A stretch of DNA of 64,000 nucleotides from Micrococcales bacterium 72-143 (GTDB lineage: Bacteria; Actinomycetota; Actinomycetes; Actinomycetales; Microbacteriaceae). Position 1 is the first letter of the stretch; each line of letters begins with the position of its first letter. Below are positions 1-64,000 of this stretch, piece by piece. The DNA lies in the NCBI GenBank assembly GCA_001898835.1, contig MKVM01000005.1:372001-436000 (forward strand), read 5' to 3'. The notes under the pieces are model-generated. The model did no database searches. It was not told the origin of the DNA and saw nothing but the letters and a program-made list of their open reading frames with translations. The translations under genes and the position numbers were made by a program.

Positions 1-1
1 G

Positions 2-1459
2 TTCACCGGCGAGGAGCTCTACACCCTCCCCCACGCGACCGTCGAGGAGGTGCAGGATGCCGCCCTGCGCGCCCGCGACGCCCAGCGCGCCTGGTGGGCC
101 GCCGGCGACGCGCACCGCCGGGCCGTGCTGCTGAAGGGCCACGACCTGTTCCTCGAGCGGCGCGAGCTGCTGCTCGACGCCGTGCAGACCGAGACCGGCA
201 AGACGCGCGGTCAGGCCTTCGAGGAGGTCTTCAACTCGGCCGCCGCCACGCGATACGCCGCCCTCACCGCCCGGCGCGTGCTGCGCACCGAGGGCCGCCG
301 CGCCGGCATCCCGCTCGTCATGCGCACGCGCGTGCGCCGCACGCCGAAGGGCCTCGTCGGCGTCATCACGCCCTGGAACTACCCGCTGAGCCTCGCCCTC
401 ATGGACATCGCACCGGCCCTCGCGACCGGCAACGGCGTCCTGCAGAAGGCCGACGACCAGGGCACCCTCTCAGTGCTGCTCGCCCGCCGCGCCTTCGTCG
501 ACGCGGGGCTGCCGCCCGAGCTCTGGCAGGTCGTCGCGGGCCCCGGCGCCGACGTCGGCTCGGCGGTCGTCGACGCCGCCGACTACGTGTGCTTCACGGG
601 CTCGACCGCCACGGGTCGCACGGTCGCCCAGCGCGCCGCCGGGCGCCTCATCGGCGCCTCGATGGAGCTCGGCGGCAAGAACCCCCTCATCGTGCTCGAC
701 GACGTGAACCCCGAGAAGGCGGCCGCCGACGCGGCCTACGGATGCTTCTCCGCGGCCGGCCAGCTGTGCGTCTCGATCGAGCGCATCTACGTCGAGAGGG
801 GCGTCGCCGACCGCTTCGTGTCCGCCTTCGCCGAGCGTGTGCGCAACCTCTCGCTCGGCACCGACTTCGACTTCACGGCCGACGTCGGCTCGCTCGCCTC
901 GAAGGCCCAGCTCGAGCGCGTCACGTCGCACCTGGACGACGCCCTCGCGAAGGGCGCCACGGTGCTCGCGGGCGGCACGGCGCGGCCCGACCTCGGGCCG
1001 TACGTCGTCGAGCCGACCGTGCTCACCGACGTCACCGAGGGGATGCAGTGCTTCGCGGGCGAGACCTTCGGGCCCCTCGTCGCGGTCACCGTGGTCGACG
1101 ACGCGGATGCCGCGGTCGCCGCCGCCAACGACACCGCGTACGGGCTCAACGCATCCGTCATGTCGGGATCGCGAGCGCGGGCCCGCCGGGTCGCCGCGCG
1201 GCTCAAGGCCGGCTCCGTCAACATCAACGAGGGCTACCGCGCCACCTTCGGTTCGATCGACGCCCCCATGGGCGGCGTCAAGCAGTCCGGCCTCGGCCGC
1301 CGCAACGGCGTCGACGGCCTCCTGCGCTTCACCGAGGCGACGACGGTCGCCGAGCTCACGGGCGTCATGCAGCTGCCGCGCACCGGACCCGAGTTCGCGA
1401 AGATGACGGGCCTCATGGTGACCGCGCTCAAGGCGCTCAAGGCCGTGCGCCGCCGCTGA
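2..1459 (+). CDS. Aldehyde dehydrogenase, succinate-semialdehyde dehydrogenase type (5' partial)
   Basis: NAD(P)-dependent oxidation of an aldehyde, most likely succinic semialdehyde to succinate. The frame is open from base 2 (FTGEELYTLPHATVEE...), so the true start lies upstream of the window; the GTG at 50 is internal. Family motifs are present in order: TPWNYPLS, FTGSTATGR (cofactor loop), MELGGKNP with the general-base Glu, and GQLCVS with the catalytic Cys codon near 767. The C-terminal tail MTGLMVTALKALKAVRRR resembles actinobacterial succinic semialdehyde dehydrogenases. It converges on tatB with three bases between stop codons. Substrate is inferred from family resemblance only. Confidence 0.8.
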   Translation, partial: FTGEELYTLPHATVEEVQDAALRARDAQRAWWAAGDAHRRAVLLKGHDLFLERRELLLDAVQTETGKTRGQAFEEVFNSAAATRYAALTARRVLRTEGRRAGIPLVMRTRVRRTPKGLVGVITPWNYPLSLALMDIAPALATGNGVLQKADDQGTLSVLLARRAFVDAGLPPELWQVVAGPGADVGSAVVDAADYVCFTGSTATGRTVAQRAAGRLIGASMELGGKNPLIVLDDVNPEKAAADAAYGCFSAAGQLCVSIERIYVERGVADRFVSAFAERVRNLSLGTDFDFTADVGSLASKAQLERVTSHLDDALAKGATVLAGGTARPDLGPYVVEPTVLTDVTEGMQCFAGETFGPLVAVTVVDDADAAVAAANDTAYGLNASVMSGSRARARRVAARLKAGSVNINEGYRATFGSIDAPMGGVKQSGLGRRNGVDGLLRFTEATTVAELTGVMQLPRTGPEFAKMTGLMVTALKALKAVRRR

Positions 1460-1462
1460 GGC

Positions 1463-1843
1463 TCAGGTGGCCTCGGCGTCGTAGGGCGGCACGGGCCCCT
1501 TGCCGAGGCGGCGCTGACGCAGCTCGTAGGCGGTCGCGGTCGAGCGCGTCGGCGTCGCGGGGCCGGCGGGCACGGGTGCGGCCGGATCCTCCTCGAGGAG
1601 GGCGTCGCGGATGATGCGGCGCGGGTCGTACTTGCGGGGGTCGAGCTTCGCCCAGTCGACCTCGTCGAACTCGGGCCCCATCTCCTCCCGCATCCGGTCC
1701 TTCGCGCCGTTCGCCATGTCGCGCAGCGACCGGGTGAGGCGGGCGAGCTGGGCGGCGTAGCCCGGAAGACGCTCCGGGCCGACGAGGAAGATCGCGATCA
1801 CCAAGATGATCAGGATCTTGTCGAAGGTCAACCCGAAGGACAC
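1463..1843 (-). CDS. tatB: Twin-arginine translocase subunit TatB
   Basis: Small membrane component of the Tat export pathway, 126 aa, which recruits folded substrates with twin-arginine signals. It has one N-terminal membrane helix (ILIILVIAIFLVGPERLP) ending in the conserved GPERLP turn, then an amphipathic helix and a charged, Pro-rich tail, as in TatB rather than the shorter TatA. I chose the GTG at 1843 because it puts the helix at residues 6-22; an upstream in-frame GTG would add a Pro-rich extension. It lies head to head with an O-methyltransferase, a neighbourhood seen in other actinobacteria. EfeB (12982) and other Tat-signal proteins would be clients. Confidence 0.85.
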   Translation of the reverse strand: MSFGLTFDKILIILVIAIFLVGPERLPGYAAQLARLTRSLRDMANGAKDRMREEMGPEFDEVDWAKLDPRKYDPRRIIRDALLEEDPAAPVPAGPATPTRSTATAYELRQRRLGKGPVPPYDAEAT

Positions 1844-1901
1844 CCGCCCAGGATAACCGTCGCGGCTGCGGCCCGGGCCTACGCTGGGGGGCGGAGGCGA
1901 C

Positions 1902-2534
1902 GTGAGCGACAAGGACCTGAGCTGGAAGTTCGCGGAGGAGTTCCCGGTGGAGCCCCCCGCGACGCAGACGGCGCGTCAGCACTCGCTCGAGCTCGGCATC
2001 GACCCCGTCTCCCCCGCCGTCGGCGCCCAGCTCGCCGTGCTCGCCGCCGCGATCGGCGCCCGCAGCATCCTCGAGATCGGCACCGGCGCCGGCGTGAGCG
2101 GCCTGTGGCTGCTGCAGGGCGCCCCCGCCGCGACCCTCACCACGATCGACGTCGAGATCGACCACCAGAACCGCGCCCGGCAGGCCTATGCCGACGCCGG
2201 CATCCCCGCCGCCCGCACCCGCCTCATCGCGGGGCGCGCGACCGAGGTACTACCGCGCATGAACGACGGCGCCTACGACCTCGTGCTCGTCGACGCCGAC
2301 CCGACATCGGTGCTCGACTACGTGGAGCACGGACTGCGGATCGCGCGCGCGGGCGGGGTGGTCGCGGTCACCCACGCCCTGTGGCGCGGTCGCGTCGCCG
2401 ACCCGGCCCAGCGCGACGAGACGGTCGGCGACTTCCGGGCGCTGCTCACCACGATCGCCGAATCCGGAGCCGTCACGGCGGCGCTCAGCACGGCGGGCGA
2501 CGGCCTCCTGCAGCTCGTCAAGACGGGCGACTGA
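1902..2534 (+). CDS. Class I SAM-dependent O-methyltransferase (family 3)
   Basis: Predicted cytoplasmic SAM-dependent O-methyltransferase of the catechol/caffeoyl-CoA type (PF01596), 210 aa. Visible motifs: the SAM-binding loop ILEIGTGAGVSGLWLL near residues 56-71, acidic motif TTIDVE, and metal/SAM motif DLVLVDADP near residue 128. The GTG start has a GGAGG ribosome site eight bases upstream, and a possible -10 (TACGCT, 1880-1885) precedes it. The substrate is unknown. It is convergent with the DUF3117 gene across a strong hairpin terminator. Confidence 0.85.
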   Translation: MSDKDLSWKFAEEFPVEPPATQTARQHSLELGIDPVSPAVGAQLAVLAAAIGARSILEIGTGAGVSGLWLLQGAPAATLTTIDVEIDHQNRARQAYADAGIPAARTRLIAGRATEVLPRMNDGAYDLVLVDADPTSVLDYVEHGLRIARAGGVVAVTHALWRGRVADPAQRDETVGDFRALLTTIAESGAVTAALSTAGDGLLQLVKTGD

Positions 2535-2539
2535 ACGGC

Positions 2540-2575
2540 TGAGCCCCGCCGATCCTACGGATCAGGCGGGGCTCA
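2540..2575. terminator. Bidirectional hairpin terminator
   Basis: TGAGCCCCGCC and GGCGGGGCTCA form an 11-bp outer stem. The inner GATCC/GGATC pair extends it, with one bulged A. The hairpin sits between two convergent genes and can end both transcripts. There is no clear T-run. Confidence 0.8.
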
Positions 2576-2592
2576 TACGGCTCAGGATGGGG

Positions 2593-2763
2593 TCAGCCCG
2601 CGATGACGCTCGCGAGCGCGTCGTGCAGTTCCTTGGCCTCGTCGTCGTTGACCGAGACCACCAGGCGGCCTCCGCCCTCCAGCGGAACGCGCACGATGAT
2701 GAGGCGACCCTCCTTCACAGCCTCCATCGGGCCGTCACCGGTCCTCGGCTTCATGGCTGCCAT
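2593..2763 (-). CDS. DUF3117 small conserved protein
   Basis: A 56-aa protein beginning MAAMKPRTGDGPMEAVKEG and ending DALASVIAG, matching the length and character of the actinobacterial DUF3117 family. Function is not known. An AAAGGGG ribosome site lies about seven bases before the ATG at 2763; a second in-frame ATG is at codon 4. The protein is compact and charged with no membrane segment. The hairpin at 2540-2575 lies directly downstream. It is too short for many gene callers but well supported by ribosome site, composition and family resemblance. Confidence 0.85.
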   Translation of the reverse strand: MAAMKPRTGDGPMEAVKEGRLIIVRVPLEGGGRLVVSVNDDEAKELHDALASVIAG

Positions 2764-2853
2764 GAGATGTCCCCTTTCGACGGTTGCTCATCCCCATTAT
2801 CCCGTATGCGGGGGACACGGGCGAATCCGGCGGTCACCCGGCGACCCGACGCC

Positions 2854-4053
2854 CTACGGTGGCGACCAATCACCCGGCAGCCGGATCCAGCAGAGGTACA
2901 CCCACGCCACCTGCCCCGCGATCCCCAGCGCGACGAGCGACACCCGCAGCATCCGGGACCGCGGAACGGCGAGCGCACCGAGCGCCGGCGACAGCGGCAG
3001 CAGCAGGCGCCAGGTGCTCGACTGCGGGAAGAACACGGCCATGAGGTATACGAGGTAGCTCACCAGCCACAGCCGCAGCTCCCCCAGCCTCCGGCCCCAC
3101 GGCGTCAGCAGGAAGGCCCCGAACAGCCCGGTCGTCACCACGACCCCGACGACCGCGAGCGGCAGGGCCGCCCCCTCAGGCGCGCCCGCGAAGCGCAGCC
3201 AGAACGCGAGCCCCTCGAACCACGCCTCGAACGGCACCAGATGCCCGTACCCGAGGTAGCCGGCACGCCAGGCGAGCTCGGTGTCGAGGTAGGCGCTCGG
3301 CGACCCGGTGACCGCCCAGGCGATCGCGGGCCACGCGAGCCCCGCGGCGAAGCTCGTGAGCCCCGCGGCCGCGATGCCGGCGAACTCGCGGCGGGGAAGC
3401 GGATGCGCGAGCGCGTCGCGCCGCCACCGCCACACCCGCAGCGCGAGGTACAGCAGCAGGAACAGGGCGAACGCGAGTCCCGCGGGGCGCGTCAGCGACA
3501 TGACGACCACGACGGGCAGCAGCGACCAGAACCGCCGCCGCTGCACGAGCAGCAACGCCAGAAACAGCAGCGCGAGACCGAGCGACTCCGCGTACGCCAC
3601 CTGGAACATGGGCGACAGTGGCATCGTGCACAGCAGCACGACGCCGAACAGCGCGGAGCCCGCCGGCAGCCCCGCACCGCGCAGCATCCGCTCGAACAGC
3701 AGCGCCGCGACCGCCCCCGCGGCGAGGGAGAACAGCACCGCGACCACGGGGAAGCCGAAGCCCGCCCGCGCGAGCACCCCGAGCAGCATCGGATAGACGG
3801 GCAGGAACGCCCACGCGTTCTGCGTGACATGACCGGCGGCGTCGAGCGGCAGCTCGGCCGGGTAGCCGTTCAGGGCGATCGTCCAATACCACTGGCCGTC
3901 CCAGTTGGCGGCGAGCGTGAAGTAGTCGGGCACCAGGGCACCCGTCTCCTGCGCCTGCACCTCACCGAAGCACAGCATGATGACGGTCGTCACGACGCGG
4001 CTGAGCGCGAAGACGATCAACACCCGGCCCCACCACGGGAGAGATCGCGTCAT
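2854..4053 (-). CDS. PIG-V-like integral membrane mannosyltransferase
   Basis: Polytopic membrane protein of 399 aa with about ten hydrophobic helices. After the first helix it carries a loop with NWDGQWYWTIALNGYP, the W-D-x-x-W-Y signature of GT-C fold glycosyltransferases related to GPI mannosyltransferase PIG-V (PF04188). A role in transferring a polyprenyl-phosphate-linked sugar to a lipid or protein outside the membrane is inferred from the family. The acceptor is unknown. It follows dapE by 40 bases on the same strand and may be cotranscribed, although the functions are unrelated. Confidence 0.7.
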   Translation of the reverse strand: MTRSLPWWGRVLIVFALSRVVTTVIMLCFGEVQAQETGALVPDYFTLAANWDGQWYWTIALNGYPAELPLDAAGHVTQNAWAFLPVYPMLLGVLARAGFGFPVVAVLFSLAAGAVAALLFERMLRGAGLPAGSALFGVVLLCTMPLSPMFQVAYAESLGLALLFLALLLVQRRRFWSLLPVVVVMSLTRPAGLAFALFLLLYLALRVWRWRRDALAHPLPRREFAGIAAAGLTSFAAGLAWPAIAWAVTGSPSAYLDTELAWRAGYLGYGHLVPFEAWFEGLAFWLRFAGAPEGAALPLAVVGVVVTTGLFGAFLLTPWGRRLGELRLWLVSYLVYLMAVFFPQSSTWRLLLPLSPALGALAVPRSRMLRVSLVALGIAGQVAWVYLCWIRLPGDWSPP

Positions 4054-4093
4054 GGGGCGACCTCTCGCCGCCAGCGCACGAGCGCGGGCACGA

Positions 4094-5164
4094 TCAGCCG
4101 GCGGTCAGCCATCTGCGCAGGCCCGCCTCGACCCGCTCGATCTGCTCCACCGGCACGCGCTCGTCGTCGGCGTGGGCGAGGCTCGGGTCGCCCGGGCCGT
4201 AGTTCACCGCGGGGATGCCGAGGGCGCTGAAGCGCGCGACATCCGTCCAACCGTACTTGGGGCGCGCCTCGCCGCCCACCGCCGCCACGAACTGCCGGGC
4301 GAGCGGGGCGTCGAGGCCCGGGCGGGCGCCCTCCGCGAGGTCGGCGACCGTGATCTCGACCGGCAGACCCGCGAGCAGCTCCTCGATGCGGGCGAGCGCC
4401 TCCGCCCCGTCACGGCTGGGGGCGAAGCGGTAGTTGACGTGCACGGTGCACGCGTCGGGGATGACGTTGCCCGCGACGCCGCCCGAGATGCGCACCGCCG
4501 AGAGGCTCTCCCGATAGACGAGGCCGTCGACCTCCACCTCCTCCGCGGTGTACGCGGCGAGACGCTCCAGCACGGGCGCCATGGCGTGGATGGCGTTCTC
4601 GCCCATCCAGGCGCGCGCGGAGTGGGCCCGACGGCCGCGCGTCGTCACGTCGACGCGGATGGTTCCGTTGCATCCGCCCTCGATCTCGGCGTTCGAGGGC
4701 TCGCCGAGGATCGCGAAGTCGGCCTCGAGCAGCTCGGGGCGTTCGCGCGCGATGCGGCCGAGACCGTTCAGCGCGGAGTCGACCTCCTCGTTGTCGTACC
4801 AGACCCAGGTGACGTCGACCGCGGGCTCCGCGAGCTCCACGGCGAGGGCGAGCATGACGGCGCAGCCGCCCTTCATGTCGACCGTGCCGCGACCCCAGAG
4901 GGTGTCGCCGTCGAGCCGCGCCGGCAGGTTGCCGTTCACCGGGACCGTGTCGATGTGACCCGCGATGACGACCCGCTGGGCGCGGCCGAGGCCCGTGCGG
5001 GCGACCACCGCATCCCCGTCCCGGATCACCTCGAGGTGCGGCTGGGCGCGCACGACCGCCTCGATCGCGTCGGCGAGCGCCGCCTCCTCACCCGACACCG
5101 AGAACACATCGACGAGCCGGCGGGTGAGCTCGGGGGTGCTTGCGGCGGGGTCGAGGGCGGGCAC
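4094..5164 (-). CDS. dapE: Succinyl-diaminopimelate desuccinylase
   Basis: M20 metallopeptidase-family enzyme of 356 aa that hydrolyses N-succinyl-LL-diaminopimelate in the lysine/peptidoglycan pathway. Metal ligands are visible in [12 protein letters not shown] (His-x-Asp), [18 protein letters not shown] (catalytic Glu-Glu) and ILGEPSN; the C-terminal ligand His is in [10 protein letters not shown]. The GTG start lies six bases after a TAGGGT -10 element, which suggests a leaderless transcript. It is divergent from dapD across only 32 bases, and dapC lies at 8930, so three succinylase-branch genes occur within 5 kb. Confidence 0.93.
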
Positions 5165-5170
5165 GGCTCA

Positions 5171-5190
5171 ACCCTAACCGCCGATAGCCT
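5171..5190. promoter_or_regulatory. Compact divergent dapE/dapD promoters
   Basis: Two -10-like hexamers fit into the 32-base gap. TAGGGT on the minus strand (5171-5176) is six bases from the dapE start, and TAGCCT on the plus strand (5185-5190) is six bases from the dapD ATG. Both spacings predict leaderless or nearly leaderless mRNAs. dapD also has GGAGG in its six-base spacer. Confidence 0.55.
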
Positions 5191-5196
5191 GGAGGC

Positions 5197-6120
5197 ATGA
5201 CGACCGCCTGGGGCCACGGACTCGCCACGCTCGCCGCCGACGGGACCGTGCTCGACACGTGGTTCCCCACCCCCGCGCTGGGCGGCGCGCCGGCCGACGC
5301 TGTGGCGCCCGCCGAGGTGACCGACGGCGTCGGAGCGGATACGGTGCGCGAGGTCACGACGGAGGCCGTCGTCGTCGAGATCGACACCGACGCGGCCCCC
5401 GCCTCGACCCCCGACGCATACCTCCGCCTGCATCTGCTGTCGCACCTGCTCGTGCGGCCCAACGAGATCAACCTCGACGGGATCTTCGCCCACCTGCCGA
5501 TCGTCGCCTGGACGACCGCCGGGCCGGCGCATCCGTCGGTGCTGCGCGGGGGGCGCATCCGCCTGCAGCGTGCGGGCGTCTCGGTCACCGGGGTCGACAA
5601 GTTCCCCCGGCTGCTCGACTACGTCGTGCCCGACCGGGTGCGCATCGCCGACGCGTCGCGTGTGCGGCTCGGCGCGCACCTGGCGCCCGGCACGACCGTC
5701 ATGCACGAGGGCTTCGTCAACTACAACGCGGGCACACTCGGCGCCTCCATGGTCGAGGGGCGCATCTCGCAGGGCGTCGTCGTGGGCGACGGCTCGGATG
5801 TCGGCGGCGGCGCCTCGATCATGGGCACCCTGTCGGGCGGCGGCACGCAGCGCATCGCCATCGGCGAGCGGGCGCTCCTCGGCGCGAACTCGGGCATCGG
5901 CATCTCGATCGGCGACGACTCGGTCGTGGAGGCCGGCCTCTATGTGACCGCGGGGACGAAGGTGACCTACCTGCTGCCGGCCGGGCCGCGCACCGTGAAG
6001 GCGCTCGACCTCTCCGGCGTGCCGGGCATCCTCTTCCGCCGCAACTCCCTCACCGGGGCGGTCGAGGCTCTCCCCCGCGCGGGCCACGGCGTCGAGCTCA
6101 ACACCGCCCTCCACGCCTGA
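5197..6120 (+). CDS. dapD: Tetrahydrodipicolinate N-succinyltransferase
   Basis: Transfers succinyl from succinyl-CoA to tetrahydrodipicolinate, the step that commits to the succinylase route for meso-DAP and lysine. The 307-aa protein has an N-terminal alpha/beta part and a C-terminal left-handed beta-helix with hexapeptide-like repeats (for example [34 protein letters not shown]). [21 protein letters not shown] is typical of the actinobacterial DapD group, which is longer than the E. coli enzyme. Divergent dapE and nearby dapC support the pathway assignment. Confidence 0.93.
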
Positions 6121-6189
6121 CGCCACGCGACCGGCTCGGTCGCCGTCGCCGCCGCCGTGCCGGTGCCGGCCACCTCTCCCTCCAACATC

Positions 6190-6274
6190 TCCAGAAATGC
6201 AGGAGATTCCTCGCGGCGGATGCTCCCGAGCCCGGATCCTCAACGCAGGCAGGCTGAGACTCCTGTATTTCTGA
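6190..6274. repeat. Palindromic intergenic repeat, family A, copy 1
   Basis: Inverted repeat with arms CAGAAATGCAGGAG (6192-6205) and CTCCTGTATTTCTG (6260-6273), one mismatch, enclosing about 54 bases. It sits between dapD and the DUF559 gene. There is no T-run after the hairpin. The arms match three other copies in this window. Confidence 0.8.
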
Positions 6275-6371
6275 GGCAAGTCGTCTCCTTCACAGGAAGC
6301 GGAAGGAGGCGGATCCCACGGTCACGGGAGCTCGTCCTCCGTGCGCCCCGCTCCCCCGCAAGGCTCCCGGC

Positions 6372-7232
6372 ATGGATCTGCTCGACGACATCCGTGCGCT
6401 CGGGGGCCTCGCGCCCGCCTTCCTGCTCCTGCATCGCGGCTGGAGCTACAGCGCTCTGAGCTACGCCGCGCGTCACGGACGCGTGCTCCGTGTCCGCCAG
6501 GGCTGGTACGCGCTCCCCGGCGTCGACGAGCTCCTCGCCGCGGCCTGGCGCGTCGGCGGCCTGCTGAGCTGTGCGAGCGCGGCCCGCACCTTCGGGATGT
6601 GGACGCCGCCGGACGACCGCCTCCATGTCGCCGTCCACCCGCACCACGCGCGGATGCGCGCCCACGACGACATGAGGGTGCGCCTGTCCGCGGCGCCCGA
6701 CCCCGGCATCCGCATCCACTGGCGTCGAGAGGCGGGATTCGATCGCTATCGCGCGACGCCGCTCGCGTGCCTTGTCGACCTGGCGAGCTGCTTCCGGCCC
6801 GAGTGGGTGCTGGGCTCGCTCGACAGCGCGCTTCGGCTGGGCCTCATCCGTCGCCGGGAGTTGTCTTCCCTGGCCCGCCGGCTTCCCGCCCGTGCGCGAT
6901 GGATCGTCGACGCGGCGGATGCGCGGTCCGGGTCGTTCCCCGAATCGGTGCTGCGCGGCCTGCTCGTCCTCGCGGGGATCGGATTTCGCATCCAGCCGTG
7001 GATCGAGGACATGCGCGTCGACTTCCTGATCGGCGACCGCCTGGTCATCGAGGTGGACGGGCGCGAGTTCCACGGCGACCACCTCGGATTCGAGAGCGAC
7101 CGCGCACGTGATGCACGGCTCAGCGCACTCGGCTACCGCGTGCTGAGGTTCAGCTACGCGCAGGTCGTGTACCGCCCCGACGAGGTGGCGGCCGCCATCC
7201 GTGCCGCGATCGCGCGCAACGACCACAGCTAA
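6372..7232 (+). CDS. DUF559 (Vsr-like PD-(D/E)XK) protein with AbiEi-like N-terminal domain
   Basis: Protein of 286 aa. The N-terminal part (about 1-90) looks like the winged-helix domain annotated in AbiEi-family antitoxins: it has GWSYSALSYAARHGRVLRV followed by GWYALPG. The C-terminal part (about 195-285) is DUF559, related to Vsr mismatch endonucleases. RVDFLIGDRLVIEVDGREFHG supplies the D...E-x-D core, and ALGYRVLRFSYAQVV follows. No methyltransferase or toxin partner is adjacent, so this is not a complete restriction or toxin-antitoxin pair. It is flanked by family A palindromes (one upstream, two downstream). Nuclease activity is inferred from the fold signature only. Confidence 0.75.
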   Translation: MDLLDDIRALGGLAPAFLLLHRGWSYSALSYAARHGRVLRVRQGWYALPGVDELLAAAWRVGGLLSCASAARTFGMWTPPDDRLHVAVHPHHARMRAHDDMRVRLSAAPDPGIRIHWRREAGFDRYRATPLACLVDLASCFRPEWVLGSLDSALRLGLIRRRELSSLARRLPARARWIVDAADARSGSFPESVLRGLLVLAGIGFRIQPWIEDMRVDFLIGDRLVIEVDGREFHGDHLGFESDRARDARLSALGYRVLRFSYAQVVYRPDEVAAAIRAAIARNDHS

Positions 7233-7269
7233 TCGAGTCCGCGCCGCTCGAGACCCCGCCTCCCGAACC

Positions 7270-7353
7270 CCAGAAATGCAGGAGAAACCGTCCCCCCGTG
7301 CGCGGGGATGCCGCGGGTGCTGCGGGTCGTCGCCGACCCTCCTGCATTTCTGG
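7270..7353. repeat. Palindromic intergenic repeat, family A, copy 2
   Basis: Perfect 15-bp arms CCAGAAATGCAGGAG (7270-7284) and CTCCTGCATTTCTGG (7339-7353) around a 54-base loop. The loop contains its own small hairpin (CCCCG/CGGGG). It lies 37 bases after the DUF559 gene. Confidence 0.85.
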
Positions 7354-7410
7354 AGAAGGACTCGGCCGCACGTACGGATGCCGAGCTGGCTCGAACGCCG
7401 ACTCCTAGGT

Positions 7411-7492
7411 CCAGAAATGCAGGAGAAAGCCGGGGTTCAGGCGCAGAAGGCGCGCGGATCCGGAGATGCTGCCGCGGGCCTCCTGCATTTCT
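7411..7492. repeat. Palindromic intergenic repeat, family A, copy 3
   Basis: Left arm CCAGAAATGCAGGAG (7411-7425) and right arm CTCCTGCATTTCT (7480-7492) enclose 54 bases. It is the second copy in tandem after the DUF559 gene, with a loop sequence unlike copy 2. No gene was found in 7233-7608. Confidence 0.85.
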
Positions 7493-7537
7493 CGCGAAAG
7501 GCTCGCGGAGGGACGGAGTGCGGGAGCGGGCGACGGG

Positions 7538-7600
7538 AAGGGAGACGGAAGAGAGCCAGGCGGAAGAGAAGCAGGCGGAAGAGAGGGAGACGGAGGGCGG
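7538..7600 (-). repeat. Polypurine/polypyrimidine repeat downstream of gltA
   Basis: The plus strand carries imperfect repeats of GGCGGAAGAGA within an almost uninterrupted purine run. The gltA transcript would therefore read through a C/U-rich, G-poor stretch just after its stop codon, as expected of a Rho-utilisation region. The functional reading is inference. Confidence 0.5.
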
Positions 7601-7608
7601 CGGGAGCT

Positions 7609-8904
<1,296 letters not shown>

Positions 8905-8929
8905 CTTGACAGCCTACCGGCGACGCGGG

Positions 8930-10024
8930 TCACCACGAGCCGAGGCGGGAGACCGCCTCGTCTACCCGCTCGTCGGTCGCGGTGAGCGCGATGCGCACGT
9001 GCCGCGCGCCCGCCGCCCCGTAGAACGAGCCGGGCGCGACGAGGATCCCGCGGCGAGCGAGCGCGGCGACCGTGTCCCAGCAGTCCTCGTCACGGGTCGC
9101 CCACAGGTAGAGGCCCGCATCCGATCCGTCGATGCGGAACCCGGATGCCGTGAGCGCCCCGGCGAGCGTCTCGCGGCGGCGGCGGTAGAGCTCCTTCTGC
9201 GCGGCCACGTGCGTCTCGTCGGCGAGCGCCGCGATCATGGCGGCCTGCACGGGCGCGGGCGGCATGAGGCCCAGGTGCTTGCGGGCCGTCAGCAGCTCCC
9301 CCACGAGCTCGCTGCATCCGGCGAGGAAGCCGGCGCGGTACCCGGCGAGGTTCGACTGTTTGGAGAGCGAGTAGACCGACAGCGTGAGGCGCCGCGATCC
9401 CTGCGTGACCTCGGGGTGCAGGATGCTGGGGGTCGGCTCGTCGGATCCCCAGTCGAGCTCGGCGTAGCACTCGTCGTTCGCGATGACGGCGCCGAGCTCG
9501 CGCGCCCGCACGACGGCGCGGCGGAGGAAGGCGAGCGGGTGGACGCGCCCGTCGGGGTTGCCGGGGCTGTTGAGCCAGACGAGCCGCGTCTCGGCGGGCC
9601 ACTCCTCGGGCTCGTCGGAGGTGAGCACTGTCGCGCCGACCACGGCGGCGCCGACCGCGTAGCTCGGGTAGGCGGCGCTCGGCTGCACGACGACGTCCCC
9701 CGGTCCCAGGCCGAGCAGGGTCGGCAGCAGCGCCACGAGCTCCTTGGAGCCGATGGTCGGGATGACGTTGTCGACCGTCAGGTCGGGCACACCGCGACGC
9801 CGCGCGTACCAGGAGACGATCGCCTCGCGAAGCGCGGGCGAGCCGGACGTCGCCGGGTAGGCGTGCGCGTCGGTCGCCGCGGCGAGCGCCTCGCGCACGG
9901 ATGCCGGGGTCGGGTCGACGGGTGAGCCGACCGAGAGGTCGACGATGCCGCCCGGATGCGCGCGGGCCTCGTCGCCGTACGGCGTCAGCAGATCCCAGGG
10001 GAAGTCGGGGAGCTGGAGCGGCAC
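8930..10024 (-). CDS. dapC: Succinyldiaminopimelate transaminase
   Basis: PLP-dependent class I/II aminotransferase of 364 aa that converts N-succinyl-2-amino-6-ketopimelate to N-succinyl-LL-DAP. Visible motifs: NSPGNPDGRVH, ANDECYAEL (Asp and Tyr contacting PLP) and SLSKQSNLAGYRAGF with the Schiff-base Lys. The C-terminal VRIALT holds the Arg that binds the substrate carboxylate. It starts one base after the fdxA stop. The fdxA-dapC pairing is common in actinobacteria and supports dapC over a generic aminotransferase. Confidence 0.92.
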   Translation of the reverse strand: MPLQLPDFPWDLLTPYGDEARAHPGGIVDLSVGSPVDPTPASVREALAAATDAHAYPATSGSPALREAIVSWYARRRGVPDLTVDNVIPTIGSKELVALLPTLLGLGPGDVVVQPSAAYPSYAVGAAVVGATVLTSDEPEEWPAETRLVWLNSPGNPDGRVHPLAFLRRAVVRARELGAVIANDECYAELDWGSDEPTPSILHPEVTQGSRRLTLSVYSLSKQSNLAGYRAGFLAGCSELVGELLTARKHLGLMPPAPVQAAMIAALADETHVAAQKELYRRRRETLAGALTASGFRIDGSDAGLYLWATRDEDCWDTVAALARRGILVAPGSFYGAAGARHVRIALTATDERVDEAVSRLGSW

Positions 10025-10025
10025 G

Positions 10026-10346
10026 TCACTCGCCCTGCGGCGGCAGCGCGGCCACGATGGGGTGGTCTCCGGGGATCACGCCGACCTTCGCGGCGCCGCC
10101 CGGCGATCCGACCTCCTCGAAGAACTCCACGTTGGCCTTGTAGTAGTCGGCCCACTGCTCGGGCAGGTCGTCTTCGTAGTAGATGGCCTCGACGGGGCAG
10201 ACCGGCTCGCACGCACCGCAGTCGACGCACTCGTCGGGGTGGATGTAGAGCATCCGGTCGCCCTCGTAGATGCAGTCGACGGGGCACTCGTCGATGCAGG
10301 CGCGGTCTTTGACATCCACGCAGGGGAGGGCGATGACGTAGGTCAC
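10026..10346 (-). CDS. fdxA: Seven-iron ferredoxin
   Basis: Soluble electron carrier of 106 aa with [3Fe-4S] and [4Fe-4S] clusters. Cysteines occur as CVDVKDRACIDECPVDC and CVDCGACEPVCPVEAIY, the arrangement of actinobacterial FdxA. The GTG start has GGGAGG directly upstream and a TAGGAT element six bases away (10353-10358). It is in an apparent operon with dapC (one-base gap), and a small membrane protein lies ten bases upstream. Its redox partner is not evident here. Confidence 0.95.
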   Translation of the reverse strand: MTYVIALPCVDVKDRACIDECPVDCIYEGDRMLYIHPDECVDCGACEPVCPVEAIYYEDDLPEQWADYYKANVEFFEEVGSPGGAAKVGVIPGDHPIVAALPPQGE

Positions 10347-10355
10347 CCTCCCATC

Positions 10356-10721
10356 CTATGGCGACTCGGATGCCGCTTCCGGCCGCCGCGGGATCGGCCA
10401 GAGGGCCGCGCCGAGCACGACGACGACCACGCCGATGAGCCATGCCGTGCCGAGCCCGTCGCCCGCGACGACGACGATCTCGTCGCCGGGGAGCAGCGCG
10501 AGCACGAGCGTCGCGCCGACCACGCCGAGCGCCGCGGCGGCCGTGGCGAGCGGTTGGGCGACCGCGAGGCGCACCCCGAGCACGAGGGCCGCGACGATGA
10601 GGAGGCCGCCGATGAGGAACCACGGCGGGGTCTGCGCGTGGGCGAAGGTGGCGATCGCTCCGACGACGGCGGCGACGACGAGCGCGAGCAGCGCGATGCC
10701 GAGGCGCACGAGAGATTGCAC
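10356..10721 (-). CDS. Small four-helix membrane protein (DUF6113-like)
   Basis: Hydrophobic protein of 121 aa with four predicted membrane helices (about residues 5-28, 36-55, 59-78 and 88-108) and a short charged C-terminus. Proteins of this size and position, next to fdxA-dapC in actinobacteria, are annotated DUF6113; that assignment is from context and is tentative. The GTG start is six bases after a TATCGT -10 element (10728-10733), suggesting a leaderless mRNA for the whole fdxA-dapC operon. Function unknown. Confidence 0.65.
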   Translation of the reverse strand: MQSLVRLGIALLALVVAAVVGAIATFAHAQTPPWFLIGGLLIVAALVLGVRLAVAQPLATAAAALGVVGATLVLALLPGDEIVVVAGDGLGTAWLIGVVVVVLGAALWPIPRRPEAASESP

Positions 10722-10783
10722 GGGGCAACGATACGCGGGGTCGAGTGGACAGCGGGGGCGCCGCGGGCGTAGGCTCGCTCCGC

Positions 10784-10804
10784 GGTAAGGGTCGCCTTAC
10801 CTAA
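10784..10804. promoter_or_regulatory. IdeR/DtxR-type iron box before efeUOB
   Basis: GGTAAGG and CCTTACC form a 7-bp inverted repeat extended by TAA. On the minus strand it reads TTAGGTAAGGCGACCCTTA, matching the 19-base DtxR/IdeR consensus at about 15 positions. It lies 20 bases before the efeU start, where binding of the iron-loaded repressor would block transcription. Confidence 0.8.
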
Positions 10805-10824
10805 ATCCCACCCGGAAAGTCCCC

Positions 10825-11709
10825 GTGCTCGCCAACGCCCTCATCGGCCTCCGCGAAGGCCTCGAGGCCGGCCTCGTCGTCGGCATCCTCATCGCATACC
10901 TCAGGAAGCTGGGGCGCGACGAGCTCATCCCGCGGCTGTGGGTCGGCATCGCCCTCGCGATCGCCCTCTCGCTCGGCGTCGGCGCGATCCTCACCTGGGG
11001 CCCCTACGGGCTGAGCTTCCAGGCGCAGGAGATCCTCGGCGGCTCGCTCTCCATCCTCGCGGTCGGCCTCGTCACCTGGATGATCTTCTGGATGCTGCGC
11101 CACGCCCGTGGGCTGCGGAGCGAGCTCGAGCATGAGCTCGACGGCGCGATCGCCCGCTCCGCCGGCGGAGCGGGCTGGGGTCTCGTGCTGCTCGGGGTCG
11201 TGAGCGTGGGACGCGAGGGCGTCGAGACGGCGCTCTTCGTATGGGCGGCGGCCAAGTCCTCCGGCGACCCCCTGCTCGGCACCATCGGCGCCGTGCTCGG
11301 CATCCTCGCCTCCGTCGTCATCTCGTACCTGATCTACCGCGGCTTCGTGCGCATCAACCTCGCCGTCTTCTTCCGCTGGACCGGCATCTTCCTCATCGTG
11401 GTCGCCGCGGGCGTGCTCGCCTACGGCGTCGGCGACCTGCAGGAGGCGGGCGTGATCCCCGGATGGGGGCAGCCGGCGTTCAGCCTCGCCCACCTCATCC
11501 CCGCCACCAGCTGGTACGGGGTGCTCCTCGCGGGCGTCTTCAACTTCACCCCCGAGCCCACCTGGGCTCAGCTCATCGCGTGGCTCGGCTACATCGTCGT
11601 GACGGGCATCGTGTTCCTCCGCCTGAGCCTGCGTGCGCCCCGCCGCGCCCGCCCGGCCGATCCGGTGCTCCCCCGCGGGGCCCCGGATGCGGCGGGGCCG
11701 ACCGCCTGA
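10825..11709 (+). CDS. efeU: Iron permease of the FTR1 family
   Basis: Integral membrane iron channel of 294 aa with seven predicted helices. Both Glu-rich iron motifs are present: REGLE at residues 9-13 and REGVE in the fourth helix region, as in EfeU and yeast Ftr1p. It is the first gene of efeUOB, with a GTG start and an iron box just upstream. The C-terminal 30 residues are Pro/Ala-rich and cytoplasmic-looking. It imports iron delivered by EfeO and EfeB. Confidence 0.95.
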   Translation: MLANALIGLREGLEAGLVVGILIAYLRKLGRDELIPRLWVGIALAIALSLGVGAILTWGPYGLSFQAQEILGGSLSILAVGLVTWMIFWMLRHARGLRSELEHELDGAIARSAGGAGWGLVLLGVVSVGREGVETALFVWAAAKSSGDPLLGTIGAVLGILASVVISYLIYRGFVRINLAVFFRWTGIFLIVVAAGVLAYGVGDLQEAGVIPGWGQPAFSLAHLIPATSWYGVLLAGVFNFTPEPTWAQLIAWLGYIVVTGIVFLRLSLRAPRRARPADPVLPRGAPDAAGPTA

Positions 11710-11760
11710 GCGGCCCGGCCCCGCACCACCCCGCCACGATCCACCACCCAGAGGAGAACC

Positions 11761-12981
11761 ATGCCCATCCGCTCCACCGCCCGCACCCCGCTCGCCGCGA
11801 CCGCGGCGCTCGGCGTGGCCGCCCTCGCGCTCGCCGGCTGCGTCGCCAACGCGCCCGCGGGTGCGACCGTGCTCACGGTCGACATCACCGACACCGGCTG
11901 CGAGGTCTCGGCGAACACGGCCGCCGCGGGCGCCGTCACGTTCTCCCTCACCAACAACGGCACCGACGTCAACGAGTTCGAGATCCTCGCCGACGACCAG
12001 CTGCGCATCGTGGGCGAGAAGGAGAACGTGACGCCCGGGCAGACCGTCGACTACACCGCCCAGCTCGACCCGGGCACCTATTACACGGCCTGCAAGTTCC
12101 AGCTCGTCGGGGCCCCCATCGGCCTCGCCGAGTTCACCGTCACGGGCGAGGCGGTCGCGGGCGACGAGAACCGTCAGGCGCTCGAGAAGGAGGCCGTCAC
12201 CAACTACGTCTCCTACATCCGTTCGCAGGTCGGCGAGCTGCTGCCGCAGGTGCAGGCCTTCGTCGACGCCTACGAGTCGGGCGACGACGAGACCGCCCGC
12301 GCGCTGTTCGCTTCGACGCGCGTCTCCTACGAGCGCATCGAGCCGACCGCGGAGGCGTTCGGCGACCTCGACCCGAAGATCGACTACCGCGAGGTCGACG
12401 CGCTCGCGGAGGGCCTCGACTGGACCGGCTTCCACCGAATCGAGAAGGACCTGTGGGTTCCGGCACCCGACGCCCTCAACTCGGACGGCACGAGCGCCTG
12501 GCTCGACTGGCAGCCCTCGACGCCCGAGCAGCGCACGGAGTTCGGCGACCAGCTCGTCGCCGACGTGCAGCAGCTCTTCGACCTCGTGTCGGCGTCCGAC
12601 TTCACGGTGAGCCTGTCCGACATCTCGAACGGCGCCATCGGCCTGCTCGACGAGGTCGCCACGGGCAAGATCTCGGGCGAGGAGGACTGGTGGTCGCACA
12701 CCGACCTGACCGACTTCGCGGCGAACGTCGACGGCGCATCCGTCGCGTTCGGCAACGTGAAGAAGATCGCCTCGGAGACGGATGAGGGCAAGGCCCTGGT
12801 CGCCGAGATCGAGAAGCAGTTCACGGCCCTCAAGGCGGAGCTCGCGAAGTACGGCAGCATCGAGAGCGGCTTCACGCCCTACGATCAGGTGACCGACGCC
12901 CAGCGCAAGCAGCTCTCGGACGCGGTCAACGCCCTCGCCGAGCCGCTCTCGCAGCTCACCAGCACCGTCCTCGGAGTCTGA
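11761..12981 (+). CDS. efeO: EfeO iron-binding lipoprotein (cupredoxin plus M75 domain)
   Basis: Extracytoplasmic partner of the EfeU permease, 406 aa. The lipoprotein signal ends ALALAGC, so Cys-26 is the predicted lipidated residue. An N-terminal cupredoxin-like domain (about 35-130) is followed by an imelysin/M75 helical domain with the HxxE iron motif in GFHRIEKDLW near residue 229. A good ribosome site (AGAGGAGAACC) precedes the ATG. The gene sits 51 bases after efeU and abuts efeB. Confidence 0.94.
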   Translation: MPIRSTARTPLAATAALGVAALALAGCVANAPAGATVLTVDITDTGCEVSANTAAAGAVTFSLTNNGTDVNEFEILADDQLRIVGEKENVTPGQTVDYTAQLDPGTYYTACKFQLVGAPIGLAEFTVTGEAVAGDENRQALEKEAVTNYVSYIRSQVGELLPQVQAFVDAYESGDDETARALFASTRVSYERIEPTAEAFGDLDPKIDYREVDALAEGLDWTGFHRIEKDLWVPAPDALNSDGTSAWLDWQPSTPEQRTEFGDQLVADVQQLFDLVSASDFTVSLSDISNGAIGLLDEVATGKISGEEDWWSHTDLTDFAANVDGASVAFGNVKKIASETDEGKALVAEIEKQFTALKAELAKYGSIESGFTPYDQVTDAQRKQLSDAVNALAEPLSQLTSTVLGV

Positions 12982-14289
12982 TTGCCTGAACCCGTCCCGC
13001 CCGCGCCCGGGTCGTCCGCCGACGACCCGGGCCGCGGCATCTCCCGCCGCGGCCTGCTCGGGCTCGCCGCGGCGGGAGGCGTGGGCGCGGTCGCCGGGAT
13101 CGCGGCGGGGGCCGCGGTCGTCGGTGCGGGCCGGCCCGAGAGCGGGTCGGGTGCCGCCGCACGCTACGACTTCTACGGCCCCCATCAGGCGGGCATCACC
13201 ACCCCCGCCCAGGACCGCCTGCACTTCGCCGCCTTCGACCTGGCCGCGGGCGCGACCCGGGACGAGCTGGCCTCGCTGCTCGCGGACTGGACGGATGCGG
13301 CGGCCCGCATGACGCAGGGCCTCGAGGTGGGCGAGACCGGCGCGGTGGGGGGCTCGCCCTACGCGCCCCCGCAGGACACCGGCGAGGCGCTCGGGCTCCC
13401 GGCATCCGGGCTCACCATCACCTTCGGCTTCGGCCCGTCGCTCTTCGAGACGGCCGACGGCGTCGACCGCTTCGGCATCGCCGACCGCCGGCCGCCGGCG
13501 CTGCAAGCGCTCCCCCGCTTCACGGGCGACGCTCTCGTCCCGGAGCGCAGCGGCGGTGACCTGTGCGTGCAGGCGTGCGCCGACGACCCGCAGGTGGCGG
13601 TGCACGCGATCCGCAACCTCAGCCGCATCGCCTTCGGCCGCGCGAGCCTGCGCTGGTCGCAGCTCGGCTTCGGCCGCACCTCATCCACCTCGACGAGCCA
13701 GGTCACCCCGCGCAACCTGTTCGGCTTCAAGGACGGCACGGCCAACCTCAAGGCGGAGGAGCGCTCCGCCGTCGACGAGCACGTGTGGGTGTCGGATGCC
13801 GACGGCCCCGCCTGGATGGTCGGCGGCAGCTACCTCGTGGCGCGGCGCATCCGCATGATCATCGAGAGCTGGGACCGGGTGCAGCTGTCCGAGCAGGAGG
13901 ACCTCGTCGGGCGCACCAAGGGCGAAGGCGGGCCCATGTCGGGCGGGGCCGAGTTCACCGCGCTGAACCTCTCGGCGACGGCGGCCGACGGCTCCCCCGC
14001 GATCGCCCGCAATGCGCACGTGCGGCTCGCGCATCCGGACCTCAACGACGGCATCCGCCTGCTGCGACGCGGCTACAACTTCGTCGACGGCAACGACGCG
14101 CTCGGGCGGCTCGACGCGGGCCTGTTCTTCCTGAGCTTCCAGAAGGATCCCGCCCGCTTCGTGACCGTGCAGCGCTCGCTCGCGCGCGACGGCCTCAACG
14201 AGTACCTGAAGCACGTGGGCTCCGCGGTGTTCGCGATCCCGCCGGGCGCCGCCGAGGGCGGCTCGATCGGCGACGGGCTGTTCGCCTAG
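12982..14289 (+). CDS. efeB: Deferrochelatase/Dyp-type peroxidase EfeB
   Basis: Heme-dependent Dyp-type peroxidase of 435 aa, exported folded and heme-loaded by the Tat system; EfeB homologues oxidise ferrous iron or release iron from heme. The signal peptide has the twin-arginine motif ISRRGLLGLAAAGG at about residues 13-27. The Dyp signature GFKDG is in RNLFGFKDGTANLK, and the proximal His is likely in the C-terminal half (NAHVRLAHP). The TTG start follows the efeO TGA with no gap, so translation is probably coupled. The stop overlaps that of the convergent SGNH gene by four bases (CTAG). Confidence 0.94.
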   Translation: MPEPVPPAPGSSADDPGRGISRRGLLGLAAAGGVGAVAGIAAGAAVVGAGRPESGSGAAARYDFYGPHQAGITTPAQDRLHFAAFDLAAGATRDELASLLADWTDAAARMTQGLEVGETGAVGGSPYAPPQDTGEALGLPASGLTITFGFGPSLFETADGVDRFGIADRRPPALQALPRFTGDALVPERSGGDLCVQACADDPQVAVHAIRNLSRIAFGRASLRWSQLGFGRTSSTSTSQVTPRNLFGFKDGTANLKAEERSAVDEHVWVSDADGPAWMVGGSYLVARRIRMIIESWDRVQLSEQEDLVGRTKGEGGPMSGGAEFTALNLSATAADGSPAIARNAHVRLAHPDLNDGIRLLRRGYNFVDGNDALGRLDAGLFFLSFQKDPARFVTVQRSLARDGLNEYLKHVGSAVFAIPPGAAEGGSIGDGLFA

Positions 14290-15134
14290 GACGCGCGTCG
14301 GGGGGTCGACGGCCCCGCCGACGTCGGCGCGGCTCCGGCCGACGGCCCGGCGAGGGCCGCGAGCGCGACCGGCAGGATCGCATCCGCGACCCTGCGGTAC
14401 CCGACCGCGCTGGGGTGGAAGCGGTCGATGCTGAACATCTCCTCGGGCGAGGCGAGGAACATCGGTCCGACCGTGCTGCGCAGGGAGACCACGTGCGCCC
14501 CCGCCGCGCGCGCCACGGAGTCCTGCGCGTCGGCGAGCTGACGCGACATCCGCGACCCGAGGGCACGCAGGGGCTGCGGCACGGCGCGCAACGCCCCCAG
14601 GTCCGGGCAGGTGCCCACCACGACCTCGGCCCCGAGCGAGCGGAGCCGGTCGATCGCGGCGCGGAGGTGGGCGGTCGACTCCGCGACGGGGATGCGGTGG
14701 GTCACGTCGTTGCCGCCGACCATGACGACCGCGAGATCCGGGCGGTATCCGGCGGGGAGTGCGTCGAGCTGCGCGGCGAGGGCCGCCGACTCCGATCCGA
14801 CGATGGCCGCCGTATGCAGGCGCACGGGCCGCCGCGTCCCGCGCGCGAGACCTTTCGCGAGCCGCGCGCCCGGGGTGTGCTTGCGATGGTCGGTGCCGAG
14901 CCCGGCGGCGACGGAGTCGCCGAGCAGCAGGAGCAGCAGTGGCTCGCCCCCGAGCCCGGGCTTCCACACGCGGTCCGCCTCGGGCGCGGACTCCCCGAAC
15001 GGTTTGCCGATCCGCCGACGGGCGATCGCCGCCTGGTGTCTCAGGGCGACGCGGATGCCGACGGCGACCGCCACGAGCACGCCGAAGCCCGCGGCGGCGA
15101 GAAGGTCTCTCCGCGGTCGTCCCACCGGGACCAT
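14286..15134 (-). CDS. Membrane-anchored SGNH/GDSL-family hydrolase
   Basis: Predicted esterase/lipase-type hydrolase of 282 aa. An N-terminal hydrophobic segment (about residues 10-30) likely anchors it with the domain outside. SGNH blocks are present: LLGDSVAAGLG (nucleophile Ser), GGNDVTH (Asn block) and SIDRFHPSAVGY with the Asp-x-x-His pair. The substrate is unknown; cell-wall or lipid acetyl esters are typical of such proteins. The ATG start lacks a strong ribosome site, so an internal start is possible. Confidence 0.8.
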   Translation of the reverse strand: MVPVGRPRRDLLAAAGFGVLVAVAVGIRVALRHQAAIARRRIGKPFGESAPEADRVWKPGLGGEPLLLLLLGDSVAAGLGTDHRKHTPGARLAKGLARGTRRPVRLHTAAIVGSESAALAAQLDALPAGYRPDLAVVMVGGNDVTHRIPVAESTAHLRAAIDRLRSLGAEVVVGTCPDLGALRAVPQPLRALGSRMSRQLADAQDSVARAAGAHVVSLRSTVGPMFLASPEEMFSIDRFHPSAVGYRRVADAILPVALAALAGPSAGAAPTSAGPSTPRRAS

Positions 15135-15185
15135 TCGACGACGCCCGGATGAATGCTGCGCGACGGGGGCCTGACGGCTCGCGTG

Positions 15186-15599
15186 CTACTTGGCGACGAC
15201 GAGGTACGCGACGCCGTACCCGCCCTCGTCGAGCGCGGCCCCCTGCACGGTCACCGTGTAGCCGTCGTTCTCATAGGCGCCGGTCCCCTCGAACATCGCG
15301 GTGAATCCGGCACCCTCCAGCAGCGAGACCGCCTCGGCGAGCGCCGATTCGTCGGCGGCCCTGATCGTGGCGCCCCACGATCCCTCGGTCGGGGAGACCC
15401 CCACGATCACGTCGCCGTCGATGACGGGAACCGCATCCGGCCAGTCGGCGGGCAGCGAGCCGAGCGGGTTCGCCTTCTCCGCCTGCTCGGCGATGTCGCG
15501 CACCGGGTTCGGGATGAGCGAGCAGCCGGTGAGCGCGCCGACGCTCAGGGCGAGCGCGGCGACGAGCGCGGCGGTGCGGATGCGGTGCGTGCGGGTCAT
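15186..15599 (-). CDS. Hypothetical lipoprotein
   Basis: Protein of 137 aa from the ATG at 15599, which has AGGAGG six bases upstream; an in-frame start ten codons earlier lacks this support. The lipoprotein signal ends GALTGC. The mature part is small and acidic, with about 110 residues containing two similar stretches around WGATIRAADESALAEAV and TVTVQGAALDEGGYGVAYLVV. No enzyme motif is visible. It lies 60 bases downstream of typA on the same strand but need not be cotranscribed. Function unknown. Confidence 0.7.
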   Translation of the reverse strand: MTRTHRIRTAALVAALALSVGALTGCSLIPNPVRDIAEQAEKANPLGSLPADWPDAVPVIDGDVIVGVSPTEGSWGATIRAADESALAEAVSLLEGAGFTAMFEGTGAYENDGYTVTVQGAALDEGGYGVAYLVVAK

Positions 15600-15660
15600 G
15601 GTGGCCTCCTGTGGCGGTGTCGTCCTCACGACGCGCGAGCCCCCCTCCGCGGTTGACGCG

Positions 15661-17574
<1,914 letters not shown>

Positions 17575-17656
17575 GGGAGAACCTCGGGATGCTGGAGGGG
17601 AAGTGGGAGAGCGGCGTCGACGACGGGCCGCAACCGTCACATCCTACCGGTCTCGG

Positions 17657-17662
17657 TACAGT
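17657..17662 (+). promoter_or_regulatory. -10 element of a leaderless gene
   Basis: TACAGT ends six bases before the GTG start at 17669. No ribosome site lies between them. Confidence 0.5.
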
Positions 17663-17668
17663 GGCGCC

Positions 17669-18781
17669 GTGACCGAGCGCGCCCCCGACGAGCTGCGTGC
17701 CTTCGCGAGCCTCGATTTCGGGCCGCTCGAGCACCCGCCCTCCTGGGCGAGGGGGGTCTGGCGCCTCACCCGGCGGATGCCCCCCTGGCTCGAGGTGGCG
17801 CTCGTCGCGCTCGCCATGGCGGCGGGGGCGACGGCCGTGATCCTGCTGTTCGTGGGCATCCCGCTCGGCGGCGTGCCGGCGCGCGCGGCGTTCTTCGCCG
17901 TGTGCTTCGCCGTCTCGATCGCGGTCGTGGTCGGGGTGATCGCGGCGTTCCGGGTCTGGAACCGCCGCCACGGACGCCGCCTGGTGCCGGTGGGGCCGGA
18001 GCTGCCCGGCTTCGCGACGGCGAACGGCTTCGAGTTCCGGGCCGCCTCGGTCGTGGAGCGGGAGCTCCCGGCTCCCGCCGGCCTGGAGGGCGAGGTGCAG
18101 CGGGTCGCGCAGCGGCTCGCCCCCGCGGAGGGCTCGCCGTGGCCGCGCTTCGTGCTCGGCTCGCGACTGTTCCACACGCCGGTGCCGGAGGACGTCCCCC
18201 CGACCGCCGAGCGGCCGTACCCGGTTCGACGCGACGAGGGCCTCTTCGTGGCGGTCCCGCTCCCCCGCCTGCTCCCCCACATCGCCCTCGTGCGCCGGGG
18301 CGAGGCCTCCGACTCGAACCTCGACCTGACCGCGGCGTACTCGATGGGGTTGGAGTTCGACCGCGCGTTCACCCTGCTGTGCCCGCCCGGCTACGAGCGC
18401 GACGCCCTTTACCTGTTCACGCCGGACGTCATGGCCGCCATGATCGACGACGCGGGTGCGGCGCAGTGGGGTGCCGAGGTGATCGACGACTGGCTGTTCT
18501 TCCGGTTCCCGTACTCGTCTCAGCCGAACGCGGTCTTCCTCGAGGATCTGCGGCGCGCGTTCCTCCTCGTGGAGCGCACGGCGGCGGAGCTCGCGAAGCA
18601 GGCCCGCGGCTACCGCGACGAGCGCGTCGGCGACCGCACCCTCGACAGGGTGTCGGATGCCGGCAGGCGGCTCCGCACGCGCGTCCGCCGCACGACGCTG
18701 GTGGCGGCGTTCGGCCTCCCCGCGATGGTGATCGCACCCACGGCGGTGGTTGTCGCCGCGGCGGTGCTGTTCCCCCGTTAG
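17669..18781 (+). CDS. Hypothetical membrane protein
   Basis: Protein of 370 aa with two helices near residues 43-65 and 74-96, a large soluble middle part (about 100-335) and one C-terminal helix (VVAAFGLPAMVIAPTAVVV region). The middle domain may face the cytoplasm. No catalytic motif is recognised. The frame stays open far upstream into typA on the other strand, but composition and the TACAGT element point to the GTG at 17669. It is convergent with the solute-binding lipoprotein gene, with 11 bases between stops. Confidence 0.7.
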   Translation: MTERAPDELRAFASLDFGPLEHPPSWARGVWRLTRRMPPWLEVALVALAMAAGATAVILLFVGIPLGGVPARAAFFAVCFAVSIAVVVGVIAAFRVWNRRHGRRLVPVGPELPGFATANGFEFRAASVVERELPAPAGLEGEVQRVAQRLAPAEGSPWPRFVLGSRLFHTPVPEDVPPTAERPYPVRRDEGLFVAVPLPRLLPHIALVRRGEASDSNLDLTAAYSMGLEFDRAFTLLCPPGYERDALYLFTPDVMAAMIDDAGAAQWGAEVIDDWLFFRFPYSSQPNAVFLEDLRRAFLLVERTAAELAKQARGYRDERVGDRTLDRVSDAGRRLRTRVRRTTLVAAFGLPAMVIAPTAVVVAAAVLFPR

Positions 18782-18792
18782 GACGCGTGCCG

Positions 18793-20655
18793 CTAGGGTT
18801 CCGGGCTCGCGCTGGGGGTCACGGGCTCCCACGCCCAGGCATCCCACAGCACGCCGCGGGCGAGCGGCGAGCGGGTGACGCCGCCGATCCGGTCGGAGAC
18901 GGCCGTGAGGGTCGGATGCGCGAAGAGCGGCAGACCGTAGGCGTCCGACCACAGCAGCGCGTCGAGCTCGCGCAGCCCGTCGACCTGCTCGCCGGCGTCG
19001 TCGGTGCCGGTGATGCGGTCGACGAGCTCGTCGGCCGCCGGGTCGGAGAAGTGGTTGAGGTTGGCGACCGCGGAGTCGCTGCGGAACACGGCGGCGACGG
19101 CCGCGGGGCCGAGGCGCGTCGTGTCCCACGCGAACAGGGCCGCGTCGTAGGCGCCCGCGACCCCGAGCATCCCGGACCAGTCGGCGCGCGAGCAGTCGGT
19201 GACCCGGAATCCGGCCCGCGCCGCCGAGGCCTGGATGAGGCCGAAGGCGGCGACACGACGCGCGTCCGCGGGGTCGTAGAGGATGCAGACCTCCGGCGAG
19301 GTGACGCCGGCCTCCTCCAGCAGCCGCACGGCCGCGTCGACGTCGGTCGACTGGTAGTCGGCGGACCCGTTCCGGGCGATCGTCTCCTCGTAGCCCTCGG
19401 CCCCCGGACGCAGCACGAAGGAGTCGAGCAGCGCCGCATCCGCCTGCACGGGGGCGACGAGCTCGTCGAGCAGCTGCTGCCGGGGCACGACGTGCAGGAA
19501 CGCCTCGCGCACGCGCGCATCGCCGAACAGCCCGCTCTTGGAGTCCGCGAACTGCAGGTCGAGGTGCTCGAAGGTGGCCTCGGTGCCCGCCCTCACGGTG
19601 ACGCCTCCCACCTCGGCGAGCGCGCTCGCGAGCTCGGCGTCGGGGGCGGGTGATGCGACATCGACCCTGCCCTCGCGGAAGCGCCGCACGAGCTCGTCCG
19701 GGTCCTCGACGGTGTCGAGCACGATCGTCTCGATGGCGGGCGCCCGGGAGCCCCGGTAGCGGGGGTTCGCGCCGAGCGTCACGGAGCCGTCGGAGACCGC
19801 GGTCACCCGGTACGGCCCGTTCGCCACCAGCAGCTCGGCGTCCGGGGCGGCGCCCGTGAGGTCGTAGCCGCCGTTCCACACGTTCGCGATCGCCGAGAGC
19901 GCGGCGGTGTCCCGGTCGGCGACGGCGTCGAGGAGGGCGTCCTGCGCGGTGCGCGCCGCCTTCGGATCGGCGTCGGATGCGGGGTCCGCGTCCGCGTCGC
20001 GGAGCGGCAGGCCGAGCGCACGCGACGCGACGACGTGCGCCGGCAGCCCGGGGGCGAGCGCCGTCCGCCAGCCGGAGGTGAACTCGTCGAATCGCAGCAC
20101 GAGGGAGCGCCCGTCGGCACCCGGTTGCGGGGCCTGCGTGGCGAGCTCGAGCCCGCGGCCGCGCGCGCCGTCGAAGTGCACGACGTCCGCGGGGAGCTCC
20201 CCGAGCCGCCCCGTCGCCGCGTCGACGTACGGCTCGAGGTCGACGTCGGGCGTGTCGAGCGCGCCCGAATTGGCAGCCCAGGCGAGCATCAGGTCGGCCG
20301 CCGTCACCGGCACGCCGTCCGACCACGTCGCGTCGTCGGCGATCGTGTAGCGCACCGTGAAGGGGTCCTCGGAGGTCACCTGCGCGGTGCCGAACGAGGT
20401 GTCGTCGACGAGCGCGTAACCGGCATCCGGGTAGGCGAACGCGCTCCCCGTGAGGTAGGCGACGTCGGCGTTGAGCGTAGAGGCGCGCCCGTACGAGCTG
20501 TTGGGGTTGAGCGAGGTGAGGGTGCCGCTGACCGCGACGGTCGCACGGGAGCCGTCGACGACGCGATCCTGCTGCGTGCAGCCCACGAGCGCCGCCCCCG
20601 CGACCGCGCAGGCGGCTACGACGGCGACCGTCCGGAGGATCCTCACCCGCTCCAC
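18793..20655 (-). CDS. Peptide ABC transporter solute-binding lipoprotein (second)
   Basis: Family 5 extracellular solute-binding protein, 620 aa, predicted lipoprotein (signal AVAGAALVGC, lipidated Cys near 26). SBP_bac_5 features include YTIADDATWSDGVPVTAADLM and LLVANGPYRVTAVSDGSVTLGANP. It is the last gene of the importer operon, starting 16 bases after the ATPase stop, whereas the other binding protein (24411-26039) is first. The two proteins are only distantly similar to the eye, so the system may accept two substrate classes. Ligand unknown; peptides are typical. Confidence 0.85.
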   Translation of the reverse strand: MERVRILRTVAVVAACAVAGAALVGCTQQDRVVDGSRATVAVSGTLTSLNPNSSYGRASTLNADVAYLTGSAFAYPDAGYALVDDTSFGTAQVTSEDPFTVRYTIADDATWSDGVPVTAADLMLAWAANSGALDTPDVDLEPYVDAATGRLGELPADVVHFDGARGRGLELATQAPQPGADGRSLVLRFDEFTSGWRTALAPGLPAHVVASRALGLPLRDADADPASDADPKAARTAQDALLDAVADRDTAALSAIANVWNGGYDLTGAAPDAELLVANGPYRVTAVSDGSVTLGANPRYRGSRAPAIETIVLDTVEDPDELVRRFREGRVDVASPAPDAELASALAEVGGVTVRAGTEATFEHLDLQFADSKSGLFGDARVREAFLHVVPRQQLLDELVAPVQADAALLDSFVLRPGAEGYEETIARNGSADYQSTDVDAAVRLLEEAGVTSPEVCILYDPADARRVAAFGLIQASAARAGFRVTDCSRADWSGMLGVAGAYDAALFAWDTTRLGPAAVAAVFRSDSAVANLNHFSDPAADELVDRITGTDDAGEQVDGLRELDALLWSDAYGLPLFAHPTLTAVSDRIGGVTRSPLARGVLWDAWAWEPVTPSASPEP

Positions 20656-20671
20656 CCTAGGGTGCGTTGAG

Positions 20672-22393
20672 TCACGCCCCCAGCTGGATGCCGGCGCCCG
20701 GGATCGCGGCGAGCAGCTCGCGCGTGTAGTCGGTCTTCGGGTTCTCGAACACCTCGTCCACGGTCGCCTGCTCTACGACCATGCCCTTCTGCATGACCGT
20801 GACGTAGTCGGCGATCACACGCACGACCGCGAGGTCGTGCGTGATGAAGAGGTAGGTGAGCCCGAGCTCGGCCTGCAGGTCGGCGAGCAGGTTGAGCACC
20901 TGCGCCTGCACGAGCACGTCGAGCGCCGACACGGCCTCGTCGAGCACAACGATCTCCGGCTTGAGCGCGAGGGCGCGGGCGATCGCGACGCGCTGCCGCT
21001 GGCCGCCCGAGAGCTCGTTCGGGTAGCGCGTCAGCACCGTCTCCGGCAGCGCCACCTGGTCGAGCACCTCGCGCACCCGCGCCTTGCGCGACTTGAGGTC
21101 GCCGACGTTGTGCACGGCGAGCGGCTCGCCGATGGTGTTGCCGATGTTGTGCAGCGGGTCGAGGGAGCCGTACGGGTCCTGGAAGACCGGCTGCATCCGG
21201 CTGCGCAGCTTGAGCAGCTCCTGCTTGCCGAGCTCGGCGACGTTCTTGCCCTCCACGAGGATCTCGCCCGAGGTGAGGTCCTCCAGGCGCAGCAGGAGCT
21301 TCGCCGCCGTCGACTTGCCGGATCCCGACTCGCCGACGAGCGCCATCGTGGAGCCCCGGGGAACCTGGAACGACACCTTGTCGACCGCCGTGAAGGGGAT
21401 CGACCTCGGCCCGCCCGTGCGGATCTTGAAGACCTTCGTGGCCTCGCGGAACTCGATGACGGGCGGCGCGTCGGCCACCGCTGTGTCGGCGGTGCGCTCG
21501 GCGACCGACACGAGGTCGAACGACGCATCCGCGCCCTCGACCTCGGCCGACTCGAGCGACGCGCCCGAGGTGACCGCCGACTGGATGCGCTTGGACGCGA
21601 GGCTCGGCGCCGCGGCGACGAGCCGCTGGGTGTACGGATGTCGCGGGTCCTGCAGGATCTCGCGCGCGGGTCCCGACTCCACGATCTTGCCGCGGTGCAT
21701 GACGACGAGGTTCTCGGCGCGCTCTGCGGCGAGGCCCAGGTCGTGGGTGATGAAGATCACGGCCGTGCCGCGCTCGGCGGTGAGGCTCTCGAGGTGGTCG
21801 AGGATCTTCTTCTGCACCGTCACGTCGAGCGCGCTCGTCGGCTCGTCGGCGATCAGCAGCTTGGGGTGCGACGACAGCCCGATGCCGATGAGCACGCGCT
21901 GCCGCATGCCGCCCGAGAACTCGTGCGGGAACTGGCGGAGCCGCTGGTCGGCATCCGCGAGACCCGCCTCCTTGAGCACCTCGACGGCGCGCTTGCGCAC
22001 CTCGCGTTTGGAGCTCGCGAGGCCGTTCGCGCGGATCGTCTCCTCGACCTGGAACCCGATGCGGTGCACCGGGTTGAGCGAGTTCATCGGGTCCTGCGGG
22101 ACGAGACCGATCTCCTTGCCGCGCACGCCCTCCATCTCGTGCCGGGACAGCTTCGAGAGGTCGCGCCCCTCGAAGAGCACCTTGCCGCCCGTGATGCGGC
22201 CGGAGCCCGGGAGGAGGTTGATGATGGCGTGCGCGGTCGTCGACTTGCCGGAGCCGGACTCGCCGACGATCGCGATCGTCTCGCCGGGGTAGACGTCGAA
22301 GCTGACGCCGCGCACGGCCGGCACGAAGCCGTCCTGGGTCTTGAACGCGACCTGCAGGTCCTCGACCGACAGCAGGGGTTCCAGAGCGGTCAC
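20672..22393 (-). CDS. Peptide ABC transporter, fused double ATPase
   Basis: Cytoplasmic ATPase of 573 aa containing two complete nucleotide-binding domains, equivalent to DppD and DppF fused. Each half has Walker A (GESGSGKST twice), an ABC signature (FSGGMRQRV; LSGGQRQRV), Walker B (LLIADEPTSALD; IVVLDEAVSALD) and a switch His (FITHDLG; FITHDLA). A linker of about 50 variable residues joins them near residue 260. The GTG start overlaps the permease TGA by four bases, implying coupled translation. It powers the two permeases upstream. Confidence 0.94.
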   Translation of the reverse strand: MTALEPLLSVEDLQVAFKTQDGFVPAVRGVSFDVYPGETIAIVGESGSGKSTTAHAIINLLPGSGRITGGKVLFEGRDLSKLSRHEMEGVRGKEIGLVPQDPMNSLNPVHRIGFQVEETIRANGLASSKREVRKRAVEVLKEAGLADADQRLRQFPHEFSGGMRQRVLIGIGLSSHPKLLIADEPTSALDVTVQKKILDHLESLTAERGTAVIFITHDLGLAAERAENLVVMHRGKIVESGPAREILQDPRHPYTQRLVAAAPSLASKRIQSAVTSGASLESAEVEGADASFDLVSVAERTADTAVADAPPVIEFREATKVFKIRTGGPRSIPFTAVDKVSFQVPRGSTMALVGESGSGKSTAAKLLLRLEDLTSGEILVEGKNVAELGKQELLKLRSRMQPVFQDPYGSLDPLHNIGNTIGEPLAVHNVGDLKSRKARVREVLDQVALPETVLTRYPNELSGGQRQRVAIARALALKPEIVVLDEAVSALDVLVQAQVLNLLADLQAELGLTYLFITHDLAVVRVIADYVTVMQKGMVVEQATVDEVFENPKTDYTRELLAAIPGAGIQLGA

Positions 22394-23400
22394 CGAGTGG
22401 CCCTCGCCTTCGGGTCGAGCGCGTCGCGCACCGTCTCGCCGAGCATGATGAACGCGAGCACGGTGACGGACAGGGCGATGGACGGGTAGATGAGCGTGAA
22501 CGGCGCCGTGCGGAGGCTGTTCTGGGCCGCCGAGATGTCGTTGCCCCAGGACATGAAGATGTTGTTGGGCAGACCGACGCCGAGGAACGAGAGGGTCGCC
22601 TCCGCGGTGATCGCCCCGGCGAGCCCCACCGTCGAGATGATGATGACGGGCGCGAGCGAGTTCGGCATCACGTGCGCGAACATCGTGCGGAACTTCGACA
22701 GCCCGATCGCCTCCGAGGCCATCACGTAGTCGAGGTTCTTCACCCTCAGCACCTCGGATCTCAGGATGCGGGCCGTGGATGGCCAGCTGAAGAACCCGAT
22801 GGCGAGCGAGATGACCCAGATGTTCCGCTCGTGCAGGAACATCGACATGATCACGACGGCCGCGAGGATGTACGGGATCGCGAAGAAGATGTCGCCGAGG
22901 CGCATGAGGAGCGAGTCGAGCCAGCCGCCGAAGTAGCCGGCGAACGCGCCGATCACGACGCCCATGACAGCGACGAGCACGGTGACGATGATGCCGACCG
23001 ACAGCGAGGTGCCGGTGCCGTGCACGATGCGCGAGAACACGTCGCAGCCCTGCTTGGTGAAGCCGAGCGGATGCCCCGGGAGGGGGCCGTGGTCGGAGAT
23101 GCGCGTTCCGATGGGCACCCCGAGCGAGTCGGCGACCTCCTGCGACTTCACGCTGAGCATGCAGCCGTCGTTGGGCGGCACCTGGGTGAAGGCCGTCGGG
23201 AACAGCGCCACGAAGACGATGAAGAGGATGAAGGCGGCCGAGACCCAGAACATCCACCGACCGCGGAGGTCGCGCCAGGCGTCGAGCCAGAGGTTGGACT
23301 TGCGGTCGCTCACGCGCACCGCGTCGACGGCGCCGAGGCCGCCCTCGTCGACCTCCGCGACGAAGTGCGGGGCGGTGCGGACGGGGTTCTTACTTGACAT
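22390..23400 (-). CDS. Peptide ABC transporter permease (DppC type)
   Basis: Inner-membrane permease of 336 aa with an N-terminal extension typical of DppC/OppC, a first helix near residues 45-65, a periplasmic loop, then the BPD_transp_1 domain. The EAA-like coupling loop is visible as ASEAIGLSKFRTMFAHVMPN. It overlaps the upstream permease gene by 11 bases and the ATPase gene by four. It forms the channel with the DppB-type subunit. Confidence 0.93.
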   Translation of the reverse strand: MSSKNPVRTAPHFVAEVDEGGLGAVDAVRVSDRKSNLWLDAWRDLRGRWMFWVSAAFILFIVFVALFPTAFTQVPPNDGCMLSVKSQEVADSLGVPIGTRISDHGPLPGHPLGFTKQGCDVFSRIVHGTGTSLSVGIIVTVLVAVMGVVIGAFAGYFGGWLDSLLMRLGDIFFAIPYILAAVVIMSMFLHERNIWVISLAIGFFSWPSTARILRSEVLRVKNLDYVMASEAIGLSKFRTMFAHVMPNSLAPVIIISTVGLAGAITAEATLSFLGVGLPNNIFMSWGNDISAAQNSLRTAPFTLIYPSIALSVTVLAFIMLGETVRDALDPKARATR

Positions 23401-24319
23401 AGCGGATCCTCGGGTCGAGCACGCCGTACAGGAGGTCGATGGCGATGTTCACGAGCACGTACACGATGACGAGGATCGTGACGATCGACACGATCTCGGG
23501 GGTGTCTCCCCGGTTGATCGCCTTGAAGAGCTCGTTGCCGACGCCCGGCACGTTGAAGATGCCCTCCGTGACGGTCGCGCCCACGATCAGGATGCCGAAG
23601 TCGGCCGCGAGGTTCGTGGTCACGGGGATCATCGAGTTGCGCAGGATGTGCACGGGGATGACGCGCCCTCGCGACAGTCCCTTGCCGTACGCCATCCGCA
23701 CGAAGTCGTTCTGGCTGGTCTCGATGACCGACGCCCGCGTGAGCCGCACGACGTAGGCCATGTTGAGGCCCGCGAGCACGATCGCGGGGAGTAACAGGTC
23801 GCTCCATGGAGCGCCGGCCCCGACCGTGGGCCTGAACCAGCCGAGCTGGATGCCGAAGATCCACTGCGCGACGAAGGCGAGCACGAAGACCGGCATCGAG
23901 ATGATGACGAGCGTCACGAGCAGTGTGACGTTGTCGAAGAGGCCACCCTTGCGCAGACCCGAGATGAGGCCGGCGAGCACGCCGACGGCGAGCTGGATGA
24001 CGACGGCCAGGAGCGCGAGGCGCAGGGTCGTGGGGAAGGTGCGGGCGAGGATCTCGTTGACCGACTGGCCCGCGTAGGTAGTCCCGAGGTTGCCCTGGAG
24101 GATGTCACCGAGGTAGAGGAAGTACCGGGTGAGGAAGGGCTGGTCGAGGTGGAACTTGGCCTCGAGTGCGGCGATCTGCTCGGGCGCCGGGGTGCGGTCG
24201 CCGAACATGCGCAACACGGGGTTGCCGGGGGTGAGGAACACCATCGAGAAGATGATGAACGTCGACCCGAAGAAGACCGGGATGCCCTGGAGAAGGCGTC
24301 TGACGATGTACCAGATCAT
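23390..24319 (-). CDS. Peptide ABC transporter permease (DppB type)
   Basis: Inner-membrane permease of 309 aa, beginning with the DppB-like MIWYIVRRLLQGIPVFFG helix and carrying six predicted helices. The coupling segment MAYGKGLSRGRVIPVHILRNS is present. The N-terminal DPxAP-type region reads LTPGNPVLRMFGDRTPAPEQ, as in DppB/OppB. It is separated from the first binding-protein gene by 91 bases that hold a strong stem-loop, probably lowering permease expression relative to the binding protein. Confidence 0.93.
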   Translation of the reverse strand: MIWYIVRRLLQGIPVFFGSTFIIFSMVFLTPGNPVLRMFGDRTPAPEQIAALEAKFHLDQPFLTRYFLYLGDILQGNLGTTYAGQSVNEILARTFPTTLRLALLAVVIQLAVGVLAGLISGLRKGGLFDNVTLLVTLVIISMPVFVLAFVAQWIFGIQLGWFRPTVGAGAPWSDLLLPAIVLAGLNMAYVVRLTRASVIETSQNDFVRMAYGKGLSRGRVIPVHILRNSMIPVTTNLAADFGILIVGATVTEGIFNVPGVGNELFKAINRGDTPEIVSIVTILVIVYVLVNIAIDLLYGVLDPRIRYVK

Positions 24320-24357
24320 GGGGTTTCAGAGTCTCAGAAATTGTCGCTGAACGCACC

Positions 24358-24389
24358 CCGTGGGGCGGCGCCGAGGCGCCGCCCCACGG
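24358..24389 (-). terminator. Intra-operon stem-loop after the solute-binding gene
   Basis: A perfect 15-bp stem pairs 24358-24372 with 24375-24389, both G+C-rich, plus outer GCACC-type pairing. There is no T-run, so it is more likely a 3' stabiliser or partial terminator that lets binding protein exceed permease. This is standard for such operons but inferred here. Confidence 0.7.
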
Positions 24390-24410
24390 TGCGTGATTAG
24401 TTCGAGTCGG

Positions 24411-26039
24411 TTACTCGGACTTGGTGACCTGGTAGAGCAGCGGCCAGCTGTCCCAGCCGTACTCCACGTCCTCCACGAGCTTCGAGTAGCCGGCCGTGAC
24501 CGCGCCGTACCACAGCGGGATCGCGGGCAGGTCCTCGAAGAGGTACTTCTGCGCCTCGTTGAAGTTCTTCGACTGCTCCTCCTGCGTGGGGGACGCGAGT
24601 CCCGCACGGAACAGCTTGTCGAACTCCGGGTTCGAGTAGTCGGCGTCGTTCGAGCCGGAACCCGTCACGTAGAGCGCGCCGAGGATGTTGGCGTCCGACG
24701 GGAAGTCGAACTGCCATCCGGTGCGGAACGCCGCCTTGATCGTGCGGTCGTTGACCTCGGTACGCAGACCCTTGAAGTCCGGGTACGGGAGGCCGACAGC
24801 GTCGATGCCGAGCGAGTTCTTGATCGAGTTCACCGTCGCGTCGACCCACTCCTGGTGGCCGCCGTCGGCGTTGTAGGCGAGCTGGAAGGTGCCCGACCAC
24901 GGGCTGATCTTGTCAGCCTGCGCCCACAGCTCCTTGGCCTTCGCCACGTCGTAGTCGAGCACGTCCGAGCCCTCGATGGAGCTCGGGTCGAAGCCCGCGA
25001 TGACCGGCGAGGTGAAGTCCTCGGCCGGCGTGCGGGTGCCCTGGAAGATCACGTCGGTGATCTCCTTGCGGTCGATCGCGTGCGAGATGGCGGCGCGCCG
25101 GAGCTTGCCCTCCTCGTCGTAGCCGAAGTGCTCGAGGGTGGGCTGGATGGTGAACGACTGGAACACGGCGGTCGCCTGCTCGACCGCGCGGTCGCCCAGG
25201 TCGTCCTTGAAGGTGGCCAGCTGGCTCGTCGGCACGGAGTCGACGATGTCGACGTTGTCCGACAGCAGGTCGGCGTAGGCGGCGTCGAGCGTCGCGTAGA
25301 CCTTGAAGTTCAGGCCGCCGTTCTGCGCCTTGCGGGGACCGGTGTAGGTGTCGTTCGGAACGAGCGACAGGCTCTCGCCGTGCACCCATCCGTCCTTGCC
25401 CAGCTTGTACGGTCCGTTGCCGATCGGCGCGTCGCCGAAGGCGTCGGGGTCGTCGAAGAAGGCGTCCGGCAGCGGGAAGAACACGGTGTAGCCGAGGGCC
25501 ACCGGGAAGTCCGCGCGCGCGTCGGCGAGCTCGACGGTGAAGGTGGTGTCGTCGACCACGTCGAGGGCGAGGGTGTTCTCGCCGCCGTCGTAGGTGCCGC
25601 CCTTGAAGGCGATCGCGTCGATGAACCACCACTGGTTCAGGAGGTCGGGGTTGGACGCAGCCCACTGCCAGGCCTTGACGAAGGACTCGGCGGTCACCGG
25701 GGTGCCGTCGGAGAACTTCTGGTCCGGCTTCAGCTTGATGGTCCAGTTGATGAAGTCGTCCGACTCGATCGACTCGGCGGCGTCGTAGTCCCACGAGCCG
25801 TCGGCCTTGTAGTAGACCAGACCCGCGAAGAGCTGGTTGAGCACCTGACCGCCGTTGACCTCGTTGGTGTTGGCTGGGATCAGCGGGTTCTCCGGCTCCG
25901 ACCACGCGACGTTGACGACGCCGGTCGATGCCGAACCTCCTCCGTTGTTGCCGCCGTTGTCGGTGGCGCAACCGGAGAGGACGAGCGCGGTGGCGATTGC
26001 GACGCCCCCGGCTGCTGCTGCGATGCGAGAGATTCGCAC
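24411..26039 (-). CDS. Peptide ABC transporter solute-binding lipoprotein (first)
   Basis: Family 5 extracellular binding protein of 542 aa. The lipoprotein signal ends TALVLSGC (Cys near 23) and is followed by a Gly/Asn/Ser linker (TDNGGNNGGGSASTG). SBP_bac_5 motifs include KLKPDQKFSDGTPVTAESFVKAWQWAA and GPYKLGKDGWVHGESLSLVPND. I chose the GTG at 26039 because AGGAGG lies six bases upstream and the signal peptide begins directly; the frame continues upstream without support. It is the first gene of the importer operon and has a sigma-70-like promoter at 26104-26132. Confidence 0.93.
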   Translation of the reverse strand: MRISRIAAAAGGVAIATALVLSGCATDNGGNNGGGSASTGVVNVAWSEPENPLIPANTNEVNGGQVLNQLFAGLVYYKADGSWDYDAAESIESDDFINWTIKLKPDQKFSDGTPVTAESFVKAWQWAASNPDLLNQWWFIDAIAFKGGTYDGGENTLALDVVDDTTFTVELADARADFPVALGYTVFFPLPDAFFDDPDAFGDAPIGNGPYKLGKDGWVHGESLSLVPNDTYTGPRKAQNGGLNFKVYATLDAAYADLLSDNVDIVDSVPTSQLATFKDDLGDRAVEQATAVFQSFTIQPTLEHFGYDEEGKLRRAAISHAIDRKEITDVIFQGTRTPAEDFTSPVIAGFDPSSIEGSDVLDYDVAKAKELWAQADKISPWSGTFQLAYNADGGHQEWVDATVNSIKNSLGIDAVGLPYPDFKGLRTEVNDRTIKAAFRTGWQFDFPSDANILGALYVTGSGSNDADYSNPEFDKLFRAGLASPTQEEQSKNFNEAQKYLFEDLPAIPLWYGAVTAGYSKLVEDVEYGWDSWPLLYQVTKSE

Positions 26040-26103
26040 GGTTCCTCCTGTACACAATGGGACGCCATGCGGGCGTGTGGCGCGCATGGCGGTGTTGGGT
26101 GCA

Positions 26104-26132
26104 ACCTTAAGTCGCGATGCCCCGACCGACAA
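26104..26132 (-). promoter_or_regulatory. Sigma-70-like promoter of the peptide importer operon
   Basis: Minus strand: -35 TTGTCG (26127-26132), a 17-base spacer and -10 TAAGGT (26104-26109). It lies about 65 bases before the GTG start, leaving a leader with a strong ribosome site. The remainder of 26133-26277 shows no gene. Confidence 0.55.
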
Positions 26133-26290
26133 ACCGGATCGCGGAATCGTTACACGGAGGAAACGGTGACGCGGGAATCGTGCGCCATCTGATCGATTAC
26201 GCTCAGATATTGCGAACGCCGCCCGGATGCTGAGCACCGACCCCGACCCGCGCAGCTTTCCCGCGCGGGCGGCGGCGTAACATCGATCCC

Positions 26291-26695
26291 GTGCCGGCGC
26301 GCGTCCCGATCCCCCACACGCGACCCGTGCTCGTCTACGACGGCGACTGCGCCTTCTGCACCACCTGGGTGAACCGGCTGCGCGAGCTGCTCCCCCGCTT
26401 CCCCGAGGCCCTGCCGTACCAGTGGATCGACTACGCCGAGCTCGGGCTCGACGAGCACGACGTCACGCACTACGCCTGGTACGTGAGCCCCAGCCGTCAG
26501 CTGGGCGGTCACCTCGCGCTCTCCGCACTGCTGCGCATCCAGCGGGGCCCGTGGTGGCGCTTCGCCGGCTGGCTCATGGCGACGCCCCCGTACTCGTGGG
26601 TCGCGCGGCTCGGCTACGCCTTCGTCGCACGCAACCGGCACCGGCTCCCCGGAGGCACGCCCACGTGCGCACTTCCGCCGGCCGAGCGCGGATGA
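26291..26695 (+). CDS. DCC-family (DUF393) thiol-disulfide oxidoreductase-like protein
   Basis: Protein of 134 aa with the signature VYDGDCAFCTTWV near residues 14-26, the D-x-x-C-x-x-C-like motif of the DCC/DUF393 family. Redox activity is presumed, not shown. The GTG start is seven bases after TAACAT (26278-26283), so the transcript is probably leaderless. The ATGA overlap with the following CPBP protease gene implies coupling. Confidence 0.8.
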   Translation: MPARVPIPHTRPVLVYDGDCAFCTTWVNRLRELLPRFPEALPYQWIDYAELGLDEHDVTHYAWYVSPSRQLGGHLALSALLRIQRGPWWRFAGWLMATPPYSWVARLGYAFVARNRHRLPGGTPTCALPPAERG

Positions 26696-27495
26696 GCGCG
26701 GCGACGCCCACCGCGGACCCGGACGCGCGCCCCCCGCTCACGCGCGCCCGCATCCGCTGGGAGATCGGGATCGTGCTCGCACTCGGTCTCGGGCAGTCGG
26801 CGGTGTACGCGATCGTCGCCCTCGCCTACCGGCTCACCCGCGAGGAGGCGCTCGGTGACCAGTCGGCGACCCTCAACCCCTCGCTGAGCGACCGCGAGAT
26901 CTTCGACCTCATCTACCAGGTGCTCGGGATCGCGTTCGCCCTCGCCCCCGTGCTGCTCGTGTGCTACCTGCTGTGGGCGCCGAACCGGCCCCATCTGGGG
27001 GCACTCGGGCTCGACGGCACGCGGGTGGTGCGCGACGTCTCCTGGGGAACGGGGCTCGTGCTCGCGGTGGGCATCCCGGGGCTCGCGTTCTACGCCGTGG
27101 GACGCGCGCTCGGGCTGTTCGTCGCCGTCAACCCCGCCGGTCTGGGCGACCACTGGTGGACGATCCCGATACTGCTGCTGTCGGCGGCGCGCGCGGCGAT
27201 CCAGGAGGAGTTCGTCGTGCTCGGCTACCTCTTCGAGCGGCTGCGGCGGCTCGGCTGGGGGACCTGGCCCATCATCCTCGCCACCTCGGTGTTCCGGGCG
27301 AGCTACCACCTCTATCAGGGGCCCGGCGCCTTCATCGGCAACCTCGTGATGGGGCTCGCGTTCGGCTGGCTCTTCGCGCGGACCGGCCGGCTGCTGCCCT
27401 TCGTCGCCGCCCACTTCCTGATCGACGCGGTGGTGTTCGTCGGCTACCCGCTGGCCGCGAGCTGGTGGCCGGGGCTGTTCGGACTCCCCGGATAG
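26692..27495 (+). CDS. CPBP-family intramembrane metalloprotease
   Basis: Polytopic membrane protein of 267 aa with about seven helices. The CPBP (Abi/CAAX protease-like) motifs are visible: IQEEFVVLGYLFERLRR (Glu-Glu pair), FRASYHLYQG (His) and AAHFLIDAVVF (His). The ATG overlaps the previous stop by four bases. Members of this family act in prenyl-protein processing or bacteriocin self-protection in other organisms; the substrate here is unknown. Confidence 0.88.
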   Translation: MSAATPTADPDARPPLTRARIRWEIGIVLALGLGQSAVYAIVALAYRLTREEALGDQSATLNPSLSDREIFDLIYQVLGIAFALAPVLLVCYLLWAPNRPHLGALGLDGTRVVRDVSWGTGLVLAVGIPGLAFYAVGRALGLFVAVNPAGLGDHWWTIPILLLSAARAAIQEEFVVLGYLFERLRRLGWGTWPIILATSVFRASYHLYQGPGAFIGNLVMGLAFGWLFARTGRLLPFVAAHFLIDAVVFVGYPLAASWWPGLFGLPG

Positions 27496-27523
27496 GGGAC
27501 TCGCGACGGCCGCTCGCCGACCG

Positions 27524-27529
27524 TAGACT
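27524..27529 (+). promoter_or_regulatory. -10 element of the Pro-rich micro-protein
   Basis: TAGACT lies seven bases before the ATG at 27537 and no ribosome site intervenes. This is the leaderless arrangement seen repeatedly in the window. Confidence 0.5.
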
Positions 27530-27536
27530 CGCGCGC

Positions 27537-27698
27537 ATGTCACAGCCCGACCCGGGGGAGTCGGCGGCCGCGACGCAGACCGAGGAGCCTGCGGCCGGGC
27601 CCGCCCTGCCCCCTCCCCCTGCGGGAGCCACCCGTTTCGAGCTCCCGCCTCCCGGCGACGGCGCCGTCCGCTTCGACCTGCCCCCGCCGCCCGGCTGA
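27537..27698 (+). CDS. Pro-rich micro-protein with repeated RF-x-LPPP motif
   Basis: A 53-aa protein, MSQPDPGESAAATQTEEPAA..., without hydrophobic helix. Its second half contains two copies of a short motif, ATRFELPPP and AVRFDLPPPP. The downstream peroxiredoxin ends in a related tail, TRYALPPPE. It has a leaderless-type promoter, and its stop codon abuts a perfect palindrome. I do not recognise a family. It could be a ligand for a Pro-binding partner or a spurious ORF; the repeated motif and promoter favour a real gene. Confidence 0.5.
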   Translation: MSQPDPGESAAATQTEEPAAGPALPPPPAGATRFELPPPGDGAVRFDLPPPPG

Positions 27699-27761
27699 TA
27701 GTTCCCGTTCCGCGTGTTTGTTGCCGAAGGAACGGGAACAAACACGCGGAACGGGAACTAT
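27698..27761. repeat. Perfect palindrome with 25-bp arms
   Basis: Arms at 27698-27722 and 27737-27761 are exact reverse complements around a 14-base loop. The loop itself repeats part of the arm (GGAACGGGAAC occurs twice, from 27729 and 27749). It starts at the stop codon of the micro-protein. It is less G+C-rich than its surroundings and no T-run follows, so a simple terminator is not a full explanation. Confidence 0.85.
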
Positions 27762-27804
27762 CGCGGATGAGATGAAGCGCGGCGGAGGCAGGTGACGCGT
27801 CACG

Positions 27805-27810
27805 TATCCT
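27805..27810 (+). promoter_or_regulatory. -10 element of the peroxiredoxin gene
   Basis: TATCCT lies eight bases before the GTG at 27819, placing the transcription start at or next to the start codon. Confidence 0.5.
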
Positions 27811-27818
27811 GGAACATC

Positions 27819-28340
27819 GTGACTGGCACCGAGATCGGCGACCTCGCCCCTGACTTCGCGCTCCCCGGCATCCGCATCCAGGACGGCGTAGCCGTGCACT
27901 CCGAGTACCGGCTGTCGGCCGCCCGGGGTCGGCCCATCGTGCTCGCCTTCTATCCGCTCGACGCGAGCAAGGTCTGCACCGAGCAGCTCTGCAGCTACCA
28001 GGACCAGTTGGCGGGCTTCGAGAACCTCGGTGCCGAGGTGTGGGGCGTCAGCCTGCAGGGCGTCGCGAGCCACGAGGAGTTCGCGCGGGAGCAGGGGCTC
28101 ACCTTCCCGCTGCTCGAGGCCGACGTCGCCACGGCGAAGTCCTACGGGGTCATGCTCGGGAGCCTCGCCATCCGCCGCTCCGTGTTCATCATCGACGCCG
28201 AGGGCGTCATCCGGTGGAAGCACGTCGCGATGCTCGGGCTCACCTACCGCAGCGCGGAGCAGATCCGCGAGGAGCTGCGACGCCTCTTCCCCGAGCCCGA
28301 GGCCGGCCAGACCCGCTACGCGCTGCCGCCCCCCGAGTGA
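27819..28340 (+). CDS. Peroxiredoxin (AhpC/TSA, Bcp-like)
   Basis: Thiol peroxidase of 173 aa that reduces hydrogen or organic peroxides. A thioredoxin-fold core with DLAPDFALPG and the peroxidatic region FYPLDASKVCTEQLCSYQD, where two Cys are five residues apart as in Bcp/PrxQ. I chose the GTG at 27819 for the conserved N-terminus and the TATCCT spacing; the frame is open nine codons earlier. The C-terminal tail QTRYALPPPE extends past the domain and resembles motifs in the upstream micro-protein. Confidence 0.85.
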   Translation: MTGTEIGDLAPDFALPGIRIQDGVAVHSEYRLSAARGRPIVLAFYPLDASKVCTEQLCSYQDQLAGFENLGAEVWGVSLQGVASHEEFAREQGLTFPLLEADVATAKSYGVMLGSLAIRRSVFIIDAEGVIRWKHVAMLGLTYRSAEQIREELRRLFPEPEAGQTRYALPPPE

Positions 28341-28374
28341 GCTGACGCGCGCCGGGCCGCTTCACGGCGGAGCG

Positions 28375-28462
28375 GGATCGCTTTCGCGACGCATGCCCCC
28401 GCGTGCCGCCTCTCGGCGGCGCGCTCCCGCCAGTCCCGATGCCAGCGTCGCGAAAGCGACCC
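28375..28462. repeat. Palindromic intergenic repeat with 18-bp arms
   Basis: Left arm GGATCGCTTTCGCGACGC (28375-28392) and right arm GCGTCGCGAAAGCGACCC (28445-28462) match at 17 of 18 positions around a 52-base loop with a small inner GCCGCC/GGCGGC hairpin. The geometry matches the family A repeats, but the arm sequence is unrelated. Confidence 0.75.
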
Positions 28463-28538
28463 CGCACCCCCGCTTCGCTCGTGCGACCGATGGCGAATAG
28501 CACCGCGGGTCGACGCGGCCCGAAGACCGAACGCGCTG

Positions 28539-28576
28539 CCGGGGGTCGGCGCGACCGCGCTCGTGCCGACCCCCGG
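28539..28576. terminator. G+C-rich hairpin between convergent genes
   Basis: CCGGGGGTCGGC (28539-28550) pairs with GCCGACCCCCGG (28565-28576), 12 bp perfect. It lies between the convergent peroxiredoxin and gcvP genes. No coding signal was found in 28341-28634. Confidence 0.55.
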
Positions 28577-28613
28577 AGCGACGCGCCGCGGATTACCGCG
28601 GCGCCAGACAAAG

Positions 28614-28657
28614 CGCCCGTGGAGGCGGTCGCCCTCAGGCGAACGCCTCCACGGGCG
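28614..28657 (-). terminator. Hairpin overlapping the gcvP stop codon
   Basis: CGCCCGTGGAGGCG (28614-28627) pairs with CGCCTCCACGGGCG (28644-28657), a 14-bp perfect stem. The gcvP stop (28635-28637) lies in the loop, so the last codons form the 5' arm. The transcript would fold as translation ends. Confidence 0.65.
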
Positions 28658-31463
28658 GACACGCGCAGACGAGGTTGCGGTCGCCGTAGGCCTGGTCGAT
28701 GCGGCGCACGGGCGGCCAGTACTTGCCGCCGTGCACGAGCGCGTGCACCGGGTAGACGGCCTGCTCGCGCGTGTAGGGATGGCCCCACTCCCCCGCGATG
28801 ACCGACTCGGCCGTGTGCGGCGCGTTCGCGAGCGGGTTGTCGTCCGCGGGCCAGGTGCCCGCGCCGACCGCGTCCGCCTCCGCCTTGATGGCGATCATCG
28901 CCTCGACGAAGCGGTCCAGCTCGGCGAGGTCCTCCGACTCTGTCGGCTCGACCATGAGCGTGCCCGCTACCGGGAACGACATGGTGGGCGCGTGGAAGCC
29001 GTAGTCGATGAGGCGCTTCGCGACGTCGTCGACGGTCACACCCGTGGCCTCGCGCAGCGGCCGCAGGTCGAGGATGCACTCGTGCGCGACGAGGCCGTTG
29101 TCGCCCGCGTAGAGCACGGGGTAGTGCTCGCGCAGCCTCACCGCGATGTAGTTCGCGGCGAGCACGGCCGAGCCGGTCGCGCGGCGCAGGCCCTCGGCGC
29201 CCATCATCCGCACGTAGGCCCACGAGATGGGCAGGATGCTGGGGCTGCCGTACTCGGCGGAGCTGACAGGGTTGGCGGTGCCGAACGGCAGGTAGGGGGC
29301 GAGGTGGGCCTTCGCCGCGACGGGCCCCACGCCGGGGCCGCCGCCGCCGTGCGGGATGCAGAACGTCTTGTGCAGGTTGAGGTGCGAGACGTCGCCCCCG
29401 AAGTCGCCGAAGCGCGCGTAGCCGAGGAGGGCGTTGAGGTTCGCCCCGTCGACGTACACCTGGCCGCCGGCCGCGTGGACGGCATCCGTGATCTCCCGGA
29501 TGTCGTGCTCGTAGACGCCGTGGGTGGAGGGGTAGGTCACCATGAGCGCGGCGAGCTCGTCGGCGTGCTCGGCGACCTTGGCGCGCAGGTCCGCGAGGTC
29601 GACGTTGCCGAGCTCGTCGCACGCGACGACCACGACCTTCATGCCGGCGAGCACCGCGGAGGCCGCGTTGGTGCCGTGCGCGCTCGACGGGATGAGGCAC
29701 ACGGTGCGGTGCTCTCCCCCGTTGGCGCGGTGGTACCCGCGGATCGCGAGGAGGCCCGCGAGCTCGCCCTGGCTGCCGGCGTTCGGCTGCAGCGACACCT
29801 CGTCGTAGCCGGTGACGTCGGCGAGCCAGCCGGAGAGCTGCCCGATCAGCTCCCGGTAGCCGACGGTGTCGGCCTCGGGGGCGAGCGGGTGCAGGTTCGC
29901 GAACTCGGGCCAGGTGACGGCCGCCATCTCGGTCGCCGCGTTGAGCTTCATGGTGCAGGAGCCGAGCGGGATCATGCCGCGGTCGAGCGCGTAGTCCTTG
30001 TCGGCGAGGTACTTGAGGTACCGCATCATGCCGGTCTCGGAGTGGTGCGTCTGGAACACCGGATGCGTGAGGTATTCCGTCTGACGCATGTGAGCGGGGT
30101 CGATGGAGCGCGAGACCGGCTTGAACCCCAGCTCGGCCGGGGCCGCGTCGCCGAGCACCGCCCGCAGCACGACGAGGGCGTCGGCGGAGGTCGTGGTCTC
30201 GTCGGTCGAGAACTGCACCGTGTCGGCGTCGACCTGCCACAGCAGCACGCCCTCGGCGTCCGCGGCGGCGACCACCTCGGCCGCGCGACCCGGCACCCGC
30301 AGCTGGACGGTGTCGAAGAACAGCCCGTGCACGGGCTCCACGCCGCCCTCGCGCAGCGCGTCGACGACGAGGTTCGCCAGGCGGTTCGCGTGGTGCGCGA
30401 TCTCCTTGATGCCGCGTGGTCCGTGGTAGACGGCGTACATGGACGCCATGACGGCGAGGAGCACCTGCGCCGTGCAGATGTTCGAGGTGGCCTTCTCGCG
30501 GCGGATGTGCTGCTCTCGCGTCTGCAGCGACAGACGGTAGGCGGGGTAGCCGTTCGCGTCCTGCGAGACGCCGACGAGGCGGCCCGGCAGCTGCCGCTCG
30601 AGCCCCGCACGGACCGCCATGTAGCCGGCGTGCGGTCCGCCGAAACCGAGGGGCACGCCGAAGCGCTGGGTCGTGCCCACCGCGACGTCCGCCCCGAGCT
30701 CGCCCGGGCTCGTGATGAGCGCGAGGGCGAGCAGGTCGGCGGCGACCACGGCGATGCCGCCGGCCGCCTGCACGCGCGCGATCGCATCCGCGGGGTTCCA
30801 CACCCGCCCGGAGGCGCCGGGGTACTGGACGACCGCGCCGAACGCCTCGGGCAGGCTGGTCTCCGGGGAGAGGGCCGCGAAGTCGCTGTCGACGAGCTCG
30901 ATGCCGACCGCCTCCGCCCGGTGCGCGAGGAGGGCGCGGGTGCGCGGCAGGATGTCGGCGTCGACGAGGAACACGTTGGTGGCCGCACCCGAGGCGCGGC
31001 GGGCGAGCAGCATCCCCTCGACGACGGCGGTGCCCTCGTCGAGCATGGAGGCGTTCGCGGTGGCGAGGCCCGTGAGGTCGGTCACCATGGTCTGGAAGTT
31101 GATGAGCGCCTCGAGGCGACCCTGTGAGATCTCGGGCTGGTACGGGGTGTAGGCCGTGTACCAGCTGGGGTTCTCGAGCACGTTGCGCTGGATCACGGCG
31201 GGCGTGACCGTGCCGAAGTAGCCGAGCCCGATCATGGGTCGCGTCACCCGGTTGCGGCTCGCGAGGGCGCGCAGTTCGGCGAGCGCCTCCACCTCGGAGG
31301 CGGCCGGCGGCAGGGTCGTTGCGGCGTCGGCGGGGAGACGGATGCCCGCGGGGATCGCCGCGTCGACGAGCGCGTCCACGCTCGGGTAGCCGAGGACGGC
31401 CAGCATCTCCTTCTGGGCGGCGGCGTCGGTTCCGATGTGGCGGTCCGCGAAGAGCGCGCGCAT
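28635..31463 (-). CDS. gcvP: Glycine dehydrogenase (decarboxylating), P protein
   Basis: PLP-dependent P protein of the glycine cleavage system, 942 aa, the fused single-chain type. It decarboxylates glycine and passes the aminomethyl group to GcvH lipoate. The N-terminal [17 protein letters not shown] and catalytic segment [18 protein letters not shown] (PLP Lys) are visible. The ATG at 31463 lies two bases after the gcvH stop; a GTG at 31469 would overlap it by four and is also plausible. It is the last gene of gcvT-gcvH-gcvP under a glycine riboswitch. Confidence 0.96.
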
Positions 31464-31465
31464 GG

Positions 31466-31837
31466 TCACTCGGCGACGAGCGCGGCGTACTCGTCCGCGG
31501 TGAGCAGCGCGGGCAGCTCGGTGAAGCGCACGGCGATCATCCATCCGGCCCCGTACGGGTCGGAGTTCACGAGCGAGGGGTCGTCGACGACGGCGTCGTT
31601 GACCTCGACGACCTCGCCGTCGACGGGGGCGTAGAGCTCGCCCACCGACTTCGTCGACTCGATCTCGCCGACCACGCGTCCCGCGGCGGCGGCGGAGCCG
31701 ACCTTCGGAAGGTCGACGAAGACGACGTCGCCGAGCTTGTCGGCCGCGTAGTCGGTGATGCCGATGCGCGCGACGTCGCCGTCGACGGCGACCCACTCGT
31801 GCTCGGCGGTGTACTTCAGTTCGGCGGGGAGCGACAT
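31466..31837 (-). CDS. gcvH: Glycine cleavage system H protein
   Basis: Lipoyl carrier protein of 123 aa that shuttles the aminomethyl group between GcvP, GcvT and dihydrolipoamide dehydrogenase. The lipoylated Lys is in [16 protein letters not shown] near residue 62. The N-terminus [16 protein letters not shown] is standard. It starts one base after the gcvT stop and overlaps or abuts gcvP. Confidence 0.96.
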
Positions 31838-31838
31838 C

Positions 31839-32960
31839 TCAGCTCTTCTTTCTCGAGTAGAACGGCAGGGTGACGACGGTCGCGGGGATGCGGGTTCCGC
31901 GCACGTCGACGAGGACGGTGGTGCCGACCGCGGCGAGCGCGGGGTCGATGAGGGCCATCGCGACGGGATGGCCGAGGGTCGGCGAGAGGGCGCCGCTCGT
32001 GATGACGCCCGCGGCGGTGTCGGCGTCGTCGGATGCGAACACCTCGTATCCGGCGCGTCCGGCCCGCTTGCCGTCCGCGGCGAGGCCCACGAGCACGGGC
32101 GCGCCCTCGCCGGGGCCCGCCGCGACCGCGTCCTCGCCGACGAAACCGCCCGGCTTGCCGAGCACCGGCACGCGGCCGAGGCCGACCTGCTGCGGCAGGG
32201 TGTCGCGCGTCAGCTCGTGGCCGTAGAGCGGCATCCCCGCCTCCAGGCGGAGGGTGTCGCGCGCGGCGAGACCGCACGGGACGAGCCCCGCCCCTGCGCC
32301 CGTCTCGGCGATCGCCTCCCAGAGGGTGGGCGCGGCGTCGGGCGACAGGAAGAACTCGAAGCCGTCCTCGCCCGTGTAGCCGGTGCGGGCGACGAGCACC
32401 TCGTGGCCGCGGAAGTCGCCCGTGACGGCGCGGTAGTAGCGCAGGCCGTCGAGCTCGGGGATGTCGAAGCCGTCGACGTTCCGCAGTATCTCCTCCGCGC
32501 GAGGACCCTGGAGGGCGATGAGCGCCACGTCGTCCGATTCGTCCTCCACGACGCAGTCGAAGCCGGAGGCGCGCTCGCGCAGCGCATCCGCCGCCGCGAG
32601 GCGGTTGCCCGCGTTCGCCACCACGAGGAAGCGGTCATTCCCCGTGCGGTACACGACGAGGTCGTCGATGATGCCGCCGTCCTCGGCGAGCAGCAGGCTG
32701 TACTTCGCCTGCCCCTCCTCGATCGCGGAGAGGCGGCCGGCGAGCGCGTGGTCGAGCGCGGCGGGGGCCTCCGGACCGAGCACGACGATCTCGGCCATGT
32801 GACTCAGGTCGAAGAGCCCGGCCGCCTCGCGCACGGCGTGGTGCTCGGCGAGGTCGGAACTGTAGCGCACCGGCATCTGCCAGCCGGCGAAGTCGGTGAA
32901 GGATGCGCCGCCGGCGCGGTGCACCGCGTCGAGGGGGGAACGGCGTTCGCCGTCGGACAT
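31839..32960 (-). CDS. gcvT: Aminomethyltransferase, T protein
   Basis: Tetrahydrofolate-dependent T protein of 373 aa that releases ammonia and forms methylene-THF. Family segments: [13 protein letters not shown] near the N-terminus, [21 protein letters not shown] and [21 protein letters not shown]. The ATG at 32960 follows the riboswitch by 26 bases; the frame is open upstream but through the riboswitch. First gene of gcvTHP. Confidence 0.95.
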
Positions 32961-32986
32961 GTGAGCTCTCCGATCGTGAAGTCGGT

Positions 32987-33172
32987 GGAACTCCCCCTCT
33001 GTCATCGGCGCCTGAGAGATTCGCGACTCATGGTCGCTTTCACCGTGGGCGAGTTCCGCGGAACGGAACTTCTTTCCAGAGCGGCCTGTCGATGCGGTAC
33101 ACGTACCTGAGAGATTGGCGGGGAGGCTTGCTCCTTCGGTGCCGGCGGCGTGGCCCCGGCTCTCCCGCATCG
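32987..33172 (-). promoter_or_regulatory. Tandem glycine riboswitch (gcvT element)
   Basis: Two aptamers lie in the gcvT leader. The upstream one (about 33075-33172) has GGGAGAG paired to CTCTGG, the CCGAAGGAGCAA segment and AATCTCTCAGG. The downstream one (32987-33057) has a GGAACTC/GAGTTCC P1 stem and the same AATCTCTCAGG segment, with a shortened, less typical P3 region. It is placed before gcvTHP as expected for glycine-activated expression. Confidence 0.9.
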
Positions 33173-33225
33173 CGTGCGGCCCGATGTTCGGTTGTGCGGT
33201 CAGCCTACCGGATGCCGGGCCCGGC

Positions 33226-33831
33226 TCAGTCGGTCAGATCGGCCGCGTACAGCAGTGCGGAGGCGATCGCCCCGACGAGCACGATCGCCCACAGCGCGAT
33301 GCCGGTCCAGGCCGCCGCGTTCAGCAGCGGCTTCGTGCGCCCGCGCACGCCGTACGCGCTGAAGACGGCGCCGAGCGTCCACGGGACGCCCAGGTAGAAG
33401 GGGCCGGCGACGTCCTCCATGTAGCGGCCGCGGCCACCCAGGAACACCGTGTCGAACATCCCGCCCGCCGTGGCGGCCCAGAACACGACGGCGACGGCAG
33501 CGAGGCCGAGACCGAGCCACGGGAACACGAGCGACGGACGCACGGGCCGCGCGCGCAGCGAGACGCCGAAGCCGATGCCGCACGCGATGGCGACAGCGAC
33601 GAGGTCGATCGTGATGCCGGCATTCATGAGCCACTCCACGGGCGCCGCGGAGGGGAAGCCGGCGCCGCCGACCACGTTGAGCGCGATCCCGACGATGGCG
33701 AGGCCTGCGACGACGGCGTGCCCCCACGGGCTCGGCAGGGCCGTGCGCGAGAGGTCGAGAAGCGGCTGCGGGTGCGCCGCCGGCGCCGCGGGCGCGGGCT
33801 GCGGCACGGCGGGTGGGGCGACATCGCTCAT
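33226..33831 (-). CDS. Hypothetical membrane protein
   Basis: Protein of 201 aa: a Pro/Ala-rich cytoplasmic N-terminus (about 35 residues) followed by five predicted membrane helices. No family motif is recognised. The ATG at 33831 lies six bases after TACCCT (33838-33843), indicating a leaderless mRNA; nine further upstream codons are open but unsupported. It lies just upstream of the gcv riboswitch on the same strand, and divergently from an amidohydrolase-like gene. Function unknown. Confidence 0.65.
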   Translation of the reverse strand: MSDVAPPAVPQPAPAAPAAHPQPLLDLSRTALPSPWGHAVVAGLAIVGIALNVVGGAGFPSAAPVEWLMNAGITIDLVAVAIACGIGFGVSLRARPVRPSLVFPWLGLGLAAVAVVFWAATAGGMFDTVFLGGRGRYMEDVAGPFYLGVPWTLGAVFSAYGVRGRTKPLLNAAAWTGIALWAIVLVGAIASALLYAADLTD

Positions 33832-33837
33832 GAGGCG

Positions 33838-33843
33838 AGGGTA
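33838..33843 (-). promoter_or_regulatory. -10 element of a leaderless membrane-protein gene
   Basis: TACCCT on the minus strand, six bases before the ATG at 33831, with no ribosome site. Confidence 0.5.
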
Positions 33844-33878
33844 CCGGGCCGTCGACATCCCCCGTACCGCGGAGCAGG

Positions 33879-34994
33879 ATGAGGGGCATGGACGATGGCG
33901 TACGGGTTCTGACTTCGGCCGGCACCGAGTTCACGGCCGAGCAGATCACCCACTGGGCCGACCGCGAGCGACGCGGACTCGAGCAGGCGATCGCGGAGGC
34001 GGACCTCCTCGTCTCGGCACCCCACGCGGGCTCCGCGATCCCGGAGGAGCTGGACGAGTTCCTGGCACCCGAGTTCACGCGACGCCTGCAGTTCGACTAC
34101 ACGGACGTGGCCACCGAGGCGGTCGTGCGGCGGTGGGCGGAGATCGACCCGCGCATCGTCGCCGTCGTCAACCCGCATCCGCGGATGGTCCGCGACCCGA
34201 ACCGGGCGCGGCCTGACGACATCCGCCCCCAGTTGCGGGAGGCGTTCGTCCGGGTCGCCGCCGCCGGGCCCATGAACCGCGTCGACCTGTCGGGCGTCGA
34301 CCCCATCCGCCCGGTGACCTTCTCGTTCTTCCCGCTCATCCGGGTGCCCGCGAGCGAGGACGAGTTCGAGCGGATGGCGCTCGCCTTCGAGGAGGTCGCC
34401 GCGCGCGGACTGCGCGTCTACGAGGACACGCGGGACTCGCTGCTCGAACGCTTCGTCGCCGGCTCCCTGCGCGGCGAGCGCGGAGCCTTCACGACCCTGT
34501 CGTTCCACGACACCATGAACACCACGACGCGCATCGACGGGGCGGTCGCTGTGCCGCGCGACGCGAAGGACGAGCTGCCCGACATCGTCGCGCTGTCGAA
34601 TCGAGGCGACCTGCTGGGCGAGGACCGCGGCGTGGAGGGCGACCCGGTGACGATGGCTCCCGAGCTGCTGCGGGAGCTGGCCGACGCGCACCGGATCGGG
34701 TTCCGGGCAGAGCGTGCGGACGCGGTGAAGCTCAATCAGCCCTACCTCGGAAGCCAGGAGATCACGCAGGCGTCCGCGTACTTCCGGTCCCGTGCCGACG
34801 AGGCCGCCGCCGCGGGCGTCGTGCTGTCCGCGGTTCAGGCCGAGTTCCGCCGTGAGTATCTGCTCGGCGATACCGCCACCGCGGTGCTTCACGAGCCGGG
34901 TGACGGCTGGGTCGAGTACGACGCATCCCACGTCGACGAGCTCGCGCACGCCTGCAAATCGTCGTGGGACGCCTTCCGCGCCGCCACGGCGTGA
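33879..34994 (+). CDS. N-formylglutamate amidohydrolase-family protein
   Basis: Protein of 371 aa with the FGase-family N-terminal block LLVSAPHAGSAIPEELDEF and a following acidic segment DYTDVATEAVVRRW. In the family these hold zinc-binding His and Asp/Glu residues. The middle region has LSFHDTMN and the C-terminal third has GFRAERADAVKLNQPYLG. Hydrolysis of N-formyl-glutamate or a related N-acyl amino acid is inferred. No hut genes are adjacent. The first ATG has GGAGCAGG upstream; an ATG three codons later is also possible. Confidence 0.75.
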   Translation: MRGMDDGVRVLTSAGTEFTAEQITHWADRERRGLEQAIAEADLLVSAPHAGSAIPEELDEFLAPEFTRRLQFDYTDVATEAVVRRWAEIDPRIVAVVNPHPRMVRDPNRARPDDIRPQLREAFVRVAAAGPMNRVDLSGVDPIRPVTFSFFPLIRVPASEDEFERMALAFEEVAARGLRVYEDTRDSLLERFVAGSLRGERGAFTTLSFHDTMNTTTRIDGAVAVPRDAKDELPDIVALSNRGDLLGEDRGVEGDPVTMAPELLRELADAHRIGFRAERADAVKLNQPYLGSQEITQASAYFRSRADEAAAAGVVLSAVQAEFRREYLLGDTATAVLHEPGDGWVEYDASHVDELAHACKSSWDAFRAATA

Positions 34995-35010
34995 CGGCGG
35001 CTCCGGGCGG

Positions 35011-36351
35011 CTAGCCCCAGATGACCCCGAACAGGGCCCCGAACGCGATGGTCGACAGGGCGAGCGCGAGGGTGGGGATGGTGAAGGAGTGGTCGACGAG
35101 CTTCGTTCCGAGCTTCGTCGACCCCGAGGTGTCGAAGTTGGCGGCCGCGATCTGGGAGCCGTTCGTCGGCAGCAGGTAGATGCCGGCGAACGCGCCGGCC
35201 CACATGCCCGACAGCATCCCGAGCGGGATGCCGGCGGCGAGCCCGATCGGCACGATCGTGCGCGTGGCGGTGGACTGGCTCGTCGTCAGCACGCAGACCA
35301 GGAACACGCCGATCGCGAAGATCCACGGCACCGCCTGCACCCAGGACCCGACGGACTCGGCGATCAGCTCGGAGTGCGCGGCCAGGAAGGTGTCGGTCAG
35401 CCACGCGAGACCGAAGAGGGCGATCGCCGAGACCATTCCCGCGCGGAACACGGTCTGGACGGGCACCTCGGCGACCTTCGGGCGCGAGACGATGAGGATC
35501 ACGGTGCCCGCGACGAACATGACGATCTCGATGATGGGGGTCATCCCGACGGGGTCGCCGTTGCCGTCGAGCGGCCGGATGCCCTTGGCGAGACCGAACA
35601 CGACGATCGTCAGCACGCCGACGAGGAAGATGATCGCGGCGTTGCGCCCCGCGGCGGTGACCTTCACCTCGGCCTTCACCGCTGTCGCGGACGCCCCCGG
35701 GGCGGGGATGTCGCCCGCCGCGATCTTCGCCTGGATCGCCGGGTCGTCGGCGATGTCCTTCCCGAGACGCCGCACGAGGAAGCTCGTGACGACGATGCCG
35801 ACGACGGCCGCGGGGAAGGTGACCTTGATGATGTCGATGAGCTCGTAGTCGTACGGCGAGACGTCGGTGAGGGTGACCATCGCCGCCATCGCCGCCGACA
35901 CGGGCGAGCAGGCGAGGGCGACCGAGGTCGCCACGACCGAGAGCGAGAGCGGGCGGGAGGGTCGGATGCCGTTGCGGTAGCTGAGGTCCTGGATGACGGG
36001 CAGCAGCGGGTAGAGGATGTTCGAGGTGCCGGCCCCGACGGCGAACAGGAACGACACGAGGGGTGCGACGAGGGTGATCTGCTTCGGTGAGCGGGCGATG
36101 AGCTTGGCGGCGACCGACACCATCCAGTCGATTCCGCCGGCGACCTGCATGACGCTCGAGGCGAGCACGACCGACATGACGATGAGCAGCGCGTCGACGG
36201 GCGGCGACCCGGGCGGGAGCCGGAAGACGAACACCAGCAGGGCGACGCCGACACCGCCCCAGAGGCCGAGTCCGACGCCGCTGGAGCGTGTACCCATGAC
36301 GATCGCGCCCAGCACGACCAGCAGCTGGAGGATGAAGAGCAGGACGTCCAT
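35011..36351 (-). CDS. Anaerobic C4-dicarboxylate transporter (DcuA/DcuB family)
   Basis: Integral membrane carrier of 446 aa, the exact size class of DcuA/DcuB, with about ten to twelve helices. It likely exchanges fumarate, malate, aspartate or succinate. Family-like stretches include LLFILQLLVVLGAIVMGTR at the N-terminus, GTSNILYPLLPVIQDLSYRNGIRPSRPLS and LTTSQSTATRTIVPIGLAAGIP. The ATG has GAGGGAG upstream. It stands alone, convergent with the amidohydrolase-like gene (16-base gap). Confidence 0.9.
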   Translation of the reverse strand: MDVLLFILQLLVVLGAIVMGTRSSGVGLGLWGGVGVALLVFVFRLPPGSPPVDALLIVMSVVLASSVMQVAGGIDWMVSVAAKLIARSPKQITLVAPLVSFLFAVGAGTSNILYPLLPVIQDLSYRNGIRPSRPLSLSVVATSVALACSPVSAAMAAMVTLTDVSPYDYELIDIIKVTFPAAVVGIVVTSFLVRRLGKDIADDPAIQAKIAAGDIPAPGASATAVKAEVKVTAAGRNAAIIFLVGVLTIVVFGLAKGIRPLDGNGDPVGMTPIIEIVMFVAGTVILIVSRPKVAEVPVQTVFRAGMVSAIALFGLAWLTDTFLAAHSELIAESVGSWVQAVPWIFAIGVFLVCVLTTSQSTATRTIVPIGLAAGIPLGMLSGMWAGAFAGIYLLPTNGSQIAAANFDTSGSTKLGTKLVDHSFTIPTLALALSTIAFGALFGVIWG

Positions 36352-36438
36352 CTGGCTCCCTCGCCATCGCCGGGGTGGTGGTTCCCGGCGTGCGTCAGCC
36401 TAGGCCGTCGACGCGTGACAGCGGAACGGGGGCGCCGC

Positions 36439-36444
36439 TACCCT
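36439..36444 (+). promoter_or_regulatory. -10 element upstream of the patatin-like membrane gene
   Basis: TACCCT, 29 bases before the chosen GTG start, leaving a short leader with a GGAGG ribosome site. Confidence 0.4.
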
Positions 36445-36473
36445 GGAGCATCGCCGCCCGGCTGGAGGCCTCC

Positions 36474-39400
36474 GTGTCCGCTGCCGCATCCCCCCGAACC
36501 GTCTGGCGCAGACGGCTGCGCGCGAGCGTGTTCTCGTCCGTCGCCCTCGCCCTGCTGGCCCTCGCGGCGCTGCTCGTCATGAACGAGCTCGACCGTCTGA
36601 TCGCGGACGTCGTCTCCCCCTCGGGGCGCACGCACGCGCTGTCGGGCGTCTACGGACCGACGGCTTTCCTGGAGACGGAGGCGTGGGGCGACTGGGCCGC
36701 GTCCGCATTCCCGGTGGCGTCCCTCATCCGCGCCTCGGTGCTCGCCGACCTCGTGCTCATCGCGTGCTACACGACACTGCTCGTGCGACTGGTGCGCCGT
36801 GTCACCCGGGAGGGCATCCGCGTGCGCCGCTGGGGTCTCGGCCTGGTCGCGGCGCTCGCGATCGCCGACCTCGCGGAGGATGCGCTGCTCGTCGCGTTGA
36901 GCGTCCCGGGGGCGCCCGGCTGGCTCGTCTGGCCGCAGGTGGCGGCGACCTCGGCCAAGTTCGCGGCGGGCCTCGCCGTGGCGGGGTTCCTCCTGCTCGG
37001 GCGGGAGGTCGGCGACCGGGCACGCGCCGCCCTGGGCCGCGGATGGCGCGGCCTCTACGCCCAGCGACTGGTGGCCATCGTGGTCGGCGCGATCGCCGCG
37101 GTGTCGCTCGTGAGCGCGGACGGCGTGATCGAGCAGCTGCCCGACGTCTACCGCTCGTGGATCGGGTACGGCGGCCTCGACGCCCTGCCGCTCGTCGCGA
37201 CGCTGCTCGCCTTCGCCGTGACGGGCACGGGCCTGCTGTGGCTGGCGCGCGGCCGCGCCCGGCGCTACGCCCGCTCGGAGTACGACGACCGTCCCGCCTC
37301 GCCCCTGCTCCCCTGGCTCGTCACCGCCGCGGTCGCCGCCGTCGTCGGAGTCGCGCTCGGTATCGCCCAGAACCGCGCCCCCGCGGACTGGGTGCCGCTC
37401 GTCGTCTTCGTCGCGGCGCTCGTGGCGATCCCGGGCTCGTCGAAGCTCATCCGTGCCGTGCGATCGGGTTCGGATGCCGCGGCCCCGCCGACGCTCCGCC
37501 CGGCCGACACCCACGAGGATGCGGTCTCCGCCCGCCGCGCCGGGGACGGGCTGATCGTGCTGTGGGTCGCGCTCGCGGGGCTCGGGCCGTTCAAGGCCCT
37601 CGTGACGCCCCTCGCGCTCGCGGCGATCGGCGCGTTCGACGATTCGCGGTTCGCCGGCACGACGGGCTGGACGGCCGCGCTCGCCGCGGGCTTCCTGCTG
37701 CTCGGTGTCGCGGCGGGCGTCGGCTTCCGTCGTTGGGCGGCGAGCGACCCGCCGCGAGCGCTCGGCCCGACGATGGTCGGCGCGACCCTCGGAGCCGCGG
37801 TGCAGCCCGGCGAGGTCAGCGAGGCCCAGCAGGCCCTGCTCAACCGTCTCGGCATCGTCGTGCTCGCGGTGTCGAGCGGGGTCGTGCTCGCGTTCCTCCT
37901 GCTGCCGATGGCGATCTCGGCGGTCGTCGGGGCGGCGGCCGTCATCGTGCTGCTCGCGGGCGCGTGGACCGGCATCCTCGGCTGGCTCACCCTGAGCCTG
38001 GGGCGCCGCCGGCCGCTCGAGGTGTTCCAGGTACTGCGGCTGCGCTCGGCCCCCGTAGTCACCCTGCTCGTGGTGCTGCCCGTCGTCGCGTCGAGCGTGC
38101 AGAACGCCCCGAGCCTGCATGCGGTGCGCTTCACCGCGGACGGCACCCTCCCGACCCGCGCGCAGCTCGCCCCCGCCTACGCGGACTGGTACGCGGGCGA
38201 CAGCTGCGCGACGACCGTCGGCGGCGTGCGCGTGAAGCCGCTCGTGCTGGTCGCCGCGGAGGGCGGCGGCATCCGGGCGGCCACCTGGACGGTCGACGTG
38301 CTGCGCGAGCTGCCCGCCGCCGGCGACTGCGCCGCGGATGCCGTGTTCGCCTCGACCGGCGCGAGCGGCGGCAGCGTCGGGCTCGCCTCCTTCCGCACCG
38401 AGGGGAACCCGCGATCGGGCGGCGCGCAGCAGTCGACGATCGACTTCGCGGGCGACGACGCACTGTCGGCCGACCTCGCCGGCCTGCTGGCGGGCGATCT
38501 GGTCGGCGCGGTGTCCGGCATCCGGGTGCCGAGCTCCGGCATCCCGCACGCCGCCGGCTGGGAGTGGCGCGACCGCACCGCCATGCAGGAGCTCACCTGG
38601 GAGAGCCAGGCGCCGCAGTTCGCCGAGCCCTTCGACGCCGCACCCGTCGCGCCCACGGGATACCTCGTGCTGGGCTCCACGGATGCGACCTCGCTCTGCA
38701 AGGTGCTCGTGAGCCAGCTCGACCTCAGCCCCGGCGGCTGGACGCAGACGGATGCCGGCGAGGGCGCGCAGACCGCGGCGGCGCCCGACTGCGCCTCCCG
38801 GCGGGCCGAGTTCGCGAGCACGATCGACCTCGTCGACTACCTGGGCGCCTGCCGCGCGAACCTCAGCTGGGCGACCGCGGCCGAGCTCTCGGCCCGGTTC
38901 CCCTTCGTGAGCCCGGGCGGCCGCATCTCGCCCGACACCCTGCCGGCCGGCTGCCGGCGGGTCGCCGACCTGCAGCTCGTGGACGGCGGATCGACCGACA
39001 ACAGCGCCATCGGCACCTGGGTGGACGTCGCGCCGGCGCTCACGGCGCTCATCCGCGCCACCAACGCCGCCGCCGACGGCGGCGCGCGGCCGTACGTGGT
39101 TCCCGTGCTGCTGTTCGCGACCAACGAGCCCGGAAGCGACGTGATCGTCGCCCCCGACGGCACGCGGCCCGACGCTCTCGTGCCGCTCGCGGCGATCCTC
39201 GGGGCGAAGGGGCCGCAGACCTCGCCCTCCGCGTGGCTGCGGCGGGCATCCGACGCCTACCTGCAGGCATGCCCGCCGGATGCCGACGCGTGCGAGCGCG
39301 CGGTCGCCGCCGTCAGGCGCGCGCTGCCGGGCGGGGTGGTGGTCGCGTCACCCTCGACCGACCCCGCGATCTCGGTGCCGCTCGGATGGAGCCTCTCCTC

Positions 39401-39587
39401 GTTCAGCCGCAGCCGCCTGCGGTTCGAGGCGGAGGGTCAGGCGCTCTGCGGGCGCGACCCCGCGCGCGCGGACCCGGATGCGCTGGCCGCCCACGCGGGC
39501 GACCCCTGCCGGGCGAGCGGCGAGTACGGCATGCTCGGCGAGCTGCTCGACCACTTCGACGAGGCCACCCCGGCACCCGTCGGATAG
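36474..39587 (+). CDS. Large membrane protein with C-terminal patatin-like hydrolase domain
   Basis: Protein of 1037 aa. The first 560 residues hold about 12 membrane helices. The rest carries patatin-like signatures in order: AAEGGGIRAATW (Gly-rich oxyanion loop), ASTGASGGSVGLA (G-x-S-x-G nucleophile) and QLVDGGSTDNSAIG (Asp-Gly-Gly of the Ser-Asp dyad). The domain contains at least ten Cys, unusual for a cytoplasmic actinobacterial protein, so it is probably outside and disulfide-bonded. The GTG at 36474 has GGAGG six bases upstream; the open frame 33 codons earlier is less likely. Phospholipase or acyl-hydrolase activity is inferred. Confidence 0.75.
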   Translation: MSAAASPRTVWRRRLRASVFSSVALALLALAALLVMNELDRLIADVVSPSGRTHALSGVYGPTAFLETEAWGDWAASAFPVASLIRASVLADLVLIACYTTLLVRLVRRVTREGIRVRRWGLGLVAALAIADLAEDALLVALSVPGAPGWLVWPQVAATSAKFAAGLAVAGFLLLGREVGDRARAALGRGWRGLYAQRLVAIVVGAIAAVSLVSADGVIEQLPDVYRSWIGYGGLDALPLVATLLAFAVTGTGLLWLARGRARRYARSEYDDRPASPLLPWLVTAAVAAVVGVALGIAQNRAPADWVPLVVFVAALVAIPGSSKLIRAVRSGSDAAAPPTLRPADTHEDAVSARRAGDGLIVLWVALAGLGPFKALVTPLALAAIGAFDDSRFAGTTGWTAALAAGFLLLGVAAGVGFRRWAASDPPRALGPTMVGATLGAAVQPGEVSEAQQALLNRLGIVVLAVSSGVVLAFLLLPMAISAVVGAAAVIVLLAGAWTGILGWLTLSLGRRRPLEVFQVLRLRSAPVVTLLVVLPVVASSVQNAPSLHAVRFTADGTLPTRAQLAPAYADWYAGDSCATTVGGVRVKPLVLVAAEGGGIRAATWTVDVLRELPAAGDCAADAVFASTGASGGSVGLASFRTEGNPRSGGAQQSTIDFAGDDALSADLAGLLAGDLVGAVSGIRVPSSGIPHAAGWEWRDRTAMQELTWESQAPQFAEPFDAAPVAPTGYLVLGSTDATSLCKVLVSQLDLSPGGWTQTDAGEGAQTAAAPDCASRRAEFASTIDLVDYLGACRANLSWATAAELSARFPFVSPGGRISPDTLPAGCRRVADLQLVDGGSTDNSAIGTWVDVAPALTALIRATNAAADGGARPYVVPVLLFATNEPGSDVIVAPDGTRPDALVPLAAILGAKGPQTSPSAWLRRASDAYLQACPPDADACERAVAAVRRALPGGVVVASPSTDPAISVPLGWSLSSFSRSRLRFEAEGQALCGRDPARADPDALAAHAGDPCRASGEYGMLGELLDHFDEATPAPVG

Positions 39588-39603
39588 GCGGGCCCGCGAA
39601 CGA

Positions 39604-39644
39604 ATCGGGGGCGACCCGCAGCCGTGCCGCGCGCCACCCCCGAT
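39604..39644. terminator. Hairpin between convergent genes
   Basis: ATCGGGGG (39604-39611) and CCCCCGAT (39637-39644) pair across a 25-base G+C-rich loop. It can serve both convergent genes. Confidence 0.5.
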
Positions 39645-39656
39645 CGGGTCCTGGGC

Positions 39657-40592
39657 TCAGCCCACGGGCGTGAAGGGCGGCGTCACGCCCTCCGCGTACA
39701 CCGGGGCCGGCAGCACCGTCTCCGTCGCGCCGTCGCGGATCTCGCGGAGGGCCGAGACGATGTCGTCCACGTTCTCGGGGACCGGGAGGCTGCAGGTGTT
39801 GAGCTCGGACTTCAGCTCGAGCGTGAGCCGGGTCTTGCCCGCCTCGACGGCCTCCGCGGTCGTGCCCTCGCCGGGCTCCGACGACGCGCCCGTGATGTCC
39901 GGGACCTCGTTGCAGACGTGGTACACCGAGCCGCCGGCCACCCAGTAGACGTGGTCGCGGCCGAGCAGCTGGATGACGGTCGACTGGTCGGCCGTGTACT
40001 GCTCCTGCGACGGCGGGTTGTAGTCGATGCCGAACACGACGACCGCGACGGCCGCGAGCACGATGCCGATGGTGCCCGCGGTGGCCTTCTGCCCCTTCGA
40101 CATGTCCTTGTTGAGGAAGATCATGATGATGAGCGGCAGGAACGCGATGATCGCGATGATCGCGCCGAGCTGGTTCTGCACGAAGAAGCGGAGCTTGTCC
40201 TTCTTCGAGGCGGGGTCTAGGCGGTTGGCCTTCTTCCACAGGATCGAGCCCGTGATCGAGAGCGCCGCGATGACGACGAGCAGCACGATGAGGGTGATGA
40301 ACGCCCACTGCGGGAAGGTCGCCGCCTGCCCCGTGCCGGACTGCTGCACGAGCAGGCCCGTCTCCTCGTCGCGCGTCAGCTTCGTGGAGCCGTCGGCGCT
40401 CGCCAGGGTGCGCTGGCGCAGCAGCCAGAAGATTCCGACCGCCTCGGCGGCGATCGCGACGAGCCACAGCACGCCTGCGACGATCCGCAGCGTGGTCGCC
40501 TTGCGCTTCGCCTCCGCGGTGGGCCTCCAGGTCGCGGGGGCCTCGGCGTCGTCTGCCTTGGCTGTGGTCTTCTTCTTGGCGGCCTCGGCCAT
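39657..40592 (-). CDS. Hypothetical membrane protein with Lys-rich N-terminus
   Basis: Protein of 311 aa. A Lys/Ala-rich N-terminus (MAEAAKKKTTAKADDAEAP) precedes four predicted helices at about 37-57, 92-113, 140-158 and 170-188. A soluble C-terminal domain of about 120 residues with two Cys (HVCNEVP, NTCSLPVP) follows, likely extracytoplasmic. GGAGG lies 10 bases before the ATG and a TACGCT -10 is at 40629-40634. No family is recognised. It is divergent from the small DUF7882-like gene. Confidence 0.7.
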   Translation of the reverse strand: MAEAAKKKTTAKADDAEAPATWRPTAEAKRKATTLRIVAGVLWLVAIAAEAVGIFWLLRQRTLASADGSTKLTRDEETGLLVQQSGTGQAATFPQWAFITLIVLLVVIAALSITGSILWKKANRLDPASKKDKLRFFVQNQLGAIIAIIAFLPLIIMIFLNKDMSKGQKATAGTIGIVLAAVAVVVFGIDYNPPSQEQYTADQSTVIQLLGRDHVYWVAGGSVYHVCNEVPDITGASSEPGEGTTAEAVEAGKTRLTLELKSELNTCSLPVPENVDDIVSALREIRDGATETVLPAPVYAEGVTPPFTPVG

Positions 40593-40727
40593 CTCGGGTT
40601 CCTCCAGGTGGTGGTAGCGGATGAGGGAAGCGTACCGACAAAGGAGCGCCCCGAGTCCGCACGACCTCAGCGGTGGCGTAGCATCGCGGGAGCGCCGTCG
40701 TACGCGCGCGGAGAGGGGAAGGTCGCC

Positions 40728-41087
40728 GTGGGCTCGCTCATCTACGGGACATCGGGGATCGAGATCTCCTTCGACGACCGGGTGCTCGCGCACCTCGAGC
40801 TCGTCATCAACGCGAAGCTGCGCCGCCGCGAGTCGTTCATGTTCAGCTGGCGCGACACCCCGGGCGTCGGCGACGGGCGCAGCTCCATCTGGCTCGACAC
40901 CGCCATCCCGCTGTACTTCCGCTACTCGGGCAGCCGGATGCCGCTCATCGACAAGGACTGGCTGGAGGAGCTCGCGGTGCAGGCGGGCTCCACGCGGGGC
41001 CTCGTGCTGGGAGACGATCCCGCGACCGAGCAGCCCGTGAAGTCGCGCGACAACTCCGTCAAGCGCAAGGACCACCCCGCGCGCTGA
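40728..41087 (+). CDS. Small DUF7882-like protein, copy 1
   Basis: Protein of 119 aa beginning MGSLIYGTSGIEISFDDRVL. It shares with the protein at 41491-41829 the pattern MG-[ST]-L-x-Y, DDR-x-LAHL, KLRR-x-ESF-x-x-SW, I-W-x-[DH]-x-AIPL and a terminal E-W/W-L-E-E segment, so the two are paralogues. The GTG has GGGGAAGG upstream and TAGCAT (40679-40684) as a possible -10. Similar proteins in Microbacteriaceae are sometimes labelled ATP-dependent DNA ligase, but no ligase KxDG motif or domain is present. Function unknown. Confidence 0.75.
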   Translation: MGSLIYGTSGIEISFDDRVLAHLELVINAKLRRRESFMFSWRDTPGVGDGRSSIWLDTAIPLYFRYSGSRMPLIDKDWLEELAVQAGSTRGLVLGDDPATEQPVKSRDNSVKRKDHPAR

Positions 41088-41106
41088 GAGCCGCCTCGCC
41101 GGCGAC

Positions 41107-41403
41107 TCAGCCGTGGAAGATGAAGCCGACGCTGTCCAGCCTGCGGGCCTTGTTGCGCAGCACCTCGATCGCGTAGTCCTCGCCGTCGAGCACCGTCTCG
41201 CGCGTGTTGGTCGTCACCGCTGCGATCGCGGTCGACGCGGTCAGCACGAGCTCGGCGACCACGGGGGCGCCGTCGCGCAACGCGGGAATCGTCACACGTT
41301 CGGGCGGCTGGTTGAGCGGGAGGGTGACGACGTAGTCGAGCAGCGCCTCCGCGACGCGATCGCTCGTCACCAGCTCGCATCCGGCGTAATGCAGGGCCCT
41401 CAT
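41107..41403 (-). CDS. Hypothetical small protein between DUF7882-like genes
   Basis: Protein of 98 aa from the ATG at 41403, MRALHYAGCELVTSDRVAEAL..., with GAGAG nine bases upstream; an ATG 11 codons earlier has no ribosome site. It is soluble, with ITVAELVLTAST-like hydrophobic strands and a terminal RRLDSVGFIFHG. I do not recognise a family. It lies between the two paralogous small genes and probably belongs to the same functional group. Confidence 0.65.
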   Translation of the reverse strand: MRALHYAGCELVTSDRVAEALLDYVVTLPLNQPPERVTIPALRDGAPVVAELVLTASTAIAAVTTNTRETVLDGEDYAIEVLRNKARRLDSVGFIFHG

Positions 41404-41490
41404 CGCAGTGCTCTCATCGATCTCACCTGCGACCATGCTGCGCCCGCGCGGCGGATGCCGCGAACCCGTTCCGATTTGCGCGCGGACGTG

Positions 41491-41829
41491 CTAGGAGAGG
41501 TGCTCGGTGGCGCCGAGCTCCGGGAGGGGGCCCGTCTCGATGTGCTCCGCCGTCAGCTGGATGCCGCCCGTCGTGTTCGCCGAGCGCAGGATCTGCTCGA
41601 TCCACTCGCGGTGCAGCTCGGGGGCGTCCGTCTCCTCGAACTCGAAGCGCAGCGGGATCGCCTCGTGCATCCAGATGGTGGTGCGGCCGTTCGGCTGCCC
41701 CTCCGAATGCGTCCACGAGAGGGTGAAGCTCTCCCCGCGGCGGAGCTTCGTCACCACCGCGACCTTGAGATGCGCGAGCGTGCGGTCGTCCATCTCGATG
41801 GCCTGATCGGCGTAGAAGAGCGTTCCCAT
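41491..41829 (-). CDS. Small DUF7882-like protein, copy 2
   Basis: Protein of 112 aa beginning MGTLFYADQAIEMDDRTLAHL. Shared with copy 1 are TKLRRGESFTLSW, TTIWMHEAIPLRFEF and a REWIEQIL segment. The ATG at 41829 lies seven bases after TACGAT (41837-41842), suggesting a leaderless mRNA, and gives the same MG-x-L-x-Y start as copy 1. Function unknown; no catalytic motif. Confidence 0.75.
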   Translation of the reverse strand: MGTLFYADQAIEMDDRTLAHLKVAVVTKLRRGESFTLSWTHSEGQPNGRTTIWMHEAIPLRFEFEETDAPELHREWIEQILRSANTTGGIQLTAEHIETGPLPELGATEHLS

Positions 41830-41836
41830 GGGGCTC

Positions 41837-41842
41837 ATCGTA
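41837..41842 (-). promoter_or_regulatory. -10 element of DUF7882-like copy 2
   Basis: TACGAT on the minus strand, seven bases before the ATG at 41829. Confidence 0.45.
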
Positions 41843-41860
41843 CGGCCACCGCGAGGGCCA

Positions 41861-43507
41861 TCACTTCCGCTTCCCCGTGGCCGGCTCCGCGTCCGACGGG
41901 TCGGGGATCTCGCCCGGGCGATAGCGCGGCAGGCGCGCGGCCGGGACGATCGCGAGCGCCGAGATCCCCGCGAGGATCAGCAGCCCCATCCGCAGCGCCG
42001 ACAGACGTGCCTCCTCGTTGATCCGCACGAACTCCTCCGTCTGGGAGGCGCTCGCATCGGTGCCCTCGAGCAGGGTGCGCAGCTGGTCGTTGCTCACGAA
42101 GTTCGCGTTCTCGAGGCTCACCTCGTCGACCAGCTCCTCCGGGAGGTAGGTGTTCGACATGAGCGCCTGCGCGAGGTTGAACGACAGGATGCCGACGAGC
42201 AGCGCCCCCGCGACCGCCGTGCCCACGGCGGACGCCAGGTTCTGCGTCGTGCCGCGGATCGAGCCGACGTCCCCCGCGAGGTTCTTCGGCACGGCCGTGA
42301 CGAGCACGTTGAAGACGAGCGTCACGAGGGCGCCCTGTCCGACGCCGAAGACGAACAGGCCGAGGATCGTCGGCAGGGTCTCCCAGTTGTTGGTCACCAC
42401 GAACGACAGCCAGACGAGCGCCGAGGTCGTGAGGATGAAGCCGAAGACGCCGATCGTCTTCGGGTTGAAGCGGCCGTAGAAGCGCACGATGAGCGTCGCC
42501 GTGACGAACACGGTGAGGTTGAACGGCATCATCGCGAGCGAGGTGTCGAACGGGGTGCGCCCCTGCACGATCTGGATGTAGAGCGGCACCGTGAAATTGA
42601 GCGCCGCCTCGAGCGCGACCACGATGAACATCGCGTACACGGCGGCGCGCTCGCTGCCGCGCCCCAGCACCGCGAGGCTCACGAGCGGCACCTTGCCCGC
42701 GCGGGTGCGCCGCCGCGTCCACAGGAAGAAGGCCTGACCGAGCACGATGCCGAGCACGATGAGCAGGGGCGCCGGCGAGACGCCCGCGATCGAGAACGGC
42801 GCGGAGTCGTTCGCCTCGAGCACACCCCAGGCGTTGAGGTTGTTGAAGCCGAGCGTGAGCGACACGATCGCGAGGCCGATGAGCACCGCGGCCACGAGGT
42901 CGATCTTGATGCCCGGGTCGCCCTTGTCGCCCCGCAGCCGGAAGCTCAGGATGAACACCAGCACCGCGATGCCGAGCACCACCCCGAACACCGGCCGCCA
43001 TCCGATGAGGGTGCCGAGCGCGCCGCCCACGAAGAACGCCGTCATGCCCGAGATGGCGCGGGCCGAGCCGAGGGAGCCGACCGCGGTCGCCTGCTGGCTG
43101 CCGCGGTAGTTCTCGGCGATGAGCGCGACGAGGCTCGGCACGATGATGGCGGCCGAGGCGCCCGCCACGATCTGGGCGCCGATGATCCAGCCGATGCTCG
43201 GACCGAACAGCATCATGAGCGACGAGCCCGCGAAGGTCGCCACGACGATGCGGAAGATGAGCACCCAGCCGACCCGCTGGCCGAGCTTCGCGCCGACCAT
43301 GACGAGCGCGGCGACGGCGAGACCGTAGACGACGATCGCGGTGCTCGCCGTCGTCGGCGGCACCCCGAACTCCTCCACCATGCCGCCGATCGACACGGGA
43401 AGCGCCGCGACGTTGAACGACATCAGCATCTGGGCGAAGAACAGCCCCACCATGGGGGCCCACGAGGTCCTCGCCTCGGGGGCGGGGGCGGCGTCCGTGG
43501 CGGTCAT
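41861..43507 (-). CDS. MFS transporter (DHA2-like, about 14 helices)
   Basis: Major facilitator superfamily protein of 548 aa, the size of 14-helix DHA2 drug:proton antiporters. It begins SWAPMVGLFFAQMLMSFNVAALPV and has the motif GAKLGQRVGWVLIFR (motif A-like) after helix 2 and GSARAISGMTAFFVGGALG near helix 5. The long hydrophilic insert near residue 470 (EVSLENANFVSNDQLRTLLEG) lies before the last helix. The ATG overlaps the glutaminase stop by four bases, so the pair is coupled. Substrate unknown. Confidence 0.85.
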   Translation of the reverse strand: MTATDAAPAPEARTSWAPMVGLFFAQMLMSFNVAALPVSIGGMVEEFGVPPTTASTAIVVYGLAVAALVMVGAKLGQRVGWVLIFRIVVATFAGSSLMMLFGPSIGWIIGAQIVAGASAAIIVPSLVALIAENYRGSQQATAVGSLGSARAISGMTAFFVGGALGTLIGWRPVFGVVLGIAVLVFILSFRLRGDKGDPGIKIDLVAAVLIGLAIVSLTLGFNNLNAWGVLEANDSAPFSIAGVSPAPLLIVLGIVLGQAFFLWTRRRTRAGKVPLVSLAVLGRGSERAAVYAMFIVVALEAALNFTVPLYIQIVQGRTPFDTSLAMMPFNLTVFVTATLIVRFYGRFNPKTIGVFGFILTTSALVWLSFVVTNNWETLPTILGLFVFGVGQGALVTLVFNVLVTAVPKNLAGDVGSIRGTTQNLASAVGTAVAGALLVGILSFNLAQALMSNTYLPEELVDEVSLENANFVSNDQLRTLLEGTDASASQTEEFVRINEEARLSALRMGLLILAGISALAIVPAARLPRYRPGEIPDPSDAEPATGKRK

Positions 43508-44532
43508 GCGGAACCCATCTCTCTCGTGTAGGGGTACGGCCCGTGCTCGTGAGCCTCGGACGCGAACACGTCGAGCCCCAGGGCGCGGGAGAGGAAGCGC
43601 GTGGCCCGCTGGCCCCGCACGCTGTTGCCGGCGCTGTCGAGGCGCGGCGAGAACACGCCGATGCCGCCCTTGCCGGGCGAGATCGTCACGATGCCGCCCG
43701 CGACGCCCGACTTGCCGGGCAGGCCGATCTCGAAGAGCCACTCGCCCGAGCGCTCGTAGAGACCGGTCGAGGCGAGCACCGCCAGCGTGTCGCGCGCCAC
43801 CGCGGGCGACACGACGCGCTCCCCCGTCACCGGGTTGACGCCGCCGTCGGCGAGGGTCGCGCCCATCACCGCGAGGTCCGCGGCGCTCACGAGCAGCGAG
43901 CACTGGCGCGTGTAGACGTCGACGGCCGCGAGCGGATCCGCGTCGATGCGGCCGTAGGCCTGCAGGAGCGTGCCGATCGCCCGGTTGCGCTGGTTGGTGT
44001 CCGCCTCCGAGGTGTACACCTCGCCGTCGAGCTCGAGCCGGCGGCCCGCGAAGGCAGAGAGGCCGTGCTGGATGCGGGCCCAGCGCTCCTCGGCGGAGGC
44101 GGCCGGCACGAGCGCGGTCGTCGCGATCGCCCCGGCGTTCACCATCGGGTTCATGGGGTGGCCGTCGTTGAGCTCGATGGCCACGACCGAGTTGAAGGCG
44201 AGGCCCGTGTTGTTGACGCCCACCCGCTCGCGCACCGTCTCGTGCCCGAGCTCCTCGCACACGAGCGCGTAGACGAAGGCCTTCGAGATCGACTGGATCG
44301 AGAACACGGCATCCGCATCACCGGCGGTGTGGACCGCCCCGTCGACCTCGGCCACGCTCACCCCGAAGAGCTCCGGATCGGCCTGCGCGAGGCGGGGGAT
44401 GTACGTGGCGATCTCGCCGTCCCGCGACGCGAGGCCGTAGCGGTAGGCGTCGTCGACGAGGCGCTCGACGTCGTCCCGCCCAGGGAGTGTGCCGGTCGAG
44501 ACGCGAGCCGGGGTGCGGCCGAGATCGTCCAA
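43504..44532 (-). CDS. glsA: Glutaminase A
   Basis: Serine-dependent beta-lactamase-like glutaminase of 342 aa that deamidates glutamine to glutamate. Ser-x-x-Lys is in SIQSISKAFVYAL near residue 80. Other family segments: NNTGLAFNSV, HPMNPMVNAGAIATTAL, NQRNRAIGTLLQAYG and GLPGKSGVAGGIV. It is the first gene of a two-gene unit with an MFS transporter; coupling suggests the transporter exports or imports a related compound, though this is not established. Confidence 0.93.
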   Translation of the reverse strand: MDDLGRTPARVSTGTLPGRDDVERLVDDAYRYGLASRDGEIATYIPRLAQADPELFGVSVAEVDGAVHTAGDADAVFSIQSISKAFVYALVCEELGHETVRERVGVNNTGLAFNSVVAIELNDGHPMNPMVNAGAIATTALVPAASAEERWARIQHGLSAFAGRRLELDGEVYTSEADTNQRNRAIGTLLQAYGRIDADPLAAVDVYTRQCSLLVSAADLAVMGATLADGGVNPVTGERVVSPAVARDTLAVLASTGLYERSGEWLFEIGLPGKSGVAGGIVTISPGKGGIGVFSPRLDSAGNSVRGQRATRFLSRALGLDVFASEAHEHGPYPYTREMGSA

Positions 44533-44607
44533 GACATCCCCTCACGGTGGTGGTGGCGCTCACGCTACTCCCGTCGCGAGGCCGCGCGCGACAGGGGGCT
44601 GCACCGC

Positions 44608-45342
44608 TCAGTCCAGCCGGCGTCCACTGAAGCTCGTCGCGCAGCCGAAGAAGTGCGAGCGACGCTCGACCGTCAGCTGCGGATGCGCCGCGAGGGCACG
44701 CTCCGACCGCCCGCCGTCGCCGTACGCGCGCACGTAGCGGAACAGCATCCGGTACTCGACGGGATCGGACACCAGCAACACCCCGACGACGGGGATGACC
44801 CGCGAGAGGTAGAAGTCGTAGAGCCGGCGGAGCAGCCGGTTCGACGGCTCCGTCACCTCGACGAACGCGAAGGCGCCGCCCGGCCTCAGGATGCGGGCGA
44901 GCTCGTCGGCGAACCGCGCGCTCTGCTCCGCGTCGAAGGTCTTCAGCCCGTACGCGCTCACCACGACGTCGAACGAGGCGTCGGGGAACGGCGACGAGAG
45001 CATGTCCTCGCAGTGCACCGCGAGGCGACCGCCGAACCGACGCGAGTTGCGCTCGCGCGCGTGCTCCACCATGCGGGGGGCGAAGTCGAGCGCGACGAGC
45101 TCCGCATCCGGGAAGCGCCGCACGAGCTGGCCCCAGGTCTCGCCCATCCCCGACATCGCGTCGAGCACTCGGCCCCCGCCCGTCGGCACCAGGCGCATCA
45201 GCTGCCGACGCCACCGCACCGAGAAACCGAAGGAGGCGGCGACGTTCATGCGCTCGTAGCTGCGCGACATCCGGTCGAACAGCCCGCGCACCTGCTGCGG
45301 GTCGTACAGGGTGTCGACCGCGGTGTCCGGCTCGCCCGTCAT
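44608..45342 (-). CDS. Class I SAM methyltransferase (UbiE-like)
   Basis: Protein of 244 aa. UbiE/COQ5-like N-terminus VRGLFDRMSRSYERMNVAASFGFSVRWRR, SAM loop VLDAMSGMGETWGQL, LVALDFAPRMVEHAR and FDVVVSAYGLKTF. The loop has MSG where many relatives have GTG, still consistent with SAM binding. Such proteins methylate quinones or lipids. I used the ATG at 45342; an ATG six codons earlier (45360) is also possible. Divergent from an acyltransferase gene across 55 bases. Confidence 0.82.
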   Translation of the reverse strand: MTGEPDTAVDTLYDPQQVRGLFDRMSRSYERMNVAASFGFSVRWRRQLMRLVPTGGGRVLDAMSGMGETWGQLVRRFPDAELVALDFAPRMVEHARERNSRRFGGRLAVHCEDMLSSPFPDASFDVVVSAYGLKTFDAEQSARFADELARILRPGGAFAFVEVTEPSNRLLRRLYDFYLSRVIPVVGVLLVSDPVEYRMLFRYVRAYGDGGRSERALAAHPQLTVERRSHFFGCATSFSGRRLD

Positions 45343-45385
45343 GCGGCCATGATGTCGCATGCCGCGCACGTCATGCGCACGCCCG

Positions 45386-45391
45386 TACCGT
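45386..45391 (+). promoter_or_regulatory. -10 element of the acyltransferase gene
   Basis: TACCGT, six bases before the GTG at 45398. The spacer GGGGAG could also act as a ribosome site if transcription starts upstream. Confidence 0.5.
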
Positions 45392-45397
45392 GGGGAG

Positions 45398-45970
45398 GTG
45401 CGTCGCGTCCTCGCCCGGTTGTTCTGGGCCCTCTCCCGCTGGAAGCTCGTGAGCGAGCCCGCGCCGAGTCGCCCCACCGTGCTCATCGGCGCCCCGCACA
45501 CCTCCAACTGGGACTTCGTGCTGATGCTCGGCATCGCCTGGCGACTCGGGATCGACATCCGCTGGCTCGGCAAGAAGAGCCTCTTCGCGGGCTGGCGCGG
45601 CCCCGTCATGCGGGCGCTCGGCGGCATCCCCGTGGACCGCACGGATGCGAGCCGCGTCGTCGACGAGGTCGTCGCACGGGTGCACTCGGGCGAGGTGTTC
45701 GGTCTCGTGGTGACGCCCGACGGCACCCGCGGCGGCAACACCCACTGGAAGTCGGGCTTCTACCGCATCGCCCGCGAGACGGGCATGCCCGTCACCCTCG
45801 GCTATGTCGACCGCACCACGATGACCACCGGCCTCGGCCCCACCCTCGAGCTCACGGGCGACGTCGCCGCCGACATGGACCGCATCCGGGCCTTCTACGC
45901 GGACAAGGCCGGCTTCCGGCCCGAGCGCCGCGTCGAGCCGCGGCTGTCGTCCGAGACGCTCGACGCCTGA
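45398..45970 (+). CDS. 1-acyl-sn-glycerol-3-phosphate acyltransferase-family protein
   Basis: PlsC-like acyltransferase of 190 aa. The H-x4-D catalytic box reads APHTSNWDF near residues 29-37, and a later block GGIPVDRTDA resembles the substrate-binding motif. VTPDGTRGGNTHWKSGFYRIA matches the usual PEGTR-type third motif. The N-terminus is shorter than classical PlsC and lacks a clear membrane helix. It likely acylates a lysophospholipid or related acceptor. It is a single-gene unit ahead of the guanidine-III riboswitch. Confidence 0.8.
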   Translation: MRRVLARLFWALSRWKLVSEPAPSRPTVLIGAPHTSNWDFVLMLGIAWRLGIDIRWLGKKSLFAGWRGPVMRALGGIPVDRTDASRVVDEVVARVHSGEVFGLVVTPDGTRGGNTHWKSGFYRIARETGMPVTLGYVDRTTMTTGLGPTLELTGDVAADMDRIRAFYADKAGFRPERRVEPRLSSETLDA

Positions 45971-46035
45971 GGCCCCGCCGCCCAGGGTCCGCACAGGCGG
46001 AGCGGGCAGCCTGGGTGCCGAGCCCGCGATGCGGC

Positions 46036-46078
46036 TCCCCGACGACGGATCAGTACCGGGAACGCGACAAGACTGGCC
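46036..46078 (+). promoter_or_regulatory. Guanidine-III riboswitch (ykkC-III) before an SMR exporter
   Basis: The leader holds CCCGACGACGG, then CAGTACCGGG and ACGCGACAAGACTGG, ending at the AGGAGG ribosome site. CCCG can pair with CGGG, and CAGT with ACTG, giving the compact pseudoknot of the ykkC-III class. The invariant ACAAGAC and ACGA elements are present. Ligand-controlled access to the ribosome site would switch on a guanidinium exporter. Class recognition is by eye from the known consensus. Confidence 0.82.
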
Positions 46079-46089
46079 AGGAGGTCGTC

Positions 46090-46416
46090 GTGTTCGCGTG
46101 GATCGTTCTCGTCGTGTCCGGGGTGCTGGAGGCCGTCTGGGCGACGGCACTCGGGCGCTCCGAGGGTTTCACGAAGCTCGTGCCGACACTCGTGTTCGGC
46201 GGCGGACTCCTCGCGAGCATGGCCGGTCTCGCCATCGCGATGCGCGACATCCCCACCGGCACGGCCTACGCGGTGTGGGTGGGCATCGGGGCCGCCCTCA
46301 CCGTCGGCTACGGCATGCTGACCGGCACGGAGTCGGTGAGCCTCGTGAAGCTGCTGCTCATTCTGGGCCTCGTCGCGTGTGTGATCGGCCTCAAGCTCGT
46401 GGGCGACGCGCACTGA
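46090..46416 (+). CDS. sugE: SMR-family guanidinium exporter (SugE/Gdx type)
   Basis: Four-helix small multidrug resistance protein, 108 aa, acting as a dimer. Residues around the essential Glu read SGVLEAVWATALGRSEGF, and GTAYAVWVGIGAALTVGYGML is the Gdx/SugE-type second half, rather than the EmrE type. The GTG at 46090 has AGGAGG five bases upstream. The guanidine-III riboswitch directly before it supports guanidinium as the substrate. It converges with a VOC-family gene. Confidence 0.93.
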   Translation: MFAWIVLVVSGVLEAVWATALGRSEGFTKLVPTLVFGGGLLASMAGLAIAMRDIPTGTAYAVWVGIGAALTVGYGMLTGTESVSLVKLLLILGLVACVIGLKLVGDAH

Positions 46417-46424
46417 CGGGCAGC

Positions 46425-46835
46425 TCAGCCGGCCCCCTGCTCCCGCGGCGGGTTGTGCATGAACTCGATGCGGATGCCGTTGTCGTCCTCGAGGAACGAG
46501 GCGTAGTAGCGCTCGGTGAAGCGTGGATAGAGCTTCGGCTCCCGCACGGGTGTCCAGCCGGCTGCGAGCGCGACCGCGTGCATGCGGTCGACCTCCTCGC
46601 GCGAGTCGACGGCGAACGCGAGATGCTGCCATCCGACGCGCCCGTGCACGTGCGGGCCGGTGCCCGCCTCCCGCGCCGGCATCAGGATGAGCTCTGTCTC
46701 GCCCTCCCGATACCACGAGACCGATCCGTCGCCGTCGTGCCGCACGAGGCCCAGCGCGGTCAGCACGGGGTCGAACTGCGCGACGGCGCGCGGCACGTCG
46801 TCGACGGTGACGCCGAGGTGGTCGAGGAGGGGCAT
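46425..46835 (-). CDS. VOC-family (glyoxalase-like) protein
   Basis: Vicinal oxygen chelate fold protein of 136 aa: MPLLDHLGVTVDDVPRAVAQF, WQHLAFAVDSREEVDRMHA and FLEDDNGIRIEFMHN. His-6 and the Glu in RIEFMHN fit the metal-ligand pattern of the family, with a further His in QHLAF. Enzymatic role unknown; such proteins include glyoxalases, dioxygenases and resistance proteins. It is followed closely by the membrane-protein gene at 46841, which is upstream on this strand (five-base gap), so the two may be cotranscribed. Confidence 0.8.
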   Translation of the reverse strand: MPLLDHLGVTVDDVPRAVAQFDPVLTALGLVRHDGDGSVSWYREGETELILMPAREAGTGPHVHGRVGWQHLAFAVDSREEVDRMHAVALAAGWTPVREPKLYPRFTERYYASFLEDDNGIRIEFMHNPPREQGAG

Positions 46836-46840
46836 GGTGA

Positions 46841-47275
46841 TCAGAGCTGCGCGTTGGCGACCGCCGTCGCCATGTAGACCACGAGGGAGAGCCCCGGGGC
46901 GAGGAACGCCGCGACGACCGCCACGACGCCGAACGCACGCCCGCGAGCGGTGACGATCGCCACGATGCCCTGGGTGAGCGCCCAGACGCCGAGAGCCGTA
47001 CCCAGCAGCACGTGCACGAGCGCGAGCACCGCGAGCGTCGCTTCGGCGGGGTCCCCCGAGTCGAGGCGGAGGTTCACGCCGAAGCCGCCCGGGCCGGAGC
47101 GCGCGTACGGGGCCGCCGCGAACCCCATGAGGAGCGCCGCCAGGAGCGAACCGGCGAACACGCCGAGGCCGAGCAGCATCGCCACCCGGCCAAGCGTCTT
47201 CGATCGCGGAGGCTGCGGAGCCCGCTCCACGACGTAGGGTGCCGGCTCGCCGCCCGCGGTCATCTGCGTAGACAT
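46841..47275 (-). CDS. Hypothetical three-helix membrane protein
   Basis: Protein of 144 aa. The first 30 residues are hydrophilic, followed by helices at about 31-52, 79-106 and 113-136. The length and layout resemble actinobacterial DUF4190-type proteins, but I cannot confirm that. The ATG at 47275 is used. It is upstream of the VOC gene on the same strand and downstream of a nested hairpin. Function unknown. Confidence 0.65.
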   Translation of the reverse strand: MSTQMTAGGEPAPYVVERAPQPPRSKTLGRVAMLLGLGVFAGSLLAALLMGFAAAPYARSGPGGFGVNLRLDSGDPAEATLAVLALVHVLLGTALGVWALTQGIVAIVTARGRAFGVVAVVAAFLAPGLSLVVYMATAVANAQL

Positions 47276-47355
47276 GAGGAGAAGCTAGCGGATGGGGTGG
47301 CGGCTGCCGAGGGCGCGCTGGGCCGAGGGGGCGCGAACGACCCGAAAAGCACCTG

Positions 47356-47401
47356 CCGACGGGTCATTTCCGCCCCCTCGACGGCGCCGAGGGCCCGTCG
47401 G
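47356..47401 (-). terminator. Nested hairpin terminator
   Basis: CCGACGGG (47356-47363) pairs with CCCGTCGG (47394-47401), with an inner CCCTCG/CGAGGG hairpin. The minus-strand transcript then reads through TTTT at 47345-47348. It follows the gene at 47449 on that strand. Confidence 0.55.
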
Positions 47402-47448
47402 TTTTCAGGACGGCCGTCGCGTGTGCGGATGCGCGACCGGCGCTGCGC

Positions 47449-48330
47449 TCACGGCGCTGCCGCGGAGAGTCCGCCGAGGCGCTCGGCCATGTGCTCGGCG
47501 AACGCGGCGACATCCTGCTCGAGGATGCGACCGTCGGTGAGCACGCGCACCTGCACGACGAGGTTTCCGCGCTGCAGGTCCCACACATAAGAGCGCCACC
47601 GGGGCCCGGGGCTGCCCTCGCGCACCCACCCCACCGCGGCGACATCATCCGGCACGTCGATGCCCGCCTGCGGCGTGATCTGCACGAGACTCGTGTCGAG
47701 ACCCCCGGCAGACGGAATGTTCAGGTCCTGCCACGGGCAGGCGGCCACCCGCCGGTGCAGGTCTCGCACGAATGCGCTCGCATCCTGGGTCGTCGGAAAC
47801 GCGCGAGCCGCGATGTCCATCATCTCGGCGCCCGTTTTCCAGGTCTGGACCCAGGCGATCGGATCGGAAGATGCGCTATCCGGCCCGACAGAGAAGTACG
47901 GCGCGTTGGACGGCAGGAACGAGCACTCCCCGTCGCCGCCCACGTCGAGCCAGTGCTCGCCCACCTCCGGCGCGACCGCGCCCACCGCGCTCGGCTCGAG
48001 TTCCCCGACCCCGTTGAGCTCGTCGTCGATCGCCAGCGGGGCGACGTCGGCGGCGGATACGGCCATCAGCGTGGCGTCGTCCAAGCCGAAGCACTGCTCG
48101 CGGCAGTCGAGCGGTGATCTCGCGTTCGGCCGCTGCTCCGGCCCGTCGATGAACGGCTGGTCGGGGCTCGTCTCGCTCGCGCTGTGCCCCACGTAGGCGG
48201 CCAGACCCCCGACGACCACGACGACGGGGATGGCGAGCACGATCACCGCACCGAAGGCGATCAACGTCCACGCCCACCACGGCAGCCTCCGCCGCTGGGG
48301 TGGCTGCGGCGGAACGGGGACCTCACTCAT
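47449..48330 (-). CDS. Membrane-anchored hypothetical protein (sensor-domain-like)
   Basis: Protein of 293 aa: a Pro-rich cytoplasmic N-terminus (MSEVPVPPQPPQRRRLPWW), one membrane helix at about 19-45 and a roughly 245-residue extracytoplasmic domain. Cys occur in LDCREQCFGL, DGECSFLP and AACPWQD, compatible with two disulfides. The architecture resembles the extracellular PknH-like sensor domains of mycobacterial kinases and lipoproteins, which is a tentative comparison. No kinase is present here. Function unknown. Confidence 0.65.
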   Translation of the reverse strand: MSEVPVPPQPPQRRRLPWWAWTLIAFGAVIVLAIPVVVVVGGLAAYVGHSASETSPDQPFIDGPEQRPNARSPLDCREQCFGLDDATLMAVSAADVAPLAIDDELNGVGELEPSAVGAVAPEVGEHWLDVGGDGECSFLPSNAPYFSVGPDSASSDPIAWVQTWKTGAEMMDIAARAFPTTQDASAFVRDLHRRVAACPWQDLNIPSAGGLDTSLVQITPQAGIDVPDDVAAVGWVREGSPGPRWRSYVWDLQRGNLVVQVRVLTDGRILEQDVAAFAEHMAERLGGLSAAAP

Positions 48331-48363
48331 GTCGCGATCATCTCGTACCCGCGACGCGTCGGG

Positions 48364-49440
48364 CTACACGTTGAAGCGGAACTCCACCACGTCGCCGTCC
48401 TGCATGACGTAGTCCTTGCCCTCGATGCGAGCCTTGCCGCGGGCGCGGGCCTCGGCGAGCGAGCCCGCCGCGACGAGGTCCTCGAAGGAGGTCACCTCGG
48501 CCTTGATGAAGCCGCGCTCGAAGTCGGTGTGGATGACGCCCGCCGCCTGCGGCGCCTTCCAGCCCTTGCGGATCGTCCAGGCGCGCGCCTCCTTCGGACC
48601 CGCCGTCAGGTAGGTCTGCAGGCCCAGCGTGTCGAAGCCGATGCGGGCCAGCTGGTCGAGGCCCGACTCCTCCTGGCCGGTGGAGGCGAGCAGCTCGGCC
48701 GCGTCCTCCGGGTCGAGGTCGATGAGCTCCGACTCGACCTTCGCATCCAGGAACACCGCCTTCGCCGGCGCGACGAGGGCCGCGAGCCCCGCCTTGCGCG
48801 CCTCGTCCGTCAGCACCGCCTCGTCGACGTTGAACACGTAGATGATCGGCTTCGCCGTCATCAGCCCGAGCTCCCGGAGCAACGGCAGCTCGATGCCCGT
48901 CGCGCGCGACAGGGGCGTGCCCTCGTCGAGCGCCTTCTTCGCGGCGAGCGCCGCATCCAGCACCGCCGGGTCGGCCTTCTTGCCCCTGACCTCCTTCTCG
49001 AGGCGCGTGATCGCCTTCTCGAGGGTCTGCAGGTCGGCGAGCGCGAGCTCGGTCGTGATGACCTCGAGGTCGTCGCTCGGGTTCACCGCACCGGCGACGT
49101 GCACCACGTCGTCGTCGGAGAAGCCGCGCACGACCTGCGCGATCGCATCCGCCTCCCGGATGTTGGCGAGGAACTGGTTGCCGAGGCCCTCCCCCTCCGA
49201 GGCGCCCTTCACGATGCCGGCGATGTCGACGAAGCTCACCGTCGCGGGGAGGATGCGCTCGCTGCCGAAGATCTGCGCCAGGATGCCGAGGCGCTCGTCG
49301 GGCAGGTTCACCACGCCCACGTTCGGCTCGATCGTCGCGAAGGGATAGTTCGCCGCGAGCACGGAGTTCTTGGTGAGGGCGTTGAAGAGGGTCGACTTGC
49401 CGACGTTGGGCAGGCCGACGATTCCGATGGTGAGAGCCAC
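48364..49440 (-). CDS. ychF: Redox-regulated ATPase YchF
   Basis: Obg-family P-loop NTPase of 358 aa with ATP preference, linked to ribosome and stress functions. Motifs: GLPNVGKSTLFNALT (Walker A), DIAGIVKGASEGEGLGNQF (switch II) and FNVDEA in place of the usual NKxD, as expected for YchF. The C-terminal TGS-like domain ends QDGDVVEFRFNV. The GTG is eight bases after TAGGCT (49449-49454), indicating a near-leaderless mRNA. Confidence 0.96.
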   Translation of the reverse strand: MALTIGIVGLPNVGKSTLFNALTKNSVLAANYPFATIEPNVGVVNLPDERLGILAQIFGSERILPATVSFVDIAGIVKGASEGEGLGNQFLANIREADAIAQVVRGFSDDDVVHVAGAVNPSDDLEVITTELALADLQTLEKAITRLEKEVRGKKADPAVLDAALAAKKALDEGTPLSRATGIELPLLRELGLMTAKPIIYVFNVDEAVLTDEARKAGLAALVAPAKAVFLDAKVESELIDLDPEDAAELLASTGQEESGLDQLARIGFDTLGLQTYLTAGPKEARAWTIRKGWKAPQAAGVIHTDFERGFIKAEVTSFEDLVAAGSLAEARARGKARIEGKDYVMQDGDVVEFRFNV

Positions 49441-49448
49441 GGGGCTCA

Positions 49449-49454
49449 AGCCTA
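49449..49454 (-). promoter_or_regulatory. -10 element of ychF
   Basis: TAGGCT on the minus strand, eight bases before the GTG at 49440. Confidence 0.5.
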
Positions 49455-49593
49455 CCGGCGGGACCGGGGGTCCGGAGGTGTCCCGAATCGGGCGCGACAC
49501 GCCCGGCATGCTTGCGCCGCGTCGTGTGCGGTGACTATGGTCGTCACCTGTGCCGAGCGTCGGCACGACACCAGACACCGAAAGGAGCCGGCA

Positions 49594-49680
49594 ATGACGA
49601 ACGCACCGTTCATCCGCCGCGAGCGTCGACTCGCATTCACCGCCGGCTTCGTCGGCGTCCTCTCCGTCCGGGAAGGCTGA
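49594..49680 (+). CDS. Possible 28-aa micro-protein
   Basis: MTNAPFIRRERRLAFTAGFV followed by GVLSVREG, with a good AAAGGAG ribosome site seven bases before the ATG. It is basic at the N-terminus with a short hydrophobic stretch. It could be a real micro-protein, or a short upstream reading frame for the 97-aa gene at 49878. No homologue is recognised. The 197 bases after it show no other gene. Confidence 0.35.
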   Translation: MTNAPFIRRERRLAFTAGFVGVLSVREG

Positions 49681-49877
49681 GCGTTTCTGCGCCGCCGTCC
49701 ATGACGGTGGCGACGCTCACGAAGCCCGATCCAGGTGCCCCGTGCACCGCGGATCACGTCCCGTCCGCGACCCCTCCGACCGTCGGTGGTGGTCGATACC
49801 GTGCCGCCAGGAGCGGCGCACCTCCGAGGCAGCCCACCATGCGCGCCTCGACACCCACCACACAGAGGACACCGATC

Positions 49878-50171
49878 ATGAACACCACGCTGACGCCCAC
49901 AACGCGTCGCACCCCACCACCCCACGAGGCGGAGAAGCCCACCGTGCACGCGCCCGCGCGCGCCCTGGGCCTCCTCGACCGCGCCGCGCTGCACCTCGGA
50001 ATGGCGCTCATACGCTGGGGCCGCCGCCCCGGACGCGAGCTCGCCCGCCACGAGCGGCTCGCGAACTCCTTCGAGCTGGGGCTGCTGCACCGCGAGCGCG
50101 AGGCGCTGCGCCTCCAGCTCGACCGGGAGCGCACGCTCGCGCAGACGCACGCCCTCGTGCGCGTGCGGTGA
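49878..50171 (+). CDS. Hypothetical basic protein
   Basis: Protein of 97 aa, MNTTLTPTTRRTPPPHEAEKP..., with a Thr/Pro-rich N-terminus. An Ala/Leu-rich segment (LGLLDRAALHLGMALIRWG) and an Arg/Glu/Leu-rich helix (LHREREALRLQLDRERTLAQ) that may form a coiled coil follow. AGAGGA lies 8 bases upstream. A strong T-tailed terminator follows the stop, marking this as a real transcription unit. Function unknown. Confidence 0.6.
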   Translation: MNTTLTPTTRRTPPPHEAEKPTVHAPARALGLLDRAALHLGMALIRWGRRPGRELARHERLANSFELGLLHREREALRLQLDRERTLAQTHALVRVR

Positions 50172-50197
50172 TGCGCACGCCACGCGGGACCACCATC

Positions 50198-50238
50198 GGG
50201 GCCGTCGCCGGGATGACCGGCGACGGCCCCGCCTTTTC
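50198..50238 (+). terminator. Rho-independent terminator
   Basis: GGGGCCGTCGCCGG (50198-50211) pairs with CCGGCGACGGCCCC (50217-50230) around a five-base loop, followed by GCCTTTTC. It is the clearest intrinsic terminator in the window. Confidence 0.9.
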
Positions 50239-50352
50239 TCACGCGGCCCGATGGTCCGCCAGCCGCCGCCGGGAGGCCCGCGAGGGCCCGCCGTTTCCGG
50301 GCGCGCGGCGCGTCCCGCGGGCCGTGTCGGTGCCCCGTGCGAGAGTCGGGAC

Positions 50353-50943
50353 GTGCCACTGGACTTCACCGCGATCGACTTCGAGACAGCGAACGGATCC
50401 AGTGCGAGCGCCTGCTCGGTCGGCCTCGTGAAGGTGCGCGACGGGCAGGTCGTCGACCGCATCGGCTGGCTCATCCAGCCGCCGCCCGGCCACGACCACT
50501 TCGTCGAGTGGAACACGCGCATCCACGGCATCCGCGCCACCGACGTGCTTGAGGCGCCCGGATGGGTCGAGCAGCTCCCCGACCTGGTCGAGTTCACGGG
50601 CGCCGACATCCTCGTCGCGCACAACGCCGGCTTCGACATGGGCGTCATCAAGGCGGCGTGCACGGCGACCGGGCTGCCCATCCCCGCCTACTCCTACATG
50701 TGCAGCCTGCAGCTGGCGCGCAAGACCTACCATCTGGAGTCCTACCGGCTGCCGATGGTCGCGATGGCGGCGGGCTTCGAGGACTTCCCCCACCACGACG
50801 CCGTCGCGGACGCGGAGGCCTGCGCCGCCATCATGATCCACGCGGCCGACCGCCACGGGGCCATCGACCTGCCCGAGCTGTCCGAGCTCGCCGGTATCCG
50901 CATCGCCTCGACGGTCCCGCCGGCCGTGGCCGTCGCCTCCTGA
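50353..50943 (+). CDS. DEDD-family 3'-5' exonuclease (DnaQ-like)
   Basis: Protein of 196 aa. DEDDh motifs are visible: FTAIDFETANG (Exo I, Asp and Glu), VAHNAGFDMGVIK (Exo II Asp) and FPHHDAVADAEACA (Exo III His and Asp). This is the size of stand-alone DnaQ-like exonucleases. The GTG at 50353 gives the normal short N-terminus before Exo I; the frame is open 34 codons upstream but only through Pro/Arg-rich sequence. Cellular role (proofreading, RNA or DNA processing) is not determined. Confidence 0.85.
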   Translation: MPLDFTAIDFETANGSSASACSVGLVKVRDGQVVDRIGWLIQPPPGHDHFVEWNTRIHGIRATDVLEAPGWVEQLPDLVEFTGADILVAHNAGFDMGVIKAACTATGLPIPAYSYMCSLQLARKTYHLESYRLPMVAMAAGFEDFPHHDAVADAEACAAIMIHAADRHGAIDLPELSELAGIRIASTVPPAVAVAS

Positions 50944-50993
50944 GCCGGGGCAGCACGCCCCCATTCGTTCCGCGGGTCGCTCAGCATTCGCGG

Positions 50994-51291
50994 ATTGTGC
51001 GGCGGGAGCAACCGCAGGCGCGGGCGGCACAACCGGCGGGCGGCGGGGGCAACGACTCCCGCCGGGTAACCACGTCTCCGCCCGCACCGATTCGACTCCG
51101 CTATTCAGCCCTCTGCGTGCTCGCGGTCGGCGCATCCCATCGCGGCGACTCCTCCGGCGCGCCCGGATAGGGATACCGCACGCGGCGGGAGCAACTACTC
51201 CCGCCGCACGCGCGTTGCCCCGCCGGATGCGCGGTTGCCCCCGCCGGATGCGCGATTGCTCCCGCCGAATACGCGGTTGCTCCCGCCGAAC
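50994..51291. repeat. Repeat array with GGCGGGAGCAACCGC units in both orientations
   Basis: The left part (50994-51072) has three related direct units such as GGCGGGAGCAACCGCAGGCG. The right part (51211-51291) has four tandem inverted units (CGCGGTTGC-C/T-CCCGCCG), mostly 21 bases apart. Between them, 51182-51207 forms a perfect 10-bp hairpin (GCGGCGGGAG/CTCCCGCCGC). No gene was found in 50944-51308. The units are too short and too uniform for CRISPR spacers. Confidence 0.75.
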
Positions 51292-51308
51292 CCACCCGCG
51301 CCCGCGGG

Positions 51309-52805
51309 TCAGCCGTTCTGCGGGAAGCCCAGGTTGATGCCGCCGTGGGAGGGGTCGAGCCAGCGCGAGGTGACCGCCTTCTGGCGCGTGAAGAAGTGAA
51401 CCGCGTCCGGCCCGTAGGCCTTCGTGTCGCCGAACAGGGAGTCCTTCCAGCCGCCGAAGGAGTAGTAGCCGACCGGCACCGGGATCGGCACGTTGATGCC
51501 GACCATGCCCACCTGCACCTCGCGCTGGAAGCGTCGCGCGGCGCCGCCGTCGTTCGTGAAGATGGCGGTGCCATTGCCGTAGCGGCCGTTGTTGATGAGC
51601 TCGAGCCCCTCGTCGTACGACTGCACGCGCACGACCGAGAGCACGGGTCCGAAGATCTCGTCGCGGTAGACGGCGGATGAGGTCGGCACCTTGTCGACGA
51701 GGGTCGGGCCGAGCCAGAACCCGTCAGCGTCGCCGTCGACCTCGATCCCGCGCCCGTCGACGACGAGCTCCGCGCCGTCCGCGACGGCGACGTCGAGGTA
51801 GCCCGCCACCTTGTCGCGGTGCTCGCGCGTGATGAGCGGACCCATGTCGCAGCCGCGCGTGCCGTCGCCGACCGTGAGGGTGGACATCCGGTCGCGGATC
51901 TTGCCGATCAGCTCGTCCGCGACCGGCTCGACCGCGACGAGCACCGAGATCGCCATGCAGCGCTCGCCCGCGGAGCCGAAGCCCGCGTTGACGGCGGAGT
52001 CGGCGACGAGGTCGAGGTCGGCGTCGGGCAGAACGAGCATGTGGTTCTTGGCGCCGCCGAGGGCCTGCACGCGCTTGCCTGCGGCGGTGCCGCGCTCGTA
52101 GACGTACTTGGCGATGGGGGTCGAGCCGACGAACGACACGGACGCGATGTCGGCGTGGTCGAGGATCGCGTCGACGGACTCCTTGTCGCCGTTGACGACG
52201 TTGAACACGCCATCGGGCAGCCCGGCCTCCGCGAGCGCCTCCGCCATCCAGATGGCGGCCGAGGGGTCCTTCTCGGACGGCTTCAGCACCACCGTGTTGC
52301 CCGCCGCGATCGCGACGGGGAAGAACCACAGCGGAACCATCGCCGGGAAGTTGAAGGGGCTGATGATACCGACCACGCCGAGCGGCTGACGCAGCGAGTA
52401 GACGTCGACGCCCGTCGACACGTTCTCCGAGTACTCCCCCTTGACGAGGTGCGGGATGCCGCAGGCGAACTCGACGACCTCGAGACCGCGGGCGACCTCC
52501 CCGAGCGCGTCGGAGGTGACCTTGCCGTGCTCGGCGGTGAGGATCGCGGCGACCTCCTCCTTGCGGGCGTTGAGGATCTCGCGGAACGCGAACAGCACCT
52601 GCTGCCGCTTCGCGAGGCTCGCGGAGCTCCACGCCGGGAACGCCGCCTTCGCGGCGGCGACCGCGTGGTCGACGTCGGCGGCGGAGGCGAGCCGCACCTC
52701 TTTCTGCACGACGCCCTTGGCGGGGTTGTAGACGGGCGCGGTGCGGGTGGACTCGCCCGTGAAGACGGCACCGCCCACCCAGTGGTCGAGGATCTCAGCA
52801 GCCAT
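51309..52805 (-). CDS. mmsA: Methylmalonate-semialdehyde dehydrogenase (CoA-acylating)
   Basis: Aldehyde dehydrogenase-family enzyme of 498 aa that converts malonate or methylmalonate semialdehyde to acetyl- or propionyl-CoA in valine or inositol catabolism. Family segments: ISPFNFPAMVPLWFFPVAIA, GAKNHMLVLPDAD in place of the ELGGK motif, and FGSAGERCMAISV with the catalytic Cys. The C-terminal GYYSFGGWKDSLFGD and FFTRQKAVTSRW are characteristic. The ATG at 52805 is seven bases from TAGCCT (52813-52818). No iol or mms partner genes are adjacent. Confidence 0.92.
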   Translation of the reverse strand: MAAEILDHWVGGAVFTGESTRTAPVYNPAKGVVQKEVRLASAADVDHAVAAAKAAFPAWSSASLAKRQQVLFAFREILNARKEEVAAILTAEHGKVTSDALGEVARGLEVVEFACGIPHLVKGEYSENVSTGVDVYSLRQPLGVVGIISPFNFPAMVPLWFFPVAIAAGNTVVLKPSEKDPSAAIWMAEALAEAGLPDGVFNVVNGDKESVDAILDHADIASVSFVGSTPIAKYVYERGTAAGKRVQALGGAKNHMLVLPDADLDLVADSAVNAGFGSAGERCMAISVLVAVEPVADELIGKIRDRMSTLTVGDGTRGCDMGPLITREHRDKVAGYLDVAVADGAELVVDGRGIEVDGDADGFWLGPTLVDKVPTSSAVYRDEIFGPVLSVVRVQSYDEGLELINNGRYGNGTAIFTNDGGAARRFQREVQVGMVGINVPIPVPVGYYSFGGWKDSLFGDTKAYGPDAVHFFTRQKAVTSRWLDPSHGGINLGFPQNG

Positions 52806-52812
52806 GCTCAGG

Positions 52813-52818
52813 AGGCTA
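52813..52818 (-). promoter_or_regulatory. -10 element of mmsA
   Basis: TAGCCT on the minus strand, seven bases before the ATG at 52805, with no ribosome site. Confidence 0.5.
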
Positions 52819-52872
52819 CTCGCAGACATTTCGTTAACATTTTCGGGATGTGATGGCTTGTTCACGCGGGTC

Positions 52873-52952
52873 GAAAATGCAGGAGATCCTCCGCATCCGG
52901 TCGGTGTTCCGGGCGTCCGGCGGCGACCCGCACCGGAATCTCCTGCATTTCT
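52873..52952. repeat. Palindromic intergenic repeat, family A, copy 4
   Basis: AAATGCAGGAGAT (52875-52887) pairs with ATCTCCTGCATTT (52938-52950) around 50 bases. The outer bases GAA/TTC-like are partly conserved. It lies between divergent mmsA and rmuC, about 45 kb from the other three copies. Confidence 0.8.
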
Positions 52953-53021
52953 GAAGTGGCGGGAGCGGACGATACGGCCGGTCGCCGCGCGGATGTCGGC
53001 GGCCGCTGCGACACTGACCGC

Positions 53022-54437
53022 ATGGACGCTCTGCTGCCCCTCCTGATCGGACTCGTGATCGGCCTCGCCGTCGGAGCCGTCGCCGGCGTGCTCGTGACGC
53101 GCGCCCGCCGGGGCGACGCGGTGGCCGGGGTGGATGCCGCGGTCGCGGTGGCCCAGCAGCAGGCGATGGCCGCGCAGCATCAGGCCGCCGTCGCCGAGCT
53201 GCGCGCGCAGGAGGCCGAGGCACGGGCCGGGGTCGAGCGCCAGCTCGCCACCGCCCAGGCGGCGCTCGAGGGGGTGCGCGAGCAGCTCGGAGCCGCGCGC
53301 GACCAGTACCGCGAGCTCATGGAGCGCACGGAGGCCGACGCCAAGCAGCGGGCGGCGGAGGCCGCGGCCGAGAGCAAGGTGCTGCAGGCGCTCGCCCCCG
53401 TCAAGGAGTCGCTCGGCGCGATGCAGGTCAAGGTGACCGAGCTCGAGGCGCAGCGCCAGGAGCAGCACGTGCAGCTCACCGAGCAGCTGAAGTCGGTCAC
53501 CTCCTCCGAGGAGCGGCTGCGCGCCACCGCCGACTCGCTCGCCTCCGCACTGCGGAACAACTCCACGCGCGGCGTGTGGGGCGAGACCCAGCTGCGCGCC
53601 GTCGTCGAGGCCGCGGGCATGCTCGAGCACGTCAACTTCGACCTGCAGTCGAGCATCACCGTCGACGGACGCACGGCGCGACCCGACATGATCGTGCACC
53701 TGCCCGGCGGCAAGAGCATCGCGGTCGACTCCAAGGTGCCCTTCACCTCCTACCTCGAGGCGGCGGCCATCCCGGCCACCGCCGAGGACGCGGAGCTGGC
53801 CCGCCGCGACGCGCTGCTCAAGCAGCACGTCAAGGCCGTGCGCGACCACATCACGACCCTCGGAGCCAAGAGCTACTGGGACGGCCTCGACTCGAGCCCC
53901 GAGATGGTCGTCGCCTTCATCCCGAGCGAGTCGCTGCTCTCGGCCGCGCTCGAGACCGACCCCGCGATCATGCAGTTCGCATTCGATCGCAACGTCGCGC
54001 TCGCCTCCCCCGTCACCCTGTTCTCCGTGCTCAAGGCGGTCGCGGTCAGCTGGCGGCACGAGGTCGTCACGCAGGAGGCGAAGGCGCTCTTCGACGTGAG
54101 CCGCGAGCTCTACGGGCGTCTCACGACCCTCGCCGCGCACGTCGACAAGCTCGGCCGCTCGATCGAGCGCAGCGTCAAGGACTACAACACCTTCGTGGGA
54201 TCGCTCGAGCGCCAGGTCATGCCGTCGGCCCGTCGCCTGAGCCAGCTCGACCAGGCCAAGGTCCTCCCCGCCCTCGGCGAGATCACCGAGGACACCCGCG
54301 AGCTCACCTCGTCCGACTTCACCGCCGTCATCGAGAACGAGCTCGCCGCCCTCGACGAGACGGGCATCGTCCGCGGGGAGCTCGACCTCGGGCTGTCCGA
54401 GGGCGACGAGGCCACGCGCGACGCGAAGTCGGCGTAG
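53022..54437 (+). CDS. rmuC: DNA recombination protein RmuC
   Basis: RmuC family, 471 aa, which limits inversions and recombination in E. coli. An N-terminal membrane helix (about 3-27) precedes a long coiled coil rich in Ala/Glu/Gln/Arg (about 40-185). The RmuC core follows: NNSTRGVWGETQLRAVVEAAGM, RPDMIVHLPGGKSIAVDSKVPF (nuclease-like Asp..Asp-x-Lys) and YWDGLDSSPEMVVAFIPSE. GACACT lies six bases before the ATG as a possible -10. Confidence 0.93.
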   Translation: MDALLPLLIGLVIGLAVGAVAGVLVTRARRGDAVAGVDAAVAVAQQQAMAAQHQAAVAELRAQEAEARAGVERQLATAQAALEGVREQLGAARDQYRELMERTEADAKQRAAEAAAESKVLQALAPVKESLGAMQVKVTELEAQRQEQHVQLTEQLKSVTSSEERLRATADSLASALRNNSTRGVWGETQLRAVVEAAGMLEHVNFDLQSSITVDGRTARPDMIVHLPGGKSIAVDSKVPFTSYLEAAAIPATAEDAELARRDALLKQHVKAVRDHITTLGAKSYWDGLDSSPEMVVAFIPSESLLSAALETDPAIMQFAFDRNVALASPVTLFSVLKAVAVSWRHEVVTQEAKALFDVSRELYGRLTTLAAHVDKLGRSIERSVKDYNTFVGSLERQVMPSARRLSQLDQAKVLPALGEITEDTRELTSSDFTAVIENELAALDETGIVRGELDLGLSEGDEATRDAKSA

Positions 54438-54448
54438 CGCCGCATCCG

Positions 54449-56890
54449 CTACGCGTCCGCGCGGCGCCGCCTCCGGAGGAGTAGTGCAGCGCCCGCGGCG
54501 ACGGCGAGCAGCAGCACGCCCGCGACCACCGCGATGAGCCACCCCGGCCTGCCGCCCACGGCGCCGCCGGGCGAACCGTCCGAGCCCGCCCCGGCATCCG
54601 CGTGCACCGCGACCCACACCGACACCCAGCTGAGCGCCGAGTTCCAGTTCACGGTCATCTCGTTCGTCGACCACGACTGGATGTCGTCCAGGTAGCACAG
54701 CTGCGCGACGCAGCCGTCGGGCCAGGTCTGCTGGGCGACCGGATCCTGGATCGCGCTGTTCGGGCCGCCCGCGACCGTGCCGTTTGCGACGCGCGGCAGC
54801 GAGGCGTCGAGCGAGTGCGCCATCCAGCGGTGGTGCTGGTTCTGCGAGAACAGCGTGCCGTAGCCGGTGATGTACGAGAGGTCGGTGCCGTTGCGCCCGA
54901 GGAGGTAGTCCATCGCCGTGACCACGGCGTCGCGGTAGCGCACGTCGCCGGTGATCTCGGCGGCCGTGGCGATCACCACCTGGTTGTTGAGGATGATCGC
55001 GTTCGAGCCCCAGTCGTACTCGCCGTTCCGCGGACGGTACGGCTGCTCGAAGGCGCTGCCGGCGGCCGAGAGGTAGCCGTCGGCGGCCTCCACGATCGAG
55101 GCGCGCGCCGCATCCCGGCCCGCGAAGTCGACGCCCGAGTCGACCATGGCGAGGTCGATGCGCCCGAGCGCCGTCGTGGCGCGCCAGTCGAACCCGCCCT
55201 CCGCGTCGATGGGGGTCTCGGCTTCGGGGCTCTCGGCGAGGAACTCCGCGAACGCCGTCTCCCCCGTCGTGAGGAACAGCTCGGCCGCCGCCCAGTAGAA
55301 CTCGTCGTCGAGCTCGAGGTCGTCGTAGGGGCCACCCCCGTCGTCGCCGTCGGCGACTGACGCGAAGAGGTCCGGCGTCTCGAGCGCCGCCTCCCAGGCG
55401 ACGCGGGCGTCCGCGAGCAGCTCGGCCGCGTAGTCGGCATCCCAGTCGGCGAAAAGCCGCGAGCCCTTCGCCGCGACGGCCGCGAAGTTGAGGGTCGCCG
55501 CGGTCGAGGGGCGGTGCACCTGCCGCTCCTTCTCGTCGAGCCAGGGCATGAGCGGGAGGCCCGTCCACCCGTCGTCCTGCACCTTGTGGAACACCATCCC
55601 GGCGTGGTCCGCCCCCGCGGGCACCTGCATGCGCTGCATCCATTCGAGCTCCCAGCGCGCCTCGTCGAGGATGTCGGGCACGCCGTTGCCGGCCTCCGGG
55701 ATGGAGAGCACGCCGTCGTCGAGCAGGGTCGTGTCGCCGGCCCGCTGCGCGCTCTCCCACGCGTCGAGCAGCTGGTGCACGGCGATACCGCCGTTCACGA
55801 CGTACTTGCCGTGGTCGCCGGCGTCGTACCAGCCGCCGTGCACGTCGAAGGTGCCGTCGCAGCTCCAGCCCTGGTAGTAGCCCTGCGGGGCCTGGCATCC
55901 GACCGCGAGGTCGCCGCGGTTCGGGGCGACGCCGAGGTGTCCCGCGGGTCGCGCGTAGCCCTCGCCCGCGTAGCTCTCCTCGAGCTCGATGCCGCTGCGG
56001 GCGAGCAGGAAGTAGTGAAGTGCGTCGGCGGCGAGCGGCGCGTAGAGGCCGTCGCGGATCGCGAAGGGGTAGCTCGTCTCGCCGTCGGCCTCGAGCGTGA
56101 ACCCCTCCCCGGTGGTGGTGACGTCGTCGAACACGATGCGCTGCACGGCGGATGCGACGGTGCGGTCGTCGCCGTACGGCTCCGCGGTGCCCGTGGCGAC
56201 CTCGGTCCCTGATGCGTCCCGCAGCGTCCAGGCGACGCCGGCGGCGTCCGCCGAGTCGACGAGCACGGTGGCCCGCTTCGGCCCGTCGGGGAGGTAGCCG
56301 TACTGGTTGACCCGCACCCGCGAGTGGGTCTCGGTCTCGTAGGGGGCGGGCGGCGGCCCGGTGCGGAGGGAGACGTCGTCGAGGCAGAAGGTCCACGCCG
56401 TGTCCGCGCCGCCGATCTGGAACACGAGCTGACCGGCGGGCCAGTCGAGCGTCGAGGTGAACCCGCCCTCGAAGGTGGCGAACCCCTCCGCGGTCGTCGG
56501 GTTCATCTCGTAGGCGGCGGTCCAGGGTGCCTGGTTCTGCTGGGCGAGCGCACGGATGGTGACGGGTGCGGTGCCGCTGATGCGGAACGAGAGGCGGTAG
56601 CTCTCGTCCTTCACGAGCGGGATGCCGTCGATGCCGACGATCGTGGACCACGCGTTGGGCGTGCCGCCCGGCGCGTCGACGCAGAGCGCGCCGTCGGAGG
56701 TGTCGGCGACGGTGTCGGGTGTCGTCCACCACGGGGCGGCCCCCGCGTCGAAGGCGCCGTTGGGGATGAGCTCGGGGCCGAGCTCATCGCCTCCGGTGGC
56801 GGCGGTCGTGGGCGCGGCGACGCCGGCGACGAGGGCGGCGGCGAGCGCGAGACCGCCGACGACGGAGGGTCGGATGCGGGGGTGGGGCAC
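54449..56890 (-). CDS. Membrane-anchored glycoside hydrolase family 9 enzyme (cellulase)
   Basis: Secreted enzyme of 813 aa that cleaves beta-1,4-glucans. Signal peptide at 1-31, a carbohydrate-binding module-like domain (about 35-178), an Ig-like CelD_N domain (about 190-280) and the GH9 catalytic domain (about 285-765). GGWYDAGDHGKYV holds the general-base Asp pair; GRNGTDLSYITGYG, HHRWMAHSLD and STNEMTVNWNSAL are the C-terminal signatures, with the catalytic Glu in STNEM. A final helix (WLIAVVAGVLLLAVAAGAALLL) and Arg tail anchor it to the membrane. GTG start with AAGGAGG. CelR-type operator upstream. Confidence 0.92.
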   Translation of the reverse strand: MPHPRIRPSVVGGLALAAALVAGVAAPTTAATGGDELGPELIPNGAFDAGAAPWWTTPDTVADTSDGALCVDAPGGTPNAWSTIVGIDGIPLVKDESYRLSFRISGTAPVTIRALAQQNQAPWTAAYEMNPTTAEGFATFEGGFTSTLDWPAGQLVFQIGGADTAWTFCLDDVSLRTGPPPAPYETETHSRVRVNQYGYLPDGPKRATVLVDSADAAGVAWTLRDASGTEVATGTAEPYGDDRTVASAVQRIVFDDVTTTGEGFTLEADGETSYPFAIRDGLYAPLAADALHYFLLARSGIELEESYAGEGYARPAGHLGVAPNRGDLAVGCQAPQGYYQGWSCDGTFDVHGGWYDAGDHGKYVVNGGIAVHQLLDAWESAQRAGDTTLLDDGVLSIPEAGNGVPDILDEARWELEWMQRMQVPAGADHAGMVFHKVQDDGWTGLPLMPWLDEKERQVHRPSTAATLNFAAVAAKGSRLFADWDADYAAELLADARVAWEAALETPDLFASVADGDDGGGPYDDLELDDEFYWAAAELFLTTGETAFAEFLAESPEAETPIDAEGGFDWRATTALGRIDLAMVDSGVDFAGRDAARASIVEAADGYLSAAGSAFEQPYRPRNGEYDWGSNAIILNNQVVIATAAEITGDVRYRDAVVTAMDYLLGRNGTDLSYITGYGTLFSQNQHHRWMAHSLDASLPRVANGTVAGGPNSAIQDPVAQQTWPDGCVAQLCYLDDIQSWSTNEMTVNWNSALSWVSVWVAVHADAGAGSDGSPGGAVGGRPGWLIAVVAGVLLLAVAAGAALLLRRRRRADA

Positions 56891-56916
56891 GGTCCTCCTT
56901 GACGGCCACGACAGTG

Positions 56917-56930
56917 TGGGAGCGCTCCCA
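56917..56930. promoter_or_regulatory. CelR/CebR-type operator
   Basis: TGGGAGCGCTCCCA, the exact palindrome bound by the LacI-family cellobiose-responsive repressors CelR and CebR of actinobacteria. It lies 27 bases before the GH9 start codon. The repressor gene is not in the window. Confidence 0.88.
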
Positions 56931-56976
56931 CGCTAGCGCATCCCGCCCGGCGGGAGAAGGAGCACCCCGGGGCGAC

Positions 56977-57012
56977 GACGGGCGACGGGAGATGTCGCTC
57001 CCGCCGCCCGTC
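56977..57012 (-). terminator. Hairpin after the ABC exporter operon
   Basis: Arms 56977-56991 and 56998-57012 are 15 bases with one mismatch around a six-base loop. It lies 25 bases after the last exporter gene stop on the minus strand. Confidence 0.65.
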
Positions 57013-57036
57013 ACGTGCTCCGCCCGCGGGCTCCCG

Positions 57037-59136
57037 CTACTCCGCGTTCTCGGGTGCGCCCTCCTCCGCGAGCGCCTCGCGCACGATCTCGCCTGTCGTC
57101 GGCGGCGCCTCCGGCGCACCGACGAGGGCCGGCACCGGCGCCGCCGCGGCCTCGTCCTCGATGGGTGCCGCGAACTGGGCCTCGTACAGGCGCGCGTAGG
57201 CGCCGTGCGCCACGAGCAGCTCGTCGTGGGTGCCCTGCTCCACGATCGCGCCGTCCTCCATCACGAGGATGAGGTCGGCGTCGCGGATCGTGGAGAGCCG
57301 GTGCGCGATCACGAACGAGGTGCGGTCGCGCCGCAACGCGCTCATGGCCCGCTGCACGAGCAGCTCGGTGCGGGTGTCGACCGAGGAGGTGGCCTCGTCG
57401 AGGATCAGCACGCTCGGCCGCGCGAGGAACGCCCGCGCGATCGTGATGAGCTGCTTCTCGCCCGCCGACACGTTGCCGCCCTCGTCGTCGAGCACCGTGT
57501 CGTAGCCGTCGGGCAGCGAGTGCACGAAGCGGTCGACGTAGGCGGCCGTCGCGGCGTCCATGATCTCCGACTCCGTCGCATCCGGCCGCCCGTAGGCGAT
57601 GTTGTCGCGGATGCTGCCGCCGAACAGCCAGGTGTCCTGCAGCACCATGCCGGTGCGTGCCCGGAGGTCGTCGCGCGTCATGCGCGTCGTGTCGACCCCG
57701 TCGAGGGTGATGCGCCCGGCATCCGGGTCGTAGAACCGCATGATGAGGTTCACGAGCGTGGTCTTGCCGGCCCCCGTCGGTCCCACGATCGCGACGGTCT
57801 GACCGGGTTCGGCCACGAGCGAGAGCTCGTGGATGAGCGGCTTCTCCGGGTCGTACGAGAACGACACGTTCTCGAAGGCGAGGCGTCCGGTCGCGTTCGC
57901 GGGTGACTCCGCGGGGTCGGGATCCGCCACCTGCTCGTCGGCGTCGAGCAGCTCGAACACGCGCTCGGCGGATGCCACCCCCGACTGCAGCAGGTTGGCC
58001 ATCGAGCCCAGCTGTGAGAGGGGCTGCGTGAACTGCCGCGAGTACTGGATGAACGCCTGCACGTCGCCGAGCCGCATCGTGCCGTTCGCGACGAACAGCC
58101 CGCCGACCACGGCGACCGCGACGTAGACGAGGTTCCCGACGAACATCGTCGCGGGCATGATGATGCCGCTGATGAACTGGGCACCGAAGCTCGCCCGGAA
58201 CAGCTCCTCGTTCTTCTCGTCGAAGCGCGCCTGCACCTCGCGGTGGCGGCCGAACACCTTGACGAGCGAGTGGCCGGTGTAGCCCTCCTCGATCTGCGCG
58301 TTGAGCGTGCCCGTGTGGGTCCACTGCGCCACGAAGAGCTTCTGGGAGCGCTTGGCGACGAGCACCGTGATCACGAGGGTGATCGGGATGGCGACGAGAG
58401 CGATGAGGGCGAGCACCGGCGAGATCACGAACATCATCACGACCACGCCGATGACGGTGAGCAGCGAGGTGAGCAGTTGCGACAGCGTCTGCTGGAGGCT
58501 CTGCGAGATGTTGTCGATGTCGTTCGTGACGCGGCTCAGCAGCTCTCCGCGCGGCATCCGGTCGAAGTAGGTGAGCGGGAGCCGGTGGATCTTCGCCTCC
58601 ACGTCGCGCCGCAACCGCAGCACCGTGCGCTGGGTGATGCCGTTGAGCACGTAGCCCTGCAGCCACATGAACACCGAGCTGAACACGTACAGCAGCAGCA
58701 CGATCCCGAGCACGAGCGCGAGGGCCGAGAAGTCGATGCCCTCCCCCGGCCGCAGGGTCATGCTGCGCAGCATGTCGGCCTGGGTCGTGTTGCCCTCGGC
58801 CTCGAGCTGGGCGATCACCTGCTCCTTGGTGACGCCCTGCGGCAGCTGCGCGGAGATGACGCCCTCGAAGATGAGGTTGGTCGCCTGGCCGAGCACCTTC
58901 GGCCCGATGACGCTCAGGATGACGCCGATCGTGCCGAGCAGGATCACGAACACGACGCCGATGCGCTCGGGACGGAGGCGGCCGACGAGTCGCCGGGCGG
59001 AGGGCCCGAAGCTCATGGCCTTCTCGGCGGGCATGCCGGCACCGCCGAAGGGACCGCCCCCGCCCCCGGGGCCGGGACGACGCGCGGGGCCCGCGGGGCG
59101 GGCCGGTGCGGATTCCCGGGGCTCGTTCTCGGTCAC
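57037..59136 (-). CDS. ABC exporter half-transporter, subunit 2
   Basis: Fused membrane-ATPase half-transporter of 699 aa. A Gly/Pro-rich cytoplasmic N-terminus (about 40 residues) precedes six helices and a large loop with EGNTTQADMLRSMTLRPGE. The nucleotide-binding domain has GPTGAGKTTL (Walker A), NVSAGEKQLITIARAFL (signature), LILDEATSSVD (Walker B, Glu) and AHRLST (switch His). The C-terminal 45 residues are Ala/Glu/Pro-rich. The GTG overlaps the partner stop by four bases. With the partner it likely forms a heterodimeric lipid or drug exporter. Confidence 0.94.
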   Translation of the reverse strand: MTENEPRESAPARPAGPARRPGPGGGGGPFGGAGMPAEKAMSFGPSARRLVGRLRPERIGVVFVILLGTIGVILSVIGPKVLGQATNLIFEGVISAQLPQGVTKEQVIAQLEAEGNTTQADMLRSMTLRPGEGIDFSALALVLGIVLLLYVFSSVFMWLQGYVLNGITQRTVLRLRRDVEAKIHRLPLTYFDRMPRGELLSRVTNDIDNISQSLQQTLSQLLTSLLTVIGVVVMMFVISPVLALIALVAIPITLVITVLVAKRSQKLFVAQWTHTGTLNAQIEEGYTGHSLVKVFGRHREVQARFDEKNEELFRASFGAQFISGIIMPATMFVGNLVYVAVAVVGGLFVANGTMRLGDVQAFIQYSRQFTQPLSQLGSMANLLQSGVASAERVFELLDADEQVADPDPAESPANATGRLAFENVSFSYDPEKPLIHELSLVAEPGQTVAIVGPTGAGKTTLVNLIMRFYDPDAGRITLDGVDTTRMTRDDLRARTGMVLQDTWLFGGSIRDNIAYGRPDATESEIMDAATAAYVDRFVHSLPDGYDTVLDDEGGNVSAGEKQLITIARAFLARPSVLILDEATSSVDTRTELLVQRAMSALRRDRTSFVIAHRLSTIRDADLILVMEDGAIVEQGTHDELLVAHGAYARLYEAQFAAPIEDEAAAAPVPALVGAPEAPPTTGEIVREALAEEGAPENAE

Positions 59137-60866
59137 GCCGCCTCCTCCGCGCTCAGCTGGCTCTCGACGATCTCGCGGTACTCCTCGGAGCTCGCGAGCA
59201 GTTCGTCGTGGGTTCCGAGTCCGACGATGGCGCCGTCCTCGAGCACGACGATCTGGTCGGCCTGCAGGATCGTCGACACGCGCTGGGCGACCACGATCAT
59301 GGTCGCGTCGCCCACCTCGCGGGCGAGCGCCTGGCGCAGCCGGGCGTCCGTCGCGGTGTCGAGCGCCGAGAACGAGTCGTCGAAGACGTAGATCTCGGGT
59401 CGTTTCACGAGCGCTCTCGCGATCGCCAGCCGTTGTCGCTGACCACCGGACACGTTGGTGCCTCCCTGCGCGATCGGCGCCTCGAGCTTCTCGGGCATCG
59501 CCTCGACGAAGTCGCGCGCCTGCGCGATCTCGAGCGCCGCCCACAGCTCCTCGTCGCTCGCCTCGGGGTTGCCGTAGCGGAGGTTGGAGGCCACCGTGCC
59601 CGAGAACAGGTACGGACGCTGCGGGATGAGGCCGATCCGGCCCCACAGAACCTCGGGGTCGAGCTCGCGCACGTCGACGCCGTCGACGAGCACCGCGCCG
59701 CCGGTCACGTCGAACAGCCGCGGGAGCAGGTTGACGAGGGTCGTCTTGCCCGAGCCGGTCGAGCCGATGATGGCGGTCATCCGGCCGGGTCGCGCCGTGA
59801 ACGACACCTCGCGCAGCACGGGCGCCTCGGCTCCCGGGTAGGCGAAGGTGGCGTCCCGCAGCTCGACCTCGCCGCCCGTCGCGAGTTCGGTGACCGGCGC
59901 GAGGGGGGCGACGACCGACGGCTCGGTTTCGAGCACCTCGCCGATGCGGTCGGCGGAGACGGCGGCACGCGGCAGCAGCACCGCGAGGAAGGTCGCCATC
60001 ATGACCGCCATGAGGATCTGGATGAGGTAGCTGAGGAACGCGATGAGCGAGCCGACCTGCATGTCGCCGTCCTCGATCCGGAACGCCCCGAACCACAGCA
60101 CCGCGACGCTCGACACGTTGAGCACGAGCATGACGACGGGGAACATGAGGGCGAACAGCCGGCCGGCCCGCAGCGCCGTGTCGGTGAGCTCCTCGTTGGC
60201 GACGGCGAAGCGCTCGCGCTCGCGGTCCTCGCGCACGAACGCGCGGATGACCCGGATGCCGGTGAGCTGCTCGCGCAGGATGCGGTTGACGTTGTCGATG
60301 CGGGCCTGCATCTTGCGGAACTGCGGCACCATCCGCACGATGATGAGCCCCACGGAGACGAGCAGCACGGGCACCGCGACGACCATGATCCAGGAGAGCG
60401 CGAGGTCTTCACGGAGGGCGAAGATGACGCCGCCGATCGCGAGGATCGGGGTGGAGACGAGGATCGTGCAGCTCATGAGCACGAGCATCTGCACCTGCTG
60501 CACGTCGTTCGTGGTGCGGGTGATGAGCGAGGGCGCGCCGAAGCGGGCGACCTCACGCTCGGAGAACTCGCCGACGCGGCGGAACACGCCCGCGCGCAGG
60601 TCGCGTCCGAGCGCCATCGCGGCCTTGGCGCCGAAGTACACGGCGAGGATGGCGGCGGCGATCTGGCCGAGCGTGATGAGCAGCATGAGGCCGCCGGTGC
60701 GGAGGATGAACCCGGTGTCGCCCTTGGCGACGCCGTCGTCGATGATGTCGGCGTTGAGGGCCGGAAGGTACAACGAGGCGATCGACTGGGCCAGCTGGAA
60801 GATCACGACGCCGATCAGCAGAGGCCAGTACGGCTTCAGGTAGCGCACGAGGAGTTTGCCGAGCAC
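59133..60866 (-). CDS. ABC exporter half-transporter, subunit 1
   Basis: Membrane-ATPase half-transporter of 577 aa, six helices then an ATPase: GSTGSGKTTL (Walker A), NVSGGQRQRLAIARALV (signature), IYVFDDSFSALD (Walker B) and AQRVST (switch). The Walker B Asp-Asp in place of the catalytic Asp-Glu, and Gln in the switch instead of His, mark a degenerate ATP site. This is typical of one half of heterodimeric exporters such as BmrC/D or TmrAB, and the partner has the canonical residues. GTG start with GAAAGAAG upstream. It follows tetR by 59 bases. Confidence 0.94.
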   Translation of the reverse strand: MLGKLLVRYLKPYWPLLIGVVIFQLAQSIASLYLPALNADIIDDGVAKGDTGFILRTGGLMLLITLGQIAAAILAVYFGAKAAMALGRDLRAGVFRRVGEFSEREVARFGAPSLITRTTNDVQQVQMLVLMSCTILVSTPILAIGGVIFALREDLALSWIMVVAVPVLLVSVGLIIVRMVPQFRKMQARIDNVNRILREQLTGIRVIRAFVREDRERERFAVANEELTDTALRAGRLFALMFPVVMLVLNVSSVAVLWFGAFRIEDGDMQVGSLIAFLSYLIQILMAVMMATFLAVLLPRAAVSADRIGEVLETEPSVVAPLAPVTELATGGEVELRDATFAYPGAEAPVLREVSFTARPGRMTAIIGSTGSGKTTLVNLLPRLFDVTGGAVLVDGVDVRELDPEVLWGRIGLIPQRPYLFSGTVASNLRYGNPEASDEELWAALEIAQARDFVEAMPEKLEAPIAQGGTNVSGGQRQRLAIARALVKRPEIYVFDDSFSALDTATDARLRQALAREVGDATMIVVAQRVSTILQADQIVVLEDGAIVGLGTHDELLASSEEYREIVESQLSAEEAA

Positions 60867-60925
60867 GGTGCTTCTTTCGGTGGGTTCGGTGTTGCGGCGG
60901 GCGTGGGGCGGGTCGCGGATGCGGT

Positions 60926-61594
60926 TCAGGCCGCGGTGGGCCGGGGGGATGCGGCGGTGCTCGTCGCGGTGCGCGGCGGCAGCGGGGGCGCGGGACTCGT
61001 GACGGCGGCCCCGTGCACGACGAGGCCCGCGAGCTCCGCGGCGTCGAAGGGGCGCGGATGGTTGAACGGCTCGATCGAGGAGCCGAACGCCACGAGCCTC
61101 AGATACCAGCCGAGCATCTCGACGGGGACGGCGAGGCGGTGCGCATCCGGTTCGAGCAGCTCGCGGATGATCTCGAGCCAGTCCTCGCGGCTGGCGTCGC
61201 GCTGGGGCGGGGGGCCCTGCACCTGGAAGAGCGTCATGATGCGGAACACCTCGCGGAACCGCACCTGCAGCTGCTCGATGATCACCGCGATCTTGTCCTC
61301 GAAGGGCAGCTCGCGTGCGATGCGGCGCAGTTCGGCGCGGAACGGCTCGCGGTCGAGCAGCTTCTCGAGCCCGGCTGCGAGCAGCGTCTCCTTGTCGCCG
61401 AAGGCCCGGAACACCGTGCCCTCGGCGATCCCGGCGGCATCCGCGAGCTCCCGGCTCGTGACGTCGCGCCCCTTCTCGAGCAGCAGCGGCAGCACGGCCT
61501 CGAGGATGGCCTCGCGCCGCTCCTCGGGGGCGAGCGGGCGCGCGCGCTCCCGCACGACCATGAACTCCTCCGGCAGAACCACGTCGGCGAGCAT
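60926..61594 (-). CDS. TetR-family transcriptional regulator
   Basis: Repressor of 222 aa. A TetR helix-turn-helix at about 30-68: REAILEAVLPLLLEKGRDVTSRELADAAGIAEGTVFRAFGDKETL. The C-terminal ligand domain is variable, ending in a Pro/Thr-rich tail. It is the first gene of a unit with the ABC exporter. A perfect palindrome (61599-61614) lies five bases before its ATG, so autoregulation is likely. Inducer unknown; exported compounds are the usual candidates. Confidence 0.9.
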   Translation of the reverse strand: MLADVVLPEEFMVVRERARPLAPEERREAILEAVLPLLLEKGRDVTSRELADAAGIAEGTVFRAFGDKETLLAAGLEKLLDREPFRAELRRIARELPFEDKIAVIIEQLQVRFREVFRIMTLFQVQGPPPQRDASREDWLEIIRELLEPDAHRLAVPVEMLGWYLRLVAFGSSIEPFNHPRPFDAAELAGLVVHGAAVTSPAPPLPPRTATSTAASPRPTAA

Positions 61595-61598
61595 AAAT

Positions 61599-61614
61599 GA
61601 GTGAGCGCTCACTC
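61599..61614. promoter_or_regulatory. TetR-type operator palindrome
   Basis: GAGTGAGCGCTCACTC, a perfect 16-bp palindrome of the TGAGTGAGCGCTCACTCA type seen before TetR-controlled exporter genes. It is placed between tetR and glpK. Confidence 0.8.
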
Positions 61615-61627
61615 CGCAACTCGGGCG

Positions 61628-61647
61628 GCGAGAGTGCGTACTCTCGC
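61628..61647 (+). promoter_or_regulatory. glpK -10 element within an inverted repeat
   Basis: GCGAGAGT and ACTCTCGC are perfect 8-bp arms around GCGT. The -10 hexamer TACTCT (61639-61644) lies in the right arm, seven bases before the glpK ATG. A protein bound here would cover the promoter. The regulator is unknown. Confidence 0.6.
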
Positions 61648-61651
61648 GGAC

Positions 61652-63169
61652 ATGAGCGCATCGGAGCCTCGGCACATCCTCGCCATCGACCAGGGCACGA
61701 CGAGCACGCGGGCCATCGTCTTCGACGACCGCGGGCGCGTCGTCAGCACCGGACAGCGCGAGCACAAGCAGCACTTCCCGAAGCCCGGCTGGGTCGAGCA
61801 CGACGCCACCGAGATCTGGCGCAATGCCCGCCACGTCGTCGGCGAGGCGCTCGCCGATGCCGCCATCACCCGCCACGACATCGCGGCGGTCGGCATCACC
61901 AACCAGCGCGAGACCGTGATCGTGTGGGACCGCGCCACGGGCAAGCCCATCCACCACGCGATCGTCTGGCAGGACACCCGCACGCAGGATGCCGTCGACG
62001 CGCTCGCCGCGGAGGGCGGCGTCCGGCGCTTCGCGGAGAAGACCGGGCTGCCGCTCGCCACCTACTTCTCGGCGACCAAGATCGCCTGGATCCTCGACCA
62101 CGTCGACGGCGCCCGCGAGCGCGCGGAGGCGGGCGAGCTCGCCTTCGGCACGCCCGACTCCTGGCTGCTCTGGAACCTCACGGGCGGCGCCGTGCACGCG
62201 ACCGACGTGACCAACGCGAGCCGCACCCTGCTCATGAACCTCGAGACCCTCGACTGGGACGACGAGCTGTGCGCCGCGATCCGGGTGCCGCGCGCGATGC
62301 TCCCCGCGATCCGCTCCTCCTCCGAGGTGTACGGCCACGCCGAGCCCCGGAGCCTGCTGCGCGAGACGCCCATCGCGGGCATCCTCGGCGACCAGCAGGC
62401 GGCCACCTTCGGGCAGGCGGCGTTCGACGCCGGCGAGTCGAAGAACACCTACGGCACGGGCGGCTTCCTCATCGTCAACACCGGCACGGAGCCCGTGCAC
62501 AGCGACAGCGGGCTCATCACCACGGTCGCCTACCGGCTGGGCGACGACGCCCCGCGCTTCGCGCTCGAGGGCTCCGTCGCGGTCGCCGGCTCGCTCATCC
62601 AGTGGCTGCGCGACAACCTCGGCATCATCCGCGACGCCTCCGAGGTGGAGGCGCTCGCCCGCAGCGTCGACGACAACGGCGACGTCTACGTGGTCCCCGC
62701 CTTCTCGGGCCTGTTCGCCCCCTACTGGCGGCCGGATGCGCGCGGCGCGATCGTCGGGCTCACCCGCTTCGCGACGAAGGCGCACCTCGCCCGCGCGGCC
62801 CTCGAGGCGGTCGCCTACCAGACCCTCGACGTGATCCAGGCGGCGAACTCCGAGCTGGACGCGCCGATCGCCGAGCTGCGCGTCGACGGCGGCATGGTGC
62901 GCGACGAGCTGCTGCTGCAGTTCCAGGCGGATGTGCTGGGCGTGCCCGTCGTGCGGCCGCAGGTCACCGAGACCACGGCGCTGGGCGCCGCCTACGCCGC
63001 GGGACTCGCGGTCGGGCTGTGGCGCGACACGGACGAGCTGCGCGAGCTGTGGGCCGAGGATCGGCGCTGGGAGCCCGCGATCGACGACGCGACCCGCGAG
63101 CACGGCATCGCCCGCTGGCACCAGGCGGTCGAGCGCACCCTCGACTGGGTGGAATCCGACACGCCGTAG
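61652..63169 (+). CDS. glpK: Glycerol kinase
   Basis: Phosphorylates glycerol to sn-glycerol 3-phosphate, 505 aa, FGGY family. Characteristic segments: [56 protein letters not shown] and [20 protein letters not shown]. The ATG at 61652 is leaderless by promoter spacing. No glpF or glpD is adjacent; fbaA follows 40 bases later with its own promoter. Confidence 0.97.
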
Positions 63170-63172
63170 ACT
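63167..63172 (+). promoter_or_regulatory. -10 element of fbaA
   Basis: TAGACT overlaps the glpK stop codon and is 37 bases before the fbaA ATG, giving a short leader with AGGAGG (63198-63204). Confidence 0.45.
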
Positions 63173-63209
63173 CGACCCGACACCACCCGCCCCCTCCAGG
63201 AGGACCCCC

Positions 63210-64000
63210 ATGCCCGTCGCCACCCCGGACCAGTACGCCGAGATGCTCGACACGGCGAAGAAGAACGCCTTCGCCTTCCCCGCCATCAACGTGTCGAGCT
63301 CCTCGACCATCAACGCCGTGCTCCAGGGCCTCACCGAGGCGGGCTCCGACGGCATCCTCCAGGTCACGACGGGCGGCGCCGACTACTTCGCCGGCCAGAG
63401 CGTCAAGGCGCGCGCATCCGGCGCCCTCGCCTTCGCGGCGTTCGTGCACGAGGTCGCCAAGAACTACCCCATCACGGTCGCGCTGCACACCGACCACTGC
63501 CCGAAGGACGCGCTGCCCGGCTTCGTGCTGCCGCTCATCGAGGCCTCCGAGGCGGAGGTGAAGGCCGGCCGCAACCCGATCTTCCAGTCGCACATGTGGG
63601 ACGGCTCCGCCGTGCCGCTCGCCGAGAACCTCGAGATCGCGAAGGAGCTACTGCCGCGGCTGAAGGCCATCCGCGCCATCCTCGAGGTCGAGATCGGCGT
63701 CGTCGGCGGCGAGGAGGACGGCGTGCAGCACGAGGGAAGCAACGAGGCCCTCTACACGACCCTCGGCGACGTCGAGCAGGCCGTCGAGGCGCTGGGCCTC
63801 GGCGAGAACGGCCGCTACATCGCGGCGCTCACCTTCGGCAACGTGCACGGCGTCTACAAGCCCGGCAACGTGAAGCTGCGCCCCGAGCTGCTCGGCGAGA
63901 TCCAGGCCGGCATCGCCGCGAAGCACGGCACCGGCCCGAAGCCCCTCGACCTGGTGTTCCACGGCGGGTCGGGATCGACGGATGCCGAGATCGCCGAGGC
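63210..64000 (+). CDS. fbaA: Class II fructose-bisphosphate aldolase (3' partial)
   Basis: Zinc-dependent aldolase of glycolysis and gluconeogenesis. The frame runs off the window end after 263 codons of an expected roughly 340. Zinc and catalytic segments: ALHTDHCPKDAL (His and the catalytic Asp), SHMWDGSAVPL, LEVEIGVVGGEEDGV, FGNVHGVYKPG (zinc His) and LVFHGGSGSTD (zinc His). An AGGAGG site precedes the ATG. The type matches the long actinobacterial class IIA enzymes. Confidence 0.96.
   Translation, partial: MPVATPDQYAEMLDTAKKNAFAFPAINVSSSSTINAVLQGLTEAGSDGILQVTTGGADYFAGQSVKARASGALAFAAFVHEVAKNYPITVALHTDHCPKDALPGFVLPLIEASEAEVKAGRNPIFQSHMWDGSAVPLAENLEIAKELLPRLKAIRAILEVEIGVVGGEEDGVQHEGSNEALYTTLGDVEQAVEALGLGENGRYIAALTFGNVHGVYKPGNVKLRPELLGEIQAGIAAKHGTGPKPLDLVFHGGSGSTDAEIAE

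Follow-up and report, generated by a model that had tools for sequence, protein, structure and literature searches.

Palindromic two-arm elements around a DUF559 gene in Microbacteriaceae: a probable REPIN/RAYT-like pairing with a Vsr-type nuclease

Palindromic repeats accompanied by an enzyme gene are known from the REPIN/RAYT system, or REPtron (Nunvar 2010, PMC2817692; Bertels and Rainey 2011, PMC3116915; Corneloup 2021, PMC8266576). In the accessible portions of these papers, such repeats are tied to HUH transposases (PMC3116915, PMC8266576). The locus described here resembles that system in several respects: motif and enzyme vary together, in line with the co-evolution that those same portions describe for REPIN/RAYT; the motifs form inverted doublets at a fixed distance (46 pairs, 67–69 bp from start to start); the enzyme gene is flanked by the same repeat (49 of 70 loci, and 11 of 20 outside the family); and it is a vertically inherited chromosomal gene. 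Several differences exist as well. RAYT is a Y1 HUH transposase of the IS200/IS605-like type, whereas the enzyme encoded here joins a winged-helix (wHTH) region to a nuclease of EDxHD/Vsr fold. The arms are 14 bp long and do not form REP hairpins, which carry a GTAG-type tag. Furthermore, arms within the gene tlyA vary without insertion, and neither excision nor insertion of elements was seen.

The closest solved fold to the nuclease domain is that of the EDxHD homing endonuclease I-Bth0305I (PDB 3r3p), with which it shares a Vsr-like catalytic fold, conserved acidic residues, and a histidine. Dimerisation of I-Bth0305I on a DNA target just under 60 bp long is reported in the part of the paper that was available (PMC3943268). 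The likeness to an enzyme acting on a long dimeric target is confined to geometry and an internal motif, cutting being inferred. In contrast to the homing endonuclease, the DNA-binding part of the DUF559 protein is AbiEi-like, its gene lies between intact sites rather than interrupting its own target, and its host genome retains dozens of sites. With AbiEi, the antitoxin of a type IV toxin-antitoxin system, the protein shares the N-terminal winged helix but differs by its fusion to a nuclease and by the lack of an adjoining AbiEii gene. It resembles the Vsr mismatch endonuclease in fold without being a Vsr by the NCBI cut-off. A Vsr-type domain fused to HEPN has been described, again according to the accessible part of the source, as the MTES_1575 REase of Microbacterium testaceum (PMC3710099). 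No paper on such a pairing of DUF559 or Vsr-like nucleases with palindromic or inverted repeats was found, among the papers listed, in a search that left preprints and most subscription papers outside its scope.

The DUF559 gene and the elements around it

The window, that is, the whole stretch of 64,000 nucleotides that was analysed, lies on contig C5 of a 3.33-Mb genome in six contigs (G000). Its relevant features are the following.

5197–6120, plus strand: dapD, left neighbour (TIGR03535, 9.5e-141)
6192–6273, no strand: palindromic element 1, arms 6192–6205 and 6260–6273 with a 54-bp loop, in the dapD–DUF559 gap, 98 bp before the DUF559 start codon
6372–7232, plus strand: DUF559 gene, 286 aa, AbiEi-like wHTH and Vsr/I-Bth0305I-like nuclease
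6372–6551, plus strand: N-terminal wHTH region, residues 1–60, the part that best tracks arm similarity, with the AbiEi_4 match at residues 21–49
6927–7229, plus strand: nuclease domain, residues 186–286, with invariant residues and a fold match
7271–7352, no strand: palindromic element 2, arms 7271–7284 and 7339–7352, 38 bp past the DUF559 stop codon
7412–7493, no strand: palindromic element 3, arms 7412–7425 and 7480–7493, between element 2 and the gltA 3′ end
7609–8904, minus strand: gltA, citrate synthase, right neighbour (NF004126, 6.2e-202)
52872–52953, no strand: dispersed element 4, arms CGAAAATGCAGGAG and CAGAAATGCAGGAG, 68 bp from start to start

Elements 1–3 consist of 14-bp inverted arms that lie exactly 68 bp apart from start to start and enclose a loop of exactly 54 bp; the only departures among them are one mismatched base at 6266 and one at 7493. 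The initial annotation had recognised three inverted repeats around a DUF559-like gene, which is correct with arms of 14 bp in all three, and had given loops of 53–54 bases, of which only the value of 54 holds. It had also called the loops unrelated. This holds only in part: after orientation a weak motif, CCCG-N6-CGGG, is found in common at a fixed place. Arm sites with up to three mismatches number 10 in the window as compared with a shuffled mean of 1.95 (largest 7), and none of 100 shuffles reaches 10; chance or base composition as the source of the elements is ruled out by the shuffles and by reversed-pattern controls, which gave 0 pairs. Element 4 precedes a minus-strand gene for methylmalonate-semialdehyde dehydrogenase by 42 bp, counted to the likely start codon with first base 52829, and has partner elements at the equivalent place in three further genomes (G001, G002, G003).

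The DUF559 protein matches PF04480 (1.8e-11) and, at its N-terminus, AbiEi_4 with an E-value of 1.1e-4, just below the cut-off. PADLOC assigns residues 23–174 to AbiEi (2.6e-8) and residues 203–260 to a homing endonuclease (8.3e-5), and the match to the Vsr family TIGR00632 is weak (0.021; 15.1 bits as against an NCBI cut-off of 97.85). E191, Q208, D217, E227, and D243 are invariant in all 70 homologues, H234 is kept in 69, and D229 in 68. An AlphaFold model built from four sequences is of fair overall quality (mean pLDDT 63.8); in the nuclease, pLDDT values reach 82–93 from residue 191 on, except for 51 at residues 231–240. The best solved Foldseek match of this domain is the catalytic domain of I-Bth0305I (E 4.4e-5, TM 0.77–0.82 over the target), followed by NGO0050 and Vsr (1cw0, E 8e-3). 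The earlier description of the neighbouring gene as DUF559/AbiEi-like with a Vsr-like nuclease is thereby upheld. Pfam detected no Y1 transposase on the flanked gene, the only gene searched for one, and no AbiEii toxin partner adjoins it, its neighbours being dapD and gltA.

The gene order is dapE, dapD, DUF559, gltA, dapC. In G000–G005 the DUF559 gene adjoins gltA, and its other neighbour is dapD except in G005, whose contig stops there; loci from other genera match the same dapD/gltA neighbourhood. In G007 and G008 the best DUF559 homologue sits elsewhere. The unit at gltA comprises three elements in G000, G002, G003, and G005, whereas G001 and G004 have two elements there whose arm is a variant (CGAAAATGCAGGAG or close to it). 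The DUF559 gene is chromosomal and vertically inherited: a match was found in only two of 72,556 plasmid records (at 1e-8) and one of 50,697 phage records (at 1e-5). The matching entries are two Tsukamurella plasmids (NZ_LR134454, NZ_LR134468) and one phage (MT839994).

Arm types and DUF559 clades

A DUF559 match at E ≤ 1e-20 is present in 266 of 396 genomes of the family (Microbacteriaceae). Flanks were examined for 70 of the best 73 matches from these 396 genomes by a test requiring inverted 11-nt arms around a 50–66-nt loop on both sides of the gene within 350 bp; the arm sequence was not preset, and the score was the total of mismatches among the arms, with a threshold of ≤4. A matching arm pair on both sides was found in 49 of the 70 loci (46 at ≤3), as compared with 0 of 210 shuffled flanks and three of 179 other genes of the G000 loci, all scoring exactly 4. 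The remaining 21 close homologues fail this test of flanking. Among the 49 flanked loci, the upstream element ends 62–149 bp before the aligned start, the downstream element starts between 10 bp before and 171 bp after the stop, and the upstream and downstream loops are of equal length in 42 and differ by at most 1 in 47. A control with mismatched upstream and downstream elements reached ≤4 in 64 of 210 pairs, as against the 49 of 70 own pairs; it is a weak control, as the AAATGCAGG arm is common to many loci. Outside the family, 11 of 20 loci, in five other families of the order, are flanked at ≤4 (8 at ≤3) with 0 of 60 shuffles doing so. These loci had been chosen before their flanks were inspected, loops of 45–75 were allowed, and the comparison concerns only the flanking signature, found in six or more families of this order.

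The arms are clade-specific and include AAATGCAGGA, AAATGAAGGA, AAATCAAGGA, GTTGTGCAGGA, CACGGATCCGG, CGCGGATGAGG, ACCGTCTCAAG, and others; another DUF559 clade is named by its arm TTGTGCAGGA. The arm TTRTGCAGGA, taken from the flanks of one clade (L186, L187, L189, L191, L200–L202), forms pairs in all seven genomes with that clade and in none of 22 others, and the reversed control gave 0 in these 29 chosen genomes. Of the 22 comparison genomes, eight were picked for having no DUF559 match; the other 14 have elements of the AAATGCAGGA or another type, or other DUF559 clades. Pair counts, flanks included, are 7 in G001, 2 in G007, 8 in G008, 7 in G303, 14 in G266, 1 in G367, and 5 in G082. Copies beyond the flanks are thus present in six of the seven, the single copy of G367 being a flank. 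G001 harbors two DUF559 clades together with two arm families (40 AAATNNAGGA pairs and 7 TTRTGCAGGA pairs). AAATNNAGGA pairs were found in 26 of 61 chosen genomes and in 0 of 19 genomes from outside the genus chosen for no DUF559 match; as this set of 61 was picked with the flanks in view, the result is supportive only.

For the 49 loci with flanking elements, the correlation between arm and protein similarity is strongest for the wHTH (Spearman 0.50), followed by the nuclease (0.40) and the middle region (0.31), and 0 of 300 permutations reached any of these values. For pairs below 50% identity the coefficients are 0.45, 0.34, and 0.23, respectively. Shared ancestry adds to all of these correlations. 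There is good support for the inference that the wHTH of the DUF559 protein reads the arms, albeit without binding data.

The association does not extend to DUF559 proteins at large. Distant DUF559/MTES_1575 genes are flanked in four of 21 loci with a match to the clade, and this set (the 21 loci or their four flanked members) includes a truncated region (L283) and a broken gene (L313); 11 further distant loci have no match to the clade. Within the genus, PF04480 counts and element counts are unlinked, G006 having no PF04480 gene and 11 elements and G007 two such genes and no element. DUF559 in general is accordingly ruled out as the partner of the elements. The association between repeat and DUF559 gene suggested by the initial annotation is real for one DUF559 clade group and fails for the domain as a whole.

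Dispersal, conservation, and interior of the elements

In G000 there are 104 arm sites with up to two mismatches, whereas the reversed pattern gives 13; exact core pairs number 35, as compared with 0 control pairs. The G000 loci that were fetched contain at least 46 inverted arm pairs, with start-to-start spacings of 68 bp in 37, 69 in seven, and 67 in two. Exact core pairs are present in eight of nine genus genomes, and 23 of 398 family genomes carry the window-type arm in this form, a patchy distribution; the named carriers, among the matches listed, are Microbacteriaceae or unassigned actinobacterial bins. A phage origin was rejected, as 0 viral contigs carry the arm pair. For 43 of the 46 elements, the nearest DUF559/MTES_1575 match in G000 is over 10 kb away. 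Convergent gaps hold 19 of the 46 although only 57 of the 267 gaps of the same loci are convergent, and divergent gaps hold six. Since convergent gaps are favoured, the elements are poorly suited to be operators, and that possibility is ruled out. A syntenic partner in at least one other fetched genome exists for 30 of the 46 (partial sampling, tolerance 120 bp).

The initial annotation had proposed comparing the divergence of arms and loops between strains. In four genomes with three DUF559-flanking elements, arms are identical between species at 483 of 504 positions (95.8%), loops at 371 of 972 (38.2%), and the outer 30 bp at 194 of 540 (35.9%); the loop value is close to the 35.7% that unrelated loops inside G000 average, and the proposal that the arms are held constant has thus passed this check. 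The best identity among 37 G000 loops, compared in one orientation, is 0.61. When each element was read in either direction, CCCG-N6-CGGG appeared at a constant position, some 5 bp away from the dyad, in loops of G000 (37), G001 (27), and G003 (22), with a loop information of 8.1, 21.0, and 12.9 bits as compared with 4.4, 5.4, and 7.5 bits after shuffling (15 shuffles per genome). Ten elements of G266 and G303 follow a different inner pattern (26.3 vs 13.5 bits shuffled). In G045, 26 elements conform to one asymmetric consensus, and arm subtypes are tied to total length: GCAGG with 75 bp (14), GAAGG with 76 bp (11), and one other. Shared loops of this kind had suggested recent mobile copies in G045, a reading that was discarded on finding that pairs share private changes no more often than expected by chance: the largest number of private changes shared by any pair among 24 elements was 8, whereas the null values averaged 6.5 and reached 10 at most. 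It therefore looks as though the shared loops represent either a long recognition consensus or old copies.

Of the 46 elements, the gene caller placed five in coding sequence; the one at 52872 actually lies upstream of a likely start, and L036:3029 merely overlaps a gene end. The remaining three lie in tlyA (L017:3188), an smc-like gene (L021:3002), and a membrane-protein gene (L023:13169), the latter two named by reading their translations and the membrane protein having no NCBIfam match. In each of these the reading frame encodes EMQE ... SPAF or PAF. The tlyA arm pair is present in frame in G000, G001, G002, G003, G004 (with one mismatch), and G006, and is absent from G005, G007, and G008, the arms of the last being half-matching. 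All 29 tlyA loci compared align without gaps across arms and loop, which indicates that the arms were gained or lost by substitution without insertion, as would not be expected from simple transposition. The loop encodes TlyA residues common to armless relatives, and the arm differences are substitutions that change amino acids. Left and right arms agree in five of the six carriers, being of TGTCGA-type in G001, G002, and G004 and of CCAGA-type in G003 and G006, while G000 is mixed; the arm type is not always the commoner arm of the genome (G002).

Near-identical adjacent elements, loops included, are found in G114 (C29:43023/43222 and C33:23054/23259), G037 (C3:73892/74014), and G001 (1879079/1879230). 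Local duplication does occur, as these neighbouring copies attest.

A two-part pairing and its alternatives

The reading that we favor, with a probability of roughly 0.6, is a two-part pairing of the REPIN/RAYT kind with an unrelated EDxHD/Vsr-type nuclease. Its first part would be the DUF559 gene on the chromosome, whose product joins an AbiEi-like winged helix to a nuclease of EDxHD/Vsr type, and its second part a set of cognate two-arm sites, 14-bp arms 54 (±1) bp apart, which flank this gene and include some 40 dispersed copies. The protein would most likely be dimeric, with one winged helix per arm accounting for the fixed spacing, and the two nuclease domains may be placed over the loop middle, which in this genus holds the weak pseudopalindrome CCCG-N6-CGGG. 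If the DNA were now and then cut or nicked there and repaired from another copy, the arms might be spread and homogenised. A dimer set by the 54-bp spacing and acting at the internal motif is an inference, albeit the one that I-Bth0305I most naturally suggests. Observed are the flanking of the gene, arms that differ by clade, dispersed elements, conserved arms that co-vary with the wHTH, and an invariant active site, whereas binding by the DUF559 protein, its dimerisation, cutting, and spread are inferred in the absence of binding or cutting data. The analogy to REP elements and RAYT transposases drawn by the initial annotation thus fits as regards organisation, while cutting or movement of the elements by the nuclease is still only inferred. 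Any such activity must be restrained, because 46 uncontrolled cut sites would presumably be lethal. One step further, an EDxHD-type endonuclease with an AbiEi winged helix might keep, homogenise, and even write its own two-arm sites, changing host sequence in place, including tlyA, around an otherwise intact 54–55-bp stretch and without inserting copies; a new class of nuclease and site on these lines is conceivable, and we advance it only tentatively.

The alternative that survives best, though less likely, holds that the elements are dispersed binding sites of a chromosomal DNA-binding protein with a regulatory or chromosome-organising role, to which the DUF559 protein binds without moving anything, the sites persisting for the usefulness of binding. 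parS, matS, and SlmA sites are examples of dispersed chromosomal binding sites. The syntenic partners of 30 of 46 elements (from partial sampling), the differences by substitution alone between tlyA arms and armless relatives around a coding loop, the lack of any sign of recent copying among 24 G045 loops, the dissimilarity of the G000 loops, and the near absence of the gene from plasmids and phages would all suit such sites. However, they would leave unaccounted for the catalytic residues kept in 70 homologues, the favoured convergent 3′ ends, the patchy occurrence of this arm, the bracketing of the gene on its downstream side too, and the near-identical neighbouring copies of G114, G037, and G001.

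It is very improbable that the elements are MITE-like miniature transposons moved by another transposase, with the DUF559 gene as passenger or frequent neighbour. Inverted arms at a fixed distance, dispersed and mostly intergenic, would be expected of such transposons, and 4-bp direct repeats (none longer) lie beside eight of 24 G045 elements as compared with 4.1 after shuffling. The outer arm bases at these places are themselves conserved. Against the MITE reading, arm sequence tracks the DUF559 clade and its wHTH (no other transposase was compared), the identical arm stands on both sides of the DUF559 gene, and the G000 loops are not common to the set as in a MITE family.

Equally hard to sustain is an RNA or single-stranded DNA hairpin, such as a terminator, a processing site, or a REP-type single-stranded substrate, in which pairing of the arms matters. 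The arms are able to pair, and outer runs of at least five further pairs occur in 37 of 213 elements as compared with 11.4 after shuffling (maximum 22), an excess that is partly due to longer arms in some clades; three of the 213 have long outer palindromes of 20, 22, and 12 bp (L165:4771 in G005, L036:3032, and L032:13464). An early impression, gained from few elements, of a hairpin with a co-varying extended stem was nevertheless not supported by the covariation test in G000: no covariation was detected inside the loop in 46 elements, and outside it only weak signals, the largest z being 2.6 at one position. A hairpin loop has no need of a spacing fixed to ±1, the arm sequence itself is conserved, and the locus gave no match at the Rfam gathering score (best E 0.47, inside the gene), which also rules out an RNA family. 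As a separate observation, the left flank of the G005 element (L165:4771) resembles an inverted copy of the right flank.

Sequestration, in which host sites accumulate by titrating a harmful nuclease or holding it inactive and bound, can draw on the persistence of sites in coding sequence and on the kinship to AbiEi, whose relatives are antitoxin-type autoregulators, but has little to recommend it in the absence of toxicity data, as it explains neither the fixed internal motif nor the preference for convergent gaps.

Several observations tell against the favoured pairing. No movement was seen: a clear target-site duplication was not detected at element borders, and the presence/absence sites were too diverged for exact insertion borders (L033/L081, L027/L140; an L037/L117 alignment was set aside because it fell on a different element). 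Recent copying is not apparent in G045, the tlyA arms vary without insertion, and 21 of 70 close homologues lack flanking pairs. Elements also occur in genomes without a close DUF559 gene. G006 and G279 have no match to the window protein at E ≤ 0.001 and carry 11 and 14 exact pairs, respectively. G006 is a nearly complete genome with two distant MTES_1575-type profile matches, of which the one examined (L276) is not flanked; its dapD–gltA gap of about 48 bp contains no arms, and the DUF559 unit is missing. G279 is an 80-contig draft in which gltA likewise was not found. G240 retains two elements and has its DUF559 homologue in pieces only (G240:C2:825063–825772, L313), and G049 gives a weak match to the window protein. 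Loss of the gene with slow decay of the sites would fit these cases; the sites may also be kept for some other reason.

If the two-part pairing is correct, a second, unrelated enzyme shares the genomic organisation of REPIN/RAYT, which would suggest repeated evolution of this lifestyle and would assign a role to some of the DUF559 proteins that still lack an explanation. The differences in arm and protein from clade to clade constitute ready-made specificity tests, and the tlyA site makes it testable how a dispersed repeat can arise in a coding gene without insertion.

Three minor observations concern the arrangement of the elements. On G001:C1 the 31 exact-core elements are unevenly spaced, with none from 2,161,414 to 2,998,478. 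In G000 and G045, the roughly 20 bp next to the elements are rich in C on the left side and in G on the right. Nested arrays at L039:3060–3270 (G000:C5:351659–351868) and L042:3013–3170 have a single centre with three (or two) arms to either side of it, mostly in steps of 32–33 bp, as though several protein units could align.
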